54,125 nucleotides of DNA from a virus: the IMG/VR virus record IMGVR_UViG_3300021373_002388, positions 1 through 54,125 of that record. One strand, written 5' to 3'. The notes under the pieces were generated by a model. That model was given only the letters and a program-made list of their open reading frames with translations. It made no database searches and had not been told where the DNA came from. Position numbers and translations under genes: made by a program. Of this stretch, positions 1-54,125 are shown in pieces (the stretch's first letter is position 1; each line of letters starts with the position of its first letter).

Positions 1-737
1 TGTTTCTCAATGGTTCTGATGAGGGTAGGCAGATCGACACTCTGCGAACCAAGATAGCACCCTTTGCTAGCTCTTTCAGCTTTGAGAACAAGCCGAAGAT
101 TGTGATCATGGATGAGGCTGACTACAGCAATCCAGAGAGTGTACAGCCAGCCCTGAGAGCGTTCACCGAGAAGTTTTCAGACAATTGTCGATTCATCTTT
201 ACCTGTAACTACAGAAACAAACTCAATAAGAATCTGCGTAGCCGGTTCACTGAGATTGATTTCAGAACCAAGGCAAAAGAGCGCCCTGAATTATGTGCTC
301 AATTCCTGAAGAGGATGAAAGAAATACTTGATGCGGAGGGTGTGGAGTATAAGGAGAAGGTGCTGGCAGAATTGCTGATGCAGAACTTCCCAGACTTCCG
401 AAAGACCTTAGAAGTACTTCAGGAGTATGCTAGAACCGGTCCTATTGATGAAGGTGTGTTGGGGCATATTGCTAAGGCAGATACCAACAAGCTTGTCAAG
501 TGCCTTAAGGAAAAGAACTTTACAATGATGCGACAGTGGGTGGCAAACAACTCAGATACAGACTCACAGGTAATCTTTAGGCAAATTTATGATGCCTTGG
601 TCAACATAGTTGATACCGTCCCTCAGTTGGGATTGATTATTGCAGACTACCAATTCAAGGCAGCATTCGTAGCTGATCAGGAGATTAATATGATTGCATG
701 TTTAACCGAAATTATGAAAGGCATGAAATTCAAATGA
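1..737 (+). CDS. 44: Clamp loader large subunit gp44 (5' truncated by window edge)
   Basis: C-terminal part of the T4 gp44-type AAA+ ATPase that opens the sliding clamp (gp45) and loads it on primer-template DNA. The reading frame is open from base 3. Visible are the Walker B box VIMDEAD (around base 100), a sensor-1 region RFIFTCNY, and the SRF motif that replaces the arginine-finger SRC of RFC proteins. The Walker A region lies before the window. It overlaps the gp62 start by 4 bases (ATGA), as expected for two subunits of one complex. Confidence 0.93.
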   Translation, partial: FLNGSDEGRQIDTLRTKIAPFASSFSFENKPKIVIMDEADYSNPESVQPALRAFTEKFSDNCRFIFTCNYRNKLNKNLRSRFTEIDFRTKAKERPELCAQFLKRMKEILDAEGVEYKEKVLAELLMQNFPDFRKTLEVLQEYARTGPIDEGVLGHIAKADTNKLVKCLKEKNFTMMRQWVANNSDTDSQVIFRQIYDALVNIVDTVPQLGLIIADYQFKAAFVADQEINMIACLTEIMKGMKFK

Positions 738-1183
738 GCCTGTTTGGGGAACCAGTAAAACAGGAAATTGACGAGGCAGATTACAGGGAAAAAGCAGCTA
801 AAATAAGCCCGTTCGATTTCCTGAATTCGATAAACGAAACTAAAGAAGATTTGATGGTGGACGATAAGGCAGAGTCTCAGTACTCTCCTTACATAGTAAA
901 CCGTGGACTTAGTTTTAGTAAAGATACTGTGATGCTTGCTAATGCTATGAATCAAATGCATCATCTGGACAAAAAAATCCAGTACGATTTCCTACGTACA
1001 GCGGTAAGGAAAGCCAGAAGACGCCACAAGTGGATGAAATCTGAGGTAGAGAATATCGACACCGTGAAAAAATACTACGGCTACAGTACAGAAAAGGCTA
1101 AGAATGCCCTGAAGGTACTGAGACCAGAAGACCTAGCCAGTATGCAGACTTGGCTGGACCGGTCAAAAGGTGGTTCTTTATAA
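734..1183 (+). CDS. 62: Clamp loader small subunit gp62
   Basis: 149-residue partner of gp44 in the clamp loader. I chose the ATG at 734: it overlaps the gp44 stop as ATGA, has a purine-rich ribosome site just upstream, and gives the N-terminus MSLF found in T4 gp62. An ATG at 698 would extend it by 12 residues. Similarity to T4 gp62 is weak, as usual for this family, so the call rests on position, length (T4: 187) and the central segment around FLRTAVRKARRR, which resembles the T4 AVPRGKR segment. Confidence 0.8.
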   Translation: MSLFGEPVKQEIDEADYREKAAKISPFDFLNSINETKEDLMVDDKAESQYSPYIVNRGLSFSKDTVMLANAMNQMHHLDKKIQYDFLRTAVRKARRRHKWMKSEVENIDTVKKYYGYSTEKAKNALKVLRPEDLASMQTWLDRSKGGSL

Positions 1184-1186
1184 ATA
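1179..1186 (+). promoter_or_regulatory. T4-type late promoter TATAAATA upstream of regA
   Basis: Exact match to the T4 late -10 octamer, overlapping the gp62 stop codon. Predicted start is about 5-6 bases downstream, giving a leader of about 28 bases with an AAGGA ribosome site before the regA ATG at 1220. Confidence 0.6.
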
Positions 1187-1219
1187 TAGATTTAATGTCT
1201 ATAATAATAAGGAACTGAC

Positions 1220-1639
1220 ATGAATGAAAGTGAGAATTTTTTTGGAATAGATTATCCTGATTACCAACCACTAGAAATTGTATTGCGAGACCCAGAGAAC
1301 TTTTTGAAGATCAAGGAAACCCTATCACGAATTGGGGTGGCTTCAAAAAGGGACAATACTCTTTACCAATCTTGCCACATCCTACATAAGAAGGGTCGCT
1401 ATTTTGTGACTCACTTTAAGGAACTTTTCGCACTGGATGGTAAGGGAACTGACATAACAGAGAACGATTTGCAACGCAGGAACACTATTGCAAAGCTTCT
1501 GGAAGAGTGGGACTTGCTGGAGATACTGGAAGGGGACCAACTGGAGACATGTCCAGTCAGTCAGATCAAAATAATCTCATACAAAGAAAAAGACAACTGG
1601 AATTTAGTACCGAAGTATAATATTGGCGTTAAAAAATAG
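1220..1639 (+). CDS. regA: RegA translational repressor
   Basis: 139-residue homologue of T4 RegA, which binds the start regions of many early phage mRNAs and blocks ribosome binding. Shared landmarks are a YQSCHIL-HKKGRYF segment, HFKELF, the RRNTIAKLLEEW helix and the C-terminal NLVPKYNIG, all recognisable from T4 RegA (122 residues). This copy has about 15 extra N-terminal residues before the conserved LEIVLRDPENFLK start. Its place after gp44-gp62 is the T4 order. The AAGGA site 8-10 bases upstream supports the ATG at 1220. Confidence 0.95.
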   Translation: MNESENFFGIDYPDYQPLEIVLRDPENFLKIKETLSRIGVASKRDNTLYQSCHILHKKGRYFVTHFKELFALDGKGTDITENDLQRRNTIAKLLEEWDLLEILEGDQLETCPVSQIKIISYKEKDNWNLVPKYNIGVKK

Positions 1640-1653
1640 AGACAACCTATATT

Positions 1654-2376
1654 ATGGAAAATGAACTGCCGAGAAAACTAAAGGGAGCAATCTTAACTTT
1701 TGGGCAGTTGCTGGTGATACCCACCATCATCCTACTATTCTTTTACCCACCTTCAATCTTTTGGATTGTCGCTACCATCTTTTTCTCATATGCATTTGGC
1801 GTATTGGGATGGGTCATTGGGCAGCACAGATATTTCACACACAGACAATTTAAGACCAGCCCTAGGGTAGAGAAGGTCTTAATGTTTTTTGCCGTGATGG
1901 GTACGTGGCAGAGCCCTGTAGAGTGGGTCAACAGCCACTGGGCACACCACAAACACTCAGATACGGAACTAGATGTACACAGTTATAAACATCTGGGCTG
2001 GAGGAACCTGTTCTTTTACTTCCACCAGACAGATGAACTAGCACCCTCTTTTGCGGGGCTCCGAATGTTGAAGTCTAATGCACATAGGTTTTTGATGAAC
2101 TTCAAGTACGCAATCATTTTATCGTATGTAGGGCTGGTATATACCATATTTGGTATGCCCGGACTGCTCTATCTGTGGCTGGTGCCTACCTCGTATGCCA
2201 TGCTGTCACAGATATCAATTGTAATGAATCATGTGGATGGTGAACCTAGGGACTGTTGGGTGACGGACCTGTTCACACTGGGAGAAGGCAACCATAAATA
2301 CCACCACGATAACCCGAAGGACTATAGTCGGGATTTTTATCTCACCCCAATTATAAATGTTTTGGAACGATTGTAA
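1654..2376 (+). CDS. Membrane fatty acid desaturase (acyl-CoA/delta-9 type)
   Basis: 240-residue integral membrane di-iron desaturase. All three histidine boxes are intact: HRYFTH (His58, His63), HWAHH (His95, 98, 99) and HKYHH (His214, 217, 218). Hydrophobic spans at about 14-33, 34-52, 71-85 and 148-190 fit the family topology. It would insert a double bond into acyl chains in the inner membrane using host electron donors. It lies between regA and gp43 with tight spacing, so it is probably co-transcribed with replication genes. An auxiliary metabolic gene altering host membrane fluidity is inferred; the substrate (acyl-CoA, acyl-ACP or phospholipid) cannot be read from sequence. Confidence 0.88.
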   Translation: MENELPRKLKGAILTFGQLLVIPTIILLFFYPPSIFWIVATIFFSYAFGVLGWVIGQHRYFTHRQFKTSPRVEKVLMFFAVMGTWQSPVEWVNSHWAHHKHSDTELDVHSYKHLGWRNLFFYFHQTDELAPSFAGLRMLKSNAHRFLMNFKYAIILSYVGLVYTIFGMPGLLYLWLVPTSYAMLSQISIVMNHVDGEPRDCWVTDLFTLGEGNHKYHHDNPKDYSRDFYLTPIINVLERL

Positions 2377-2391
2377 AAAAAGGAATAGATT

Positions 2392-2727
2392 ATGGCAGCA
2401 GTAAGAATACTAAAACTGGTCACTGGAGAAGATGTGATTGGTGTTATCGATGAGACAGAGGTTGATGAAGGTAAGAAGGTAATCTCTGTTAAGGCACCCC
2501 ATTATATAATGATGAGAGCAACCGGGGAAGATCAGAATGAATTTACACTGGGCCTTACACCGTATGCCCCTTACGCAAAGAATTCAGTTATTGGTCTAAT
2601 ACCACGCCACGTAATCTCAGTATGTGACCCGAACGATGATTTGATGAAGGCTTATAAAAAACGGTTTGATCAGGGTGTTGTGCGATCAGATGAACCCAGT
2701 GTGAAACAAGTCTTGAAGGAGGGCTAA
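2392..2727 (+). CDS. Conserved small protein next to gp43
   Basis: 111 residues. The N-terminal half (VRILKLVTGEDVIGVIDE, then KVISVKAPHYIMM) reads as alternating beta strands of a small barrel, reminiscent of Sm-like proteins that I recall between regA and gp43 in marine T4-like phages. No catalytic motif is visible. It may bind RNA or join the replication/translation control group, but this is only inferred from location. Ribosome site AAAGGAA precedes the ATG. Confidence 0.75.
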   Translation: MAAVRILKLVTGEDVIGVIDETEVDEGKKVISVKAPHYIMMRATGEDQNEFTLGLTPYAPYAKNSVIGLIPRHVISVCDPNDDLMKAYKKRFDQGVVRSDEPSVKQVLKEG

Positions 2728-2758
2728 CCACACTAACTATATTATTGATTGAGGCGAT

Positions 2759-5290
2759 ATGACGAAGTTTTATACTTATGCGAAACACTACGGAAACTCT
2801 ATACTATTACGAACATGCGAAGACGGTAAGCGGAAAACTGAATGGGTAGATTTTTCACCCACCCTTTATATCCCAGCTAAGGCTGGTGACAGTACGCCAT
2901 ACAGAGGTATTGGTGGTGAGAAAATCACTCCTATACAGTTTGGTGATAACAAGACCGCTAAAGAATTTGTTGAGCAGTACGATGGTGTAGAAAACTTCCC
3001 CATATTCGGACAGACTCACTGGGGATACCAGTATTTGTCTGATACCTTTAAGGGGGAGGTTCCTTGGGACATTACCCAGATAAAAATCTATTCGACGGAT
3101 ATTGAGACCAGTGTGGAAAATGGTTTCCCTGATGTATTCAATCCGATTGAGCAGGTTCTGCTTATCACACTACAGGATTACTCTTCTAAAAAGATCAGGA
3201 CTTTTGGTCTAGGTCCATATGAAGCCACTGAACACACTTCCCACATGGATGTGGAATATACTGAGTGTTCCGATGAAAAGGATTTATTCAGACAGTTTGT
3301 TAGATATTGGGCGAACGACTACCCTGATATACTCACTGGTTGGAACAGCAAATTCTTTGACGTTTCATACATCATATCAAGAATTGAGAGAATCTTTGAA
3401 GAAGAGGAAGCGAAGGCTCTCAAGAAACTCATGTCACCTTTCGGGCTTGTTAGGGCTTATGAAAAAGAAATGGGTGGACGTATGTATAAGTCTTATGACA
3501 TGCAGGGGGTGTCCCAGTTGGACTACCTTGATGTTTATAAGAAGTTCACCTATGTAACCCGTGAGAGTTACAAGCTAGATCATATTGCAGAGGTTGAGTT
3601 GGGGCATAAGAAGTTGGATAACCCATACCCAACTTTCCGAGAATTCTACACAAAGGACTGGAATCTTTTTGTGGAATACAACATTGTGGATACTGCATTG
3701 GTCGATGGTCTTGAGGAAAAGCTGAAGCTGATCGAACTCTGCATCACCATGACCTACGATGCCAAGATGAACTTCGAGGATGTGTTCAGCCCTGTAAAGA
3801 CTTGGGACTGTCTTGTGTACAATGACCTGAGAGAAATCGATGTTGTTATTGGACAGCCAAAGGACCGACCAGAGAGACGCATACAGGGAGCCTATGTACA
3901 GGAACCGGTACCCGGTGCGTATGAGTGGGTAGAATCTTTTGATGCTACCTCTCTGTATCCATCTATATTGATGCAGTACAACATGAGCCCAGAGACGCTT
4001 GTAGAGGGTGACTCTTTTGATGTGTCCGTGGACGGTCTGTTGGAGTCACAGTATCAATTCAACACCCAGCATGCGATAGCTGGTAACGGTCATCTGTTCA
4101 AGCGTGATAAGCAGGGTCACTTCCCAAAGATTGTGCAGAAGTTCTTCGATGACCGACAGCGGTACAAGAAGCTGATGCTCAAGGCAAAGCAGGAACTAGA
4201 AGACCTTGAGAACAACAATGGTACAGTCGAGCAGATGCGATTGAAGCGTAACGATATAGCGAAGTATGACAACTTCCAGATGGCACGTAAGATTCAGTTG
4301 AACTCACTCTATGGTGCCATGGCGAACAAGTACTTCAGGTACTACGACTCTCGCATAGCCGAGGCGATTACTCTTTCGGGCCAATATATCATCAGGAAAG
4401 CGGCCCAAGGTTTAGATATGTTTTTGAACGATGTTTTAAAAACAAATGGGGAAGTTTACAGCTTTTACACGGATACCGACTCCTGTTATGTGACTCTTAA
4501 TGCACTAGTAGATAAGTTCTACGGTGATAAGCCCAAGGACAAGGTTGTGGATATATTGGACAAGATTGGTTCTGATCAGATTGAGCCATGTATCGCCCGA
4601 GCCATGACACAGCTTGCAAACTACACTAATGCGTTTGAGGAAAAGATATTCTTCAAACGTGAAGCAATTGCTGATCGGGCATTGTGGGTATCTAAGAAGA
4701 GATATGCCATGAATGTGTATGATAATGAGGGGGTTCGATATAAAGAGCCTGTATTGAAAATCATGGGGTTGGAGATTGTACGGTCATCCACACCAGCACC
4801 GGTACGTGCCAGTTTGAAGGAAGCAGTAAAACTGTGTTTGACCGGCACTGAGGAAGAGCTACACAAATTTGTTGCCGAGACAAAAAGGAAGTTTTACCAG
4901 ATGAACCCTGAAGACATTGCATTCCCACGGGGCTGTAATAATCTGGCTAAGTATTCTAGTCATACTACTATATATGGAACAAGAACCCCGATTCATGTCA
5001 GAGCCAGTTTGTTGTATAACTTCTATTTAAAGAAGAAGTCGCTGACTCAGACATATGAGCTAATTCAGGAAGGTGACAAGGTTAAGTTCCTATACTTAAA
5101 AGTGCCTAATACCATACATGAGGATGTTATTGGGTTTACGGGTAAAATGCCCGAAGAGTTTGATTTACACAAATACATAGATTTTGAGAAAAACTTTGAA
5201 AAGGCTTTTTTAGAGCCACTGGTGAATATTCTCAATTCACTGGGTTGGCACACTGAGCCACAAGCTACCTTAGAGGGGTTATTTGTATGA
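2759..5290 (+). CDS. 43: Family B DNA polymerase gp43
   Basis: 843-residue replicative polymerase with 3'-5' exonuclease. Exo I is YSTDIE (Asp114, Glu116, close to T4 Asp112/Glu114), Exo II is TGWNSKFFD, and Exo III is EYNIVDTAL. Polymerase motif A is DATSLYPSI starting at Asp395, motif B is KIQLNSLYGAMANK, motif C is YTDTDS (Asp572, Asp574), followed by the KKRY motif. It is somewhat shorter than T4 gp43 (898). The gene is intact, with no intein or intron visible. Its stop overlaps the next gene by 4 bases. Confidence 0.98.
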   Translation: MTKFYTYAKHYGNSILLRTCEDGKRKTEWVDFSPTLYIPAKAGDSTPYRGIGGEKITPIQFGDNKTAKEFVEQYDGVENFPIFGQTHWGYQYLSDTFKGEVPWDITQIKIYSTDIETSVENGFPDVFNPIEQVLLITLQDYSSKKIRTFGLGPYEATEHTSHMDVEYTECSDEKDLFRQFVRYWANDYPDILTGWNSKFFDVSYIISRIERIFEEEEAKALKKLMSPFGLVRAYEKEMGGRMYKSYDMQGVSQLDYLDVYKKFTYVTRESYKLDHIAEVELGHKKLDNPYPTFREFYTKDWNLFVEYNIVDTALVDGLEEKLKLIELCITMTYDAKMNFEDVFSPVKTWDCLVYNDLREIDVVIGQPKDRPERRIQGAYVQEPVPGAYEWVESFDATSLYPSILMQYNMSPETLVEGDSFDVSVDGLLESQYQFNTQHAIAGNGHLFKRDKQGHFPKIVQKFFDDRQRYKKLMLKAKQELEDLENNNGTVEQMRLKRNDIAKYDNFQMARKIQLNSLYGAMANKYFRYYDSRIAEAITLSGQYIIRKAAQGLDMFLNDVLKTNGEVYSFYTDTDSCYVTLNALVDKFYGDKPKDKVVDILDKIGSDQIEPCIARAMTQLANYTNAFEEKIFFKREAIADRALWVSKKRYAMNVYDNEGVRYKEPVLKIMGLEIVRSSTPAPVRASLKEAVKLCLTGTEEELHKFVAETKRKFYQMNPEDIAFPRGCNNLAKYSSHTTIYGTRTPIHVRASLLYNFYLKKKSLTQTYELIQEGDKVKFLYLKVPNTIHEDVIGFTGKMPEEFDLHKYIDFEKNFEKAFLEPLVNILNSLGWHTEPQATLEGLFV

Positions 5291-6018
5291 AAATTTTGAT
5301 AGTTGGATTTGGGTTTGTTGGTACTGCCACAGATTATCTGTTCAGCGTTTCAGGGGGTCTTGATGTTAGGATTCATGACCCAATGAAGGGATTTGTCGCA
5401 GAGAAGGAACAATACGACTACATCTTTCTCTGTGTCCCAACTGATTTGGTCCACGGTAGGTTGGATATGACCATTCTTCATGACGCATGTAACGAGTGGA
5501 AAGACTATGGTCAAATTGTTATTAGAAGTACAATAGGACCAGATCAGGTACCCGAGTTTCCGAATGCTATTATGATGCCAGAGTTTCTTCGAGAAAAACA
5601 TTGGCGTGAAGATGTGGACAATCCATACATTCCTATTATTGTGAGTGACTACGTTCTTCACGGGCATCTTGATAGGGCTCTTCCAAATAAAACAATTTTG
5701 TATTTACCACCACAAACGGCTGCGTTTTTTAAGCTAGCTAGAAACAGTGCATTGGCAATGAAGGTCGCAGTGGCAAATGAGTTGTATGATATTTGCACTC
5801 ATCATGGCATCATTTATGATGACATTAGAGATTTGTTGGTGACTGATGTTGCGGTTGGTGGTACCCACTGGGATGTTCCGGGTCCAGATGGACAGCCGGG
5901 GTTTGGTGGTAAGTGTCTACCTAAAGACTTGACGCATACCGAGAAATTGTGTTATAATACGGACAATGTTTTTGAAACTGCTCTTAGATGTAATAAGCGC
6001 AGGAGACCTTTCGAATGA
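5287..6018 (+). CDS. UDP-glucose/GDP-mannose dehydrogenase family protein, short form
   Basis: 243 residues. It begins with a Rossmann motif GFGFVG, has FLCVPT and an Asn/Lys-bearing central helix, and ends shortly after the catalytic cysteine box GFGGKCLPKDL. Typical enzymes of this family are about 400-450 residues, so the C-terminal UDP-binding domain is missing. It may be an NAD-dependent sugar-nucleotide oxidase working with another protein, or a repurposed dehydrogenase. ATGA overlap with gp43 and with the next sugar-related gene suggests a two-gene insertion between gp43 and uvsX. Confidence 0.82.
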   Translation: MKILIVGFGFVGTATDYLFSVSGGLDVRIHDPMKGFVAEKEQYDYIFLCVPTDLVHGRLDMTILHDACNEWKDYGQIVIRSTIGPDQVPEFPNAIMMPEFLREKHWREDVDNPYIPIIVSDYVLHGHLDRALPNKTILYLPPQTAAFFKLARNSALAMKVAVANELYDICTHHGIIYDDIRDLLVTDVAVGGTHWDVPGPDGQPGFGGKCLPKDLTHTEKLCYNTDNVFETALRCNKRRRPFE

Positions 6019-6599
6019 GAGCATTAGTCCTTGGAAACGGTATAAGTAGATTAAATCGCTTATTACCACAAAATTGTGATGCAGTATGGGCATGTAATCT
6101 AGCATTTAAACACAATGTCCATGCCGACTACATTGTATCAACAGATGCCCACCGTCAACATGAAATTTGGATGAGCGGGTATGCTCAAGAGAAAAACTGC
6201 TTTTTTCTAGACTGGACCCCAATTCCCGCAAACAGAGAACTGCCAGATACCCTGAGAGATAGTGGGTTTAAAGTAATAGCTAATGAATATCGTGAAGGTA
6301 TGATGGTCATGAGCGGTTGGCAAAATACAATGTACGTAACATTTTTGGGTGAACAGCAGGGCCTTATCACGAACGTAAACATGCGCGAACTTCCGAGACG
6401 ATTTAGTTCGGGGGGGCTTGCCATGTGGTTAGCTGCAAAGACGGGGAATGATGAAATTCTACTGGCAGGTTTCGGTGATAAGAAACATGTCTATAGAGAG
6501 TACATAAGGGGCCCTGATGAACCACATATAGACCATTGGCAAAAAGAAAGAGATTTTATAATCAATCATTTTAAAGAAATTGAATGGAGATACATATGA
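6015..6599 (+). CDS. Sialyltransferase-like (GT42/DUF115-like) protein
   Basis: 194 residues. The N-terminus ALVLGNGISRL resembles the nucleotide-sugar loop of GT42 sialyltransferases (GNGPSL). A later SSGGLAMWLAAKTGNDEILLAGFGD segment (split here over positions about 132-156) matches the 'SG..M...A...G..EI.L.G.DF' pattern of the same fold. This suggests transfer of a sugar to phage DNA, a virion protein or host surface, but no acceptor can be inferred. It overlaps the dehydrogenase gene by 4 bases. Confidence in the fold is moderate and in the activity low. Confidence 0.55.
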   Translation: MRALVLGNGISRLNRLLPQNCDAVWACNLAFKHNVHADYIVSTDAHRQHEIWMSGYAQEKNCFFLDWTPIPANRELPDTLRDSGFKVIANEYREGMMVMSGWQNTMYVTFLGEQQGLITNVNMRELPRRFSSGGLAMWLAAKTGNDEILLAGFGDKKHVYREYIRGPDEPHIDHWQKERDFIINHFKEIEWRYI

Positions 6600-7684
6600 G
6601 TTTGATAGATAAACTAACAAAGAACAGCACCGTAAAAGACACATCAGTACTCACTGAGTCTAAATTTTTTAACGCCAAAGACCTTATTCAAACAAGTGTA
6701 CCAGCACTTAACGTTGCTCTGAGCGGTCGTTTGGATGGTGGGCTAACTCCGGGCCTTACGGTTTTCGCTGGACCCTCAAAGCACTTTAAGACAGCTTTTT
6801 CATTACTGATGGCAAAGTCTTATCTGGACAAGTATGAAGATGCTGTTGTCCTTTTCTACGATTCAGAGTTTGGCACCCCACAGGATTATTTCACAACGTT
6901 TGGTATTGACACTGACCGAGTAATTCATACGCCAGTTACAGACATTGAGCAATTGAAGTTTGATTGTACCAAACAGCTTAAGGAAATCACTCGGGATGAC
7001 CGGGTAATTGTCATCGTTGATTCTGTTGGCAACCTTGCGAGTAAAAAGGAAGTAGAAGACGCTGAGAACGAAAAGAGTGTTGCTGACATGAGTCGAGCAA
7101 AAGCAATGAAGTCATTGTTCCGCATTGTCACCCCACACCTTACTTTAAAAGATATTCCTATGGTCGTGGTTAACCACACCTATAAGGAAATCTCTATGTA
7201 CCCGAAAGACATTGTTTCTGGTGGTACTGGGGTTTATTACTCAGCAGACAATATTTTCATCATTGGTCGGCAGCAGGATAAACCTAAAGATGAGGTTATC
7301 GGTTGGCACTTTATTATCAATGTTGAAAAGTCACGGTTTGTCCGCGAAAAATCCAAGATTCCACTTGAGGTTTCTTTCGAGGGCGGCATTAGCACTTGGT
7401 CTGGACTTTTAGACATGGCTCTAGATTCTGGTCATGTTATTAAGCCGGCCAATGGCTGGTACCAGAAAGTTGACATGGAAACAGGTGAAGAGATTGAAGG
7501 AAAGTTTCGTGCGAAGGATACCAATACAAAAGAGTTTTGGATTCCAATTCTTCAAGACAAAACTTTTGCCGAGTATATTGATAAGAGATACTCAATTTCA
7601 AATGTAGAGGGTATTGTAAATGATGACTTTTCTGAAGACGATTTGGCAGAGGCTTACGACTTGGCTGAAGCCTCCGAAGCCTGA
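6596..7684 (+). CDS. uvsX: UvsX RecA-like recombinase
   Basis: 362-residue strand-exchange protein for recombination-dependent replication and repair. The start at 6596 overlaps the previous stop (ATGA) and yields MSLIDKLTKNS, similar to other UvsX N-termini; an upstream ATG at 6584 is less likely. Walker A is GPSKHFKT (from about residue 59), Walker B is VIVIVDS (near residue 142), and the MPMVVVNHTY-type strand follows. The C-terminus is acidic (DDFSEDDLAEAYDLAEASEA), as in T4 UvsX and RecA. Confidence 0.95.
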   Translation: MSLIDKLTKNSTVKDTSVLTESKFFNAKDLIQTSVPALNVALSGRLDGGLTPGLTVFAGPSKHFKTAFSLLMAKSYLDKYEDAVVLFYDSEFGTPQDYFTTFGIDTDRVIHTPVTDIEQLKFDCTKQLKEITRDDRVIVIVDSVGNLASKKEVEDAENEKSVADMSRAKAMKSLFRIVTPHLTLKDIPMVVVNHTYKEISMYPKDIVSGGTGVYYSADNIFIIGRQQDKPKDEVIGWHFIINVEKSRFVREKSKIPLEVSFEGGISTWSGLLDMALDSGHVIKPANGWYQKVDMETGEEIEGKFRAKDTNTKEFWIPILQDKTFAEYIDKRYSISNVEGIVNDDFSEDDLAEAYDLAEASEA

Positions 7685-7838
7685 TAGGGTAGTAGGTGTC
7701 TGTGATTGCTGTGAGTCAGACATTATAGAAAACACTCCAGCCTTATGTTTTCATGACGATGACAATTCAATGTATCTTTGTGAAGTGTGTGTAGAAGAAG
7801 TGAGAAAGGAATTCATTAGACAAGAATATGCAAACTGA
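7620..7838 (+). CDS. Small zinc-binding protein between uvsX and gp41
   Basis: 72 residues, overlapping the 3' end of uvsX by 65 bases in another frame. It carries CDCC and CEVC pairs (about residues 28-31 and 54-57) that could bind one zinc. In T4 the same slot holds gp40, a membrane protein, to which this shows no resemblance. GAGG lies about 9 bases before the ATG ATG at 7620. The start is uncertain because the first 23 residues are encoded within uvsX. Confidence 0.6.
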   Translation: MMTFLKTIWQRLTTWLKPPKPDRVVGVCDCCESDIIENTPALCFHDDDNSMYLCEVCVEEVRKEFIRQEYAN

Positions 7839-9210
7839 AAATGTAGTAGTAGCAAATCTTCTGACCAATGAAGATTATTTCAGGAAGGTAATCCCTTACT
7901 TGGAACCAGAATACTTTACTGGCCCATATGCAGAAATGGTCGGTAAGATCAGAGAGTATTCTGATAAGTATGGTTCAATGCCTTCGCAAAAAGCACTGTC
8001 TATAATGATAGATGAATCCTCTCACATACATGAGGATGATGCGGCATTCATTAGTCAGTTCCTAGAGAACCCCTTGGAAAAAGAAGGGAATCTAGATTGG
8101 TTGGTGGATGAAACTGAAAAACACTGCAAACAAAAAGCAGTATTCAATGCCATTAAACAAAGCATTCAGATTATTGATGGCAGGGATGAAAACTATACCC
8201 CAGAAGCATTACCGGATATTCTTTCTCAGGCACTGAAGGTTGGTTTTGATACCAATATAGGTCACAACTATTTGAAGGATGCTGAAGCCCGATACGATTT
8301 TTATCATATTGTGGAAGAGCGTATTGAAACCGATATTGATATGCTCAACAGAATAACTAAGGGCGGTTTTCCACCTAAGAGTTTGAATGTTGCATTGGCA
8401 CCAACTGGTGTTGGTAAGACTCTTTTCATGTGTCACTTGGCTGCATACTGTTTGAGTGCTGGTTATAACGTTCTCTACGTTACCATGGAAATGGCTGAAG
8501 AAAGGATTGCTGAAAGAATCGATGCCAATCTGATGAACATACCACTATCAGAGCTTCCAGAATGCTCAAAAAATATGTTCTTGGACCGGGTTGGACAAAT
8601 CCAGAAAAAAACACAGGGTGAGTTGATCATCCGAGAATATCCAACTGCATCTGCACATGCTGGTCATATCAAGGCATTGATTGAAGAGCTTGAACTGAAG
8701 CAAGAGTTCAGACCACAGATTGTGTTTGTGGACTACTTGAATATCTGCACCAGCAGCAGATACAAAGCCGGTGGTGGTGCTAATAGCTACACAATCATTA
8801 AGTCCATTGCTGAAGAAATGCGTGGGGTTGCTGTAGAAAAAGCCTTACCATTTATAACAGCCACCCAGACTAACCGTGGTGGTTTTGATAACAGTGATAT
8901 TGATCTGACCGATACTTCAGAGTCTATGGGTCTACCGGCCACTGCAGACTTTTTCTTTGCACTGATCAGCACAGAAGAACTTCAGGAGCAGGGAATGATT
9001 TTGTTGAAACAACTGAAGAATCGTTACACGGATGTATCACGGAATAAGAGATTCATGATAGGCGTGGACCGTTCCAGAATGAAACTTCTCAATGTGGATA
9101 ACGCTGAAGAGGGGTTGGAAAGAGTCGCTGCCCCGGAAACAAATTCTGGTGGATTTGATATGACTCCATCGGGAGAACGAACCGGCGATTTTGATGGGTT
9201 TACTTTTTAG
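7828..9210 (+). CDS. 41: Replicative DNA helicase gp41 (DnaB family)
   Basis: 460-residue hexameric 5'-3' helicase that works with primase gp61. Walker A is APTGVGKT (about residues 191-198), Walker B is IVFVDYLN, with ATQTNRGG and the arginine-finger region LKNRYTDVSRNKRF downstream. The N-terminal 120 residues form the expected helical domain. It overlaps the zinc-protein gene by 11 bases. Intact, without intein. Confidence 0.96.
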   Translation: MQTENVVVANLLTNEDYFRKVIPYLEPEYFTGPYAEMVGKIREYSDKYGSMPSQKALSIMIDESSHIHEDDAAFISQFLENPLEKEGNLDWLVDETEKHCKQKAVFNAIKQSIQIIDGRDENYTPEALPDILSQALKVGFDTNIGHNYLKDAEARYDFYHIVEERIETDIDMLNRITKGGFPPKSLNVALAPTGVGKTLFMCHLAAYCLSAGYNVLYVTMEMAEERIAERIDANLMNIPLSELPECSKNMFLDRVGQIQKKTQGELIIREYPTASAHAGHIKALIEELELKQEFRPQIVFVDYLNICTSSRYKAGGGANSYTIIKSIAEEMRGVAVEKALPFITATQTNRGGFDNSDIDLTDTSESMGLPATADFFFALISTEELQEQGMILLKQLKNRYTDVSRNKRFMIGVDRSRMKLLNVDNAEEGLERVAAPETNSGGFDMTPSGERTGDFDGFTF

Positions 9211-9214
9211 TCAG

Positions 9215-9222
9215 TATAAATA
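9215..9222 (+). promoter_or_regulatory. T4-type late promoter TATAAATA
   Basis: Exact octamer directly after the gp41 stop. The predicted RNA would start near 9228 and include the strong GGGGGAGGA ribosome site before the ATG at 9241. It separates early replication genes from a late-expressed membrane protein. Confidence 0.7.
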
Positions 9223-9240
9223 GTGGGGGAGGACCACATT

Positions 9241-9591
9241 ATGACTGACGAAACAATAAAAACAAAAACAGTTGAAGTTGAAAAAGAGGTTCTGAACCAA
9301 GATTTAAATGGTGATGGGAAGATCACTAAAGAAGAATATAATCTTGATCTGGAATTTAAGCGAAAGCGTTTAGAAGACGCAGACGCTATGCGTGATGCAC
9401 AACGAAAGATGGCATGGTTTGCCCTAGGCGGTATGCTGCTGTATCCGTTTGCGGTGGTGCTGGCTTCTCTGGCAGGATTAGAGACTGCATCTACTACTCT
9501 TGGTGATATGGCTGCTACTTATTTTGTATCAGTGGCTGCGATTGTGGCTGCGTTTTATGGAAAGACTGCGTTCGAAAACAGTAAACAATAA
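9241..9591 (+). CDS. Membrane protein with one EF-hand loop; holin candidate
   Basis: 116 residues. Residues 21-32 are a textbook EF-hand calcium loop (D-L-N-G-D-G-K-I-T-K-E-E). Two hydrophobic helices follow at about 60-78 and 88-107, separated by a short turn. I chose the ATG at 9241 because GGAGG sits at the right distance; an upstream in-frame ATG at 9223 lies on the late promoter. Late promoter, size and two membrane spans fit a holin or antiholin, but calcium loops are not typical of holins. Function is inferred. Confidence 0.75.
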   Translation: MTDETIKTKTVEVEKEVLNQDLNGDGKITKEEYNLDLEFKRKRLEDADAMRDAQRKMAWFALGGMLLYPFAVVLASLAGLETASTTLGDMAATYFVSVAAIVAAFYGKTAFENSKQ

Positions 9592-9593
9592 TT

Positions 9594-10307
9594 ATGACTC
9601 ATATTTTTAATCGAGCCCCGGAGAATGACCGATTCGGGTTTTATGAAGAACTTTTCGGTGATCTAGAAGGTAAAACGGTTATGGATTTCGGGGGCAACTC
9701 TGGGAATCTTTTGCACTTTTCTGATGGGAAGATCAGGGAAGAAGATTATACTTGTGTTGATGTCGATTTGGAAGTCATGGAACAATCCATGATGGAATAT
9801 CCAATGGCTGAGTGGCTACATTATAACACCCACCATCCAGTGTATAATCCAACTGGTATTCGTTTTGCACCATTACCCCAGAGTAGACGAGAAACCTTTG
9901 ATTACATATTCTCGTACAGTGTTTTTTCTCATACGGATTTTAAAGAGTTGCATTATACTTTAAATAGAATGCGAGCAGTGTACAGTCCAACGGTAATGGC
10001 ACATAGTATCCAACTCACTTCAGATCATAAAATGGTTGAGTGGTATTATGATCGAAGGGTTGAGGAATATGGGCGCTGTGCGGATTTTCAGGAAGCGTTC
10101 GATGATTGTAAGGAGAGTGTTACTCTTGTAGATAACGATACTGTTTACGTGGATACCATGCAACTACCACTAAATACTTGTAAACACTTGGTGACTTTTT
10201 ACAAAAAGGACTGGTTGCTTTCTATGTTAAAATTTTATGGCTTTGATGTACAGCTAGTAAAGCCAACTGGATGTTATCAGACATACATTTTGATAAAAAG
10301 TGCTTGA
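9594..10307 (+). CDS. SAM-dependent methyltransferase
   Basis: 237 residues with class I methyltransferase landmarks: motif I VMDFGGNSGN (about 23-32), an acidic ribose-binding strand YTCVDVD, and a post-motif FDYIFSYSVFSHTD. No target-recognition domain or DNA-methylase DPPY/NPPF is seen, so the substrate may be a small molecule, sugar or protein rather than DNA. The stop codon TGA lies inside the -35 element of the next promoter. Confidence 0.82.
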   Translation: MTHIFNRAPENDRFGFYEELFGDLEGKTVMDFGGNSGNLLHFSDGKIREEDYTCVDVDLEVMEQSMMEYPMAEWLHYNTHHPVYNPTGIRFAPLPQSRRETFDYIFSYSVFSHTDFKELHYTLNRMRAVYSPTVMAHSIQLTSDHKMVEWYYDRRVEEYGRCADFQEAFDDCKESVTLVDNDTVYVDTMQLPLNTCKHLVTFYKKDWLLSMLKFYGFDVQLVKPTGCYQTYILIKSA

Positions 10308-10332
10308 CAACAGAATTTACATGTGATAGTAT
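10304..10332 (+). promoter_or_regulatory. Sigma70 early promoter
   Basis: TTGACA (10304-10309), 17-base spacer, TAGTAT (10327-10332). A short dyad TTACA/TGTAA (10317-10321, 10334-10338) flanks the -10. It drives the small winged-helix gene. Confidence 0.8.
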
Positions 10333-10394
10333 GTGTAATGAATATGCTCTAATTGAGTATATTGTTTTAACTTTAATATGATAAGGAGAAGATT

Positions 10395-10592
10395 ATGACT
10401 AATCGACGATATAACCAAAACACCCGCATTCTAACATTCCTGAATTCAGGCCGAACCCTGTCAGCCCCGCAAGCGGCTCGATTATTCGGTGCTCAATCAC
10501 TGAGCAAGCGAATCAGCGAACTTCGTGCTGAAGGTGTTGCGATTGAAACTACTACCAATCGTAGCGGGTACACTGCTTACCGACTGTCTTAA
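10395..10592 (+). CDS. Small winged-helix DNA-binding protein
   Basis: 65 residues. Residues 11-62 fit a winged helix: a helix ending LNSGRTLSAPQAARLF, a recognition helix SLSKRISELRAEG and a wing ETTTNRSGYTAYRL. Similar compact domains are common in phages and resemble the MarR/ArsR core. It has its own sigma70 promoter, a 62-base leader with AAGGAGAAG site, and its own terminator, so it is a monocistronic early gene and a plausible transcription regulator. Confidence 0.85.
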   Translation: MTNRRYNQNTRILTFLNSGRTLSAPQAARLFGAQSLSKRISELRAEGVAIETTTNRSGYTAYRLS

Positions 10593-10602
10593 GCAGCATG
10601 GT

Positions 10603-10633
10603 ATGGGCTCCACCTACGGGCCCATTCTTTCTT
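10603..10633 (+). terminator. Rho-independent terminator
   Basis: Stem ATGGGC/GCCCAT (10603-10608 with 10620-10625) around an 11-base loop, followed by a T-rich run TTCTTTCTT. It ends the winged-helix transcript. Confidence 0.75.
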
Positions 10634-10651
10634 CCCAAATAGGTATCAAAA

Positions 10652-11143
10652 ATGGCAAATGATGTTGTAACTACTATCCGTGTGATCGGCTCAGAAGAAG
10701 CCACGGACGAATTTCGATTCTGGTTTACTGCTTTTCATGACAATCAAGAGGGTGTTGAATGCATGGAGTTTATGCCTCCATGGGACGAAGAGGACTACCC
10801 CAGTAAAGAGTGGATGAAGGATTGTGTAGGTTCAGACAACACGTTGGTAACCTATGTTAGTACGGGAAATGTTGACAGTGCCATTACATATATCCGAAGT
10901 ACTTGGTCACATGTTGTCCCATTCGCAGGATTGCTTGGGCACCATCTAAGAAACTTTGATGAAAATGTCAGGTTGGAAGTGACCTATGTTGACGAAATGA
11001 TGAATTTTGCTGGTTCTGGTAATTGGCATAAAGGTAAATGGAGCCTCACAGAAAAGGATGCATTCTTTTGGAGTGACTTTAGTGAAGAAGAAATTGACCA
11101 CCTGTTGGAAGTTTGGTTGGTTAGGAAGAAAGTATGTCTTTAA
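10652..11143 (+). CDS. Hypothetical protein, YubB/api92-like
   Basis: 163 residues. Alternating strands and the segment VRLEVTYVDEMMNFAGSGNW recall the ferredoxin-like YubB/api92 family found on plasmids and phages (E-x-x-Y-x-E followed by an aromatic-glycine rich turn). No known activity. It overlaps the next gene by 10 bases. The family link is tentative. Confidence 0.7.
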   Translation: MANDVVTTIRVIGSEEATDEFRFWFTAFHDNQEGVECMEFMPPWDEEDYPSKEWMKDCVGSDNTLVTYVSTGNVDSAITYIRSTWSHVVPFAGLLGHHLRNFDENVRLEVTYVDEMMNFAGSGNWHKGKWSLTEKDAFFWSDFSEEEIDHLLEVWLVRKKVCL

Positions 11144-11481
11144 AATTGGTGGCATCCACTAAAGTATTCCAAAATATTGGCAGTTTGGATATGCCAATGT
11201 GGAAATGTGTTGACGGAAAAGAGTACATTGTTGGCTATTTTGATGAAGAACCAACGTGGAAAGAGGCTGGTGAGGTTATAAATAAGTTCATTCACTACTT
11301 GGAGGGTAACTTATCTATTGACACCAAAGAAATTTACAGTGGTTTTGATCTTTACGAGAAAGGCAAAATGACACATTGTGAATTTTTCCAGTTGGACAGC
11401 AGTGGAGTAATTGACTTCCCAGCTAAAGACTTGACTGAGATAGACGTTACAGACGTACTTAATGGACTCCAAGGAATATAG
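11134..11481 (+). CDS. Hypothetical protein
   Basis: 115 residues, acidic, no recognisable motif. It overlaps both neighbours (by 10 and 20 bases), so translation is probably coupled. A TATAAATA octamer occurs inside it (11277-11284), about 180 bases before the glycosyltransferase gene. Confidence 0.68.
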   Translation: MSLKLVASTKVFQNIGSLDMPMWKCVDGKEYIVGYFDEEPTWKEAGEVINKFIHYLEGNLSIDTKEIYSGFDLYEKGKMTHCEFFQLDSSGVIDFPAKDLTEIDVTDVLNGLQGI

Positions 11482-12187
11482 ACTCACAATAGGCTACACC
11501 TACTACGACGAACCCGAATTACTGAAGAACCAGTTAGAACACTGGCTTCGATACCCACCTGAGATTCAGATCATACTCGTTGATGATGGGTCTCAAAAAT
11601 ACCCCGCATATGAATTTTTAAAAGACTTGGATATTACAAACCTTCAGCTATGGGAAGTAGATGAGGATTTGGGATTCAACAGCCACGGCTGTAGAAATCT
11701 TATAGCTAGAATAGCCCCCACAGATTTTGTCCTGTTCATGGACATAGACTGCCTCATTTCACCCGATCAGGTTGCGTATTTAAAACGCATCAGATTGAAC
11801 CGGGACAAAATGTATCGGTTTGCATTATTAAACACCACCAATGACAAATATGACCCGTGGCCCGGACACCCAAATGTATTCCTAGTAAACAGGGATAAAT
11901 ATTGGGAGGCTGGTGGCTATGATGAATCTTTCACCGGCTGGCATAAGGGAGACAGAGAGTTCCACAGGCGATTAGAGAAGGTTGTTTTACCATCTAAGCT
12001 AACCAATAGTTTAGGAATTACTGTTGTCAGGGGAGGTCGTAGGGCTGTTTTAGACGAATCCCTAGACCGGATTGTATATGACGATGATGCCATGTTGATC
12101 AGATTGCCTGCACCCCCACCAAGCGAAAAAGATTTGGTGGGTACCGTTAAGGAAAAGATTAATTTTTCCTACACTAGAAAGTTATAA
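11462..12187 (+). CDS. Glycosyltransferase family 2
   Basis: 241 residues. A GT-A fold is shown by the start YRLTIGYTYYDEP, the nucleotide-binding strand IQIILVDDGSQ, and the metal-binding DxD region FVLFMDIDC (about residues 96-104), then a GGYDESFTGWHKGDREF acceptor-side motif typical of GT2. It would use a UDP/GDP sugar. Targets could be phage DNA bases, host surface or virion; the nearby sugar dehydrogenase and GT42-like gene may feed it. Confidence 0.85.
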   Translation: MDSKEYRLTIGYTYYDEPELLKNQLEHWLRYPPEIQIILVDDGSQKYPAYEFLKDLDITNLQLWEVDEDLGFNSHGCRNLIARIAPTDFVLFMDIDCLISPDQVAYLKRIRLNRDKMYRFALLNTTNDKYDPWPGHPNVFLVNRDKYWEAGGYDESFTGWHKGDREFHRRLEKVVLPSKLTNSLGITVVRGGRRAVLDESLDRIVYDDDAMLIRLPAPPPSEKDLVGTVKEKINFSYTRKL

Positions 12188-12190
12188 ATA
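12183..12190 (+). promoter_or_regulatory. T4-type late promoter TATAAATA for the lysis cassette
   Basis: Exact octamer at the end of the glycosyltransferase gene, overlapping its TAA. The expected RNA start falls at about 12196, only about 6 bases before the preferred endolysin ATG (12202), and exactly on an alternative ATG at 12196. Confidence 0.75.
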
Positions 12191-12201
12191 GGAATATGAC
12201 C

Positions 12202-12669
12202 ATGAGATTAAGCGAAAATTTTACATTAGCCGAGTTTACAAAATCAGATACTGCGATTCGTTTGGTTTTGGATAATAACCCAACGGACGAACATCTAGAA
12301 AACATACAGCATCTGGTTGATACTATCTGCCAGCCGGTCAGAGACCATTATGGTAAGGCAGTTCGGGTGACTTCTGGTTATCGTTCAGGCCCCCTCAACC
12401 GAGCTATAGGTGGGTCGAAAAACTCACAGCACAGCAAGGGTGAGGCAGTTGATTTCGAGATATCAGGAATTGACAATAAAGAGCTTGCGAAGTGGATTGT
12501 GGAGAACTGTGAATTTGACCAGTTGATTCTGGAATTCTATGACCCGGAAGTTGGTGGTAATAGTGGTTGGGTCCACGTATCTGTTAAGAAGGGTGGTGGC
12601 AACCGTAAGTCTGTGCTACGAGCATTTAAGCGAAGTGGTAGAACTGTTTATGAAAAAATTGAACTATAG
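12202..12669 (+). CDS. Endolysin, M15A peptidase (D-Ala-D-Ala carboxypeptidase/L,D-endopeptidase type)
   Basis: 155 residues cutting peptidoglycan peptide stems. The zinc ligands are visible in SQHSKGEAVDF (His77, Asp84) and GWVHVS (His125). The N-terminus MRLSENFTLAEFTKS is the usual start of this family, so I prefer ATG 12202, with AGGA 8 bases upstream, over ATG 12196. No signal peptide, so a holin is needed for release. It is followed at once by the spanin pair. Confidence 0.92.
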   Translation: MRLSENFTLAEFTKSDTAIRLVLDNNPTDEHLENIQHLVDTICQPVRDHYGKAVRVTSGYRSGPLNRAIGGSKNSQHSKGEAVDFEISGIDNKELAKWIVENCEFDQLILEFYDPEVGGNSGWVHVSVKKGGGNRKSVLRAFKRSGRTVYEKIEL

Positions 12670-12678
12670 GAATTGGTG

Positions 12679-13092
12679 ATGGGTAAATTATCTTTTGTGC
12701 TTTTTTTGGTCACTGTTATGATGGGTGTTGCTGGTAGGATGTATTATACCAGTACACAGGAAACCATTATGGGATTGAACCAGAACATTGCAACATTGCA
12801 GGCCAACGTACTACAGGTTGAACAGGCACTGGAAACCAGTAATGAAACTATTCAGCGGCAACAAGAAGAGGCTGAACAGGTAGCTGAAGCAAACGCCCTT
12901 TTACGAGAGCGACTTGAGCAATCAGAGACCTATAAGAACGAGTTAGCCGGTAAACTATCTCGACACAATCTGACTCAGTTGACGTTACAGCGTCCGGGCA
13001 GAATCGAAACTATTGTCAACGAAGCGACAGAGAGTATATTTGATGAACTTGAGAATCTTACTGGCAAGCCTGCTGATATTAGTCCTGAGTAG
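12679..13092 (+). CDS. Inner-membrane spanin (i-spanin, Rz-like)
   Basis: 137 residues: an N-terminal membrane anchor (about 3-21) followed by a long heptad-rich, Gln/Glu-rich coiled coil (about 28-105) facing the periplasm. Such proteins join an outer-membrane lipoprotein to fuse membranes at lysis. ATG 12679 has AGGA 5-8 bases upstream; a TTG at 12673 is too close to it. Its 3' end overlaps the o-spanin gene by 50 bases in another frame, the classic Rz/Rz1 arrangement. Confidence 0.85.
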   Translation: MGKLSFVLFLVTVMMGVAGRMYYTSTQETIMGLNQNIATLQANVLQVEQALETSNETIQRQQEEAEQVAEANALLRERLEQSETYKNELAGKLSRHNLTQLTLQRPGRIETIVNEATESIFDELENLTGKPADISPE

Positions 13093-13405
13093 TTGTGCTA
13101 CTAGGGTACCACCAGAACCGGTGGTTATAACAGAAACGGAATACGTGTTCAGGGAAATCCCACTACAGGATAGACCACCACCCGTTAGTCTGTTGGATAT
13201 AAATTTTTACGCAGTCACCAGAGAAAATCTAGACGAGTTTCTAGAACGATTTGAAAACGAGAATGGAGTGGTTGCATTTTTTGCTTTGAGTGTACCAGAT
13301 TACGAAGACATATCTTTGAATGTGGCAGAACTGAAGCGATACATAGAATCACAGGAAGCGATCATCCTGTATTACGAAGAGAATATTAACAGCCCAGAAG
13401 AATAA
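13043..13405 (+). CDS. Outer-membrane lipoprotein spanin (o-spanin, Rz1-like)
   Basis: 120 residues from ATG 13043. A signal sequence LRILLASLLILVLSS ends in a lipobox with Cys18 (LSSC), followed by a proline-rich stretch (VPPEPVV, later RPPP), as in Rz1 proteins. The C-terminal 80 residues are acidic and longer than usual for Rz1. The 5' end is embedded in the i-spanin gene. Lipid-modified at Cys18 and sorted to the outer membrane is the expected fate. Confidence 0.82.
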   Translation: MNLRILLASLLILVLSSCATRVPPEPVVITETEYVFREIPLQDRPPPVSLLDINFYAVTRENLDEFLERFENENGVVAFFALSVPDYEDISLNVAELKRYIESQEAIILYYEENINSPEE

Positions 13406-13407
13406 AA

Positions 13408-14265
13408 ATGAAATCATTTAAAGAATACTTCGATGAGAGTCTTAAAGATTGGTTTGGTAAAGGTCCAAAGGGAGATTGGGTCAGAATGGACACCAAAGGA
13501 AAAATTAAAGGTCCATGTGCAAGAGAAGAAGGTGAGGGTAAGCCTAAATGCCTGCCACGATCAAAGGCTCAGTCTATGTCAAAGAAAGACAGAGCCTCAG
13601 CAGCTAGGAGAAAGCGTAGAGAAGACCCTGTAGCTGATAGATCAGGCAAGGGTGGAAAGCCCATAATGGTAAAAACCAAGAAAGAAGAAGTGGATAAAAC
13701 GGTTCTGAAGAAGCGTAAAAAAGCGAACGACGAGGCACAAAAATCACTCAAGGACCCAAGTCACAATCCTCCTTGGGCCAGTTCTAAATCAAGTGCAAGC
13801 TCTTTTCAGAGAGAAGAGGTCAAATATATTATGGAAAAGGCTAAGCCAACAAAGCCAGCACTGTGGAATAGGGCAAAGGCGGCTGCTCGTGCTAAATTCG
13901 ATGTTTACCCCTCAGCTTATGCGAACGGTTGGGCTGTTCGTTGGTACAAGAAGCGTGGTGGTGGTTGGAAGACTATTAAAGAAGAGAAAGACTCTCGACT
14001 TAAGTCTGCTGGTGTTTCCGGTTTCAACAAACCAAAAAGAACACCTAGTCACCCTAAAAAATCCCATGTTGTTGTAGCAAAGTCCGGTGGTAAAGTGAAG
14101 ACGATTCGTTTTGGGGAGCAGGGTGCTAGTACAGCAGGCAAACCCAAGAAAGGCGAATCTGCTCGCATGAAGGCAAAGCGTAAGTCATTTAAGGCCCGCC
14201 ACGGCAAGAACATTGCCAAGGGTAAGATGAGTGCGGCATACTGGGCAGATAAGGTTAAGTGGTGA
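13408..14265 (+). CDS. Very basic virion-associated protein with CTS-like N-terminus (DUF5872-like)
   Basis: 285 residues, very rich in Lys/Arg. Residues 15-95 (GDWVRMDTKGKIKGPC..., SKAQSMSKKDRASAARRKRR) resemble the DUF5872-type domain. Residues 150-190 (YPSAYANGWAVRWYKK) and the C-terminus (SFKARHGKNIAKGKMSAAYW) are blocks I recall from marine T4-like phages and some giant viruses. It begins MKSFKEYFDES, like the capsid-targeting sequence MKTYQEFIAEA of T4 internal head proteins, with a possible gp21-type cleavage after FDE. DNA-binding packaging or internal head protein is inferred. Confidence 0.75.
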   Translation: MKSFKEYFDESLKDWFGKGPKGDWVRMDTKGKIKGPCAREEGEGKPKCLPRSKAQSMSKKDRASAARRKRREDPVADRSGKGGKPIMVKTKKEEVDKTVLKKRKKANDEAQKSLKDPSHNPPWASSKSSASSFQREEVKYIMEKAKPTKPALWNRAKAAARAKFDVYPSAYANGWAVRWYKKRGGGWKTIKEEKDSRLKSAGVSGFNKPKRTPSHPKKSHVVVAKSGGKVKTIRFGEQGASTAGKPKKGESARMKAKRKSFKARHGKNIAKGKMSAAYWADKVKW

Positions 14266-14269
14266 TCCT

Positions 14270-14419
14270 ATGTCTGAAGAACATGATCCCAATAAAGTAA
14301 CTGTAGACACGGCATATAAAACCAGATGGATTTGGTATCATACAATACTTGCATTAGAACTTGCTATGACAAATGTTTTGATGATAGGTATATTAGTTGT
14401 TCTCTGCATAAAACTATAA
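14270..14419 (+). CDS. Small single-pass membrane protein
   Basis: 49 residues from ATG 14270; one hydrophobic helix at about 24-48 (YHTILALELAMTNVLMIGIL) preceded by a polar N-terminus. Ribosome site is weak, so translation is probably coupled to the upstream gene (4-base gap). No family recognised; it lies between two putative internal virion proteins and could be a lysis accessory protein. Confidence 0.6.
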   Translation: MSEEHDPNKVTVDTAYKTRWIWYHTILALELAMTNVLMIGILVVLCIKL

Positions 14420-14431
14420 AGAAGGCTAAAC

Positions 14432-15577
14432 ATGAAATCATTTAAAGAACACGCAGAGCTTGATGAAGGCGCACTAGCAGACAAGATACGAAAGGCTAAG
14501 GTTCTCAATAAGAGAAACTATAAGCTGGCGGCTAGTGAACTTCAGAAACGCATGAAGAAAGACCCTAGTAAAACTAGACAGTCCCACGCACATGATGTTG
14601 CTCAATATGTTAAAAATATTGATGCTAAGAAACTGGCTGCAGAAGAGGTGAGCCCCCCGAAAAACAATTTCGTAGCCAAGCATGCTAAAAAATACAACAA
14701 GGCTGCTGTTCACAAAGATCGAAAGAAAGATTCTAAGCGTGGTGCAATCAAGCACAAGAAACGCTTCTATGAGGGCATAGAGTACAATTCTGAAATGGGT
14801 ATAATGGATTGGGGAACTGCTGCAGGAACCCGATACATGAAGAGCAACACCCCCGGTGAATCAACACAACCAAATGCATGTCCAGAGTGTGGTTGTCGTT
14901 GTGGTCAAATTCCCTGTACGTCTTGTGGTACCAGCATCAGTAAAATGAAAGAATCTGCTGCTGAGACTCGCCCAGAATACAAAGACATGAATATGGACAT
15001 TGCACCAGAGGCTGGCATCATCCCTTTGACTGATACTGATGTTCGTGAACTAGAAAACCAAGCAGATCATTTTTCTTGGCAAACGGCATTAGACATGGAC
15101 CTGTATGACGAAGATGAGTTAGAGTCAGATTGGGATTCCACGGTTCCAGACGATGAGGTTCAGATCACAGAGGTTTTGTCTGTACAGGGTCGTTTGAAGC
15201 GTAGGTTTGCAGCCAGAAAAAATAAGCAGAAGCTTAGGGTTGCCCGTAATATCTCATTAAGGCGTGGGTCTACCCCAGATCGACTCAAGAAACGTGCTAC
15301 CCGTGGTGCCCGTGGGCTTGTATATAAGAGGCTTTTGAGAGGTCGCAATAAGTCCACAATGCCACCAGCAGAAAAGGCTCGTTTGGAGAGAATGCTTCAG
15401 CTTTACGCCCCTCTAGTAAGCAGACTGTCAGTCAGGCTACTTCCAAACATGCGTAAAATGGAAATCAGTCGCATGAAGAATCGGAGGGCTAAACCGGCAG
15501 CAAAGTCGAAGAAGTATAAGCCAGCGAGACCAGTTGGAAAGAAACAAACTTCTAAAAAGTTTAAAGTTAAGAAGTAA
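14432..15577 (+). CDS. Basic virion-associated protein with zinc ribbon and CTS-like N-terminus
   Basis: 381 residues. N-terminus MKSFKEHAELDEG shares its first six residues with the 13408 gene product and has a possible prohead-protease site after LDE. A zinc ribbon (CPECGCRCGQIPCTSCG, about residues 150-166) lies centrally. The C-terminal 150 residues (from LSVQGRLKRRFAARKNK) are strongly basic and resemble a conserved block of marine T4-like phages. Probably packaged with DNA. Ends at a strong terminator. Confidence 0.75.
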   Translation: MKSFKEHAELDEGALADKIRKAKVLNKRNYKLAASELQKRMKKDPSKTRQSHAHDVAQYVKNIDAKKLAAEEVSPPKNNFVAKHAKKYNKAAVHKDRKKDSKRGAIKHKKRFYEGIEYNSEMGIMDWGTAAGTRYMKSNTPGESTQPNACPECGCRCGQIPCTSCGTSISKMKESAAETRPEYKDMNMDIAPEAGIIPLTDTDVRELENQADHFSWQTALDMDLYDEDELESDWDSTVPDDEVQITEVLSVQGRLKRRFAARKNKQKLRVARNISLRRGSTPDRLKKRATRGARGLVYKRLLRGRNKSTMPPAEKARLERMLQLYAPLVSRLSVRLLPNMRKMEISRMKNRRAKPAAKSKKYKPARPVGKKQTSKKFKVKK

Positions 15578-15581
15578 AAGG

Positions 15582-15606
15582 AACCCGGTTAATACCGGGT
15601 TTTTTA
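15582..15606 (+). terminator. Rho-independent terminator
   Basis: Perfect stem AACCCGGT/ACCGGGTT (15582-15589, 15594-15601), loop TAAT, then a T run. It separates the basic-protein operon from the next late promoter. Confidence 0.92.
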
Positions 15607-15630
15607 TATCCCTCTGTAAAATTCCCCTAT

Positions 15631-15638
15631 TATAAATA
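15631..15638 (+). promoter_or_regulatory. T4-type late promoter TATAAATA
   Basis: Exact octamer after the terminator. Only 5 bases separate it from the ATG at 15644, so the RNA is predicted to start at or very near the start codon. Confidence 0.8.
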
Positions 15639-15643
15639 CCTAT

Positions 15644-16969
15644 ATGAACAAAGCAGAACGGCAAAGATTAGACCAATTGGTTCGACAGGGCATTATTCCT
15701 GTTGAAAAACAGAACATTTTGATGAAAGCCATGGCTTCTCTCTATAACGGTTCTCAGCTAGCACCAGTGGAAAGGGATGTTCTTTCAAAGTACATGCATA
15801 ATATGACGGACATTATTTTGAAAGATACGACTGTGTTTAATCGAGCCAAATTACACACACAAAAAACTAGATATAGAACGGAGGAAAATACCGTGGAAGA
15901 TGTTGAAGAAAATGTAAAAGTTCTTGACGGTCCTGAAGAATTAGAGCGATTCAGAAAAGGTGAAGAGGAAAAGGCAAAGAAGAAGACTAAAGGTGCTCGT
16001 GTAAAATTCCGTAATTTGCCCCCTGAGTTGCGTAAAGAAAAGATGAAGGCTGGTTTGGGTGAGGATGTTGAGGATATTTTAGACTTCAACGAAGACTATT
16101 CACAACGAATCCAATTGGCATTGGAGTATTACGGCTTTGAAAGTATCCGTGATCTACCAGAAGAATTGAAGTCAGAATTTTTCCAAGTTGTTGATGAAGC
16201 TGCTCATATCACAGATCAGGATTTCGAAGACCTAGAAGAAAGTGAAAATGTTGATGAGGCAAGATTATCACCACATGTTGCTAGGCGCGTAGTCAAAAGC
16301 ACCCGTAACATGACACCGAAAAGTAAAAGAGTTGTTAAAGATTTTGTTGACGGGGTTCAACAATCAGGTCGTAAAAAGAAACTAAACATGCCAGAAGAAG
16401 TCGAGCAAACTGATGAAGCTTACGATAATGACGGTAAGCAGGTTCGTTCAATGGACCGACCCAACTATGTTAGCAAAGACCCTAGCCAAAGCAAACGTCG
16501 AGCACGATTTGCGGCTAAAGTAAAGGCGAAAGCACGTAAACAAATGTATCGAGAAGATGTCAAGCCTGCTGAAGACGTTGAAGAAGCCATGACTCCCGAA
16601 GCGAAAGCCAAGCGTCTTGAAGTTATTAAGAAGGCAGTGGCTAAGGTTCAAAACGGAAACAATGCTGCTTCAGCCGCTGCTCGAAAAGATGCCAAGCGAG
16701 ACATGAACAATGAAGAAATGTCTCCAGAGTTTAAGAAGAAGCGATTAGAAACAATTAAGAAGGCAGTAGACAAGGTTCAAAACGGCAACAATGCCGCAGC
16801 CACTGCCGCTCGAAAAGATGCCAAGCGAGATATTAAAAACGAAGAGAATGAAGCAGAGCGTCAAGCGCAACTACAAGAGCTTCGTACCATGATTAAAGAG
16901 GGTAATAACAAGCTGGGTGCATACAAACTTTTATCACAAATACTAAATAAAGAAACAGGAGAACAATAA
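15644..16969 (+). CDS. Virion-related protein with tandem 43-residue repeats
   Basis: 441 residues, charged and largely helical. The first 70 residues resemble a domain I recall from marine T4-like phages (a helical 'QGIIP...LM.AM' start). The C-terminal part has two tandem 43-residue repeats (from residues 316 and 359), each ending in an ARKDAKRD segment. No ribosome site precedes ATG 15644 and the late promoter lies 5 bases upstream, so the mRNA may be leaderless. Structural or scaffold role inferred from neighbours. Confidence 0.75.
   Translation: MNKAERQRLDQLVRQGIIPVEKQNILMKAMASLYNGSQLAPVERDVLSKYMHNMTDIILKDTTVFNRAKLHTQKTRYRTEENTVEDVEENVKVLDGPEELERFRKGEEEKAKKKTKGARVKFRNLPPELRKEKMKAGLGEDVEDILDFNEDYSQRIQLALEYYGFESIRDLPEELKSEFFQVVDEAAHITDQDFEDLEESENVDEARLSPHVARRVVKSTRNMTPKSKRVVKDFVDGVQQSGRKKKLNMPEEVEQTDEAYDNDGKQVRSMDRPNYVSKDPSQSKRRARFAAKVKAKARKQMYREDVKPAEDVEEAMTPEAKAKRLEVIKKAVAKVQNGNNAASAAARKDAKRDMNNEEMSPEFKKKRLETIKKAVDKVQNGNNAAATAARKDAKRDIKNEENEAERQAQLQELRTMIKEGNNKLGAYKLLSQILNKETGEQ
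16589..16846 (+). repeat. Two tandem 129-bp coding repeats
   Basis: Copies 16589-16717 and 16718-16846 encode related 43-residue units (M-T/S-P-E ... VQNGNNAA ... ARKDAKRD). Differences are mostly at third positions and in a few residues, so the duplication is not very recent. Confidence 0.9.
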
Positions 16970-18522
16970 TGGCCGTATGGGGAAAGGCAGACGATAAAAC
17001 AGCAACCGGTACGGTAGCACTAACCGAACCGACAGCAACCTTTGATGGTGCTTCGGACGTAGATGCTAACACCATTACTATAACCGCTCACCCGTTTCGA
17101 GTTGGTGATAAGGTTAATTATGTAGATGGTGGTGGTACACAGGTTGTAGGATTGGTTGACACTAGCGATTACTACATCACTAATGTCACAACAAACACAG
17201 TACAGTTGGCAGCAACCGAACATGACGCTCGTCACAACGTAGCAAACGTTATTACACTAGCAGATGGTGTTGGTGCAGCCCACGCACTTACATTGGCTTT
17301 TGACGTTTCTACTCGCGGCATCCTAACCGGTGCTGGTGGTGCAGACTTTACAGCAGAAGCTGCTGTTGGTGATGTTGTTGATGTTTCTGGACAGTCAATG
17401 GTAATTCTTTCTATTGAAAGCGCAACTGGCGCAACTGTAGAGAATCTTGACCGAGAGACCGCACTTGTTGCATTTGGCGCAACCGCATACACACTGAGCG
17501 AAAAGCCAGTGTCCATCGGTGCAGATTCAAACATCAGCGCATCTGAAGTTTTCGGTGTTGATAACACTGAACTTTCTGCTGGTGACGATAATGTTGTATC
17601 TATCGGCGTACAAGAAGCGGGTACAGGTTATCTTGAAGTTCCTGCTGTTACTATTACTGGTGGTGGTGGCTCTAGTGCTGCTGCAACCGCTTCTATTGCC
17701 GGTGGTGTGGTAACTGGAATTACTGTTACTAATGTTGGTTCAGGATATACTTCTGACCCCACAGTAGCAATTGACCTTCCGTTCATCACAATTCCACAGG
17801 CGAACGTAACAATTGCAGATACTGACACTATTGCATATACTGGTCACGGTCTTTCAGTGGCTGACGAAGTTAAATACCAAGACGGTGGTGGTGCTGCCCT
17901 TGCTGGTCTGGTTGATGACACTTCTTATTTTGTTTCTGGTGTTGGTCTAACCACTGATGATTTTCGTTTGGCAACTTCTGCTGTTCTTGCAGCAGGTGAA
18001 GCTGTACCAACCGCAACAATTACTGACACCGCTGGTGCGTTTGGAATCGCAACCTCTGATGGCAATCTTGCTGTCGGTGATCGCGTAGTCATTACCGGTA
18101 CACTGACTGGAACTGCTACAATTACTGGATATGTTGATGGAAACATCTATGAAGTATCTGCAGTAACTGGTGCTGCTCCTGCCAATACAGCCTTTACTCT
18201 TACAGATGAGGACGGTACTGCTTTGGTAACTACTGCAGGAACCCTTGAGGGTCTTACTCTGACTGGATACACCATTATCGATCTAACTGGTACTGGTAAC
18301 GATGCTCAGATTTTTGAGAAAATCGGTGAGACTGCTGCTACAGCAATCGCCGGTCGTGGTGCTGGTGCAACTTCTGGTGGTCCCGCACACTCCGGTTGGG
18401 TTAAGAAGACCGAGGGTGTTGGACAACGAGCAGGCCGGGTCCAATATGAAGTACTAGTGGCTTTGTCTAAGAATGGTATCACTGGCGATGCTGCCGATGA
18501 TATTCCGTTCCCTGACGCCTAA
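16969..18522 (+). CDS. Large repetitive virion structural protein
   Basis: 517 residues, low in Lys/Arg and rich in Thr, Ala, Gly and Val: beta-structured. Two related modules are visible, around residues 31-85 and 280-335, each with a 'GD/ADxVxYxDGGG..GLVD' core, plus a 'GSGYTSDPTVAI' repeat near 257. The C-terminus (GWVKKTEGVGQRAGRVQYEVLVAL) resembles the end of short structural proteins of marine T4-like phages, so extra modules appear inserted into a common scaffold. Starts in TAATG overlap with the upstream gene. Fibre, decoration or neck role not resolved. Confidence 0.8.
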   Translation: MAVWGKADDKTATGTVALTEPTATFDGASDVDANTITITAHPFRVGDKVNYVDGGGTQVVGLVDTSDYYITNVTTNTVQLAATEHDARHNVANVITLADGVGAAHALTLAFDVSTRGILTGAGGADFTAEAAVGDVVDVSGQSMVILSIESATGATVENLDRETALVAFGATAYTLSEKPVSIGADSNISASEVFGVDNTELSAGDDNVVSIGVQEAGTGYLEVPAVTITGGGGSSAAATASIAGGVVTGITVTNVGSGYTSDPTVAIDLPFITIPQANVTIADTDTIAYTGHGLSVADEVKYQDGGGAALAGLVDDTSYFVSGVGLTTDDFRLATSAVLAAGEAVPTATITDTAGAFGIATSDGNLAVGDRVVITGTLTGTATITGYVDGNIYEVSAVTGAAPANTAFTLTDEDGTALVTTAGTLEGLTLTGYTIIDLTGTGNDAQIFEKIGETAATAIAGRGAGATSGGPAHSGWVKKTEGVGQRAGRVQYEVLVALSKNGITGDAADDIPFPDA

Positions 18523-18552
18523 TAAATACTTTTAAATTATTAGGAGTATTTA

Positions 18553-18993
18553 ATGGCTGATTCAAAACTTTCAGAACTTACGGCTGCAACTTCTGCAGCC
18601 GTTTCTGATGTCCTTTATCTGGTCCAATCTGGCGTGAGCAAGAGAATCACTGCTGGCAATCTTTTTGCCAACATAGACTTTCCTGCTATTTTTAAAGATT
18701 TGGTACAGATTCAAGATGAAAATGAAATGACATCAATCGGCGCGATTGATATTACAACCAACATTACCAAAATCAATGACCCGGACCAAGCTGGTGCGCT
18801 AACAATTGCTTCTGGTGCTGATGGGCAGATGAAGTTTATAATCATGACCAGTAATACTGGTGCCCACACGTTAACACTCTCGGGCTCTGGTGTTGAAGGT
18901 AGTATTGCATTTGACTCAGCAGGTGACACTGCAACATTGATGTATACTGGTACTAAATGGTACATGGTTGGAGGTACTGCAACCATTACATAA
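18553..18993 (+). CDS. Fibre/neck-type structural protein
   Basis: 146 residues. The first 40 residues (KLSELTAATSAAVSDVLYLVQ) match a widespread phage fibre-associated motif, followed by beta strands ending in a 'DTATLMYTGTKWYMVGG' pattern seen at the C-terminus of tail fibre and appendage proteins. TAGGAG site precedes the ATG. Likely a virion surface or adaptor protein. Confidence 0.78.
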   Translation: MADSKLSELTAATSAAVSDVLYLVQSGVSKRITAGNLFANIDFPAIFKDLVQIQDENEMTSIGAIDITTNITKINDPDQAGALTIASGADGQMKFIIMTSNTGAHTLTLSGSGVEGSIAFDSAGDTATLMYTGTKWYMVGGTATIT

Positions 18994-19003
18994 GGATTAG
19001 TAT

Positions 19004-19381
19004 ATGATTGAGTTGAATGAAGAAAACTTTTACATTTATGCAGTAAAGCACTACTACAACCCCGGCTCCATGGGGGTAACAGATTTAGAAGAAGACCTGA
19101 ATCGTTTGAAGTACATAAAACGACTCCTGAATAGATATCACAAAACAGGAGAAGTGAACGAAAGGCTGGTTTTAAATCATCTTGTAGTTCTTTATAATGT
19201 ATTTGACGAAGCAGCCACTGATATGTTGTTTTATAAACTTGGTCAAGAGTATTGGTCAGACCTTAAAACCTATCTAGTGTTTTTACACAGAATGCCCTTA
19301 CAAACAATTGTGAGTGAGGGTATAAAACAAACTGATATACCTTTAAACGAAGAATTAATAGAGATACTGAGAAGCCTATAA
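19004..19381 (+). CDS. Conserved marine T4-like phage protein
   Basis: 125 residues, helical, with a block RLVLNHLVVLYNVFDEAATDMLF that I recognise from a conserved small protein in cyanophage-like myoviruses (DUF7207-like). No known function. It starts the trio 19004-20380, whose members overlap. Confidence 0.75.
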   Translation: MIELNEENFYIYAVKHYYNPGSMGVTDLEEDLNRLKYIKRLLNRYHKTGEVNERLVLNHLVVLYNVFDEAATDMLFYKLGQEYWSDLKTYLVFLHRMPLQTIVSEGIKQTDIPLNEELIEILRSL

Positions 19382-19914
19382 TGTCAAGATTAGCAGATGG
19401 ATATGTAACACTGAGAATTCTTAAGCTTCTCGCCACTCCTATTAAAAAAACCAAGGCGTATGAGCTTGGTATTGTTGATGCTGATGGAACAAAGATTAAG
19501 AACCCCATTACATCAACCGAGAAAGATGCCTACTCAATGCTACAGCGTTTCGTTTTTAAGGTACAAAAGGCACTGACAAAATCTCCAGATCGCAATGCAA
19601 AAAGGCTCTTGACAGTTGCTGCTGCATTGAGTATACTTAGAGAGAATGAGGACGTTTTGTCTTTGTCAGAAGAAGAATTCGATTCTCAACTGGCCTTGTT
19701 CGAAGGTTTTGATCAGGTAAAAACTCAAGCGAGTCTTCTGGAACTTGACATGTTGTCCTTCAAGACCTATTCAGAGGAAGTGGCTGCAAATGCTGTTGGT
19801 GGGGGTGGTATCGATGGGATTGGAATTGGTCCCAAAGGTGAGCCCGGTAGAGACCCAGTAATGATGCCCATGGTCCGAAGGCGCAAGAAAAAGAAGAAGA
19901 AAAATGTCCGATAA
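19381..19914 (+). CDS. Conserved T4-like phage protein with collagen-like tail
   Basis: 177 residues. The N-terminal part (LRILKLLATPIKKTKAYELG, then AYSMLQRFVFKVQKAL) resembles a conserved protein of marine T4-like phages. Near the C-terminus there is a short Gly-X-Y-like stretch (GIGPKGEPGRDP) and a run of about twelve Arg/Lys residues. It overlaps the preceding stop by 1 base and the next start by 11 bases. Confidence 0.75.
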   Translation: MSRLADGYVTLRILKLLATPIKKTKAYELGIVDADGTKIKNPITSTEKDAYSMLQRFVFKVQKALTKSPDRNAKRLLTVAAALSILRENEDVLSLSEEEFDSQLALFEGFDQVKTQASLLELDMLSFKTYSEEVAANAVGGGGIDGIGIGPKGEPGRDPVMMPMVRRRKKKKKKNVR

Positions 19915-20380
19915 TTTAGAAACGGAAATCGCAATCGTCAAGAATGACGTAAACCAAATTGGGAGACTATTTAGTAAACTCGAAATTGCTCTGGATAAAA
20001 TTACTGACGTTAACGCTAGCATCGGTCAAATGTTGGCTGTCCACGAACAACGTCTTGTAGATTCGGAAAAGGAATTTGTTTACATAAAAAAGGAAATAGA
20101 TGCTGCAGATGAAAAAATGAACAATGAAATAAAAGAAATCCATTCACGACTAACCACCAATACAAGGGAAATTGAGCGGAAAATGTCAGACGAAATAGAT
20201 AAGGTATTAGCAGCAATTAAAGACCTGAAAAAATCTATAGATGATCACGAACAGGACGTAGAAGATCGTTTGGTTTCATTGGAGAAGTGGAGATGGATTA
20301 TCCTAGGTGCCTTTACTACTGGGGCTTTCCTGCTTGGCAACGGAGTGACATTTTCTAAAATATTGGGTATATTCGCTTGA
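19904..20380 (+). CDS. Coiled-coil protein with C-terminal membrane anchor
   Basis: 158 residues: a coiled coil through about residues 5-128 and one hydrophobic helix at 131-150 (WIILGAFTTGAFLLGNGVTF). Similar tail-anchored coiled-coil proteins occur in marine T4-like phages; one possibility is a spanin-like or superinfection-related membrane protein. The TGA stop is inside the -35 of the primase promoter. Confidence 0.7.
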   Translation: MSDNLETEIAIVKNDVNQIGRLFSKLEIALDKITDVNASIGQMLAVHEQRLVDSEKEFVYIKKEIDAADEKMNNEIKEIHSRLTTNTREIERKMSDEIDKVLAAIKDLKKSIDDHEQDVEDRLVSLEKWRWIILGAFTTGAFLLGNGVTFSKILGIFA

Positions 20381-20405
20381 CAGCCGCCTAAAAATTTAGT
20401 ATCAT
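20377..20405 (+). promoter_or_regulatory. Sigma70 promoter for primase
   Basis: TTGACA (20377-20382), 17-base spacer, TATCAT (20400-20405). Start of RNA is expected near 20412, which is the primase ATG itself. Confidence 0.75.
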
Positions 20406-20411
20406 TATATA

Positions 20412-21434
20412 ATGTCTTTATATATTGATCTAAAATACATAAATCAAATTTCCTTCAAACTAGACCGGTTTGCGAAAAAGCAGGATTACCTGTTCAATTT
20501 TCGCTGCCCGTATTGTGGGGATTCCCATACAAACAAGAATAAGGCTCGTGGATACATCTATCGTAAAAACAACGATATGTTCTACCGGTGCCATAATTGT
20601 CATGAGGGCACTACCTTTGGGAAGCTACTGGAACACGTAGACCCATTGCTGTATAAAGATTATGTGCTGGAGAAGTTCATCAAGAAAGATGACCCGAAAC
20701 CAGAGAAGAAGAACCCAGAGTTCGCATTTGATTTTAAACCGAAGTTTGATAAGCCTTTGTCTATCATTGATGGGCTCATGGACCGATTGGATATGTTACC
20801 CAGTGACCATGAGGCAGTTCGTTATGTGAAATCCCGCCAAATTCCAGAAGAACAGTTTTCTCGAATGTACTTTGTGGAAGACATTAGGAATCTCACAACA
20901 CTCAATCAAAAGTACAAGAAGCCCTTTGAAAAAATGGGAGCACAGCCACGGCTTGCATTACCATTCATCAGAGAAGACGGTCAGGTTGTCGGTTTGTGTT
21001 TGCGAGCCCTGCGTGGTGAAAAACTCAGATATATAAATCTTATTATCAAGGAAGAACTACAGGTCTACGGATTAGACACTGTAGATGTGGACAAGGAAGT
21101 TTTTGTTGTGGAGGGGCCTATTGACAGCCTCTTCCTCGACAACTCAATAGCATGTGTCGGTACTTCTTTTAATAAAGTTGACCACTTAAGACTGACACAT
21201 TTTACAATGATTTTTGATAACCAGCCTCGCAATAAAGAAGTGTGTGCTCTTATCAAAAAACAAATAGAGGCTGGGAATAAAATATGTCTTTGGCCTGATG
21301 TTGTTGAAGAAAAAGATATAAATGAAATGATTCTTTCTGGGCTATCTAAGGAAAACATAACTAAGATAATTCAGGATAATACATATCAAGGTCTTGAAGC
21401 AGAACTTGAGTTTGCAGAATGGAGGAAGTGTTGA
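20412..21434 (+). CDS. 61: DNA primase gp61
   Basis: 340 residues. A zinc-binding domain has Cys32, Cys35, Cys60 and Cys63 in the same context as T4 gp61 (FRCPYCGDS, NKARG). The TOPRIM core has VVEGPIDSLF (Glu234) and a later acidic segment (TMIFDNQPR). It synthesises RNA primers with helicase gp41. There is no ribosome site before ATG 20412, and the promoter predicts a leaderless transcript. Its stop overlaps a small disrupted ORF. Confidence 0.93.
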   Translation: MSLYIDLKYINQISFKLDRFAKKQDYLFNFRCPYCGDSHTNKNKARGYIYRKNNDMFYRCHNCHEGTTFGKLLEHVDPLLYKDYVLEKFIKKDDPKPEKKNPEFAFDFKPKFDKPLSIIDGLMDRLDMLPSDHEAVRYVKSRQIPEEQFSRMYFVEDIRNLTTLNQKYKKPFEKMGAQPRLALPFIREDGQVVGLCLRALRGEKLRYINLIIKEELQVYGLDTVDVDKEVFVVEGPIDSLFLDNSIACVGTSFNKVDHLRLTHFTMIFDNQPRNKEVCALIKKQIEAGNKICLWPDVVEEKDINEMILSGLSKENITKIIQDNTYQGLEAELEFAEWRKC

Positions 21435-21564
21435 TGAGTGAATTTTTTGATTGGTTGATACTGGGTGGGAACGAAAGTATGAAGCCGCAGATCAGAAGCT
21501 GGACTATATGATCGAATTACTAGAAATGGAAGCAACAATCGCAGCCGCAGAGCTATCACAATAA
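21434..21564 (+). pseudogene. Small frameshifted ORF between primase and nrdA
   Basis: ATG 21434 overlaps the primase stop and has GGAGGAAG upstream, but reads only 25 codons. Adding one base near 21455-21457 would join its first seven residues (MSEFFDW) to a second frame that runs on as DTGWERKYEAADQKLDYMIE and ends at TAA 21562-21564, giving about 44 residues of helical, well-formed protein. Either a real single-base deletion, a sequencing error, or a frameshift site. Confidence 0.5.
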
Positions 21565-21577
21565 TAAGAGGAAGTAC

Positions 21578-23374
21578 ATGAAGAAAGAACATGTGGGGAT
21601 ACAAATAGATTTATCCCGTGACGAACTGTTTGACAAATTAGGCTTAAGTAGACTTAGAGAAAGCTACATGCAGGAAGACGAAGAGTCTCCTCAAGAAAGA
21701 TTTGCATATGTTAGTGCCAAGTTTGGTTCTAACCCAGAACACTCACAACGGCTGTATGAATACGCAAGTAAGCACTGGTTGTCATACTCGACACCAATTC
21801 TTTCTTTTGGTAAGACTAAGAAGGGACAACCAATTTCATGCTTCCTAAATTACATCGATGATACTGCACCCGGTCTTGTCGATAATCTTTCCGAGACCAA
21901 TTGGCTATCCATGTTGGGTGGTGGTGTAGGTATCGGTTTCGGTATCCGAGCCAGCGACGATAAGTCTGTTGGTGTGATGCCACACCTAAAAACTTACGAT
22001 GCATCTTCTCTGGCTTATCGGCAAGCAGGTCGGCGTGGTAGTATCGCAACGTATCTGGATATTTCTCACCCAGACATTTTAATGTATCTGGAAATGAGAA
22101 AGCCCACTGGTGACCAGAATGTTCGTGCATTAAATCTGCACCATGCGGTAAATATCCCTGACCGGTTTATGGAAATCGTTGAACGAGCCATGACTGACCC
22201 GGACGTTGATGACGGTTGGAACTTGGTGGACCCCCATTCAGGAGAAATTCGAGAGACCGTATCTGCCAAGAAACTTTGGCAAAAGCTTTTGGAATTGCGA
22301 ATGGAAACGGGTGAGCCGTACATCCATTTTATTGATGCCAGCAATCGTGCTCTACCAGAATTCCAGAAAAATTTGGGCTTGAAGATACACCAATCAAATT
22401 TGTGCAGTGAAATTCTTCTAGCCACAGACAAACTCCGAACCGCTGTTTGTTGTTTGTCATCATTGAACCTTGAGTACTATGACTCATGGTCTAAGAACAC
22501 ACAGTTTATCCGTGACGTAGCAGAAATGCTGGATAACGTTTTACAATATTTTATTGATCATGCTCCTGATTATGTGTCCCGAGCGGTTTACTCTGCAATG
22601 AGAGAACGTAGTATTGGTGTTGGCGAACTTGGCTGGCATGCGTATCTCCAGAGTAAGAACATTCCGTTCGAGAGTGCGATTGCTAAGGCTACTAATCTGA
22701 GGGTTGAGAAACATATCAGAGGAAAACTTGATGAAGCAAACTTGGAGCTTGGAAAAGAGCGCGGAGAGGCACCAGATGCAGAGGGCACTGGGCAACGATT
22801 TAGTCATGTACGGGCGATTGCACCGAACGCATCTAGTAGCATCATTATGGGCAACACTAGTCCATCAATTGAGCCGTTTCGGGCAAATGCTTACAGACAA
22901 GATACCATGTCTGGGGCTCATCTCAATAAAAATAAGTATCTGGTTAAGCTTATTCAAAGTAAGATTGAAGCTGGGGAAACTAAACAGGCAGAAGAAGAAA
23001 TCTGGTCTTCAATAATTTCAAACGATGGTTCAGTCCAGCACCTGAGATTTTTGGATGACTATGAAAAGGATGTATTTAAGACAGCCATGGAAATCGATCA
23101 GCGTTGGTTGGTTGAACATGCAGCTACCCGTCAAAAGTACATCGATCAGGGACAGTCCCTGAACCTGTTCTTCCGTCCAGATGTGAACATTAAATACCTG
23201 CATGCTGTTCATTACATGGCGTGGAAACAGGGACTCAAGACTTTGTACTACTGTCGTTCAGAGAAGGCAGCAAAGGCAGACCGAGTATCGAATCGAATTG
23301 AGAGACAAATTATCAAAGAGATTGATTTGAATGCAATGGTAGAAGAAGGAGAGTGCTTATCTTGTGAAGGATAG
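21578..23374 (+). CDS. nrdA: Ribonucleotide reductase class I alpha subunit NrdA
   Basis: 598 residues, reducing ribonucleotides to deoxyribonucleotides for phage DNA synthesis. The active-site landmarks are present: STPILSF, the SNLCSEI cysteine loop, the ASSSIIMGNTSPSIEP region, and a C-terminal ECLSCEG pair that exchanges electrons with thioredoxin/glutaredoxin. It is shorter than E. coli NrdA (761) because it starts near the catalytic domain and lacks the ATP-cone regulatory domain, so dATP feedback inhibition may be absent. AAGAGGAAG site upstream. Confidence 0.95.
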   Translation: MKKEHVGIQIDLSRDELFDKLGLSRLRESYMQEDEESPQERFAYVSAKFGSNPEHSQRLYEYASKHWLSYSTPILSFGKTKKGQPISCFLNYIDDTAPGLVDNLSETNWLSMLGGGVGIGFGIRASDDKSVGVMPHLKTYDASSLAYRQAGRRGSIATYLDISHPDILMYLEMRKPTGDQNVRALNLHHAVNIPDRFMEIVERAMTDPDVDDGWNLVDPHSGEIRETVSAKKLWQKLLELRMETGEPYIHFIDASNRALPEFQKNLGLKIHQSNLCSEILLATDKLRTAVCCLSSLNLEYYDSWSKNTQFIRDVAEMLDNVLQYFIDHAPDYVSRAVYSAMRERSIGVGELGWHAYLQSKNIPFESAIAKATNLRVEKHIRGKLDEANLELGKERGEAPDAEGTGQRFSHVRAIAPNASSSIIMGNTSPSIEPFRANAYRQDTMSGAHLNKNKYLVKLIQSKIEAGETKQAEEEIWSSIISNDGSVQHLRFLDDYEKDVFKTAMEIDQRWLVEHAATRQKYIDQGQSLNLFFRPDVNIKYLHAVHYMAWKQGLKTLYYCRSEKAAKADRVSNRIERQIIKEIDLNAMVEEGECLSCEG

Positions 23375-23409
23375 CGAAGGTTAAGTTTTTATAATGAGAG
23401 GGTAGAACA

Positions 23410-24015
23410 ATTAACGACATAACATTAGAGTACATAGACAGTTGTATCCCACCAGACCAGCCAATTGGTGTTATGGTTTCTGGTGGGATTGACAGTGCTA
23501 CGCTTTGGTATGCTGCGAAGAAGATTTGTCTTGAGCGTGGGCAGGAATGTCTGCCATACAGTATAGCCAAGCTTGATGGTGCCGAGTATCATGCCACTAG
23601 TGTTATGATTGTCACCTGTAAGCTCCTAGGAATCCCTCTGATAAAAACTAAGATGGTTGGTGAGGTAACCGATGACCACTGTGAAACGACTGTCTCAGGG
23701 ATTCGTGAGGTCGCTCAGATGGGTAAGTATGTGTTGGCAGGAGATACAGCATATTTCCCAGATTTGGACCCCGGATTTGATTTGCTACCAAGAAACAGAG
23801 CACCCGAAAACCACCCAGTTTTTCAACCTTATTTCGATTTAACTAAAGAAAAAACGATAAAATTTGCAAAAAACTTAGGTATTTTGGACGTTCTTATGTT
23901 AGTGACCCATTCATGCACCGAACGGAGCATATCACGCTGTAAAAAGTGTTATTGGTGTAGGGAGCGTGAACTGGCTTTCAATAAACTTGGTATTGTGGAT
24001 GGAGGTTCAGCATGA
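23410..24015 (+). CDS. QueC-like PP-loop ATPase (7-cyano-7-deazaguanine synthase family)
   Basis: About 201 residues if started at ATT 23410; the first ATG (23473) begins only two residues before the PP-loop SGGIDSAT and would remove the strand QPIGVMV that belongs to the fold. GAGAGG lies 8 bases before ATT 23410. The C-terminus has C-x5-RC-x2-C-x2-C (from SCTERSISRCKKCYWC), the zinc site of QueC. QueC makes preQ0 for queuosine or for deazaguanine DNA modification. No other pathway gene is recognised in this window. It may be a related adenylating enzyme. Confidence 0.8.
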   Translation: MNDITLEYIDSCIPPDQPIGVMVSGGIDSATLWYAAKKICLERGQECLPYSIAKLDGAEYHATSVMIVTCKLLGIPLIKTKMVGEVTDDHCETTVSGIREVAQMGKYVLAGDTAYFPDLDPGFDLLPRNRAPENHPVFQPYFDLTKEKTIKFAKNLGILDVLMLVTHSCTERSISRCKKCYWCRERELAFNKLGIVDGGSA

Positions 24016-24407
24016 ATGTCTGGAATTATTTAACGATGATGGTGGTTTGTCTTATGATTGTTGCACTATCATTTATTGGAAAAATGGATGTGTCAGAATC
24101 AGAGCCAGAACAGTCGCTAATAATGTCGGCGGTATCCTGTTCTGCAAATGAGGCTAAAAACCAATTGAAGATTTCTTGTGAGGCAACCAGTTGGGGTAGG
24201 TGGGAAATCTTTTACGTGTACGATAATGAAATAGTATTCAAAGAGGCTGACGTATATAATGATAGTGTGGGGGTAGTATTTTCCACGAACCCAGTAGAAC
24301 TATTTGTCGTTTACTTCGATGAGGGTGGGGAGAAAAATGAAGTCTGGTTGCAGATTGAAAGCACTCTAAAAAGTTGTGCCCCAGTTAATAGTTGTTATAT
24401 TCCATGA
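24012..24407 (+). CDS. Exported or membrane-anchored small protein
   Basis: 131 residues with a hydrophobic N-terminal helix (about 5-22, YLTMMVVCLMIVALSFIG), then a beta-rich region with four cysteines (SCSA, ISCE, KSCAP, NSCY) that could form disulphides in the periplasm. ATGA overlap with the QueC-like gene and the next gene. No family recognised. Confidence 0.68.
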   Translation: MNVWNYLTMMVVCLMIVALSFIGKMDVSESEPEQSLIMSAVSCSANEAKNQLKISCEATSWGRWEIFYVYDNEIVFKEADVYNDSVGVVFSTNPVELFVVYFDEGGEKNEVWLQIESTLKSCAPVNSCYIP

Positions 24408-25033
24408 TTGTAAGAGTTAATAGTCATTATCCAATCGAAGACATGATTGAGTTTTGTAATGCTGCTATCGATATAAAGAAGCCAGCAACGATTAATTTGG
24501 AAACCGATGATTGGGAGAATAACCCGCACACTCTTCTCTATGCGTTATACATAGAGAGGCGATATGACGGTGATAGGTCAGGCTATCTGGTCTGTCGGGA
24601 AAATGATAAGGTTGTCGCTGGTGCTGGTTGGTCTCCTTGCGTGATAGACCCCCAGATGTACGTGCAGTCAAGATCGTTTGTGGTCAACTCTATGAACTTT
24701 CACAGACTATCATTCGCAATTTCAGACTATGCATTTTACAGCCAGTATAAAGGTGGGGTACTAACATTTGAACCTCATAACTATGAATTTATGATGCGTC
24801 TCGTGGACCTTCAGGCAGCACACGCTTTCGACCCTTATTATGAAAAAGATCGGGTATGTGGGAGAGTGTTCAGACACACTTATAAAAAACAAAAAACCCG
24901 GTGTCTACCACTAATGCTATATCCAGCCCCGGTGAATTATAGATACTGCAAACAATTTTTAGTTGCACATTTTTTTGATGAAAATTATCGAGAAACTTTT
25001 GTGAGGAAAGTTGCAATACATGAGACGGTTTAG
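24404..25033 (+). CDS. GNAT-like hypothetical protein
   Basis: 209 residues from ATG 24404 (ATGA overlap). The middle (SGYLVCRENDKVVAGAGW) looks like the central strands of a GNAT acetyltransferase, and a long aromatic C-terminal part follows. No clear acetyl-CoA Q/RxxGxG/A loop is seen, so activity is uncertain. Confidence 0.62.
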   Translation: MIVRVNSHYPIEDMIEFCNAAIDIKKPATINLETDDWENNPHTLLYALYIERRYDGDRSGYLVCRENDKVVAGAGWSPCVIDPQMYVQSRSFVVNSMNFHRLSFAISDYAFYSQYKGGVLTFEPHNYEFMMRLVDLQAAHAFDPYYEKDRVCGRVFRHTYKKQKTRCLPLMLYPAPVNYRYCKQFLVAHFFDENYRETFVRKVAIHETV

Positions 25034-25631
25034 ACGTTGGGATGAAGACCCTATTTATGAAATTGATTATGACGATTGGAATAACTCTATTGCTTTGTTT
25101 GGTGACTCCACGACATATGGAAGGGGGTTACCGGAGAGAGACCGATTACATAATAAACTAAACAGTGAAAGGCCGGTAAATAATTTTTCTTATCCCGGTC
25201 ACTCGAACGAACATATTTTTAAACGTATTGTTGATGTGGTAAGTGAGCATGGGTTTCCCCATGCAATAGTTGTTGGGTGGACTTCAAGTAAAAGAATGAC
25301 TGTCATTGATGAGGCTACAGATTGCATGGAGCCATTGGGCATTTGGACAGGCAAGCAAAATTCTGGTTATGATCTTTTCATTACTATGATGAGCGAGTTC
25401 CCAAAGACCTTAGTATCAAGGACAGAAGACATTGTTAAAGCTACTCGACTGATGTGCCAAGATAAGTGCATATTGAAAGAGTGGACTATATTTGAGATAC
25501 CATTCATGGTGGGAATCCCGAACGAAGAAACCGGGATACACTATCAAGAAAGAATTGATTTCGGATACGATGACATGCACCCCGGACCAAAAACCATAAC
25601 AGAAATTAGTAAATATATAGGAACGATATAA
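25020..25631 (+). CDS. SGNH-hydrolase-like protein
   Basis: 203 residues. Block I ALFGDSTTYGRG (about 25-36), a GHSNEH segment resembling the Gly/Asn blocks, and a C-terminal DDMHPGPKT like the Asp-x-x-His block V indicate an SGNH/GDSL fold, usually an esterase or sugar O-deacetylase. Start is ATG 25020 or the TTG at 25011, which is better placed relative to GAGG. Overlaps the previous gene by 14 bases. Target unknown. Confidence 0.72.
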   Translation: MRRFRRWDEDPIYEIDYDDWNNSIALFGDSTTYGRGLPERDRLHNKLNSERPVNNFSYPGHSNEHIFKRIVDVVSEHGFPHAIVVGWTSSKRMTVIDEATDCMEPLGIWTGKQNSGYDLFITMMSEFPKTLVSRTEDIVKATRLMCQDKCILKEWTIFEIPFMVGIPNEETGIHYQERIDFGYDDMHPGPKTITEISKYIGTI

Positions 25632-26603
25632 ATGGCCCTAACACTCACAGACGAAAGACCCTATTTCAAACCATTCCAATATTCATGGGCATATGATGCT
25701 TGGTTGAAACACGAACAGTCCCACTGGCTGATGACTGAGGTACCAATGCAGGAAGACGTTAAGGATTGGCAGACCAGACTCACAGACGCTGAGAAAGCCT
25801 TCCTTACAAACATCTTTCGCTTCTTCACACAGGGTGACATTGACGTTGCCGGTGCTTATGTAAACAACTATCTACCACACTTCCCACAACCAGAAGTGCG
25901 TATGATGTTGCTTGGGTTTGCAGCACGAGAAGCACTGCACGTTGCGGCATATTCTCATTTGATCGAAACTTTGGGTATGCCAGAGTCTACGTATCAAGAA
26001 TTTCTTGAGTATGAATCAATGGCAGAGAAGCATGATTACTTCCAAGGGCTTTCCATGGAAACACAGGACAAACAACAGATTGCAGTGAACATTGCTGCGT
26101 TTTCGGCATTTACTGAAGGTATGCAGTTGTTCTCTTCGTTCATCATGTTGTTGAATTTCCCACGACACGGAAAGATGAAAGGCATGGGGCAAATCGTTAC
26201 ATGGTCTATTGTAGATGAGACCCAACACGCAGAGAACATGATCAAGTTGTTCCGAGAATATGTGAATGAAAATCTTGAAGTCTGGAATGACGAGACTAAA
26301 AGTAAGATATATACCATTGCAGAAAAAATGGTAGAACTGGAAGATAAGTTTATTGATCTGGCATTTGCCATGGGTGACATGGAAGAGTTGACTGCAGAGG
26401 ATGTTAAGAAGTACATCCGTTACATTGCAGATCGACGCTTGATCAGTCTTGGTCTCAAGGGAATCTTCCGTATTAAGAAGAATCCATTGCTGTGGGTGGA
26501 GGAAATGATTAACGCTCCTATTCACACAAACTTTTTTGAGAATCGTTCTACGGATTACGCTCGTGGGGCATTAACAGGAGATTGGGGAGACGTTTGGGCA
26601 TGA
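25632..26603 (+). CDS. nrdB: Ribonucleotide reductase class I beta subunit NrdB
   Basis: 323 residues. Di-iron ligands are seen in REALHVAAYSHL (Glu, His, with Tyr as candidate radical residue four positions after His) and DETQHAEN (Glu, His), with further Glu residues in the helices between. It supplies the tyrosyl radical to NrdA. Five smaller genes separate it from nrdA. Its stop overlaps the deaminase gene by 4 bases. Confidence 0.94.
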   Translation: MALTLTDERPYFKPFQYSWAYDAWLKHEQSHWLMTEVPMQEDVKDWQTRLTDAEKAFLTNIFRFFTQGDIDVAGAYVNNYLPHFPQPEVRMMLLGFAAREALHVAAYSHLIETLGMPESTYQEFLEYESMAEKHDYFQGLSMETQDKQQIAVNIAAFSAFTEGMQLFSSFIMLLNFPRHGKMKGMGQIVTWSIVDETQHAENMIKLFREYVNENLEVWNDETKSKIYTIAEKMVELEDKFIDLAFAMGDMEELTAEDVKKYIRYIADRRLISLGLKGIFRIKKNPLLWVEEMINAPIHTNFFENRSTDYARGALTGDWGDVWA

Positions 26604-27046
26604 AGAAAGTTTGGATAGATTATTTTGCCAAAATTGCAAAAGAGACTGCGGCTATGTCTTATGCAAACAGGTTGAAAGTTGGTTGTGTAATCGTCAAGGA
26701 AAACGCACAAGGACATTATAATATCATATCAATCGGGTATAACGGTATGCCCAGTGGTTGGGAAAATGTTTGTGAAGACACTATTGACACAGGCACTAAC
26801 ATTTATTATCAGACCAAACCAGAAGTGATGCATGCAGAGCGGAATGCTTTGGATAAGGTTACAAGATCAACTGAGTCTAGTGAGGGTGCGGTTGCATTTA
26901 CTACAACTGAACCGTGTTTGGAATGTGCTAAGAGTCTTTTTGCTGCGGGGATTAAGGAAGTATATTATATCGATGCTTACGATAGGGTACCCAATGTCGG
27001 TATAAACTTTTTGGAAAAGTCAGGTGTTAAAGTATGTCAGATTTGA
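26600..27046 (+). CDS. dCMP deaminase
   Basis: 148 residues converting dCMP to dUMP for dTTP synthesis. Zinc site: HAE (His78, Glu80) and PCLEC (Cys106, Cys109), with an inserted region around 50-70 typical of dCMP deaminases (GYNGMPSG). ATG 26600 overlaps the nrdB stop (ATGA). Works with NrdA/NrdB to balance pyrimidines. Confidence 0.93.
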   Translation: MKKVWIDYFAKIAKETAAMSYANRLKVGCVIVKENAQGHYNIISIGYNGMPSGWENVCEDTIDTGTNIYYQTKPEVMHAERNALDKVTRSTESSEGAVAFTTTEPCLECAKSLFAAGIKEVYYIDAYDRVPNVGINFLEKSGVKVCQI

Positions 27047-27213
27047 AAGTAGAAAAAATAATTGAGTGTGAACATTGTAATACTGAGTTCACGGTAACCC
27101 ACAACATGTCAGAACATCACTATATGGTAGGTTTCTGCTGTTTCTGTGGGTATGAGTTGGAAGTTGAAGTGACCCTAGATGATTTCGTGGGTCTTGATGA
27201 AGAGAACTTCTAA
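27034..27213 (+). CDS. Small zinc-finger protein
   Basis: 59 residues overlapping the deaminase 3' end by 13 bases. Two CxxC pairs (CEHCNTEF and CFCGYEL) about 24 residues apart form a zinc ribbon. The C-terminus is acidic. Its stop overlaps the next start as TAATG, indicating coupled translation. Confidence 0.75.
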   Translation: MSDLKVEKIIECEHCNTEFTVTHNMSEHHYMVGFCCFCGYELEVEVTLDDFVGLDEENF

Positions 27214-27482
27214 TGCAAGGTCAGTGGCAGGGTGGAAAGGGTTCTGGAAAAAGAAAGAGCCAGATCAGTTACAAGGAAGAGTGTATTCGCTATGACTTGT
27301 CGTTTTGTGATATGCCAGACCCAGTAGATTGTAAGAAGTGTGGGTGGAAACCTTCAATAGTACAAAGTAAAGATGATTTGTTTAGAGTTCATTGTGCGAA
27401 TCTTCCATGCGAAATGAAAGTCGAAGAGACCAGCCACTCACTCAAAGAAGCCACCATTCGATGGAATTATGAAAATAAGTAA
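27213..27482 (+). CDS. Lar-like restriction-alleviation zinc protein
   Basis: 89 residues. The order CKKCG, HC..LPC, then KEATIRWNYEN matches the small Lar family (two Cys pairs and a terminal 'A...WN' helix). Lar of prophage Rac protects DNA from type I restriction by stimulating modification; for this homologue the role is an inference. The Gly/Lys-rich first 17 residues are extra. Confidence 0.7.
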   Translation: MQGQWQGGKGSGKRKSQISYKEECIRYDLSFCDMPDPVDCKKCGWKPSIVQSKDDLFRVHCANLPCEMKVEETSHSLKEATIRWNYENK

Positions 27483-27490
27483 TATAAATA
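27483..27490 (+). promoter_or_regulatory. T4-type late promoter TATAAATA
   Basis: Exact octamer 25 bases before a GIY-YIG-like gene. The predicted leader carries GGAGG and a four-codon upstream ORF (ATG 27509) that overlaps the main start. Confidence 0.6.
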
Positions 27491-27515
27491 GTGTATTGGA
27501 GGGTTTCAATGCACT

Positions 27516-27863
27516 ATGGCTAAGAAAAAAACAAGAAAAAAGAAAGAGCCTCAGATACACAGAGTTTACGTTACAACGTTTCCAGACGGTACCTACTACA
27601 TAGGTTATTCTGGAAAACCTCAACATCTTTATGAGAAGTATTATGGTAGCTCCAAGTATGTTCTGGAGTATGAAGGTGAATTGGAAAAAGAAACCATCGC
27701 AGAATACTCCAAGAAATCTCATGCAAAATGTGTTGAGGCAATTTTACAATGGGAAAATAGGCATGACCCTAGAATGTTGAATGACATGTGGAATGTAAGG
27801 CTTAGGCTCTCGCATCTAAGCGATTTAGAAATACCTAACTGGAGACCAAAATGTTCTTTATAG
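27516..27863 (+). CDS. GIY-YIG-like nuclease domain protein
   Basis: 115 residues. VYVTTFPDGTYYIGYS (about residues 18-33) fits the GIY...YIG pattern with 'VYV' as the first block, followed by a Y/K-rich helix. It lacks the usual long C-terminal DNA-binding part, so it could be a short endonuclease or a relict. Overlaps the next gene by 13 bases. Confidence 0.65.
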   Translation: MAKKKTRKKKEPQIHRVYVTTFPDGTYYIGYSGKPQHLYEKYYGSSKYVLEYEGELEKETIAEYSKKSHAKCVEAILQWENRHDPRMLNDMWNVRLRLSHLSDLEIPNWRPKCSL

Positions 27864-28852
27864 CACTATTACTATTTTCAGCACTAGCAGTATCCTCAGT
27901 AGCAGGATACTTTTCTATTGTGGGATTAATGGCTATTTTCCCTGCAGCCTCGACAGAAATCTTGGCTATGGGTGTTGTGTTAGAAGTGGCAAAACTAGTA
28001 ACTGCCTCGTGGGTATATCGATACTGGCACGTAGGGTACAAGGGACTCAAATCTTATTTCATAGCAGCCGTTGTGGTGCTGTCAATCGTTACATCCATGG
28101 GCATCTTTGGATTTCTATCCAAGGCTCATTTAGAACACAGTGTGACCGTAGGGGACAATACATTACAGATCGAACGGCTGGACCGTCAGATTGCTTCTGA
28201 ACAGCGAAGAATAAATGATGCTCAGACGGTCCTAGATCAGCTAGATGAAACAGTACAGACCTTGATTGACTATGATCGTATTCGGGGAGAGGATGGCGCA
28301 GTGGCTACCAGAGAGCGCCAGTCGGAAGAGCGTCAAGAACTAAACGGGGCTATTGATTCTGCCCAGACCCAGATCGATGGGATTAATGAGCGGAAACTGG
28401 TACTGGAACAAGAACAGCTTGCAGTAGAGGTTGAGGTAGGCCCAATCCTGTACATTGCAGAACTTTTTTACGGAAATTCCGAAAAAGAAACTATTGACAA
28501 AGCAGTGCGTTTTATGATACTCTTGTTAATATGCGTATTTGACCCACTTGCAATTCTGTTGGTGATCGCCACCAATATAAGCTTGAAAGAGCGCAGGGGT
28601 GAGTCAATAACATTCGTCGATAATAATGTGGTTAAGAAGCCGGTTGACTTCGGTTTACCCGAGGCATCTGAACCACCACCAATGCCCGAGGTTCCTCCAG
28701 CAAAGGACTCGGAGGTTGAAATCGATGAAAATTCCCCAGAATTCAATCAGGCTGAGAAGGATTATGTCTTGAGGACGGTTGATAGACGATTGAGGAAAAA
28801 ACTAGGTTGGTTAATTGATCAAAAAGGAGAAAATAATGAGTCAGAAAGTTGA
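27851..28852 (+). CDS. Conserved membrane protein with coiled coil
   Basis: 333 residues. Three hydrophobic helices lie in the first 95 residues (about 2-30, 35-58, 68-92), then a coiled coil (100-200) and a fourth helix (217-240) before a proline-rich acidic tail. The N-terminal GYFSIVGLMAIFPAA and GIFGFLSKAH blocks are recognisable from marine T4-like phages. Function unknown; expected in the inner membrane. Confidence 0.78.
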   Translation: MFFIALLLFSALAVSSVAGYFSIVGLMAIFPAASTEILAMGVVLEVAKLVTASWVYRYWHVGYKGLKSYFIAAVVVLSIVTSMGIFGFLSKAHLEHSVTVGDNTLQIERLDRQIASEQRRINDAQTVLDQLDETVQTLIDYDRIRGEDGAVATRERQSEERQELNGAIDSAQTQIDGINERKLVLEQEQLAVEVEVGPILYIAELFYGNSEKETIDKAVRFMILLLICVFDPLAILLVIATNISLKERRGESITFVDNNVVKKPVDFGLPEASEPPPMPEVPPAKDSEVEIDENSPEFNQAEKDYVLRTVDRRLRKKLGWLIDQKGENNESES

Positions 28853-29129
28853 GAAGGATGCCATTGTATCCATGATTACTACAGTCGGTGAGTTTGTTGG
28901 TCGGCTAAAGCAGGAAAGTGAGACAGAAATTGTCTTGACACGACCCCGTATTGTGATGCATAATAAGGATGGTATGGGTTTCGGTGCTGGAATCGCCATG
29001 ACAGGCGTTGAGGAACCAGAAGAAGCCATTTTTTATAAAACTAACGTGGTGTTCATGAACAAGACTAACGAAGCAATTGAGAAGGCTTGGACCACTTTTA
29101 CCAGTGGGATTGAAATCGCCACCCCTTAA
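28836..29129 (+). CDS. Hypothetical protein
   Basis: 97 residues from ATG 28836, which has a strong AAGGAGA site inside the end of the previous gene. Beta strands around 'TEIVLTRPRIVM' and 'AIFYKTNVVFMNKT' suggest a small barrel. No family recognised; translationally coupled to the membrane protein gene. Confidence 0.7.
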   Translation: MSQKVEKDAIVSMITTVGEFVGRLKQESETEIVLTRPRIVMHNKDGMGFGAGIAMTGVEEPEEAIFYKTNVVFMNKTNEAIEKAWTTFTSGIEIATP

Positions 29130-29141
29130 GGAGTGATTGTT

Positions 29142-29447
29142 ATGCCAAATGTGACTGAATTTCTAGATCGACGCAATGAAACTGAATGGCAGGGGGAAGC
29201 TAAAAATCTTCTGCGTATGTTCAATTGCATCATTGTTTTTCAGAAAGTAGATGGTTCTATCCGTGAACTGGTGGGGACGTTGCGTTCTGATGTTCTACCA
29301 GAGTTTTCTGATTCCGGTAGACCTAAACCCCCACCCCGCAATGACCAAATGAAGGTCTATGACGTTGAGAGTGAAGGCTGGCGAGCAGTGAAGTATGACA
29401 AGATCATCAGCTTCAAGGTTCTACCCAACGCTAAAAATGAGGGTTGA
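29142..29447 (+). CDS. Small SH3/Sm-like barrel protein (DUF2693/WYL_2-like)
   Basis: 101 residues. The pattern 'VFQKVDGSIRELVGTL....LPE' followed by 'MKVYDVESEGWRAVKYDKI' matches the DUF2693 family of small phage proteins with an Sm-like fold. ATG 29142 is favoured by AAGGAG 8 bases upstream over GTG 29133. Its last codons overlap the next promoter. Confidence 0.75.
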   Translation: MPNVTEFLDRRNETEWQGEAKNLLRMFNCIIVFQKVDGSIRELVGTLRSDVLPEFSDSGRPKPPPRNDQMKVYDVESEGWRAVKYDKIISFKVLPNAKNEG

Positions 29448-29472
29448 CAGCCGTTTAATCATTTGATATAAT
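29444..29472 (+). promoter_or_regulatory. Consensus sigma70 promoter
   Basis: TTGACA (29444-29449), 17-base spacer, TATAAT (29467-29472): perfect consensus in both boxes. It starts the operon 29498-30761. Confidence 0.92.
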
Positions 29473-29497
29473 GGTGTTTTAATGATGGGGGTATATT

Positions 29498-29680
29498 ATG
29501 ACTAAGAAGACAGGTAATGCTTTCCTAGACAGAATTATCTATGAGGAAGAGGCTAAGACCAAACAGTGTGCTGTGATTGGTTGTACTGAACAAGCTACAC
29601 ACACATGGTCTGGGCATCCCACATGCGATAAGTGTGGTCTTCCGGGTCGTAAGAGTCTCCCCTTTCCGAGAGTGATATAA
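29498..29680 (+). CDS. Small zinc-finger protein
   Basis: 60 residues with CAVIGC and CDKCG pairs (about 24-29 and 43-47) plus His residues between them. Directly behind a consensus promoter and 1 base before the next gene. Probably a small early zinc protein; no family recognised. Confidence 0.75.
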   Translation: MTKKTGNAFLDRIIYEEEAKTKQCAVIGCTEQATHTWSGHPTCDKCGLPGRKSLPFPRVI

Positions 29681-29681
29681 T

Positions 29682-30761
29682 ATGGCAAAGCGAAAGAGAA
29701 GCCTACACGTTCTCCCAGAACCAGACTGGAGTAAGCTTAGTAAAGCTACTACTCAAGAGCAAAGGAAGGAAGCATTCAATTTCTGCCTTTACTTTGTTCA
29801 CTATGAGATTCAGGATAGGACCGGTGTGCCCCATGTGAAAAAATGGATGAGGCAAAACTGGGATGCTGAGAGTGTGAAGAAAATCTTGAAGCTACCAGAC
29901 CCAACTTTCTATTCGGCGGCTAAGTATGCTTACTGTTGGAATAAGTTGGGCTGGATGCCTGATGATGTTTCTACGTGGCTTAATGGTTGTAAAGAAGAGT
30001 GGCTTGAAAAGGCTACTAGGGTAGTCAAGGAAAAGAAAACAACCGGTCAAAAGGTTGTTTCAATCAGACCAAACCTAGCTAACTTTGCAAATGCTATTGA
30101 TGATTCTATTGATATTATTATTGATGGTAATGATGCCCCAGATACAAAAGCCCTCGTTGAAAACTTTAACCTGAATCGTGCGGAAATCACTGAAGCTGTG
30201 TCTATTGTTGAAGACATGTCTTCAGACTTCCGTGAGTTGAATGAGGGGACTGATGCACAATTGAAAGAGGCATACTCCCACATCAAAAAAGTGAAGCTGA
30301 GAAAGCTTCTGAAGTTCTTTGATGATATTACTGTTGGTCTGTCCGAAACAAAACAGGCAAATAGGATTACAAGAATTCGACGCAAGAGACCAGTAGACAA
30401 AAACAAGCTGGTTAAGAAACTTAGGTACACCGCTAAGTTTCCCGAGTTGAACTTAACCTCAGTGGACCCAGTAGAAATCATTGGTGCGTCTGAGGTTTGG
30501 ATTTACGACACGACACGTAAACGTCTTGGTGTGTATGCGTCAGAGTATGCTGGCACACTGAGTGTAAAGGGAACTGTTATAGATAATTATTCACTGAGCA
30601 AGTCTTATGAGAAGACTGTCAGGAAACCCGAGAAGGTCACTGAGTTCATGCAATGTAGAAAGAATGGATTGCACAAGTTCATGACCAGCATCCGGGGGAA
30701 ACAGTTTCCAGTAAAGACCAGATCGCAACCGTCGATGGTCATACTGAAAGTAATAAAGTAA
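29682..30761 (+). CDS. Conserved T4-like phage protein
   Basis: 359 residues. The C-terminal third (SVDPVEIIGASEVWIYDTTR, then YAGTLSVKGTVIDNYSLSKS) is a block I recognise from a conserved protein of cyanophage-type myoviruses located near RNase H. The central part is helical and basic. No motif tells its function; a DNA-processing role is guessed from the neighbour. Confidence 0.8.
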   Translation: MAKRKRSLHVLPEPDWSKLSKATTQEQRKEAFNFCLYFVHYEIQDRTGVPHVKKWMRQNWDAESVKKILKLPDPTFYSAAKYAYCWNKLGWMPDDVSTWLNGCKEEWLEKATRVVKEKKTTGQKVVSIRPNLANFANAIDDSIDIIIDGNDAPDTKALVENFNLNRAEITEAVSIVEDMSSDFRELNEGTDAQLKEAYSHIKKVKLRKLLKFFDDITVGLSETKQANRITRIRRKRPVDKNKLVKKLRYTAKFPELNLTSVDPVEIIGASEVWIYDTTRKRLGVYASEYAGTLSVKGTVIDNYSLSKSYEKTVRKPEKVTEFMQCRKNGLHKFMTSIRGKQFPVKTRSQPSMVILKVIK

Positions 30762-30783
30762 TACCGTCTGCTGCGAACTTCTT

Positions 30784-30912
30784 CCAGTCTCGTCTGAGGG
30801 AGGCATTCAGGTAGTCTGGACCAGTAGCGGAGTAACGATAAGTCCCGATGACATGTGTGGCTTACGTGGAAGATCAGATAGTGCGGTGACGTTCTGATCA
30901 TTCGGGCACGTA
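30784..30912 (+). other. Structured intergenic region before RNase H
   Basis: The 160-base gap holds two sizeable hairpins: CCAG-T-CT/AG-T-CTGG (30784-30790, 30813-30819) enclosing CTGA/TCAG, and TACGTG/CACGTA (30863-30868, 30907-30912) enclosing a perfect GATCAGA/TCTGATC (30872-30878, 30893-30899). It has no long open frame. Could be a processing site or leader RNA element. Confidence 0.55.
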
Positions 30913-30936
30913 GAATATAATTTAATGGAGAATGAA

Positions 30937-31824
30937 ATGATTGTTGTCGATTTTTCACAGGTGGTTATCGCCACATATTGCGGAGAGCTTGGGTACGATG
31001 GTATTCAAGACTCTAAGGTTGAGATTGACTATCTCCGTCATATGGTGATGAACACTTTACGATCATACCGTCGAAAGTTTGGTGGTGAGTATGGTGAAAT
31101 GGTTATTGCTTGTGACAACAAAAAGTACTGGCGAAGAGATAAGTTTCCCGAGTACAAAGCACACCGAAAAAAGGACCGGGAAAAATCCAGTGTTGATTGG
31201 GATGGGCTTTTCTTAGGTATTGAAACACTCAAGAGTGAGTTAGATGAGTACTTCCCCTACCCAGTGATTGATATTGGAGGCGCTGAAGCTGACGATGTTA
31301 TTGGTGCGTTGGCTGAATACAGTCAGACTGCTGGTGACGGTGGATTGTTTGATGGTTCTCCAATCCCATATCTCATTCTCTCTGGTGACCACGACTTCAA
31401 TCAACTGCAGAAGTATGCAAACGTAAAGCAGTATTCTCCAATTGAGAAGAAGTGGATTAAGATTAAGGAACCAGCAGAGCATGTTTTGATGCAACACATT
31501 ATCATCGGTGACAAGGGTGACGGGGTTCCCAACATTCTCTCTGAGGACCGATCATTTGTAGACGGAATACGTCAGAAGTCTATCTTCCAAAAAAAGCTTG
31601 ATGTCTGGAAGAAGTCTCCCCCTGAAGAATGGGTTACTGAAGCAATGTCCCAGAACTATAATCGCAATCGTTTAATGGTTGATCTTTCTAAGACTCCGCA
31701 AGAAATCAAAGATGCTATTATTACCGCATATGAAGAAAATACTGGTGGTGACCGTAGCAAGATTCTGGGATATTTTATCAAGAACCGCATGCGTGGATTT
31801 TTTGATTCAGTAAGTGAATTTTGA
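30937..31824 (+). CDS. rnh: RNase H (T4 Rnh, FEN-1 family 5' nuclease)
   Basis: 295 residues removing RNA primers from lagging strands. Acidic metal ligands are seen in MIVVDFSQ, IACDNKKYWR, GGAEADDVIGAL and LSGDHDFNQLQ, with the helix-hairpin-helix-like GDKGDGVPNI. ATG 30937 has GGAGA just upstream and gives the usual short N-terminus; ATG 30925 lacks a ribosome site. Confidence 0.93.
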   Translation: MIVVDFSQVVIATYCGELGYDGIQDSKVEIDYLRHMVMNTLRSYRRKFGGEYGEMVIACDNKKYWRRDKFPEYKAHRKKDREKSSVDWDGLFLGIETLKSELDEYFPYPVIDIGGAEADDVIGALAEYSQTAGDGGLFDGSPIPYLILSGDHDFNQLQKYANVKQYSPIEKKWIKIKEPAEHVLMQHIIIGDKGDGVPNILSEDRSFVDGIRQKSIFQKKLDVWKKSPPEEWVTEAMSQNYNRNRLMVDLSKTPQEIKDAIITAYEENTGGDRSKILGYFIKNRMRGFFDSVSEF

Positions 31825-31825
31825 T

Positions 31826-31833
31826 TATAAATA
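31826..31833 (+). promoter_or_regulatory. T4-type late promoter TATAAATA
   Basis: Exact octamer 2 bases after the RNase H stop; leader of about 25 bases with GAGG before ATG 31866. Confidence 0.65.
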
Positions 31834-31865
31834 ACATTGCAATAATTGAATGATGAGGTAAAAAA

Positions 31866-32357
31866 ATGCAACGACAAGTAGATGAATGCCTTGAAGAAAT
31901 TTTTAAGGCTGAAGGAATTGAAGCACAAGTATTAGCGATGAAAGCATGGGCTAAGAAGTCACAATTTGCTGTTCAGTTAGTTCGTATTGGTGTTGGTGCT
32001 GATAAGGTAGAGTGGAATCTTCCAGAGGGTATGCCTGAGACTGTTAAGCTTGAAGAAGATATTCCAGTTGGTATGGGTGAAACTACCATTGGAATGGAAT
32101 GGCGAAGGATTAAACACTTCTTCACACCAGACAGTAACATGAATAAGCTTGTAGATTGGAAACGTGAACAACAGTGGATTAATATGTTGGAAGGCTTGCA
32201 TCACATTGAAGCCAAGATCATGACTGCAGTGAAAGATGGTAAACTCCTTGAGCTTTATCCCGAAATGGAAAAACTGCTTCCTGAAATCGGTATTAAAGAG
32301 TGGAATAAACCAGAGCCACCTAAGAAGAAGCGTGGTCGGCCTAAGAAAAAGAAGTAA
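31866..32357 (+). CDS. DUF6433-like protein with AT-hook tail
   Basis: 163 residues. The block KDGKLLELYPEMEKLLPEIG followed by a tail KKKRGRPKKKK (AT-hook) matches a small family conserved in marine T4-like phages (DUF6433). The tail would bind the minor groove of AT-rich DNA. Late promoter suggests expression with virion genes. Stop/start overlap of 1 base with the next gene. Confidence 0.8.
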   Translation: MQRQVDECLEEIFKAEGIEAQVLAMKAWAKKSQFAVQLVRIGVGADKVEWNLPEGMPETVKLEEDIPVGMGETTIGMEWRRIKHFFTPDSNMNKLVDWKREQQWINMLEGLHHIEAKIMTAVKDGKLLELYPEMEKLLPEIGIKEWNKPEPPKKKRGRPKKKK

Positions 32358-32893
32358 TGATTACATTATTAACTGAACCTGAAGTAGAAATACTTTGCAA
32401 GGATGACCCAGTACGTCCCCACTTGGAGGCTGAGTTCCGAGTCACGGACGGTAGGGAAGTCTTTGCATTGTATGAAGATGGCATAGTCACAGCGGTTTGT
32501 TGTGTGGCGTACTTGTATGATGTTCCCAAAGAAGAAAAGGACTTGGTTTCGTTATCAATGCATGGAACACCGGACCCCTTTGATGCTGACTGTCCTGAAG
32601 GATACGTCATAGTACCATACACGATTTGGTCCTATTCCCGCCGAGCAGGGACTAGATTATTAAACGAATTGCTTGAAACCATTCGTGTTAGTTGTCAACT
32701 GGTGAAGCCAAGAGTAGTAACACTTTCACCAATCACAGACCTAGCAAAGAAATTTCATGAAGGCAATGGGGCTTTGATGATCAAACAAAATGCAAAGAAT
32801 CTAAACTTTGAATATTTCATATTCAATAAACCAGAAACAGCAACTGTTTATGACTTGGATTATTTTCGAGAAAAAAATGTTCAAAATAACTGA
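32357..32893 (+). CDS. GNAT acetyltransferase-like protein
   Basis: 178 residues. Strand-helix order fits GNAT: 'EVFALYEDGIVTAVCCVAYL', a strand YVIVPYTIWSY, then SRRAGTRLLNELLETI at the acetyl-CoA binding position and PRVVTLSPITDLAKKFHEGNGA as the last strand-helix. Similar genes occur in marine T4-like phages. Substrate unknown. Confidence 0.72.
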   Translation: MITLLTEPEVEILCKDDPVRPHLEAEFRVTDGREVFALYEDGIVTAVCCVAYLYDVPKEEKDLVSLSMHGTPDPFDADCPEGYVIVPYTIWSYSRRAGTRLLNELLETIRVSCQLVKPRVVTLSPITDLAKKFHEGNGALMIKQNAKNLNFEYFIFNKPETATVYDLDYFREKNVQNN

Positions 32894-33092
32894 TGTTTGG
32901 GAGGCATTGTTTCAAGAGGAATACGAGATAGTTGTATACCTTAACAAAAAGCTTACCAAGAAAAACACATATGCGGCAAAGAAGGTTATTAAGTCATCCC
33001 CAAAACATTTCGTTTGGGTTGGCACTGATGGTAAGAAACACGAGTTGAAATTTGTTAACCCGGTAAATTACCACATAACCAAATTAATCTAG
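32877..33092 (+). CDS. Small basic hypothetical protein
   Basis: 71 residues from ATG 32877, overlapping the previous gene by 17 bases. Lys-rich with a beta-like 'HFVWVGTDGKKHELKFV'. Its 3' end runs 9 bases into the convergent - strand gene. Confidence 0.65.
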   Translation: MFKITDVWEALFQEEYEIVVYLNKKLTKKNTYAAKKVIKSSPKHFVWVGTDGKKHELKFVNPVNYHITKLI

Positions 33093-33581
33093 GGGCTTGT
33101 ACGGGTCATAATAGCGCCCCGGCTGATATCCTTCTGGGATAGAGTCGTTCTCGGGTATGAGAGTCGTGTGCTGTGCGTTGCAGATGTATTTGTACTTACC
33201 ACGCGCCCGTCTCTTTTCGGACATTTTTAATTTGGTTTCGTACTTGTGTTTTCTGCCATACATGTTATTATTCTCACCACGAAACTTGCCAGTCTTGGCT
33301 TTTATTATTTTTTGACGGTGCTCTTCGGAGATACCATTTTGATGTGGAGGATTTTTCTTAACGCCAGCACTGATTTTGTCTTTGGTCTCTTGAGTATGTT
33401 TGGTGCGTTTTCTTGCCTTATCTACCGCAAACTCAATACCCTGCTTCTCTGCGTATTCCCGCAGAACTTCAACAGCGTTGGCTTTACGTACTAATTCCCG
33501 TGGCTTGGGTACCTTATCGACACCCTTGTTATCCACGAGATAATACCCTTCATTTGTATGGAATATAAAGTAAGATTTCAT
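33084..33581 (-). CDS. NUMOD3-containing homing-endonuclease-like protein
   Basis: 165 residues; the only convincing gene on the - strand. Three NUMOD3-type DNA-binding repeats are visible (HTQETKDKISAGVK, SEEHRQKIIKAKTG, NMYGRKHKYETKLKMSEKRR), as found in the C-terminal parts of GIY-YIG homing enzymes such as T4 Seg proteins. No GIY-YIG or HNH catalytic block is recognisable, so it may be the remnant of a mobile endonuclease or a partner of one. It has a late promoter on its own strand. Confidence 0.8.
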   Translation of the reverse strand: MKSYFIFHTNEGYYLVDNKGVDKVPKPRELVRKANAVEVLREYAEKQGIEFAVDKARKRTKHTQETKDKISAGVKKNPPHQNGISEEHRQKIIKAKTGKFRGENNNMYGRKHKYETKLKMSEKRRARGKYKYICNAQHTTLIPENDSIPEGYQPGRYYDPYKPLD

Positions 33582-33587
33582 AATAAT

Positions 33588-33595
33588 TATTTATA
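33588..33595 (-). promoter_or_regulatory. T4-type late promoter TATAAATA on the - strand
   Basis: Exact octamer read on the - strand, 6 bases before the ATG of the NUMOD3 gene, predicting a leaderless or nearly leaderless RNA. Confidence 0.75.
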
Positions 33596-33602
33596 AAAGT
33601 GC

Positions 33603-33630
33603 TTGACAACTGATAAAATATGTGTATAAT
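33603..33630 (+). promoter_or_regulatory. Sigma70 early promoter
   Basis: TTGACA (33603-33608), 16-base spacer, TATAAT (33625-33630). Perfect dyad TATGTGT/ACACATA (33619-33625, 33633-33639) surrounds the -10. Confidence 0.9.
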
Positions 33631-33662
33631 GGACACATAATCAATTGAACGAGGTATTTATT

Positions 33663-33827
33663 ATGGAAAACGAATTTGACTTGGAAGAATACGCATATCA
33701 ACAAGAAGCTGCTGAGTTGTACGAGCAGGAAGACAAGTATGTTGATGTTTGTGGTGAAGGCTACACTTGCCTTAACTGTGGTGCCACTACTCCAGATCAT
33801 TCTTGTGCAGATGTGTGGGGTGACTAA
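33663..33827 (+). CDS. Small acidic protein with CxxC
   Basis: 54 residues from ATG 33663 (ACGAGG upstream). Glu/Tyr-rich first half, then CGEGYTCLNCGAT..HSC, a possible zinc site. First gene of the operon 33663-35925. No family recognised. Confidence 0.75.
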   Translation: MENEFDLEEYAYQQEAAELYEQEDKYVDVCGEGYTCLNCGATTPDHSCADVWGD

Positions 33828-33829
33828 AA

Positions 33830-34066
33830 ATGATCGAACAAGACATTAATGTGAACATCACGATTTCAGCCGAAACAGCAAATGCTTTTGCCGACTACCT
33901 AGAAACGTTCTATGGTGCTGGGCAACTTTATGATTTGGGGGTGACTCGTGAAGAGATTGAAAGTGCTGCTGTGAGATACATTCGGAAATACGCCCCAACT
34001 TTTGAGGGTGACTCGATTGACCGAGAACGCACCCGCGATCAATTTCTTTTAAAGGAGTGTGTTTAA
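33830..34066 (+). CDS. Small hypothetical early protein
   Basis: 78 residues, helical. 'ISAETANAFADYLETFYG' and a basic-acidic C-terminus (RERTRDQF). It starts 2 bases after the previous stop. No family recognised. Confidence 0.72.
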   Translation: MIEQDINVNITISAETANAFADYLETFYGAGQLYDLGVTREEIESAAVRYIRKYAPTFEGDSIDRERTRDQFLLKECV

Positions 34067-34067
34067 T

Positions 34068-34391
34068 ATGAGTTTGTCTAAAATCCCATGGAATGTTTCT
34101 CGCTGGTCCGAGACCGGTGGCGATCAACCAGAAAATACTGGCGATTGTTACATAAACAATGGTGTATGTGATATTGCCTATCTAGCAACACACAGAGTCG
34201 CTGATGTTGATATGACAGAAGACGATGCCCACCTGCTAGCATCAGCACCGGTTCTTCAAAAGGCTCTAGAGGACATGGTTGATATGTATGTCGGTCTGGT
34301 TGACTCTGGTGACTGTGGTTGTTGGAATCCTGAAGAGGTTTCTGAGGTTATAGTAGCCCGCAATGCAATTGCAGTGTCAAAGGGGCGATAA
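34068..34391 (+). CDS. Small phage protein with 'DDAHLLASAPVLQKALEDM' helix
   Basis: 107 residues. The segment DDAHLLASAPVLQKALEDM is the hallmark of a widespread family of small phage proteins of unknown function ('AxLIAAAPELLxAL'). ATG 34068 has AAAGGAG 9 bases upstream. The start of the protein is polar, with several cysteines (CYIN, GVC, DCGC). Confidence 0.75.
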   Translation: MSLSKIPWNVSRWSETGGDQPENTGDCYINNGVCDIAYLATHRVADVDMTEDDAHLLASAPVLQKALEDMVDMYVGLVDSGDCGCWNPEEVSEVIVARNAIAVSKGR

Positions 34392-34393
34392 TA

Positions 34394-34600
34394 ATGATTG
34401 AACAAATAGTATTTGTATTAACCGCACTGATGGTAATTTATGGTGCATTCTTCCCCCTAATTGCCGCTGTTTTGGGTAACGATGTTAATGTTCCGGTTCC
34501 ATTCTTACATCTGCTTAATCTAGATTTTGCGAACGCATATTTCAACATGCCAGCATCTGCATATCAAATCTATTATTGGTCGCAGCCACTTTTTGTATAG
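34394..34600 (+). CDS. Small membrane protein
   Basis: 68 residues with a hydrophobic helix at about 4-26 (IVFVLTALMVIYGAFFPLIAA) and an aromatic second half that may dip into the membrane. Starts 2 bases after the previous stop. Possible host-membrane effector; function unknown. Confidence 0.7.
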   Translation: MIEQIVFVLTALMVIYGAFFPLIAAVLGNDVNVPVPFLHLLNLDFANAYFNMPASAYQIYYWSQPLFV

Positions 34601-34608
34601 GTGATCGC

Positions 34609-34923
34609 ATGGGATTCTATGAAACAATCAAGACAGCATTGAAAGACCCTAGGAACTTTGGTCGGGGTCGTGATATGCTTGTTAACTCTCGCGCACTAGA
34701 AGAGTTATTAGCACACTATGAGCACTTAGAGGCTCGTTATCGCATGGAAAACAACACTGAAGCCCCAACATGGGAACGTGCCATGGATAATTTACGTTTC
34801 ATTTATTATGAAGATAGGGATTTGAAAATGCTTTTTCAAGCAGTTGCGAATATCAATGAATTGGTCAGGGAAGATCAAGAAAGAACCATGGGAAACATCT
34901 ATAGGAGAAAAAAGGAATCATGA
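34609..34923 (+). CDS. Hypothetical protein
   Basis: 104 residues, helical. 'LVNSRALEELLAHYEHLEARYR' resembles a helix common in small phage proteins. GTGATCGC separates it from the previous stop. Overlaps the next gene by 4 bases (ATGA). Confidence 0.72.
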   Translation: MGFYETIKTALKDPRNFGRGRDMLVNSRALEELLAHYEHLEARYRMENNTEAPTWERAMDNLRFIYYEDRDLKMLFQAVANINELVREDQERTMGNIYRRKKES

Positions 34924-35264
34924 GCAATACTGTGAACGCGACTACATCATGCACTGGTAGTCAATTATCTCTTTCTGAGCAAGCACTGGGACTTGACCGA
35001 AACGATCTTAAGTCTGACGGTAAGCTAGTGTCTTTGCACACAGAATTTGAGGTAACAAAATTCAAACCTGCTATACTTGGTGACATACTTACAAGTGATA
35101 AGTTTATCAGGTTTGATCTGCTAGCCCGAAATGTAATTAAAGAAGGATTCGCACATAACACTAAGGTACAGGTGGGTTCATCAGGACGCGCCCAAGAAAT
35201 CAAAACTCCAGATGGACGTAGGTTTCGACAGATCGGTACCAGTTATTACGGAGACATAGGATGA
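34920..35264 (+). CDS. Hypothetical protein
   Basis: 114 residues. Mixed strands, two cysteines near the N-terminus absent later, and a basic 'DGRRFRQIGTSYYG' end. It overlaps both neighbours by 4 bases. No family recognised. Confidence 0.7.
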   Translation: MSNTVNATTSCTGSQLSLSEQALGLDRNDLKSDGKLVSLHTEFEVTKFKPAILGDILTSDKFIRFDLLARNVIKEGFAHNTKVQVGSSGRAQEIKTPDGRRFRQIGTSYYGDIG

Positions 35265-35473
35265 GCGATTTAAAGTACAAAACAGTAGAAGAACTTGAAG
35301 GTGAAATTGCATACCTTGAGAAAAAGATTAGTGAGCACAAACAAAAGGCTCACAATCTAGACCAGAGACTGAGCTGGGCTAGGAAGTATCTATTTCAAAA
35401 AACCCCCCAAGAATTGACCATGAGCCAAATTGAATATGCTCTTGGACATGCTGTCATTATTAAATACGATTAG
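35261..35473 (+). CDS. Small coiled-coil protein
   Basis: 70 residues with heptads at about 8-45 (VEELEGEIAYLEKKISEHKQ). May dimerise. ATGA overlap with the previous gene. No function evident. Confidence 0.7.
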   Translation: MSDLKYKTVEELEGEIAYLEKKISEHKQKAHNLDQRLSWARKYLFQKTPQELTMSQIEYALGHAVIIKYD

Positions 35474-35484
35474 GAGAATATATT

Positions 35485-35925
35485 ATGGCAAAGCTATCTA
35501 AGGCGCAACAAGATTACTCAATGAGTCGAGTGCGTGACATTGTTGCAAGTAAATACCCAATCCCAACACAACCAACCCCACCAAATGTTAAGGCGCATGT
35601 TCAAAAACTTCTAGGTAGGAAGCTGCCAGACGAAGCTTTTAATTCTGGATATCGACACTATTGGTCGGACGTTGAAAATTTTTTACTTGAGTATGACCCA
35701 GCATTTGATGATTACCGGAAAGAATGTGCTTTTGTGGAAGAGGAACAGTCTCGTATTAAAGATGAGCGAGAACGCGCTGTCAAGGCCGCTGAAGATCAGA
35801 TCATGCTTGGTGAGGCTGAAGAGGTAATGCAGTATCTTCGGGTGCTGGAAGAAATGCCAGTGGTGGAAGTTAAGAAGGTTGCCAAGAAGAAGGTTGCCAA
35901 GAAAAAAACTCAAAAAAAGGCTTGA
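35485..35925 (+). CDS. Hypothetical protein with histone-H1-like basic tail
   Basis: 146 residues. The C-terminal tail (VKKVAKKKVAKKKTQKKA) is a lysine-alanine repeat like those of histone H1 and bacterial nucleoid proteins, so DNA binding is plausible. The middle is an acidic helix. The stop overlaps the -35 of the next promoter. Confidence 0.72.
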   Translation: MAKLSKAQQDYSMSRVRDIVASKYPIPTQPTPPNVKAHVQKLLGRKLPDEAFNSGYRHYWSDVENFLLEYDPAFDDYRKECAFVEEEQSRIKDERERAVKAAEDQIMLGEAEEVMQYLRVLEEMPVVEVKKVAKKKVAKKKTQKKA

Positions 35926-35949
35926 CACCTGAAATAACTGTGGTATAGT
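35922..35949 (+). promoter_or_regulatory. Sigma70 early promoter
   Basis: TTGACA (35922-35927), 16-base spacer, TATAGT (35944-35949); leader CAACGAAACGAGGA before ATG 35982. Confidence 0.88.
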
Positions 35950-35981
35950 AGGCACATATTCAACGAAACGAGGATAAGAAT

Positions 35982-36533
35982 ATGACCAACTATACCGCAG
36001 ATCAGCTAGCTCTTAAGGCCCACATCGAAGCTTCAAATGCTGAGTGGGTAGCTCAGTGTGAGGCCCGTGGTGCCACTTTCTACACCACAACTACTACTGA
36101 CCTAGACCACTGGGCAGAAAGTGGTGTGTTCAGTGTGGAAGACTATGAGCGCCATAGTCTTATCTGTGAAATCAGTGATGCTTCTAAGGAGGCATATGGT
36201 TTCCGTCTTCGTATGGACTGGGATTCTATGTCCATGGAAGAGCTTCGTGAAGAAGCTTCCCGTGTGTGGCAGTATGCTGTTGCAGAAGCAGAGCTTGAGC
36301 AGGAGCGCGAAAAGCTGGACTTGGAGGAATTCAAGGCAATGCTGCAGCAGACCATCGATATGGGTGCTGGTGATGAGGAAACCGCATTGCGCTGGTTGAC
36401 TCAGGGCGAAACTTTCTACCACGGTCAGTGTGTAGAGAGTTGGGTGCATGAGCAAGGCATTTTGTTCACTGACTATGGTCGTGAACTTGTTAAGAGGTTA
36501 AAAGACCTCGTGGATTATGTGGAGTGTGCATGA
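35982..36533 (+). CDS. Conserved phage early protein
   Basis: 183 residues. 'LICEISDASKEAYGFRLR' followed by a Met/Glu-rich helix is a recurring pattern in small phage proteins ('DxxKexYGFRPR'). The rest is helical with many acids. Own promoter and an ACGAGGA site. Overlaps the nuclease-like gene by 4 bases. Function unknown. Confidence 0.75.
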   Translation: MTNYTADQLALKAHIEASNAEWVAQCEARGATFYTTTTTDLDHWAESGVFSVEDYERHSLICEISDASKEAYGFRLRMDWDSMSMEELREEASRVWQYAVAEAELEQEREKLDLEEFKAMLQQTIDMGAGDEETALRWLTQGETFYHGQCVESWVHEQGILFTDYGRELVKRLKDLVDYVECA

Positions 36534-37009
36534 TAGAAACAAAACCTTTCAATCACATGACTATACTGCCTGATGGAAGCGGTCAGATCACTGGTCTGAT
36601 CGCTGAAGTTGGTTTTGCAAAAAGTCTGATTGAACACAGCATATCATTTTCATGGGTGGGTAGTAAGAAAGGCCCCTATGATTTTGTGTGTGACATGAAT
36701 GGTACAGATATTAAGATTGATGTAAAGTGTAAGAAGAGAACTGTGCCACCAAAGCCCTTCTATTCTTCTCACGTAACACAAGATCAGAAACAATATGATT
36801 GCAACGTCTACGTGTTTGCATCATTAAACGATCAGGAACTGGATTTCATGGGGTGGTATCCTAAACCACATTACTGGCGAGACGCTAAGATTGTGATGAA
36901 GGGTGACCCAGATGGTAGAGGTTATAAAGAGCGAGCCAATGCTGCCAAGATGGATTATAAAGACTTGAAGTCTATGGATGCTCTATTTAGGTACTTGAAA
37001 AATGAGTGA
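36530..37009 (+). CDS. PD-(D/E)XK nuclease-like protein
   Basis: 159 residues. Helix 'GLIAEVGFAKSLIE' (Glu26), then Asp51 in GPYDFV and Asp64-x-Lys66 in IKIDVKCKKR give the full E..D..DxK metal site of the restriction-endonuclease fold. Aromatic residues follow. Could degrade host DNA, process recombination intermediates or act as a Holliday-type nuclease. Activity is inferred from residues only. Confidence 0.75.
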   Translation: MIETKPFNHMTILPDGSGQITGLIAEVGFAKSLIEHSISFSWVGSKKGPYDFVCDMNGTDIKIDVKCKKRTVPPKPFYSSHVTQDQKQYDCNVYVFASLNDQELDFMGWYPKPHYWRDAKIVMKGDPDGRGYKERANAAKMDYKDLKSMDALFRYLKNE

Positions 37010-37610
37010 AGAAAAAATCATTCTGACAGATTGTGATGGTGTTCTTCTCAGTTGGGACTATGCATTTCACCAGTGGATGGAAGTGCGTGGTTACCAGTTA
37101 CAGCGAAAGAATGAATACAGTATTGCCAAGTCTTATGGGCTGGAAAGTTCTGAAGGGAGTAATCTTGTTCAAATCTTTAATGAGTCGGCGGCAATGGGGT
37201 TCTTACCATCCTTGCGCGATTCACAACATATTCTATTGAAACTCAGAGCAGTTCTCGGTTATCGTTTTGTTGCGATTACTAGCATGAGTGATGACAGATA
37301 CGCAAAAATTCTTCGGGAGCGAAACCTAGCAAAACTGTTTGGCCCGACAGCATTCAAGGAAGTACACTGCTTACCTTGTGGTGCAGATAAAACTGAAGCC
37401 CTTGAGGAAGCTGCTGAGAAATATCCCGGTGCTTATTGGGTAGAGGACAATACCAGAAACGCAGAGATTGGAGCTAGTCTTGGTTTGAATGCACGAATCA
37501 TGGAACATGGTTATAACATGGATTATGATGGTGAAGTCAAGATAGTCAAAAACTGGAAAGAAATTTATGATGAAATCGTGGAGCTAGAAAATGAATCAAA
37601 TAACAGGTAG
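37002..37610 (+). CDS. HAD-superfamily phosphatase (5'-nucleotidase-like)
   Basis: 202 residues. Motif I ILTDCDGVLL (nucleophile Asp9, acid Asp11), a Thr/Ser motif II in FVAITSMSD, a basic residue region near CLPCGADK, and motif IV WVEDNTRNAEIG. Similar phage proteins are annotated as deoxynucleotidases or polynucleotide phosphatases. Overlaps both neighbours. Confidence 0.83.
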   Translation: MSEEKIILTDCDGVLLSWDYAFHQWMEVRGYQLQRKNEYSIAKSYGLESSEGSNLVQIFNESAAMGFLPSLRDSQHILLKLRAVLGYRFVAITSMSDDRYAKILRERNLAKLFGPTAFKEVHCLPCGADKTEALEEAAEKYPGAYWVEDNTRNAEIGASLGLNARIMEHGYNMDYDGEVKIVKNWKEIYDEIVELENESNNR

Positions 37611-38109
37611 AAGATTGGCACAAAGATTATTGTCTTTGAAAAAGATAGACTTGAGGGTGGTAGAAGAGCTTGTAAAACTTAGGGTTCCCTTAGCCAAAAT
37701 ACATGGGAAGATTGGTAGTGAAGTTCCATATCACGCCTTTCGTGAATATGCTGATGGTGCTATACAGAGAGGACGTTCTAAAAAACCTCCAGTCATTCCA
37801 ATAGTGAGACCTGTTCTTACAGTTATAACTGATAAGAAAAGTAAAAAACACCATTCTTATATTGGTCAGCCAAGAAAGAAAAACTCGACATACGTGGGTG
37901 AGAAGAAATGTGGTGGTTGTGGTAACAATGAATGGTATAAAAGCACTGATACGTGTGTAAATTGTGTCCGTCATTATGCAGCAAAATATAGTAGAAAAAT
38001 TAATAGTGGGAAACATCTTGAGAAGAGAGAACATGTTGTAGAGTATGAAAGAATTCCCCCTGTTGTTAAACCAAGTTTGAAAAAAATATATAAAGAGCTA
38101 GAGGCATAA
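37591..38109 (+). CDS. Basic protein with zinc ribbon
   Basis: 172 residues, Lys/Arg-rich. KKCGGCGNNEWYK....CVNCVRHYA (about 109-131) is a CxxC..CxxC zinc ribbon of the type seen in HNH-associated and DNA-binding phage proteins, but no HNH residues follow. Overlaps the HAD gene by 20 bases. Confidence 0.72.
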   Translation: MNQITGRRLAQRLLSLKKIDLRVVEELVKLRVPLAKIHGKIGSEVPYHAFREYADGAIQRGRSKKPPVIPIVRPVLTVITDKKSKKHHSYIGQPRKKNSTYVGEKKCGGCGNNEWYKSTDTCVNCVRHYAAKYSRKINSGKHLEKREHVVEYERIPPVVKPSLKKIYKELEA

Positions 38110-38110
38110 C

Positions 38111-38500
38111 ATGACAAGGACCACTAAGAAAAGACTAATGGAAAGGCGTGATCTTATACATCTTGATAAATACGGATTGCTTGATATTGTCAACATTGAA
38201 AAAACCATTGAAGAACTTCAAAAGCTTCGCGATAAATATTATGAAATGTATGGTCCCACAACTAGAGTTGAGTTGGAAATCGATACGTATTATGAATGTT
38301 ATAATGATTCAGAATACTGGAGATTGATTGCTAAGGTGGAAAGCCTTGAGTCTGATGAAGAGTATGCAAAGCGCATGGAAACTACCAAGAAGAAACGAGC
38401 AGCAGCTAGGAAAGCAGCCGAAACACGTAGAAAGTCTACCGAAGAGAAGGAACGGGCGCAACTGAAAAAACTTCTGGAAAAATATTCAGAAACTGCTTGA
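38111..38500 (+). CDS. Helical basic hypothetical protein
   Basis: 129 residues, largely helical, with a Lys/Arg-rich second half (KKKRAAARKAAETRRKS). May bind nucleic acid. Ends within the next promoter's -35. No family recognised. Confidence 0.7.
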   Translation: MTRTTKKRLMERRDLIHLDKYGLLDIVNIEKTIEELQKLRDKYYEMYGPTTRVELEIDTYYECYNDSEYWRLIAKVESLESDEEYAKRMETTKKKRAAARKAAETRRKSTEEKERAQLKKLLEKYSETA

Positions 38501-38524
38501 CAATTTTGAGAACTGTGGTATAGT
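38497..38524 (+). promoter_or_regulatory. Sigma70 early promoter
   Basis: TTGACA (38497-38502), 16-base spacer, TATAGT (38519-38524), with dyad GAACT/AGTTC (38510-38514, 38522-38526) around the -10. Confidence 0.88.
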
Positions 38525-38554
38525 TCACTTACTTTAACCATTTGGAGACCTTTT

Positions 38555-38857
38555 ATGTCTTTCGCCCCAAGCACAACATATTTCGACGTAGGTGACGGTA
38601 CAATCCGTGGCTCTTTTGTAGAGAAGTCTGTTGGAAACTTTTTTGAGTTTAGCCTGAACACCGAGGAAAACAATTTCGGTGAGGACTATCCCCACAAGGT
38701 TTGGGTGAGCAGCAATCCAGTGAATGATTCTGGTTGGCGCTATGCCCGTGTGATGAAGACCGTTGCATATGTGGTGGTTGATGAGGACGCAGAAGGCAAT
38801 CCAGTAGTTGAGAAGTGGGATATCAAGGAACACAATTCTTATAAGGAGCTAAACTAA
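38555..38857 (+). CDS. Hypothetical early protein
   Basis: 100 residues, beta-rich: 'YFDVGDGTIRGSFVEKS', 'FFEFSLNTEEN', 'YARVMKTVAYVVVDED'. Resembles a small single domain with alternating strands, perhaps an OB- or PH-like barrel. First gene behind its promoter. Function unknown. Confidence 0.72.
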   Translation: MSFAPSTTYFDVGDGTIRGSFVEKSVGNFFEFSLNTEENNFGEDYPHKVWVSSNPVNDSGWRYARVMKTVAYVVVDEDAEGNPVVEKWDIKEHNSYKELN

Positions 38858-38888
38858 AGGGAATAACGTGCCCTACACTTAACGTAGT

Positions 38889-38940
38889 CCTGCCAGCCCT
38901 AAAACGTATGGGAAGGATGTGGCAGGCACTAATTTTAGGG
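38889..38940 (+). promoter_or_regulatory. Candidate H-type RNA pseudoknot over a ribosome binding site
   Basis: Two perfect interleaved stems: CCTGCCA (38889-38895) with TGGCAGG (38920-38926), and CCCTAAAA (38897-38904) with TTTTAGGG (38933-38940). The order A-B-A'-B' is that of an H-type pseudoknot. The last strand contains the AGGGG ribosome site for ATG 38947. Could sense a ligand or protein, or act as translational control. Confidence 0.6.
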
Positions 38941-38946
38941 GTGACT

Positions 38947-39354
38947 ATGATTTTATGTCATTGTAATAATGTAAGAACTGGTGATACTGATGAGTATCAT
39001 TTAATTGGAACTAAATGTGGAAGGTGTAAAATGAATGATAATGACGATAACGTAACATTTACTATTGGTGATACCATGGCTGGTCTTGATGTTAACTTTT
39101 CTGATGGACTGACTGTGGTCAATGTACCAGAGGCTGAAGCCGGTTCAACCCTAGAAGGGCTGACATTTACAGTCACTGCTACAGACCCACTACCAGAAGA
39201 CCCTGTACTCCAGTTTCTGAAGCGTTTACTGGACCCTGAAGGTTTTGGTCATGCTGTCAGTGCCGAGGTCCGTGATGAAGCCCGTGTGCTTCTAGGCATG
39301 CCTCGTGTCGAGACTCTTACCGATCAACAGCTTGAAGATCACGGTGTCGCATAA
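38947..39354 (+). CDS. Zinc-ribbon protein with beta-rich domain
   Basis: 135 residues from ATG 38947, whose AGGGG site is in the preceding pseudoknot. N-terminus ILCHC..., then GTKCGRCK gives a small zinc site; the next part (NVTFTIGDTMAGLDVNF) is a beta domain. An internal ATG at 39031 with GGAAGG upstream could give a second, zinc-less product of 107 residues. An earlier ATG (38908) lies inside the pseudoknot. Confidence 0.65.
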   Translation: MILCHCNNVRTGDTDEYHLIGTKCGRCKMNDNDDNVTFTIGDTMAGLDVNFSDGLTVVNVPEAEAGSTLEGLTFTVTATDPLPEDPVLQFLKRLLDPEGFGHAVSAEVRDEARVLLGMPRVETLTDQQLEDHGVA

Positions 39355-39575
39355 TGCCTGAATGGTTGCAATATGGAATGCTGTTCGGTTGTATTGTTTT
39401 GTGTGGTCTTACAGCATACAGGCAGGGTAAGAACCAAGGGATTCTAGACCTCGTTGCATATCTGGGTAGACGCTCAGATGAGCATAACATCGTTGTCATG
39501 CGGATAAACGAGGAAAAGGATGATATTCAAATTTTGGAAAAAGGTCCAGATGGAATGTGGCATGAAAAAGAATAG
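39354..39575 (+). CDS. Small N-terminally anchored membrane protein
   Basis: 73 residues. Hydrophobic helix at about 4-21 (WLQYGMLFGCIVLCGLTAY), then a charged cytoplasmic or periplasmic tail. ATG overlaps the previous stop. Overlaps the lipoprotein gene by 14 bases; the pair resembles a spanin-like arrangement but lacks a coiled coil. Confidence 0.7.
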   Translation: MPEWLQYGMLFGCIVLCGLTAYRQGKNQGILDLVAYLGRRSDEHNIVVMRINEEKDDIQILEKGPDGMWHEKE

Positions 39576-39888
39576 ACTTCTTAAAATCATACTATTGTGC
39601 TTTACTGCAGTGTCCTGTACTGAACAGACAGAAGAGAAGCAGGACTTTGATCGTACTGGGAAAGACATGACGATTAAAGTCTTCTTCTATGATACTCAGG
39701 GACAACTGGACAAAGAGTTTCAGAACTGGGGTGATGGTGCTAATCCTGATAGAGAGGGATTTGCTGTTTGGCGAGACCCAGACACAGAACCATTTCGTTG
39801 TGAGATTCATACATTAGAGCCCAGTGCTGACGATCTTGAAGTGCTTGGGCATGAACTTTATCATTGTTTAAGGGGGAATTTCCATTAA
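39562..39888 (+). CDS. Lipoprotein with HExxH metalloprotease-like motif
   Basis: 108 residues. Signal peptide with lipobox LLCFTAVSC (Cys19), then a small domain ending GHELYHCLRGNFH. HELYH (His97-His101) is the zincin motif; the extra His108 could be a third ligand. Truncated compared with known zincins, but similar short phage lipoproteins exist. Predicted in the outer membrane or periplasmic side. Stop overlaps the next ATG (TAATG). Confidence 0.68.
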   Translation: MKKNRLLKIILLCFTAVSCTEQTEEKQDFDRTGKDMTIKVFFYDTQGQLDKEFQNWGDGANPDREGFAVWRDPDTEPFRCEIHTLEPSADDLEVLGHELYHCLRGNFH

Positions 39889-40448
39889 TGTTCGATTACT
39901 GGATTGAAAATACCATTGTCCCTGATCTTGATCGGTCAGAGAAAGAATGGTTGGTTGAAAAGTTTGACGGTAGGTTAGACCCAAATTTCAATCTGGTTAT
40001 TACTTGGGAAAATGAGTTGCCCCTGAGTCTCTCAAAGAAGTTTGCACAAGTTGGTAGGCAGTTGGGTTTACGACTAGCAGAGACTAGTGTGTTTACAGGT
40101 ACTCCGGGTAAAAGGATACTGCCCCACGTAGATCAGGTAGAGGGACATGATACACTGCCATGGAGACTCAGTTATTTTGTACAGGGTGGTTGTCCATTCC
40201 ACTGGTGGGAACCGGGAGAAATCATTCGCAGGGGTCCATACGCACAGATACAGGATGAAACAGTCTTGCTAGATACTTTGGATACCAGTGAGGTAAGGTC
40301 AGCCTTCCTACGTACAGATGTACCTCACAGCGTGGACATGACAGACAATCCAGATACACGGATTGTAGTCACTGCGACATACACAGAAGAGGGTGCCGGT
40401 GTCCCATCTTGGAATTATCTAACTAACAGGTTGGTTACAGTATGGTAG
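39888..40448 (+). CDS. 2OG-Fe(II) oxygenase-like protein
   Basis: 186 residues. LPHVDQ (His80, Asp82), VPHSVD (His147) and a following TRIVV (Arg158) provide the 2-His-1-Asp iron site and the 2-oxoglutarate arginine of the double-stranded beta helix. A WRLSYFVQ strand lies between. Could hydroxylate a protein, base or small molecule. A second protein with the same layout lies at 42405. Confidence 0.75.
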   Translation: MFDYWIENTIVPDLDRSEKEWLVEKFDGRLDPNFNLVITWENELPLSLSKKFAQVGRQLGLRLAETSVFTGTPGKRILPHVDQVEGHDTLPWRLSYFVQGGCPFHWWEPGEIIRRGPYAQIQDETVLLDTLDTSEVRSAFLRTDVPHSVDMTDNPDTRIVVTATYTEEGAGVPSWNYLTNRLVTVW

Positions 40449-40702
40449 ATATTATTTGTCAAACAATTATAGTGTTTACTGGTTTTACTTCCATGTATTT
40501 GTTATCATCCCAAGATGCCAGAACAAGAATGTGGGCTGGTTTGATTGGATTGTTTGGTGAGCCGTTTTGGTTGATCACTGCAGTTATCAATGGACAATGG
40601 GGTGTGATCATATTGGTTGTTATCTATGGAGTCAACTGGTTCCGTATATTTTGGTTCAACTATAATGCGAAGTTTGTGCCCACTGGAGAAGATAATGGCT
40701 GA
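40442..40702 (+). CDS. Small multi-pass membrane protein
   Basis: 86 residues with three hydrophobic helices (about 3-20, 30-45, 50-70), in the size range of holins or SemiSWEET-like proteins. Overlaps both neighbours (7 and 8 bases). No signature residues to decide a function. Confidence 0.72.
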   Translation: MVDIICQTIIVFTGFTSMYLLSSQDARTRMWAGLIGLFGEPFWLITAVINGQWGVIILVVIYGVNWFRIFWFNYNAKFVPTGEDNG

Positions 40703-40934
40703 TTTTTGTAAGCAGTGTTCTATTGATATGTTCGGTGAGGACTTTGGTGATCTTAAGCTTGGTCCACTAGAACCAGAATACTACTGGCCTGTACTTTGTG
40801 AGGGGTGTGGTCCTACATTGGTTAATGAAGAGGGTGAGTGTGTTCACGCCCACTGTGACCTAAAACATGGAGCTAAAGATGAAACTGAAACTAGGAAGAG
40901 AACTTTGAGTAAAAAGAAGGAGTTGAAGAAATGA
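40695..40934 (+). CDS. Small zinc-binding protein
   Basis: 79 residues from ATG 40695 (GGAGAAG upstream). CKQC and CEGC pairs 29 residues apart, then a CVHAHC segment and a basic tail (KRTLSKKKELKK). Possibly a nucleic-acid-binding zinc ribbon. ATGA overlap with the next gene. Confidence 0.75.
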   Translation: MADFCKQCSIDMFGEDFGDLKLGPLEPEYYWPVLCEGCGPTLVNEEGECVHAHCDLKHGAKDETETRKRTLSKKKELKK

Positions 40935-41323
40935 GTTTTGAAGGCGCAGTTGTTATAGATGTTTCAGAAGAAGATCGCGTAGCTTTGGATAAATTCTTAG
41001 AAGAAGTAGATGGTTGGATGAATGATATTCAAGGACAGTTTATTGAGGGTAACCTGATTACAACCACCTATCATTGGGGTTTCTGGAAGGAGTATGGCTA
41101 CGAAAAGGAACGGATAGAAGAACAGTATCCAGACTTCTTCGAGTGGCTTCATGTTTCTCATAGCAGGACTGATAAAACTTGCTTCTCGGTTGGCTCATAT
41201 GGTAAGATACCAAGACTTACGGAAATTCAGGTACTGCTGTCGGTTGGTAGTGAATTGTTTCTTACCCCATCACAAGCACACGTATGGGCAATATTTAAAA
41301 ACTTAAAGGAGCCAGTAGAATGA
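40931..41323 (+). CDS. Hypothetical protein
   Basis: 130 residues, acidic, rich in aromatic residues ('TTYHWGFWKEYGYEKERIEEQYPDFFEW', about 48-75). No family recognised. Overlaps both neighbours by 4 bases. Confidence 0.7.
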   Translation: MSFEGAVVIDVSEEDRVALDKFLEEVDGWMNDIQGQFIEGNLITTTYHWGFWKEYGYEKERIEEQYPDFFEWLHVSHSRTDKTCFSVGSYGKIPRLTEIQVLLSVGSELFLTPSQAHVWAIFKNLKEPVE

Positions 41324-41910
41324 AGTATTATTACATAGTATTCCAAGAAGCAGAAGACGCTGAAAACAGTTTTCAATGGGAGGTCATGAACAGCCTGTTT
41401 GCCTTTACTGAAGAGCATCCTGCAGCCTACATCCACACAATAGCAGAAATTACTGAAGAAGATTACAACAAATTCTTCATGCGAGTGGCGGGTGAGATTG
41501 AAGGGGAAGAACCGAGTGAAATGTTTGGCAGTGAATACTTTCGGGAGTTCGTTGACTATAGTGTTCCTATGATTTCTTTTACGATGGACAAACGATATAA
41601 TACTTTCTATGTGAATTTTGAAAATGGGCAGAACCAAGACCTTTTGAATTATCTGAATGCATTTTCAAGTCGAAAATATATTGCAGAAGAAAGCTTGACT
41701 CCATGTACTTCATATAAAATAGATGATATTGATATCTCTTCGTATGAAGAGGCAGAGTCGGATGCAGCAAAACACGAAGTTTTGCTTACATTAGCAAACC
41801 ATCAGTCACTGCCTAGAATTTTCCATATCAATCGAATTGTGTTTGATGTTGAACGAGACGATGCTACGTTTGAAGAAAAAACTGTAATGTATGTAAGGGG
41901 GCATGGATAA
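41320..41910 (+). CDS. Hypothetical protein
   Basis: 196 residues, acidic (many Glu/Asp) and free of obvious motifs. Possibly two domains, the second starting near residue 85 (MDKRYNTFYVNFENGQ). The 1-base overlap with the next gene suggests coupling. Confidence 0.7.
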   Translation: MKYYYIVFQEAEDAENSFQWEVMNSLFAFTEEHPAAYIHTIAEITEEDYNKFFMRVAGEIEGEEPSEMFGSEYFREFVDYSVPMISFTMDKRYNTFYVNFENGQNQDLLNYLNAFSSRKYIAEESLTPCTSYKIDDIDISSYEEAESDAAKHEVLLTLANHQSLPRIFHINRIVFDVERDDATFEEKTVMYVRGHG

Positions 41911-42164
41911 TGACAAAGAAAGGTTATGAATCTATGGAGCTAGAACTTGATTATGAAGTTATGGTGAAACTGGTGCGCTATATGATAAAGGAGTATTCTG
42001 ATTCATCGCTGGGTGTGTTTGATGAATTTGTTTCTCTCGAATCAACAACATCATATCCACGAATGGAAATTATTAAGGATGCACTTTTTAATGCGGTGAT
42101 GAATCAAGCAATAACTATATCATTAATTGAAAAACTGGAGGAAGATGAGAATGGACAAGAGTGA
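41910..42164 (+). CDS. Small helical hypothetical protein
   Basis: 84 residues, acidic and helical ('ELDYEVMVKLVRYMIKEYSD', 'LFNAVMNQAITISLIEKLEED'). No family recognised. Overlaps the next gene by 14 bases. Confidence 0.7.
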   Translation: MTKKGYESMELELDYEVMVKLVRYMIKEYSDSSLGVFDEFVSLESTTSYPRMEIIKDALFNAVMNQAITISLIEKLEEDENGQE

Positions 42165-42402
42165 TATTGGTGCTGCCTTACTGGTAGCAGTTGGAGCAGC
42201 AGTTGTATTTTTCTTTCTGTGTTTGTTAATTACCTTTTTTGGTGGTCTTGTTGGCATGGCAGTTGGATTTGTATTCCCTGTTGTTACAGACACTATTCGA
42301 GAACTAGCCGGTACCCCAGAGCTTACTAACTTTCAGGTTGGTGCGACTCTAGGTTTCTTTGGCTCTTTCTTCAAGTCTAGTAGCACATCTAAGAGTAGCT
42401 AA
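42151..42402 (+). CDS. Small membrane protein
   Basis: 83 residues from ATG 42151 (GGAGGAAGA upstream). Two hydrophobic helices, about 8-29 and 31-47, then a Ser-rich C-terminus. Holin-like layout but in an early operon; function unknown. Confidence 0.72.
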   Translation: MDKSDIGAALLVAVGAAVVFFFLCLLITFFGGLVGMAVGFVFPVVTDTIRELAGTPELTNFQVGATLGFFGSFFKSSSTSKSS

Positions 42403-42404
42403 GA

Positions 42405-42923
42405 ATGAGCGAGATTGATTGGTCAAAACAGCATTGCGGTGTGCATCAGGGTTCTATTCATGAAACCCGGCAACTCATGCCCGATCTTAATGAACTACTA
42501 GACTCATTTGAACCTGAGACTGGTTGGAGCCCAGAAGACTTTATCTGGGATGTTAAGGTTCACATGCTTATGCCCAATCAATTCCCATGCATCCCTAACT
42601 GGCACTACGACAATGTACCACGGGATGTTAATAATAAACAGGATTTTGACAAACTCCGTCCAGACCTGCCAATGTTCCTATGGCTATCTGGTCCACCGTT
42701 AACTGAATTCCGCAATGGTATGACGGTAACCAAAATCCCACCAAAAACTTGGATACACTTTACTCAAGAAGATGAGCATAGAGGGAGACATAGCACAAAA
42801 TTTTGTTGGCGTGGATTCATTCGTGCAACTCATAAAGATATCCTGAAAAACTACGACCCAGATCGTGACAAGCTTCGAAGGCACTGTCAAGTATATCTGG
42901 ACCCAGCCAAATTTATGTGGTGA
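42405..42923 (+). CDS. 2OG-oxygenase-like protein
   Basis: 172 residues. PNWHYDNVPRD (His67, Asp69), a strand PMFLWLSGPPLTEF, and a C-terminal EHRGRHSTKFCWRGFIRATH with candidate His125/His129 and Arg136 or Arg140. Layout resembles the 39888 protein and small phage double-stranded-beta-helix proteins. Substrate unknown. Confidence 0.65.
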   Translation: MSEIDWSKQHCGVHQGSIHETRQLMPDLNELLDSFEPETGWSPEDFIWDVKVHMLMPNQFPCIPNWHYDNVPRDVNNKQDFDKLRPDLPMFLWLSGPPLTEFRNGMTVTKIPPKTWIHFTQEDEHRGRHSTKFCWRGFIRATHKDILKNYDPDRDKLRRHCQVYLDPAKFMW

Positions 42924-42927
42924 TTAC

Positions 42928-43338
42928 ATGAAAACATTTTTAATATGCCCTATTGCTGGGTACGATCAGACACCCACAGAAGAGATTGTAGCGAATTTGG
43001 AGGCAAATGGTTGGGATGTACATTACCCAGCCAGAGACACCAATCAAGACTCTGACACTGGCTTAGAGTGCTGTGAAGACAACCGTAAAGCAATCGTTAA
43101 TGCTGATGTGGTCCATGTGGTATTCGATGGGAAATCCCGTGGGTGCCTGTTTGACATGGGTATGGCGTTTGCCCTACAAAAACCCATTATTGTCATAGAT
43201 ATGCCTGAAATTGAATCTGGCAAGTGTTTTGAGCGAGCAATACGTAAATACTCCCTAAAGAGCAGCATACCATTTTTTGAGCGAATGATGACCGGTTTGG
43301 ACGAAAAATTGGACGAAATTAAAGAAAAAATGACATAA
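42928..43338 (+). CDS. Nucleoside 2-deoxyribosyltransferase-like protein
   Basis: 136 residues from ATG 42928. The start TFLICPIAG, then DNRKAIVNADVVHVVFDG, and SRGCLFDMGMAFALQKPIIVI match the deoxyribosyltransferase fold (Asp/Glu in the 'SxGxxxExGxA' helix, here Asp for Glu). These enzymes swap bases on deoxyribonucleosides; the Asp substitution makes the reaction uncertain. Could salvage or sense nucleotides. Confidence 0.75.
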   Translation: MKTFLICPIAGYDQTPTEEIVANLEANGWDVHYPARDTNQDSDTGLECCEDNRKAIVNADVVHVVFDGKSRGCLFDMGMAFALQKPIIVIDMPEIESGKCFERAIRKYSLKSSIPFFERMMTGLDEKLDEIKEKMT

Positions 43339-43352
43339 ATGGACCAAAAAGC

Positions 43353-43381
43353 TTGACATTAGTTCTCCACTCCCCTATAGT
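43353..43381 (+). promoter_or_regulatory. Sigma70 early promoter
   Basis: TTGACA (43353-43358), 17-base spacer, TATAGT (43376-43381). Leader ends GACAACGCAAACGGAGGAAC before ATG 43416. Confidence 0.88.
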
Positions 43382-43415
43382 CACATCATCGACAACGCAA
43401 ACGGAGGAACTACCA

Positions 43416-43625
43416 ATGAAAAAGTACATGACTCAAGAAATTATAGACGCTCAAGAAACACTGCGACTTGAGAAGCTGACCCTAGATGCTATGATTTCTA
43501 AAGTTGCAGGTCAAGCAAATACAGTAGCTGATACTGCAGATAAGCTGAATCGTATCCTTCAGGTTGAATTGGACATTATGTCTGAAGAGAAGGATGAGTT
43601 GCAGAAGAAATTGGAGTCACGATAA
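43416..43625 (+). CDS. Small coiled-coil protein
   Basis: 69 residues, helical throughout (TADKLNRILQVELDIMSEEK). Starts the operon 43416-46862. GGAGGAAC ribosome site. No family recognised. Its stop overlaps the next start. Confidence 0.75.
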   Translation: MKKYMTQEIIDAQETLRLEKLTLDAMISKVAGQANTVADTADKLNRILQVELDIMSEEKDELQKKLESR

Positions 43626-43834
43626 TGAAATGTCAAAGCTGCGGTAAAGACAAGAGCATTTGGGAATTCATAGGCCCAGTACGATTAAAAACTGTTGGTG
43701 CTGGTAACAAGATTTGCAGCAGAAAAACTCATTGCTGTGAGGATTGCTTTGAGACATTTGCCGAGCATGATGCAGATGTTATAGCATTCATGGAGCGTAA
43801 GAATATCCCAGTTTCGGAGATTGTTTATGTCTGA
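43625..43834 (+). CDS. Small zinc-finger protein
   Basis: 69 residues. CQSCGKDK at the N-terminus and CSRKTHCCEDC (about 31-41) form a likely zinc site. Acidic-aromatic C-terminus. Overlaps the next gene by 8 bases. Confidence 0.75.
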   Translation: MKCQSCGKDKSIWEFIGPVRLKTVGAGNKICSRKTHCCEDCFETFAEHDADVIAFMERKNIPVSEIVYV

Positions 43835-44159
43835 TGGATTTGAGATACAGACTCGTGGTGTAACTGCCAACGAATTTCTAATTTACTATGTTGGTAAAAA
43901 TGAATCCTTGGCTGAGTCTGTTGAAGAACTGGCTAATGAGTTGTTCTTCAAGAATCTTGATGTTGCCATGATGAATATGACCGGAGAGACTGATAAAGAG
44001 ATTCGGGAAAAATCAGAGGCTCAAGCAAAATCTCAGTGGACCAGACCACAATCCAAATACAAGCGTGTTACGGTGACTAGAGAAAACCGTGATCGGATAC
44101 GTAAAGATATAGAGCAATTGCCAGATTTCATTGAGTGGTATGCGCCTTTTAGGGGGTAG
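43827..44159 (+). CDS. Hypothetical protein
   Basis: 110 residues from ATG 43827, overlapping the zinc-protein gene. Helical, with a basic second half (KSQWTRPQSKYKRVTVTREN). No family recognised. Confidence 0.7.
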   Translation: MSDGFEIQTRGVTANEFLIYYVGKNESLAESVEELANELFFKNLDVAMMNMTGETDKEIREKSEAQAKSQWTRPQSKYKRVTVTRENRDRIRKDIEQLPDFIEWYAPFRG

Positions 44160-44160
44160 T

Positions 44161-44469
44161 GTGAACGAACTTAAAGAATTCAAAATCAAGGTCGCTGAAG
44201 AAAAAAACAACAATGACTGGATTAACAACGGTCATGATATGTGTCGTTGCAATGCCTGTGGTTGGCAGGGACCGATTGCAGTTTGCGACAATTATGAAGA
44301 CTATGAATCATGGGAAATGTCACACATACACTGGACAGTGATATGCTGCCCAGTTTGTGCTATGTGGAAATCCGATGGTTTGATTGAAGAAACGTGGTCA
44401 TCCATATTAGAGTGTATGGATAACGCAGAGATTGAAGTACGAAGCTTAATGAAGGAGTTGGAATTATGA
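44161..44469 (+). CDS. Zinc-binding hypothetical protein
   Basis: 102 residues from GTG 44161, which has AGGGGGT just upstream; no ATG is suitably placed. CRCNACGW and CCPVC pairs about 29 residues apart (28-33, 58-62) fit a zinc ribbon. Acidic helical C-terminus. ATGA overlap with the next gene. Confidence 0.72.
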   Translation: MNELKEFKIKVAEEKNNNDWINNGHDMCRCNACGWQGPIAVCDNYEDYESWEMSHIHWTVICCPVCAMWKSDGLIEETWSSILECMDNAEIEVRSLMKELEL

Positions 44470-44675
44470 CATACTTGGATTTTGAGACGTTCGTCACTCG
44501 TTTTAAAATAGATGAACTGGGGGCCGCAGCCCCAAATGATGGTCCACTGATACATAGCTTGAAAAAAGAGATAAATGAAATGCGCGTCCAGTGCCGTGAT
44601 TTGTGGTTGCGTGGTGGTCATGACCCAAAAGAACTGGAGAGGTTTAATTTTGAAGGAGAATATTTTTATGAGTAA
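44466..44675 (+). CDS. Small hypothetical protein
   Basis: 69 residues, helical. 'LIHSLKKEINEMRVQCRDLW' may be a coiled coil. It is followed by a seven-codon ORF (44669-44692) of doubtful meaning and then the phosphatase gene. Confidence 0.68.
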   Translation: MTYLDFETFVTRFKIDELGAAAPNDGPLIHSLKKEINEMRVQCRDLWLRGGHDPKELERFNFEGEYFYE

Positions 44676-44704
44676 AAAAGGTCGAATTTGACAGAGGACT
44701 AAAA

Positions 44705-45244
44705 ATGACTAAGATAGTATTTGCCCGTCATGGCGAGACCATAGGAAACGTGGACCCTGATTTCGGTTGTAACGAGACTGGGTTTTTGACGTTGAAGGGA
44801 ATGAAGCAGGCTGAGTTGGGTGCCATTTCGTTACTTCGGGAAAAACTGGATATTAAGCATTTTTACACTTCCAAGATGATTCGTGCAATTCAGACTTGTA
44901 CAATTTTCATGCAGGTACTTGGTGAATTCAATTTCCGTGGTATTCATCGTGAAGAGTTATTAAATGAGTGGCATCAGCCAAAAGGACCGTTTGAGCAAAA
45001 GGTAGATGAGGTAAAGATGATTTTACCGGAGATTTTATCATCGGATGGTAATGTTTTGGTAGTTTCTCATTATTTCACTATGCAGGCGATATTTGATGTA
45101 TTGGAGTTGGATAAGCCCAGAGAGCAATATTGGTCACATTTAAAGACTGTTTCGCATGCTAGACCTTTTATCTATGACACTGAGGAAAAGACTTTGGATA
45201 TTTTTAATGAGCATAGAAAGGATAATGGTGTTGCCCATGGTTAA
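44705..45244 (+). CDS. Histidine phosphatase (phosphoglycerate mutase-like)
   Basis: 179 residues. N-terminal FARHGET (catalytic His9), a Glu in the 'LLNEWHQP' segment and VVSHYFTM near residue 121 (second catalytic His) define the branch. Small phage members could remove phosphates from nucleotides or alarmones. Overlaps the next gene by 8 bases. Confidence 0.85.
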   Translation: MTKIVFARHGETIGNVDPDFGCNETGFLTLKGMKQAELGAISLLREKLDIKHFYTSKMIRAIQTCTIFMQVLGEFNFRGIHREELLNEWHQPKGPFEQKVDEVKMILPEILSSDGNVLVVSHYFTMQAIFDVLELDKPREQYWSHLKTVSHARPFIYDTEEKTLDIFNEHRKDNGVAHG

Positions 45245-45446
45245 ATACAGAATTTTCAGATTTAAGCGTTGTGTTCCTCATTTACAGTATTTGTGGTTTT
45301 ATGCTGGGAAGAGGCGTGGACGATTAAAATTTTACTTGGGGTTTAAGTGGAGGACACTGGTTCACAGGACTAGTGTTCTTCCTTTCATGATAACCCAAGA
45401 GGCTTTGGATGATTTACAAGAGGCTTTGGAGGATTTAGATGTTTGA
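45237..45446 (+). CDS. Small basic hypothetical protein
   Basis: 69 residues from ATG 45237, overlapping the phosphatase stop. Very basic, aromatic first half (YRIFRFKRCVPHLQYLWFY) and an acidic tail (DDLQEALEDLDV). No family recognised. Confidence 0.7.
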   Translation: MVKYRIFRFKRCVPHLQYLWFYAGKRRGRLKFYLGFKWRTLVHRTSVLPFMITQEALDDLQEALEDLDV

Positions 45447-45834
45447 TGTAAACTACTCGCATGTTGAGCAGGTGACTAGGGATGTTGAGAAGCACGTACA
45501 CGAGCATCGGGCACCTACTGATGAATCTGTGGCTCTTTTGAAGGAAATGGAAGAGAAGGCACAGGAGAAGCTTTTACGGTCATATAAATTGGACACGAAT
45601 GATTTCAATGCTGTTTGGCATGTTATGCAGGATAATTTGCATATGGTTCATCGTGTTTTAATCCAGTTTGAGTTAAATGGCAAGACGCATGATATTGAGT
45701 ACAGTATTGGCATGCTTGCCAGTGAGGAAGAGATTTTGGACAAATCCCGAGAAAAAATACTGGAGTATTTACAGGAGAGTATTCTCAGGAGTGTTAAGCC
45801 AGAACAGTATAAAGTATTCCGGGGGAAAATGTGA
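45439..45834 (+). CDS. Conserved small phage protein
   Basis: 131 residues. The middle (RVLIQFELNGKTHDIEYSIG) and a helix after it resemble a small alpha/beta protein present in several phages. His-rich N-terminus. Overlaps the previous gene by 8 bases. Function unknown. Confidence 0.72.
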   Translation: MFDVNYSHVEQVTRDVEKHVHEHRAPTDESVALLKEMEEKAQEKLLRSYKLDTNDFNAVWHVMQDNLHMVHRVLIQFELNGKTHDIEYSIGMLASEEEILDKSREKILEYLQESILRSVKPEQYKVFRGKM

Positions 45835-45835
45835 A

Positions 45836-46117
45836 ATGAACCAATTAGAAATTAGGTTTCCCGAGCCGCCCACGGGAATACTGAAACAGCTTGATTTGCC
45901 ATTTCCGACTGTTACTCTTGCTAAAGATGATGTGAGGGTATACGGTCCTATTTGGGATGGTATGGAAGGAGAAGACGTATATATCTATAGTAATAGGCAT
46001 TTCGATTTAAGTTATAGGCTATATTCTATTATGGCTGAAGAGCTAAAGGACCATCATCAATTTATAGTAGATTGTTTCAATGAAGAACTGGCATATAGGA
46101 AGGAGTTGGCAAGATGA
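45836..46117 (+). CDS. Small hypothetical protein
   Basis: 93 residues from ATG 45836, 1 base after the previous stop, with a GGGGGAAAA site. Proline-rich start (FPEPPTG), then beta strands. ATGA-type overlap with the next gene. Confidence 0.7.
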   Translation: MNQLEIRFPEPPTGILKQLDLPFPTVTLAKDDVRVYGPIWDGMEGEDVYIYSNRHFDLSYRLYSIMAEELKDHHQFIVDCFNEELAYRKELAR

Positions 46118-46359
46118 ATCACATTGAGCGTAATTACATACCTCAAGTTGATGACAAGGTAGAAGTCCAGAATTTTTCCCACGAACACAATGGGAAACAA
46201 GGATGGGTAGTTAGTATTGATGGTGGTTATGTTTACGTCAAATTGCGTTGGCAGAGGCACCCATGGGATTTGGCATTACTTCAAAATGAGATAAGACCCT
46301 TGAAGAAAAATGGTAGAAATATCAAGAAACGCATTTTCCCAAAGCAACTAATAAAATGA
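46114..46359 (+). CDS. KOW/SH3-like small basic protein
   Basis: 81 residues. 'VDDKVEVQNFSHEHNGKQGWV' followed by 'GGYVYVKLRW' is the pattern of a KOW/SH3 barrel, which often binds RNA or RNA polymerase. Basic C-terminus. ATGA overlaps on both sides. Confidence 0.72.
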   Translation: MNHIERNYIPQVDDKVEVQNFSHEHNGKQGWVVSIDGGYVYVKLRWQRHPWDLALLQNEIRPLKKNGRNIKKRIFPKQLIK

Positions 46360-46556
46360 AAGACCGTGATTATGAAAATGAGGCAGTAGTTGATTATTGG
46401 GCGGAGCATTATCTTACTCAGCATTGTGTGTTGTGTGGAAATACTGGCTTCATAGATACCAGAGGCAGGGCTGTTACTCCAGCGGGACTGGATGTTGGGG
46501 CTAGGGTTCATTGTATTTGCCCTAATGGACAGTGCATAAGGAATATTGAAAAATGA
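46356..46556 (+). CDS. Small zinc-binding protein
   Basis: 66 residues. CVLCGNTGFIDTRG and CICPNGQC (about 25-28 and 54-61) form a zinc-ribbon pattern like small phage proteins related to the DnaJ zinc centre. It is followed by a 12-codon ORF (46553-46591). Confidence 0.75.
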   Translation: MKDRDYENEAVVDYWAEHYLTQHCVLCGNTGFIDTRGRAVTPAGLDVGARVHCICPNGQCIRNIEK

Positions 46557-46595
46557 AGAATATATACGACCCAAATTCGAAAAGGAACTAATAAA

Positions 46596-46862
46596 ATGAA
46601 AAAGTTTTATGTATCAGGTATCCCCCAGAAGAGAGGAAGACATAGAATAAAGTCTATAGAACCTATAGGACGATACGAAGACGAAATACTCAATACACAT
46701 ACAGTATACAGAGTATGGATAAACTGTGGTTATGTAGATTACTATAAGGGATGTGAACTGAAACTAAAAGACCATCAAGGTAAACCATGTACAGGGTATG
46801 AAGTAGATAGTACCATGAACTCATTACTAGAGGCATTAAAGATACTAGAAGAAGAGGATTAA
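46596..46862 (+). CDS. Small basic hypothetical protein
   Basis: 88 residues, Arg/Lys/Tyr-rich, with a site AAAAGGAAC and an upstream leader that repeats AACTAATAAAATGAAA seen before ATG 46356. Base use is unusually AT/AC-rich relative to neighbours. Last gene before the 1.6-kb gene-free region. Confidence 0.7.
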   Translation: MKKFYVSGIPQKRGRHRIKSIEPIGRYEDEILNTHTVYRVWINCGYVDYYKGCELKLKDHQGKPCTGYEVDSTMNSLLEALKILEEED

Positions 46863-47160
46863 GTGTCCCTGAGAAACACTGAGCGAAGCCCTCTCAAGCC
46901 CTCTCCGTAAAACCTACCAGTAAATAATACTGTACCATTCGAGACCCACCAGTAAAATCAACTGGAACCACTGGGTAAAACAGTAAGATTTACTGCTTAA
47001 ACTTTAGTTGAATTATGTGAAAAGCTTCTGGGAAAAACGTATAGACCTTATCTGGCTCATTATTTGTTTTACTCAGAAACACTCCAATTCTTTCTCATTA
47101 TACTCTATTTTTTCCTAAAAGTCAATGAAAAACCTCCAAAAACTCTCAGAAAAAACCGAA
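46863..47160 (+). other. Gene-free stretch with CAGTAA/TTACTG motifs
   Basis: No gene seen. It starts with a tandem GCCCTCTC-AA-GCCCTCTC, then several short CAGTAA/TTACTG elements (about 46918, 46951, 46985), one of which is a perfect hairpin (CAGTAA-GAT-TTACTG, about 46984-46998). The same core returns in the promoter region at 47246-47310. Probably protein-binding sites or decayed promoter repeats. Confidence 0.5.
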
Positions 47161-47170
47161 GTGTAAAAAC

Positions 47171-47199
47171 TTGACATTTGAATCAAAATTTGGTAAAAT
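47171..47199 (+). promoter_or_regulatory. Sigma70-like promoter
   Basis: TTGACA (47171-47176), 17-base spacer, TAAAAT (47194-47199). Dyad ACATTT/AAATGT spans the spacer. No gene downstream on this strand; RNA would run into the 32-bp repeat region. Confidence 0.65.
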
Positions 47200-47222
47200 G
47201 TAAGGTTTTTGAGAGTTTTACT

Positions 47223-47254
47223 TGGAGAATCTCTGAGTAAAACCTTCCAGTATA
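47223..47254 (+). repeat. 32-bp direct repeat, copy 1
   Basis: Identical to 47334-47365. Read on the - strand it begins with the -10 TATACT and the first ~26 bases of a transcript (GGAAGGTTTTACTCAGAGAT...). Contains the odd palindrome GAGAATCTC. Confidence 0.9.
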
Positions 47255-47277
47255 TCACAGTAAAATTTGCTTGTCAA
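47249..47277 (-). promoter_or_regulatory. - strand sigma70-like promoter M1
   Basis: On the - strand TTGACA (47277-47272), 17-base spacer, TATACT (47254-47249). Its -35 and the + strand -35 at 47281 form the dyad TGTCAAG-T-CTTGACA, so the two promoters are divergent. Confidence 0.7.
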
Positions 47278-47280
47278 GTC

Positions 47281-47310
47281 TTGACATTTAGTAAGTTTTA
47301 CTGGTATACT
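47281..47310 (+). promoter_or_regulatory. Sigma70-like promoter
   Basis: TTGACA (47281-47286), 18-base spacer, TATACT (47305-47310), then GGGAGTAGCGAC, a start region shared with the promoters at 48193 and 49363. Confidence 0.7.
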
Positions 47311-47333
47311 GGGAGTAGCGACTTGAGAAAACG

Positions 47334-47365
47334 TGGAGAATCTCTGAGTAAAACCTTCCAGTATA
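47334..47365 (+). repeat. 32-bp direct repeat, copy 2
   Basis: Perfect second copy of 47223-47254; again the left half of a - strand promoter (M2). Confidence 0.9.
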
Positions 47366-47388
47366 CTATAGAAAAACCTTTTTGTCAA
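47360..47388 (-). promoter_or_regulatory. - strand sigma70-like promoter M2
   Basis: On the - strand TTGACA (47388-47383), 17-base spacer, TATACT (47365-47360). The predicted RNA shares its first ~26 bases with M1 RNA. Confidence 0.7.
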
Positions 47389-47411
47389 GAGAAACTTTAA
47401 GAAAAAAATGC

Positions 47412-47443
47412 TTGACATTGGGGTTGTCTTTTAGTACTATAAT
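47412..47443 (+). promoter_or_regulatory. Sigma70-like promoter for motif copy A
   Basis: TTGACA (47412-47417); TACTAT at 47435 gives 17-base spacing, overlapping TATAAT at 47438. The predicted start is close to GCGGGAAC. Confidence 0.75.
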
Positions 47444-47446
47444 CTG

Positions 47447-47555
47447 GCGGGAACGGAGACACCGGAGTACAAGACACGGTGCTCGCCTAGAAAAAACATG
47501 GCATCCATATGTCAGGCAGGGTTCATCCTTGGACTCCGGTCTCTAATGTTCCCGC
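47447..47555. ncRNA. Small structured element, motif copy A (both orientations)
   Basis: A 109-base element bounded by perfect GCGGGAAC/GTTCCCGC ends, with a second inner pair ACCGGAGT/ACTCCGGT (47461-47468, 47533-47540) and CAAG/CTTG. RNA from either strand would form a long interrupted stem closing a ~54-base loop that itself has GCCT/AGGC pairing. It is flanked by convergent promoters (47412 on +, 47590 on -), so it can be transcribed both ways. No coding potential. Confidence 0.6.
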
Positions 47556-47561
47556 ATTATT

Positions 47562-47590
47562 AAGATACTATATGCAAGCCTTTTTGTCAA
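47562..47590 (-). promoter_or_regulatory. - strand sigma70-like promoter M3
   Basis: On the - strand TTGACA (47590-47585), 17-base spacer, TATCTT (47567-47562), followed 6 bases later by GCGGGAAC of copy A. Confidence 0.65.
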
Positions 47591-47625
47591 GTGTTTTGCA
47601 ACCTTATTTGCAACTAATATGCGAG

Positions 47626-47735
47626 TTTTATTTGCAACCTTTTTGCAGATTTTATTTGCAACCTTTTTGCAGATTTTATTTGCAAGTCAGATGCAGATTT
47701 TATTTGCAACCTTTTTGCAGATTTTATTTGCAGAT
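47626..47735. repeat. 24-bp tandem repeats with TTTGCAA cores
   Basis: Four units of 24 bases (47626, 47650, 47674, 47698) plus a partial fifth (to 47735) with unit TTTTATTTGCAACCTTTTTG-CAGA; unit 3 differs in the middle. Degenerate units extend left to about 47593. AT-rich, with regular 24-bp phase (just over two helical turns). Layout resembles iterons of replication origins or a partition site. Confidence 0.85.
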
Positions 47736-47990
47736 CATTCGAGGGTCGAGATGCAAAAACTTGGGTGTACCGGGCGAAACTGGGTGGGCCACAAGGGGGT
47801 AGCCTAGGAGACATACAGAGAAAAATCGGCAAAAACATCTGAGAAAAATTCGCAAAAAAACTGGGAGAACCCGGCGAAAAACTCAGCGGAGCCTCTGGGG
47901 AACTCGCGAAAAAAAGTCCAAGGCAATCGCGGGAAAAAAACGCATTGAACCGAAATCTGGGAGCACGTATGAGCTTACGGAAAAAACTGC
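47736..47990. other. Gene-free GA-rich stretch
   Basis: No gene seen. Repeated GAAAAA/CGCGAAAAAAA-type blocks (about 47820-47945) alternate with GC-rich patches. One frame reads as a broken Lys/Gly/Glu-rich peptide with an internal stop, which may be a decayed gene or only compositional bias. Confidence 0.4.
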
Positions 47991-48019
47991 TTGACACAAA
48001 GGGTCAAATATGGTACGAT
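47991..48019 (+). promoter_or_regulatory. Sigma70-like promoter for motif copy B
   Basis: TTGACA (47991-47996), 17-base spacer, TACGAT (48014-48019). Downstream hairpin GTCATT/AATGAC (about 48042-48058) and a GGGAG/CTCCC pairing, then motif copy B. Confidence 0.7.
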
Positions 48020-48074
48020 GTATGGGGTCTAGGTAAAATGGGAGTCATTACGTAAATGACGCCCACACTCCCCC

Positions 48075-48102
48075 CTTGGACTCCGGTTTCCTAAGTTCCC
48101 GC
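48075..48102 (-). repeat. Motif copy B (GCGGGAAC-N7-ACCGGAGT-C-CAAG)
   Basis: Read on the - strand, 29 bases downstream of the -10 of promoter M4. Differs from other copies mainly in the N7 linker and one base before CAAG. Confidence 0.85.
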
Positions 48103-48131
48103 TCGGTGTGTATCTCTTTATGTTGTAACCC

Positions 48132-48159
48132 ATTATAATGATCTAAACCGAAATTGCAA
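48132..48159 (-). promoter_or_regulatory. - strand promoter M4
   Basis: On the - strand TTGCAA (48159-48154), 16-base spacer, TATAAT (48137-48132) within the perfect palindrome CATTATAATG. Same block recurs at M5 and M6. Confidence 0.65.
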
Positions 48160-48192
48160 GCTTTTTTTTAACTTTTTTTAACTTTTTTTCTA

Positions 48193-48222
48193 TTGACTTT
48201 CAGGTTTTTTTCGTGTTATAAT
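48193..48222 (+). promoter_or_regulatory. Sigma70-like promoter for motif copy C
   Basis: TTGACT (48193-48198), 18-base spacer, TATAAT (48217-48222), then AAAGTAGCGTC. Hairpins GCGTC/GACGC and CGGGG/CCCCG lie downstream. Nearly the same 40 bases recur at 49363. Confidence 0.75.
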
Positions 48223-48271
48223 AAAGTAGCGTCTTGACGCCGGGGAAAAACACTCGGGCACCCTCCCCGTT

Positions 48272-48298
48272 TTGTACCCCGGTTTCCTAAGTTCCCGC
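48272..48298 (-). repeat. Motif copy C (GCGGGAAC-N7-ACCGGGGTACAA)
   Basis: Read on the - strand, 26 bases downstream of the -10 of M5; one base change (CCGGGG for CCGGAG). Confidence 0.85.
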
Positions 48299-48324
48299 AC
48301 GATTTCCCCTATGTCTTGAAAATC

Positions 48325-48352
48325 ATTATAATGATCTAGAAAAAAATTGCAA
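48325..48352 (-). promoter_or_regulatory. - strand promoter M5
   Basis: On the - strand TTGCAA (48352-48347), 16-base spacer, TATAAT (48330-48325). A LexA-type box lies 9 bases upstream of its -35. Confidence 0.65.
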
Positions 48353-48361
48353 GCATTATTT

Positions 48362-48381
48362 TACTGTTATTTTATACAGTA
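48362..48381. promoter_or_regulatory. LexA-type SOS box
   Basis: TACTGT-N8-ACAGTA: all 12 outer bases match the E. coli LexA consensus, with an AT-only centre. It lies between divergent promoters M5 and 48412. Confidence 0.75.
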
Positions 48382-48411
48382 GAAAATTTTTCTGTAGAAG
48401 AGTAAAAAAGC

Positions 48412-48440
48412 TTGACATGGTTCTTTTATTTCCCTATAGT
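48412..48440 (+). promoter_or_regulatory. Sigma70 promoter for the 48470 gene
   Basis: TTGACA (48412-48417), 17-base spacer, TATAGT (48435-48440). Perfect 8-base dyad ATGGTTCT/AGAACCAT (48417-48424, 48441-48448) brackets spacer and -10. Confidence 0.9.
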
Positions 48441-48469
48441 AGAACCATAAAACAACACGAGGTAACACT

Positions 48470-49303
48470 ATGAAACGCCAACAAGCCAAACAAATCACGA
48501 AAGCAGTATCAGAGAGAGACTATAGCAAGGTTATTTCCCTGATTGATATCGCACTAGCTACCGGGGAAGAAGGGCCTAGTTGGGTCCGCGATCTTACTAA
48601 GATCAAGGAATTTATTCAAGACGGAAAGCCCCGGTTTTCTATATTTGCCAAAGATGGAAACGGTAAGCTTCCATTCTTGGCGTTTTCCAGCATACCCGGC
48701 GAAGGTTTTTGTGGTGGTGCTGGTGAATGCCTGAATTTCTGTTATAGCTTTCGAGCATGGCGATACCCTGCAGCATTTTGTCGACAAGTACAGAATTCAA
48801 TCCTGTTACAGTCTAAATCCGGGCAAGATTCTATCTTGGCTGCGCTGGATAAGTTTAAGACAGATTCAATTGATTTCCGACTATATGTTGACGGGGATTT
48901 TACTGGGATTGAGGATATAGAATTCTGGTTTTCTGCTTTGATTGCCCGACCATGGTTAAAAACTTATGGTTATAGTAAATCATGGCAATCCCTGCTTGAT
49001 TACTCTGGGGAATACCCGGAAAACTACCAACTAAACCTTTCTAGCGGTTCAATATACGGGGACGATATAAAAGCCCGCGTATCTCAATTGCCTATTACTA
49101 GGGGTGAGTTTATAGCCGTTTCAGTAGGCCACAAGGTAAAATCCAGCGACCATGGGAACCGGGACCACCAAAAACTTCTGCGGGAAGTCTACGGGAAAAA
49201 AGCTTTTACTTGTCCGGGGCTCTGTGGTGATTGTACCAATAAGGGGCATGCATGTGGCTCTGATCGATTCAAGGGGCTAGATATCATTATAGCGGTTCAC
49301 TAA
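48470..49303 (+). CDS. Cysteine-cluster phage protein, possible SOS-linked early gene
   Basis: 277 residues. N-terminal cluster C-x5-C-x3-C (Cys81, 87, 91 in FCGGAGECLNFCYS) and C-terminal cluster Cys248, 252, 255, 262 (CPGLCGDCTNKGHAC) frame a central alpha/beta region (DFRLYVDGDFTGIEDIEFW). I recall similar proteins, of unknown function, in several phages (DUF7227-like); the cysteines may hold an iron-sulphur or zinc centre. ACGAGG site; monocistronic, with a strong terminator and a LexA-type box upstream. Confidence 0.82.
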   Translation: MKRQQAKQITKAVSERDYSKVISLIDIALATGEEGPSWVRDLTKIKEFIQDGKPRFSIFAKDGNGKLPFLAFSSIPGEGFCGGAGECLNFCYSFRAWRYPAAFCRQVQNSILLQSKSGQDSILAALDKFKTDSIDFRLYVDGDFTGIEDIEFWFSALIARPWLKTYGYSKSWQSLLDYSGEYPENYQLNLSSGSIYGDDIKARVSQLPITRGEFIAVSVGHKVKSSDHGNRDHQKLLREVYGKKAFTCPGLCGDCTNKGHACGSDRFKGLDIIIAVH

Positions 49304-49320
49304 AAAGGGGGGATTGTCAA

Positions 49321-49345
49321 GGGGCTCTATATGGGCCCCTTTTTT
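49321..49345 (+). terminator. Rho-independent terminator
   Basis: Seven-base stem GGGGCTC/GGGCCCC (with one G-T pair), loop TATAT, T6 run. Closely related to the terminator at 50685. Confidence 0.92.
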
Positions 49346-49362
49346 GACCCTGAAAAAAAAAT

Positions 49363-49391
49363 TTGACTTTTAGTTTTTTTCGTGTTATAAT
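49363..49391 (+). promoter_or_regulatory. Sigma70-like promoter for motif copy D
   Basis: TTGACT (49363-49368), 17-base spacer, TATAAT (49386-49391), then GAAAGTAGCGACC. Repeats the 48193 promoter. Confidence 0.75.
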
Positions 49392-49438
49392 GAAAGTAGC
49401 GACCTTTCGCCCCAGCTTCAATCGCCCACTCTCCCCGT

Positions 49439-49464
49439 CTTGTACTCCGGTTTCGTGTTCCCGC
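49439..49464 (-). repeat. Motif copy D (GCGGGAAC-ACGAA-ACCGGAGTACAAG)
   Basis: Read on the - strand, 23 bases downstream of the -10 of M6; linker ACGAA as in copy E. Confidence 0.88.
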
Positions 49465-49487
49465 TCGTTTCCTCTATGTTGTAACCC

Positions 49488-49515
49488 ATTATAATGATCT
49501 AGAAAAAAATTGCAA
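49488..49515 (-). promoter_or_regulatory. - strand promoter M6
   Basis: On the - strand TTGCAA (49515-49510), 16-base spacer, TATAAT (49493-49488), again inside CATTATAATG. LexA-type box 9 bases upstream. Confidence 0.65.
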
Positions 49516-49524
49516 GCATTATTT

Positions 49525-49544
49525 TACTGTTTTTTTATACAGTA
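49525..49544. promoter_or_regulatory. LexA-type SOS box
   Basis: TACTGT-N8-ACAGTA, AT-only centre, directly abutting the -35 of the + strand promoter at 49545 and upstream of M6; bound LexA would be expected to block the + promoter. Confidence 0.78.
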
Positions 49545-49572
49545 TTGACTTTTCCTGAGATATCCCTATAAT
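49545..49572 (+). promoter_or_regulatory. Sigma70 promoter for the 49608 gene
   Basis: TTGACT (49545-49550), 16-base spacer, TATAAT (49567-49572); leader CAACATCAACAAAACGAGGGAA. Confidence 0.88.
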
Positions 49573-49607
49573 GGTTTCAACATCAACAAAACGAGGGAAC
49601 AACAGAG

Positions 49608-49808
49608 ATGGATAAAATCGATCACGAAGCAATCACCATAGCCATTTTAGATGAGCATATCGCTCTTTTGAAACAAGCTTTTAAAGAAGCTGGGGGTGAG
49701 TTTCCCACGTTTAGCCCTGACCCTGTAAAGGAGCGTAGAAAGGTTTTGAAGCTTATCCGGGCAATGAAGCGAACTAGAGCGTGGTTTGTTTCCCCAGAGG
49801 AAGCCTAG
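49608..49808 (+). CDS. Small hypothetical early protein
   Basis: 66 residues, helical, acidic then basic (PVKERRKVLKLIRAMKRTRA). ACGAGGGAA site. Its promoter abuts a LexA-type box, so it may be SOS-responsive. No family recognised. Confidence 0.78.
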   Translation: MDKIDHEAITIAILDEHIALLKQAFKEAGGEFPTFSPDPVKERRKVLKLIRAMKRTRAWFVSPEEA

Positions 49809-49857
49809 TACACAGATAAAAAACCCTATCGAATCCGTGAAATTTCTTAAAAACCCC

Positions 49858-49885
49858 TTGACAAAATCTAGAAATAGGGTATTAT
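49858..49885 (+). promoter_or_regulatory. Sigma70 early promoter
   Basis: TTGACA (49858-49863), 16-base spacer, TATTAT (49880-49885); leader CAACAACCAACGAGGAAC. Confidence 0.86.
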
Positions 49886-49920
49886 TAAGACACTACCAAC
49901 AACCAACGAGGAACAACAAC

Positions 49921-50292
49921 ATGGCTTACATGAACCAAGAAACAAAGAAGAAACTGGCTCCCGGTATCAAAGCCGTTCTAGCTGAATACGGTATGAAGGG
50001 AACCTTGTCTGTTCGAAACCACATGGTCCTAGAAGTTAACATTAGGAAAGGGGCTCTAGACGTTGCTCAAGACGTAAAAGAGTCCCATGGTCGGGATTAC
50101 TTCCAAGTCAACCCTTACTGGTTTGACGAGCATTACACGGGTAAGACAAGGGAGTTTCTGGGTAAGCTTATGGCCGCAATCAAGGGCGATCAGTGGTACG
50201 ATAACAGTGACGCTATGACCGACTATTTCGACACTGCTTATTACTTCGATATCAATATCGGGGAATATGGAAGACCCTACGAAAAAATTTAA
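49921..50292 (+). CDS. Conserved phage/plasmid small protein
   Basis: 123 residues. MNQETKKKLAPGIKAVLAEYG, then a SVRNHMVLEVNI strand, 'YFQVNPYWFDEHYTGKTREF' and a C-terminal 'TDYFDTAYYFDINIGEYGRPY' form a widespread family on phages and plasmids, seen also in large polyvalent proteins. Fold is alpha/beta; function unknown. ATG 49921 has ACGAGGAAC upstream. Confidence 0.88.
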   Translation: MAYMNQETKKKLAPGIKAVLAEYGMKGTLSVRNHMVLEVNIRKGALDVAQDVKESHGRDYFQVNPYWFDEHYTGKTREFLGKLMAAIKGDQWYDNSDAMTDYFDTAYYFDINIGEYGRPYEKI

Positions 50293-50311
50293 ATTAATTG
50301 CTCTAGGGGTA

Positions 50312-50340
50312 TTGACAAGGGGCTATAGGTTCGATACTAT
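50312..50340 (+). promoter_or_regulatory. Sigma70 early promoter with dyad
   Basis: TTGACA (50312-50317), 17-base spacer, TACTAT (50335-50340). Dyad GGGGCTATAG/CTATAGCTCC (50319-50328, 50337-50346), one mismatch. Confidence 0.88.
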
Positions 50341-50372
50341 AGCTCCAACATCAACGAAACGAGGAAAACAAA

Positions 50373-50666
50373 ATGAACTCAGCGAAAAATCTTTTAGACT
50401 ACGCTCGAAAGCAAGGTTACAAAGTAGCCGTAACATGTGCCAGTGAGGGGGACGTATTACAAAAGTCTACCACTAGCTGGCCCAAGATCAAGGAAGCTAT
50501 CGAATCAACTGGATACGTTCACATGGTAGTCCGGGACACTATAAACAAAATCTCAGTTGCCACGGCACTGGTAATCGATCACGACGATACTGAGGAATGG
50601 GTTAGTGATTACGGGGTCAACGCTTTTATGGATGGATGGGAAAAACAAGTTTACGCACGGAATTAA
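50373..50666 (+). CDS. Small hypothetical early protein
   Basis: 97 residues, alpha/beta: 'LLDYARKQGYKVAVTCASEG' and 'SVATALVIDHDDTEEWVSDYG'. ACGAGGAAA site and own promoter and terminator. Similar small proteins occur in other phages without known role. Confidence 0.8.
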   Translation: MNSAKNLLDYARKQGYKVAVTCASEGDVLQKSTTSWPKIKEAIESTGYVHMVVRDTINKISVATALVIDHDDTEEWVSDYGVNAFMDGWEKQVYARN

Positions 50667-50684
50667 GTTGTTGTTGGTGCTTTG

Positions 50685-50711
50685 GGGGGTCTATATGGCC
50701 CCCTTTTTTTT
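50685..50711 (+). terminator. Rho-independent terminator
   Basis: Stem GGGGGTC/GGCCCCC with loop TATAT and T8 tail; paralogue of the 49321 terminator. Confidence 0.92.
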
Positions 50712-50749
50712 GGATTCCAACCACGTAAAAGACACGCAGGGGTGGTGTT

Positions 50750-50774
50750 TTGTACTCCGGTTTCGTGTTCCCGC
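50750..50774 (-). repeat. Motif copy E (GCGGGAAC-ACGAA-ACCGGAGTACAA)
   Basis: Read on the - strand, 11 bases downstream of the -10 of M7. Unlike copies B-D it has no TTGCAA-type promoter and no convergent + promoter close by. Confidence 0.88.
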
Positions 50775-50785
50775 TTTATGGTTTA

Positions 50786-50813
50786 ACTATACCAAACTCA
50801 CAAGAAAAGTCAA
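50786..50813 (-). promoter_or_regulatory. - strand sigma70-like promoter M7
   Basis: On the - strand TTGACT (50813-50808), 16-base spacer, TATAGT (50791-50786). Confidence 0.75.
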
Positions 50814-50846
50814 GGGTTTTTTCTGAAAAAAACTTAAAAAAAACTA

Positions 50847-50874
50847 TTGACTTTTCCTTTTATCTGGGTATACT
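50847..50874 (+). promoter_or_regulatory. Sigma70 promoter for the structured leader RNA
   Basis: TTGACT (50847-50852), 16-base spacer, TATACT (50869-50874). Expected start near 50881, which is the base of the first stem of the structured RNA. Confidence 0.86.
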
Positions 50875-50880
50875 ACTAAT

Positions 50881-51009
50881 CATAGAGTGATCGGATGGGA
50901 CGGGTAAATATCCGACTTGATGAAGGTGTTCCCCGCCTGACGCTACCCCGTAAAGGTAGGCCCTGAAGTGAACCGAGTGATCTTCGGAGAGCTTTAGGGG
51001 TCACTCTAT
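50881..51009 (+). ncRNA. Candidate multi-helix structured leader RNA
   Basis: Perfect closing stem ATAGAGTGA/TCACTCTAT (50882-50890, 51001-51009). Inside: TCGGAT/ATCCGA (50891-50896, 50910-50915), a GGTG/CGCC hairpin (about 50924-50937), CTACC/GGTAG (50943-50947, 50955-50959), and CCCTGAAG/CTTTAGGG (50961-50968, 50992-50999) enclosing CCGA/TCGG. A five-helix junction on paper. It forms the leader of the 51040 gene and could be a riboswitch, attenuator or small RNA. No known family identified by eye. Confidence 0.65.
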
Positions 51010-51039
51010 AACACCAACTTACAACGAGAGGATTATATT

Positions 51040-51255
51040 ATGAGAGAATTTTTTACCCGTAGACCTTTAGACAATGCCCCCATCGTAGTCAAAGAGGGTG
51101 TTGAGGGATTTTTCCCGATGCAGGATAAGACTGTTTCAGACGCTACTCTGAAGGCTTTGAATGAGGCCCACGGTAACACAGAGAAAGACGTTCTACACGC
51201 TGTTTCCTGCTCTATGTTTGGTTGGGATATCCCGGCTGCTGATTTGATTTCATAA
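51040..51255 (+). CDS. Small hypothetical early protein
   Basis: 71 residues. 'FTRRPLDNAPIVVKEGVEGFF' then a helix with HAVSCSMFGWDIPAADL. ACGAGAGGA site. The long structured leader upstream suggests its translation or transcription is controlled. No family recognised. Confidence 0.78.
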   Translation: MREFFTRRPLDNAPIVVKEGVEGFFPMQDKTVSDATLKALNEAHGNTEKDVLHAVSCSMFGWDIPAADLIS

Positions 51256-51261
51256 GGGGGG

Positions 51262-51290
51262 TTGACAAGGGGTCATAGGTTCGATACTAT
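51262..51290 (+). promoter_or_regulatory. Sigma70 early promoter with perfect dyad
   Basis: TTGACA (51262-51267), 17-base spacer, TACTAT (51285-51290). Perfect dyad GGGGTCATAG/CTATGACCCC (51269-51278, 51287-51296). Almost identical to the 53240 promoter. Confidence 0.92.
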
Positions 51291-51324
51291 GACCCCAACA
51301 TCAACAACCAACAAGGACAACAAA

Positions 51325-51549
51325 ATGAGCGGTAACTTTATGACAATCAGATTCCCGGTTGAGGTCACCATGGAAGCGGATAGTCTATACGGTATGGACA
51401 AGGAAGAAGCCAAGAAAAAAATAATCGAGGCTTGTCTAAAACACTTTTTACTTGGCTTCACCAATGTCCACGATGACACTTACAGTGATCTATGCTCTGT
51501 TGAGATGGTCGATATCGATAACGCCACAATGGAAAACTGGAGTTTATAA
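51325..51549 (+). CDS. Small hypothetical early protein
   Basis: 74 residues. Beta strand 'FMTIRFPVEVTMEAD', helix 'KEEAKKKIIEACLKHFLLG', then acidic end: a small alpha/beta fold. ACAAGGACAA site. 1-base overlap with the next gene. Confidence 0.8.
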   Translation: MSGNFMTIRFPVEVTMEADSLYGMDKEEAKKKIIEACLKHFLLGFTNVHDDTYSDLCSVEMVDIDNATMENWSL

Positions 51550-51917
51550 TGGGAACTTACGTATTCAAAATCACAGGGAAAAAGACCACCCTAAAAAACG
51601 GTCAGAAGGCTAACATAGCAGTCTATGCCTACAAGCCTTATGGATTCTTCTCGTCCAATGAAGCGACTGTCCGGGCGAATAATCAAATGCACCGAGAGAG
51701 CGGCTGCTATACGGCTGACCGGTATGTGAAGGACAGCCAAGGGTTCACTGGGTTAGTTGTGTTAGGTCATTATGATAAAGGGAAATTGTCCCCGGACTCC
51801 AGAGACCCAGAGAGCGCCCTGCCGTGGCCCAGAGAATGGGAGGGGTCATTCTATGACGATTCTTTTAACGGGATGTTGTACAGACACCATAACCAACAGG
51901 AGGGAACTACTGTATAA
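51549..51917 (+). CDS. Hypothetical early protein
   Basis: 122 residues, Tyr/Ser/Gly-rich with strands 'YVFKITGKKTTL', 'QKANIAVYAYKPYGF'. Translationally coupled to the previous gene; the only two-gene cassette with this promoter type besides 53303-53880. No family recognised. Confidence 0.75.
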   Translation: MGTYVFKITGKKTTLKNGQKANIAVYAYKPYGFFSSNEATVRANNQMHRESGCYTADRYVKDSQGFTGLVVLGHYDKGKLSPDSRDPESALPWPREWEGSFYDDSFNGMLYRHHNQQEGTTV

Positions 51918-51925
51918 ATGAACAG

Positions 51926-51953
51926 TTGACACGGGGGCCCATTGTGGTACGAT
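51926..51953 (+). promoter_or_regulatory. Sigma70 early promoter with dyad
   Basis: TTGACA (51926-51931), 16-base spacer, TACGAT (51948-51953). Dyad GGGCCCAT/ATGGGCTC (51935-51942, 51952-51959), one mismatch. Confidence 0.86.
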
Positions 51954-51986
51954 GGGCTCTCAATTCAACAACACGAGGAAACGAAA

Positions 51987-52331
51987 ATGTGTAGCAAAAA
52001 AGATTTACAGGATTACTTAAACAAGCCCTGCACGGATTCGGACTTGGTGCCGGGTACGGTTCGACCAATTCGGCTTTATGATGACATGTCATTATCGGTT
52101 CAGGCATCAGCGCACCACTACTGTACCCCCAAGAAAGACGGGGCTCAGTATACCTCTGTAGAGGTTGGAATCTCTCATGATGATTATTTCATTTTACAGG
52201 ATGATCTGAAGGATTGGGATTTCCGATTGGTCGCTAAGGACTACTGGATAGCTGGCTGGGTATCAATCGACAAGGTAGCTGATTTTATATCCGAGTATGG
52301 AAACGGCGATGCCCAGTGTGGGAGGTTCTAA
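51987..52331 (+). CDS. Hypothetical early protein
   Basis: 114 residues from ATG 51987. Beta-rich 'MSLSVQASAHHYCTPKK', 'YTSVEVGISHDDY' followed by a W-rich part (DWDF, WIAGWVSIDKV). ACGAGGAAA site; monocistronic. Similar small proteins are frequent in phage early regions; no function known. Confidence 0.78.
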   Translation: MCSKKDLQDYLNKPCTDSDLVPGTVRPIRLYDDMSLSVQASAHHYCTPKKDGAQYTSVEVGISHDDYFILQDDLKDWDFRLVAKDYWIAGWVSIDKVADFISEYGNGDAQCGRF

Positions 52332-52338
52332 AAAAAGC

Positions 52339-52367
52339 TTGACAAGGGGGGGTAGATCGACTAATAT
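52339..52367 (+). promoter_or_regulatory. Sigma70 early promoter with dyad
   Basis: TTGACA (52339-52344), 17-base spacer, TAATAT (52362-52367). Dyad GGGGGGTA/TATCCCCC (52347-52354, 52365-52372), one mismatch. Confidence 0.86.
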
Positions 52368-52404
52368 CCCCCTGAGTTCAACGAAAACTAACGAGGAAAA
52401 ACTT

Positions 52405-52605
52405 ATGAGTATGTCACTTGAAATCTGGAGACCGAGAAACCAAGAGTTCTATGCCCGATCATTGGGTACTGGTACGGTATACCTTACCATCAACTATCGG
52501 GACAATGACAGTTCCCCGGAGAACTCAGTAACGATTTACTTTGAGAATGAGGCTGAATTAGAAGCCTTTAAAAAGGGAATCAATAGCTGTGAAATAGAAA
52601 CTTAA
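52405..52605 (+). CDS. Small hypothetical early protein
   Basis: 66 residues: strands 'VYLTINYRD' and 'NSVTIYFENEAELEAFKKGI', an alpha/beta mini-domain. ACGAGGAAAA site; own promoter and terminator. Confidence 0.78.
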   Translation: MSMSLEIWRPRNQEFYARSLGTGTVYLTINYRDNDSSPENSVTIYFENEAELEAFKKGINSCEIET

Positions 52606-52622
52606 TTCGTTGGTGAAGCAGA

Positions 52623-52653
52623 GGGGGGTAAGGAAACCCCCCCGAGCTTTTTT
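52623..52653 (+). terminator. Terminator-like hairpin
   Basis: GGGGGGT/ACCCCCC stem (52623-52629, 52636-52642), loop AAGGAA, then CGAGC and T6. The spacing between stem and T run is unusual, so efficiency is uncertain. Confidence 0.7.
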
Positions 52654-52665
52654 CAGGAGGTAGCG

Positions 52666-52899
52666 ATGAGAATTCCCAAAATCCAATGGGTAAAAGATGA
52701 GGACGATCATTTCTCACTTGAGGGTCGTTTCGAAATCGATGCGGCATACTGTGGTCGCACTCGACCAACGCACTATTATTTGGACGATAATGTAACCAAT
52801 ACCCGTGAAAGGTTTGAGGATTTGAACAGTGCTAAGGATAAGGCTAATCGAATTATTGCCGGGGTGTGGATGAAACGAATGCCCGAAAAATTCAAATAG
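52666..52899 (+). CDS. Small hypothetical protein
   Basis: 77 residues. 'HFSLEGRFEIDAAYCGRTRP' and 'FEDLNSAKDKANRIIAGVW' suggest a small alpha/beta protein. It has a strong AGGAGG site but no promoter of its own, so it depends on read-through of the 52623 hairpin. Confidence 0.75.
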   Translation: MRIPKIQWVKDEDDHFSLEGRFEIDAAYCGRTRPTHYYLDDNVTNTRERFEDLNSAKDKANRIIAGVWMKRMPEKFK

Positions 52900-52903
52900 G
52901 GGG

Positions 52904-52932
52904 TTGACACGTAACCCCTAATCGATTAAGGT
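52904..52932 (+). promoter_or_regulatory. Sigma70-like promoter
   Basis: TTGACA (52904-52909), 17-base spacer, TAAGGT (52927-52932), a weak -10. Palindrome TAATCGATTA lies in the spacer. Leader CTAACAACACGAGGAAAC. Confidence 0.72.
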
Positions 52933-52963
52933 AAGACCACACTAACAACACGAGGAAACATCA

Positions 52964-53236
52964 ATGAAACAAGCACAACTTATTAATCACCTTAACAAAC
53001 TGTTCCCAGAAGCCCGCGCCGTGGCAAGAGAAGAGTTCGACGGTAGCAATGTTGGCGTTTGGTTTAGAGGCAGCGAAGACTTTTTAGCTAATGGTGAACG
53101 AGTATTTGACCATTATGAAGTAAGCTGGAACTTTGGAATGAACCCTGCTATTGAGGTAGTACTAGAGAAAGCTGGCTGGTACAGTGAACCATACGATGCT
53201 GGTACGGCAATGGCATACCCGAAAAATTCAAATTAA
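52964..53236 (+). CDS. Small hypothetical early protein
   Basis: 90 residues, alpha/beta: helix 'LINHLNKLFPEARAVAREEF', strands 'NVGVWFRGSED' and 'HYEVSWNF'. ACGAGGAAAC site. The tail codons (YPKNSN) resemble the end region of the 52666 gene at DNA level (CCCGAAAAATTCAAAT in both), suggesting recombination between cassettes. Confidence 0.8.
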   Translation: MKQAQLINHLNKLFPEARAVAREEFDGSNVGVWFRGSEDFLANGERVFDHYEVSWNFGMNPAIEVVLEKAGWYSEPYDAGTAMAYPKNSN

Positions 53237-53239
53237 GAG

Positions 53240-53268
53240 TTGACAAGGGGTCATAGGTTCTATACTAT
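53240..53268 (+). promoter_or_regulatory. Sigma70 early promoter with perfect dyad
   Basis: TTGACA (53240-53245), 17-base spacer, TACTAT (53263-53268). Dyad GGGGTCATAG/CTATGACCCC (53247-53256, 53265-53274), as at 51262. Confidence 0.92.
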
Positions 53269-53302
53269 GACCCCATCATCAACAACCAACGAGGAAACAT
53301 CA

Positions 53303-53440
53303 ATGAAACAACTTACTATTCTAATGCCAGATCATGAATTGGACATGATCATCAAGTTGATTGAGGCAGCCGAGGAAGCGGGCCTTATAGGTGAAGATGG
53401 TTTCACTGTACAAGTTGAAGATTCGGCGGGGGTACACTAA
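53303..53440 (+). CDS. Very small early protein
   Basis: 45 residues from ATG 53303 (ACGAGGAAAC site): a strand 'KQLTILMPDHE' and an acidic helix. Stop overlaps the next start by 1 base. No family recognised. Confidence 0.72.
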   Translation: MKQLTILMPDHELDMIIKLIEAAEEAGLIGEDGFTVQVEDSAGVH

Positions 53441-53880
53441 TGAAAAACTCAGAAATCATTAAAAACATGGTTAAAATAGCCGAACAAATTCAGACCCAGC
53501 TTGAATCTTTGGAAGAGCTTAACGAGGATTTTGGGGGTAACCTGAATTCAGAGACAGAGCAGGAACTACATGAAGAGCTTTATAGAAGCATTAACGCCAT
53601 CAACCAATGGAATGAAACAACTATTTATAGCATGAATAGTCACATTCAAAAGGGTAAGCGCAGAACCACAGAGAGGCGTTACAGGAGCCTAGACAGGCAT
53701 TGTGACATGGAACTAAGCTATGAGCAGGCTCTATATGAAGAATTCGCTTCACAGGCTCTCTCACAGGGTGTAAGCCCCGACCAAATCCGTGATGCATACA
53801 TGAGAGACTTACCGGGAAAAACCGAAAGCCTCACATGGGATATTGAGGAAAATGTGGAATCTCGGAGGATTGATGCTTGA
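53440..53880 (+). CDS. Helical hypothetical early protein
   Basis: 146 residues, helical, Glu/Asn/Arg-rich, with a basic middle (KGKRRTTERRYRSLDRH). Its stop lies in the -35 of the next promoter. No family recognised. Confidence 0.76.
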   Translation: MKNSEIIKNMVKIAEQIQTQLESLEELNEDFGGNLNSETEQELHEELYRSINAINQWNETTIYSMNSHIQKGKRRTTERRYRSLDRHCDMELSYEQALYEEFASQALSQGVSPDQIRDAYMRDLPGKTESLTWDIEENVESRRIDA

Positions 53881-53905
53881 CATTTGGTAATTCCTCCCGT
53901 ATAGT
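53877..53905 (+). promoter_or_regulatory. Sigma70 early promoter
   Basis: TTGACA (53877-53882), 17-base spacer, TATAGT (53900-53905); leader CATCAACGGAAACGAGGAAA. Confidence 0.88.
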
Positions 53906-53939
53906 CTAGACACCATCAACGGAAACGAGGAAATACATT

Positions 53940-54125
53940 ATGAAAAACCCATTAGGCAAAGAACAAACAAGGTTCGCAACACCTGAGAGCGCAGACGCTC
54001 TGCAGGCTTACGTTGGAAGATTTTCAGGTGGTGAGGCAGTAGCCGCCAATGTCATCATGATGATGACTTGGAACTACGCTGTATCACTGATCGACGAGGC
54101 CCTTAAGGATGGTCGATTAATTTCA
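53940..54125 (+). CDS. Hypothetical early protein (3' truncated by window edge)
   Basis: First 62 residues of an open frame beginning MKNPLGKEQTRFATPESADA. ACGAGGAAA site and own promoter, same cassette layout as its left neighbours. Too little is visible for a family assignment. Confidence 0.75.
   Translation, partial: MKNPLGKEQTRFATPESADALQAYVGRFSGGEAVAANVIMMMTWNYAVSLIDEALKDGRLIS

Follow-up and report, generated by a model that had tools for sequence, protein, structure and literature searches.

In phage HK022, the put sites follow divergent promoters, putL behind PL and putR behind PR (PMC9378689), and comprise about 70 nt arranged in two stem-loops (PMC9378689). The phage element described here resembles put in being a putatively structured RNA located close to the 5′ end of early transcripts, with two copies on divergent transcripts, but differs in that its predicted transcripts are often non-coding or antisense. 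Phage small RNAs offer a second comparison, being likewise short, non-coding, intergenic and driven by host promoters; the element, however, has no Rfam match or clear terminator, is kept across subfamilies and often has Fur-like boxes 3′ of it. The T4-type origins, which combine a promoter with an R-loop, share with it a promoter-driven transcript, here found with repeats and in a T4-like phage. In contrast to these origins, the element has no model match in T4, lacks evidence from skew or an initiator, and stands in several tandem copies in the window.

The window, meaning the whole stretch of 54,125 nt analysed (IMG/VR record IMGVR_UViG_3300021373_002388, positions 1 to 54,125), is a 54-kb record from a T4-like phage whose DNA polymerase is up to ~67% identical to those of marine contigs and ~47% to those of cyanophages. 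A preliminary description of this DNA placed six copies of a short motif at 47447 (+ strand) and at 47555, 48102, 48298, 49464 and 50774 (all − strand), and all six, here copies A to F, are present at these sites. The core GGGAAC-N3-10-ACCGG occurs six times against 0.10 expected in shuffled sequence, and none of 100 shuffles reaches six; chance does not explain the copies. A covariance model run over the window returned exactly these six and nothing else, at 42–59 bits, the six being part of its training set. As originally reported, the two halves are conserved around a variable linker, of 6, 7, 7, 7, 5 and 5 nt in copies A to F. Because linkers of 5, 6 and 7 nt separate the conserved halves, no common reading frame is possible and coding is excluded, in agreement with the earlier view that the units encode no credible protein. 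The size of ~26 bases first given to the motif was too small, the conserved unit extending over ~55 nt, while the proposal of a promoter-linked conserved element, probably a non-coding RNA, is strengthened by the present analysis.

A sigma70-like promoter precedes every copy on its own strand, also as described, with the best-scoring −10 ending 6, 6, 29, 26, 23 and 11 nt before the motif in copies A to F; an overlapping TATAAT, taken as the −10 of copy A, would put its gap at 3 nt. The putative RNA element of copy A (47441..47497, + strand) follows a promoter at 47412..47440 (+; TTGACA-17-TACTAT), pairs GGCGGG/CUCGCC and CACCG/CGGUG in its minimum-energy fold, and has 24-bp tandem repeats 3′ of it at 47604..47732 (+). 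Copy B (47505..47561, −; promoter 47562..47590, −, TTGACA-17-TATCTT) is convergent with copy A. Copies C (48052..48108, −), D (48247..48304, −) and E (49415..49470, −) each follow a TTGCAA-16-TATAAT promoter on the − strand, at 48132..48159, 48325..48352 and 49488..49515, respectively. Copy F (50725..50780, −) has the top score in the window, 58.5 bits, and its promoter lies at 50786..50813 (−; TTGACT-16-TATAGT). Facing promoters on the + strand, previously claimed for copies B to D, were found for C (47991..48019, TTGACA-17-TACGAT) and D (48193..48222, TTGACT-18-TATAAT), and also for E (49363..49391, TTGACT-17-TATAAT); the promoter that faces B is copy A's own, and F has none. Promoter-like sites are enriched throughout 46.0–51.5 kb, with 29 against 10.9 ± 3.4 in shuffles. 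Further strong facing promoters, without the motif and with a repeated GGAGAATCTCTGAGTAAAACCTTCCAGTATA unit, occur at 47097–47390.

Copies D and E belong to duplicated cassettes of ~200 bp, identical at 158 of 201 aligned positions and including both facing promoters, and a gene for a GP88-like protein (PF17338, E 2.3e-12) lies between them at 48470–49303. The − strand hairpins GGCGUCAAGACGCU and GGCGAAAGGUCGCU of cassettes D and E (48228–48241 and 49398–49411) show an apparent compensatory difference, so some RNA structure may be kept there, on either strand. No convincing terminator follows the elements of the window, where only weak hairpins were seen, after D and E. The predicted transcripts of the five leftward copies are antisense to flanking genes. 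Among near relatives picked by DNA polymerase, none of 30 records matched the element, most of these being short fragments in which the locus may be missing, and searches started from the GP88-like gene and from a histidine-phosphatase-like gene gave no relatives. A link to the neighbouring protein family phrog_10415 was dropped, as six records encoding this family are without the RNA.

The element is not peculiar to one T4-like phage; it forms a family that is widespread among large lytic phages. Scanning viral contigs with the pattern yielded 23 stretches, of which ~10 have a promoter just 5′ and a longer common tail; about half look like chance matches, most of them GC-rich and without a promoter 5′. 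A 49-nt consensus built from the promoter-linked stretches matched 66 of 50,697 phage records by blastn, comprising Vequintavirinae (Mydovirus, Seunavirus, Certrevirus, Henunavirus, Vequintavirus), Vibrio phages, Citrobacter phage Tr1 and Stephanstirmvirinae, and a second consensus brought in phAPEC8-like phages. These matches are mostly intergenic or unannotated, or lie beneath unnamed small ORFs. None of 84,980 bacterial and archaeal genomes contains the strict pattern, which suggests that the element is confined to lytic phages. The model gives no match in T4, HK022, Melnitz, Pectobacterium phage POP12 (Straboviridae) and four other records; the other T4-like records tested lack the element, as T4 does. 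One weak additional model match (E about 0.02–0.1) is found repeatedly in phages related to one another, at 4MG 61344, GAP31 89657, EC152 68409, FENT2 75701 and Mydo 61636. Rfam 15 gave no match at E ≤ 1 for window positions 46000–54125 and seven related loci, ARAGORN found no tRNA or tmRNA in the window and eleven related loci, and no description of the element was found in the part of the literature covered. As judged by these tests, the element represents a new RNA family within the already known class of promoter-linked phage RNAs.

At the level of sequence, the family stands directly 3′ of promoters: for most copies in isolated phages, the distance from the end of the −10 hexamer to the motif is 9 nt, which would place the motif near +3 of the RNA if the distance to the start is the usual one. 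A fold with an outer stem, AUAGCGGG.AC / GU.CCCGCUAU, around the hairpin GG-A-G(U)-ACAAN-(A)C-A-CC is likely, and the inner hairpin probably carries an ACAA loop. In 39 aligned copies, pairing reaches 73.9% of cells, compared with 37.9–43.7% in controls in which one side was slid, and covariation is 0.236 against 0.065–0.128, with none of 500 shuffles as high on either measure, in an alignment that had been fitted to the proposed structure and thus favours it. The same pairing test on a MAFFT alignment gave 74.6% against 35–43%, for a structure picked by eye from those sequences. Pairs with changes on both sides and further pair types were no more numerous than in shuffles in either alignment. 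RNAalifold returned no pairs and no common structure for an alignment of 26 sequences; for this reason a hand-named structure was tested, which weakens the evidence. In the window, the 5′-half sequence is preserved in copies C, D and E, which have lost the inner stem. The outer stem is kept outside the model's training set, as GCGGGCA/UGCCCGC in L161 and GGCGGGCA/UGCCUGUU in L147, and the unpaired positions of the element are also conserved. Support for the fold is moderate. Binding of CsrA through GGA triplets and mimicry of 16S rRNA are not claimed, as short G-rich words are common and do not occur in all variants.

The arrangement of copies is regular in many relatives. In 11 of the 12 named Vequintavirinae records examined, small genes form a block flanked by two copies that point outward and lie 7–11 kb apart. 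Outward pairs at this distance also occur in Citrobacter phage Tr1 and in contigs of L016, L020 and L006; POP15's second copy scores weakly (E 0.009). A single copy is present in Serratia phage Kashira, phAPEC8, the contig of L021 and the four Vibrio phages, and inspection by eye shows an extra divergent copy beside one of those in NHEP1 and in typing phage 14. The genes between paired copies are small, of unknown function and early by position, and sigma70-like promoters have been placed in such regions of a related phage (PMC7344957). In 4MG, one copy reads into ~0.6 kb without genes and then into opposite-strand genes, to which it would be antisense, and the other has the same sense as its neighbours. 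No conserved gene is consistently found 3′ of the element. One copy per pair has, just 5′ of it, another conserved segment, non-coding and ~90 nt long (ACGCCACCCCACGGCGAAAAGGCGGGGCTAACGTACC...GATCGCCGGTAGTTCGTC), with a promoter-like stretch before this segment (L110 4784–4960, with equivalents in L113, L016, L020, L130, L131, L127 and L129); it has no Rfam match, and a tRNA-like nature was rejected, ARAGORN finding none. Another conserved stretch (GAGATCTCC..TTAAAACGGG..TAGGGTACA..GCTTAAAACGC..) stands 3′ of the second copies in L146, L161, L147 and L020.

The most likely reading, advanced tentatively, is that the element constitutes the 5′ domain of a non-coding transcript that is made early and acts in trans on a conserved host factor. 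Host sigma70 RNA polymerase would make such a transcript from each copy, and the element would occupy roughly positions +3 to +55 of this RNA in isolated phages; copies in the window begin 6–29 nt after the −10. In 4MG the predicted 5′ end would lie 2–3 nt before GCGGGAAC. The RNA itself would be the product, its domain probably folding into the outer stem and inner hairpin. Its target, engaged as infection begins, would be a host protein or a host RNA that is conserved throughout the gammaproteobacteria; RNA polymerase and a post-transcriptional regulator are candidate partners. A trans-acting RNA product is suggested because unrelated large phages conserve the element, mostly between genes and with no gene consistently 3′, and because copies in the window and one in 4MG are antisense, cassettes are duplicated and unpaired positions are conserved. 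The duplication of cassettes D and E is as expected if dosage of the RNA product matters. The 9-nt spacing to the −10, the pairing and covariation above controls, the outer stem kept outside the training set and the frame-breaking linkers also speak for this reading. Against this reading, the regularity with which the copies of Vequintavirinae pair outward is more suggestive of an arrangement that works in cis, and the null result of RNAalifold, the loss of the inner stem in copies C to E and the lack of a convincing terminator also count against it.

Regulator-like boxes accompany the element in many phages. Fur-like boxes (TGATAAT-N-ATTATCA, at least 11 of 14 positions matched) lie 3′ of it in most enterobacterial and Vibrio phages, with 1–3 sites against 0.01–0.15 in shuffles, and those of enterobacterial phages often lie at +55, +84 and +113 from the motif start. 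They are absent near the motif in L004, L005, L014 and L019, as may be expected if the hosts differ. Hena1, SNUABM01 and typing phage 14 gave none in the copies tested, nor were any seen by eye in the window. On the 5′ side, eleven enterobacterial copies have a perfect GTAAA-N5-GTAAA starting 57–66 nt before the motif, and three Vibrio phages have a CRP-like site, matched at 9 of 10 positions, that starts 63 nt before it. GTAAA-N5-GTAAA corresponds to the CpxR consensus; all these boxes are matches to consensus sequences and represent putative binding sites of Fur, CpxR and CRP. DnaA-box-like TTATCCACA sites occur 3′ of the motif in L004 and L023. Farther 3′, several phages carry phage-specific direct repeats that differ in sequence from the 24-bp repeats of the window, and in L019 near-perfect tandem repeats of 46 bp follow the element (949–1178).

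In enterobacterial and Vibrio phages, the promoter of the trans-acting RNA would be wired to host regulators through the CpxR-like or CRP-like site 5′ and the Fur-like boxes 3′. It is possible, but rather doubtful, that the locus senses the host, a CpxR- or CRP-tuned promoter, the RNA domain and Fur boxes in register together letting host stress and iron set its output. With the same reserve, this RNA would act on a core host machine and constitute a previously undescribed family.

An unlikely alternative is that the nascent RNA acts in cis, modifying RNA polymerase for antitermination or anti-pausing as HK022 put does, with outward copies bracketing the early block. The position of the element at the extreme 5′ end of predicted transcripts would suit this, as would the outward pairs 7–11 kb apart in 11 of the 12 named Vequintavirinae and in Citrobacter phage Tr1, and no dedicated protein would be required. 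The layout of divergent early promoters, as judged from predicted starts, is present in most Vequintavirinae and absent in the window, where A and B converge. This convergence and the antisense course of the window's five leftward copies argue against a put-like role. So do the copy of the 4MG pair that precedes opposite-strand genes, the absence of a strong terminator 3′ of the window copies, the absence of a match to model R1 in the HK022 record, and the proposed fold itself, one nested stem where put has two tandem stem-loops.

Titration of Fur, CpxR, CRP and DnaA by an array of DNA sites, the motif being one more protein-binding site, is improbable. The excess of Fur-like boxes over shuffles and their frequent +55/+84/+113 spacing would fit such a sponge, as would the perfect GTAAA-N5-GTAAA sites, the CRP-like sites and the DnaA-box-like TTATCCACA of L004. 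The motif, however, shows RNA-like covariation and lies just inside the predicted transcript, boxes are few per genome, and the CpxR-like and CRP-like sites stand where activators of the element's promoter would sit; moreover, Fur-like boxes are missing beside the motif in L004, L005, L014 and L019 and, by eye, in the window. A primer for an R-loop replication origin, with the downstream repeats as iterons, is the least credible proposal: direct repeats in several phages and the window, outward pairs suited to bidirectional priming and DnaA-like boxes in L004 would agree with it, but GC skew in four genomes, which seems to track the coding strand, shows no turn clearly tied to the element, six copies in 3.4 kb would be odd, and no conserved adjoining initiator gene was found.

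The trans-acting RNA is retained as the favoured, if tentative, explanation. An unannotated RNA element is common to phages of E. coli, Klebsiella, Salmonella, Erwinia and Vibrio and to a marine-type T4-like phage, and such breadth suggests that these phages share a target within the cells they infect. As 4MG grows on E. coli K-12 MG1655, the question is directly testable. If the regulator boxes are functional, lytic phages would use a non-coding locus to read the iron status and envelope stress of their hosts.
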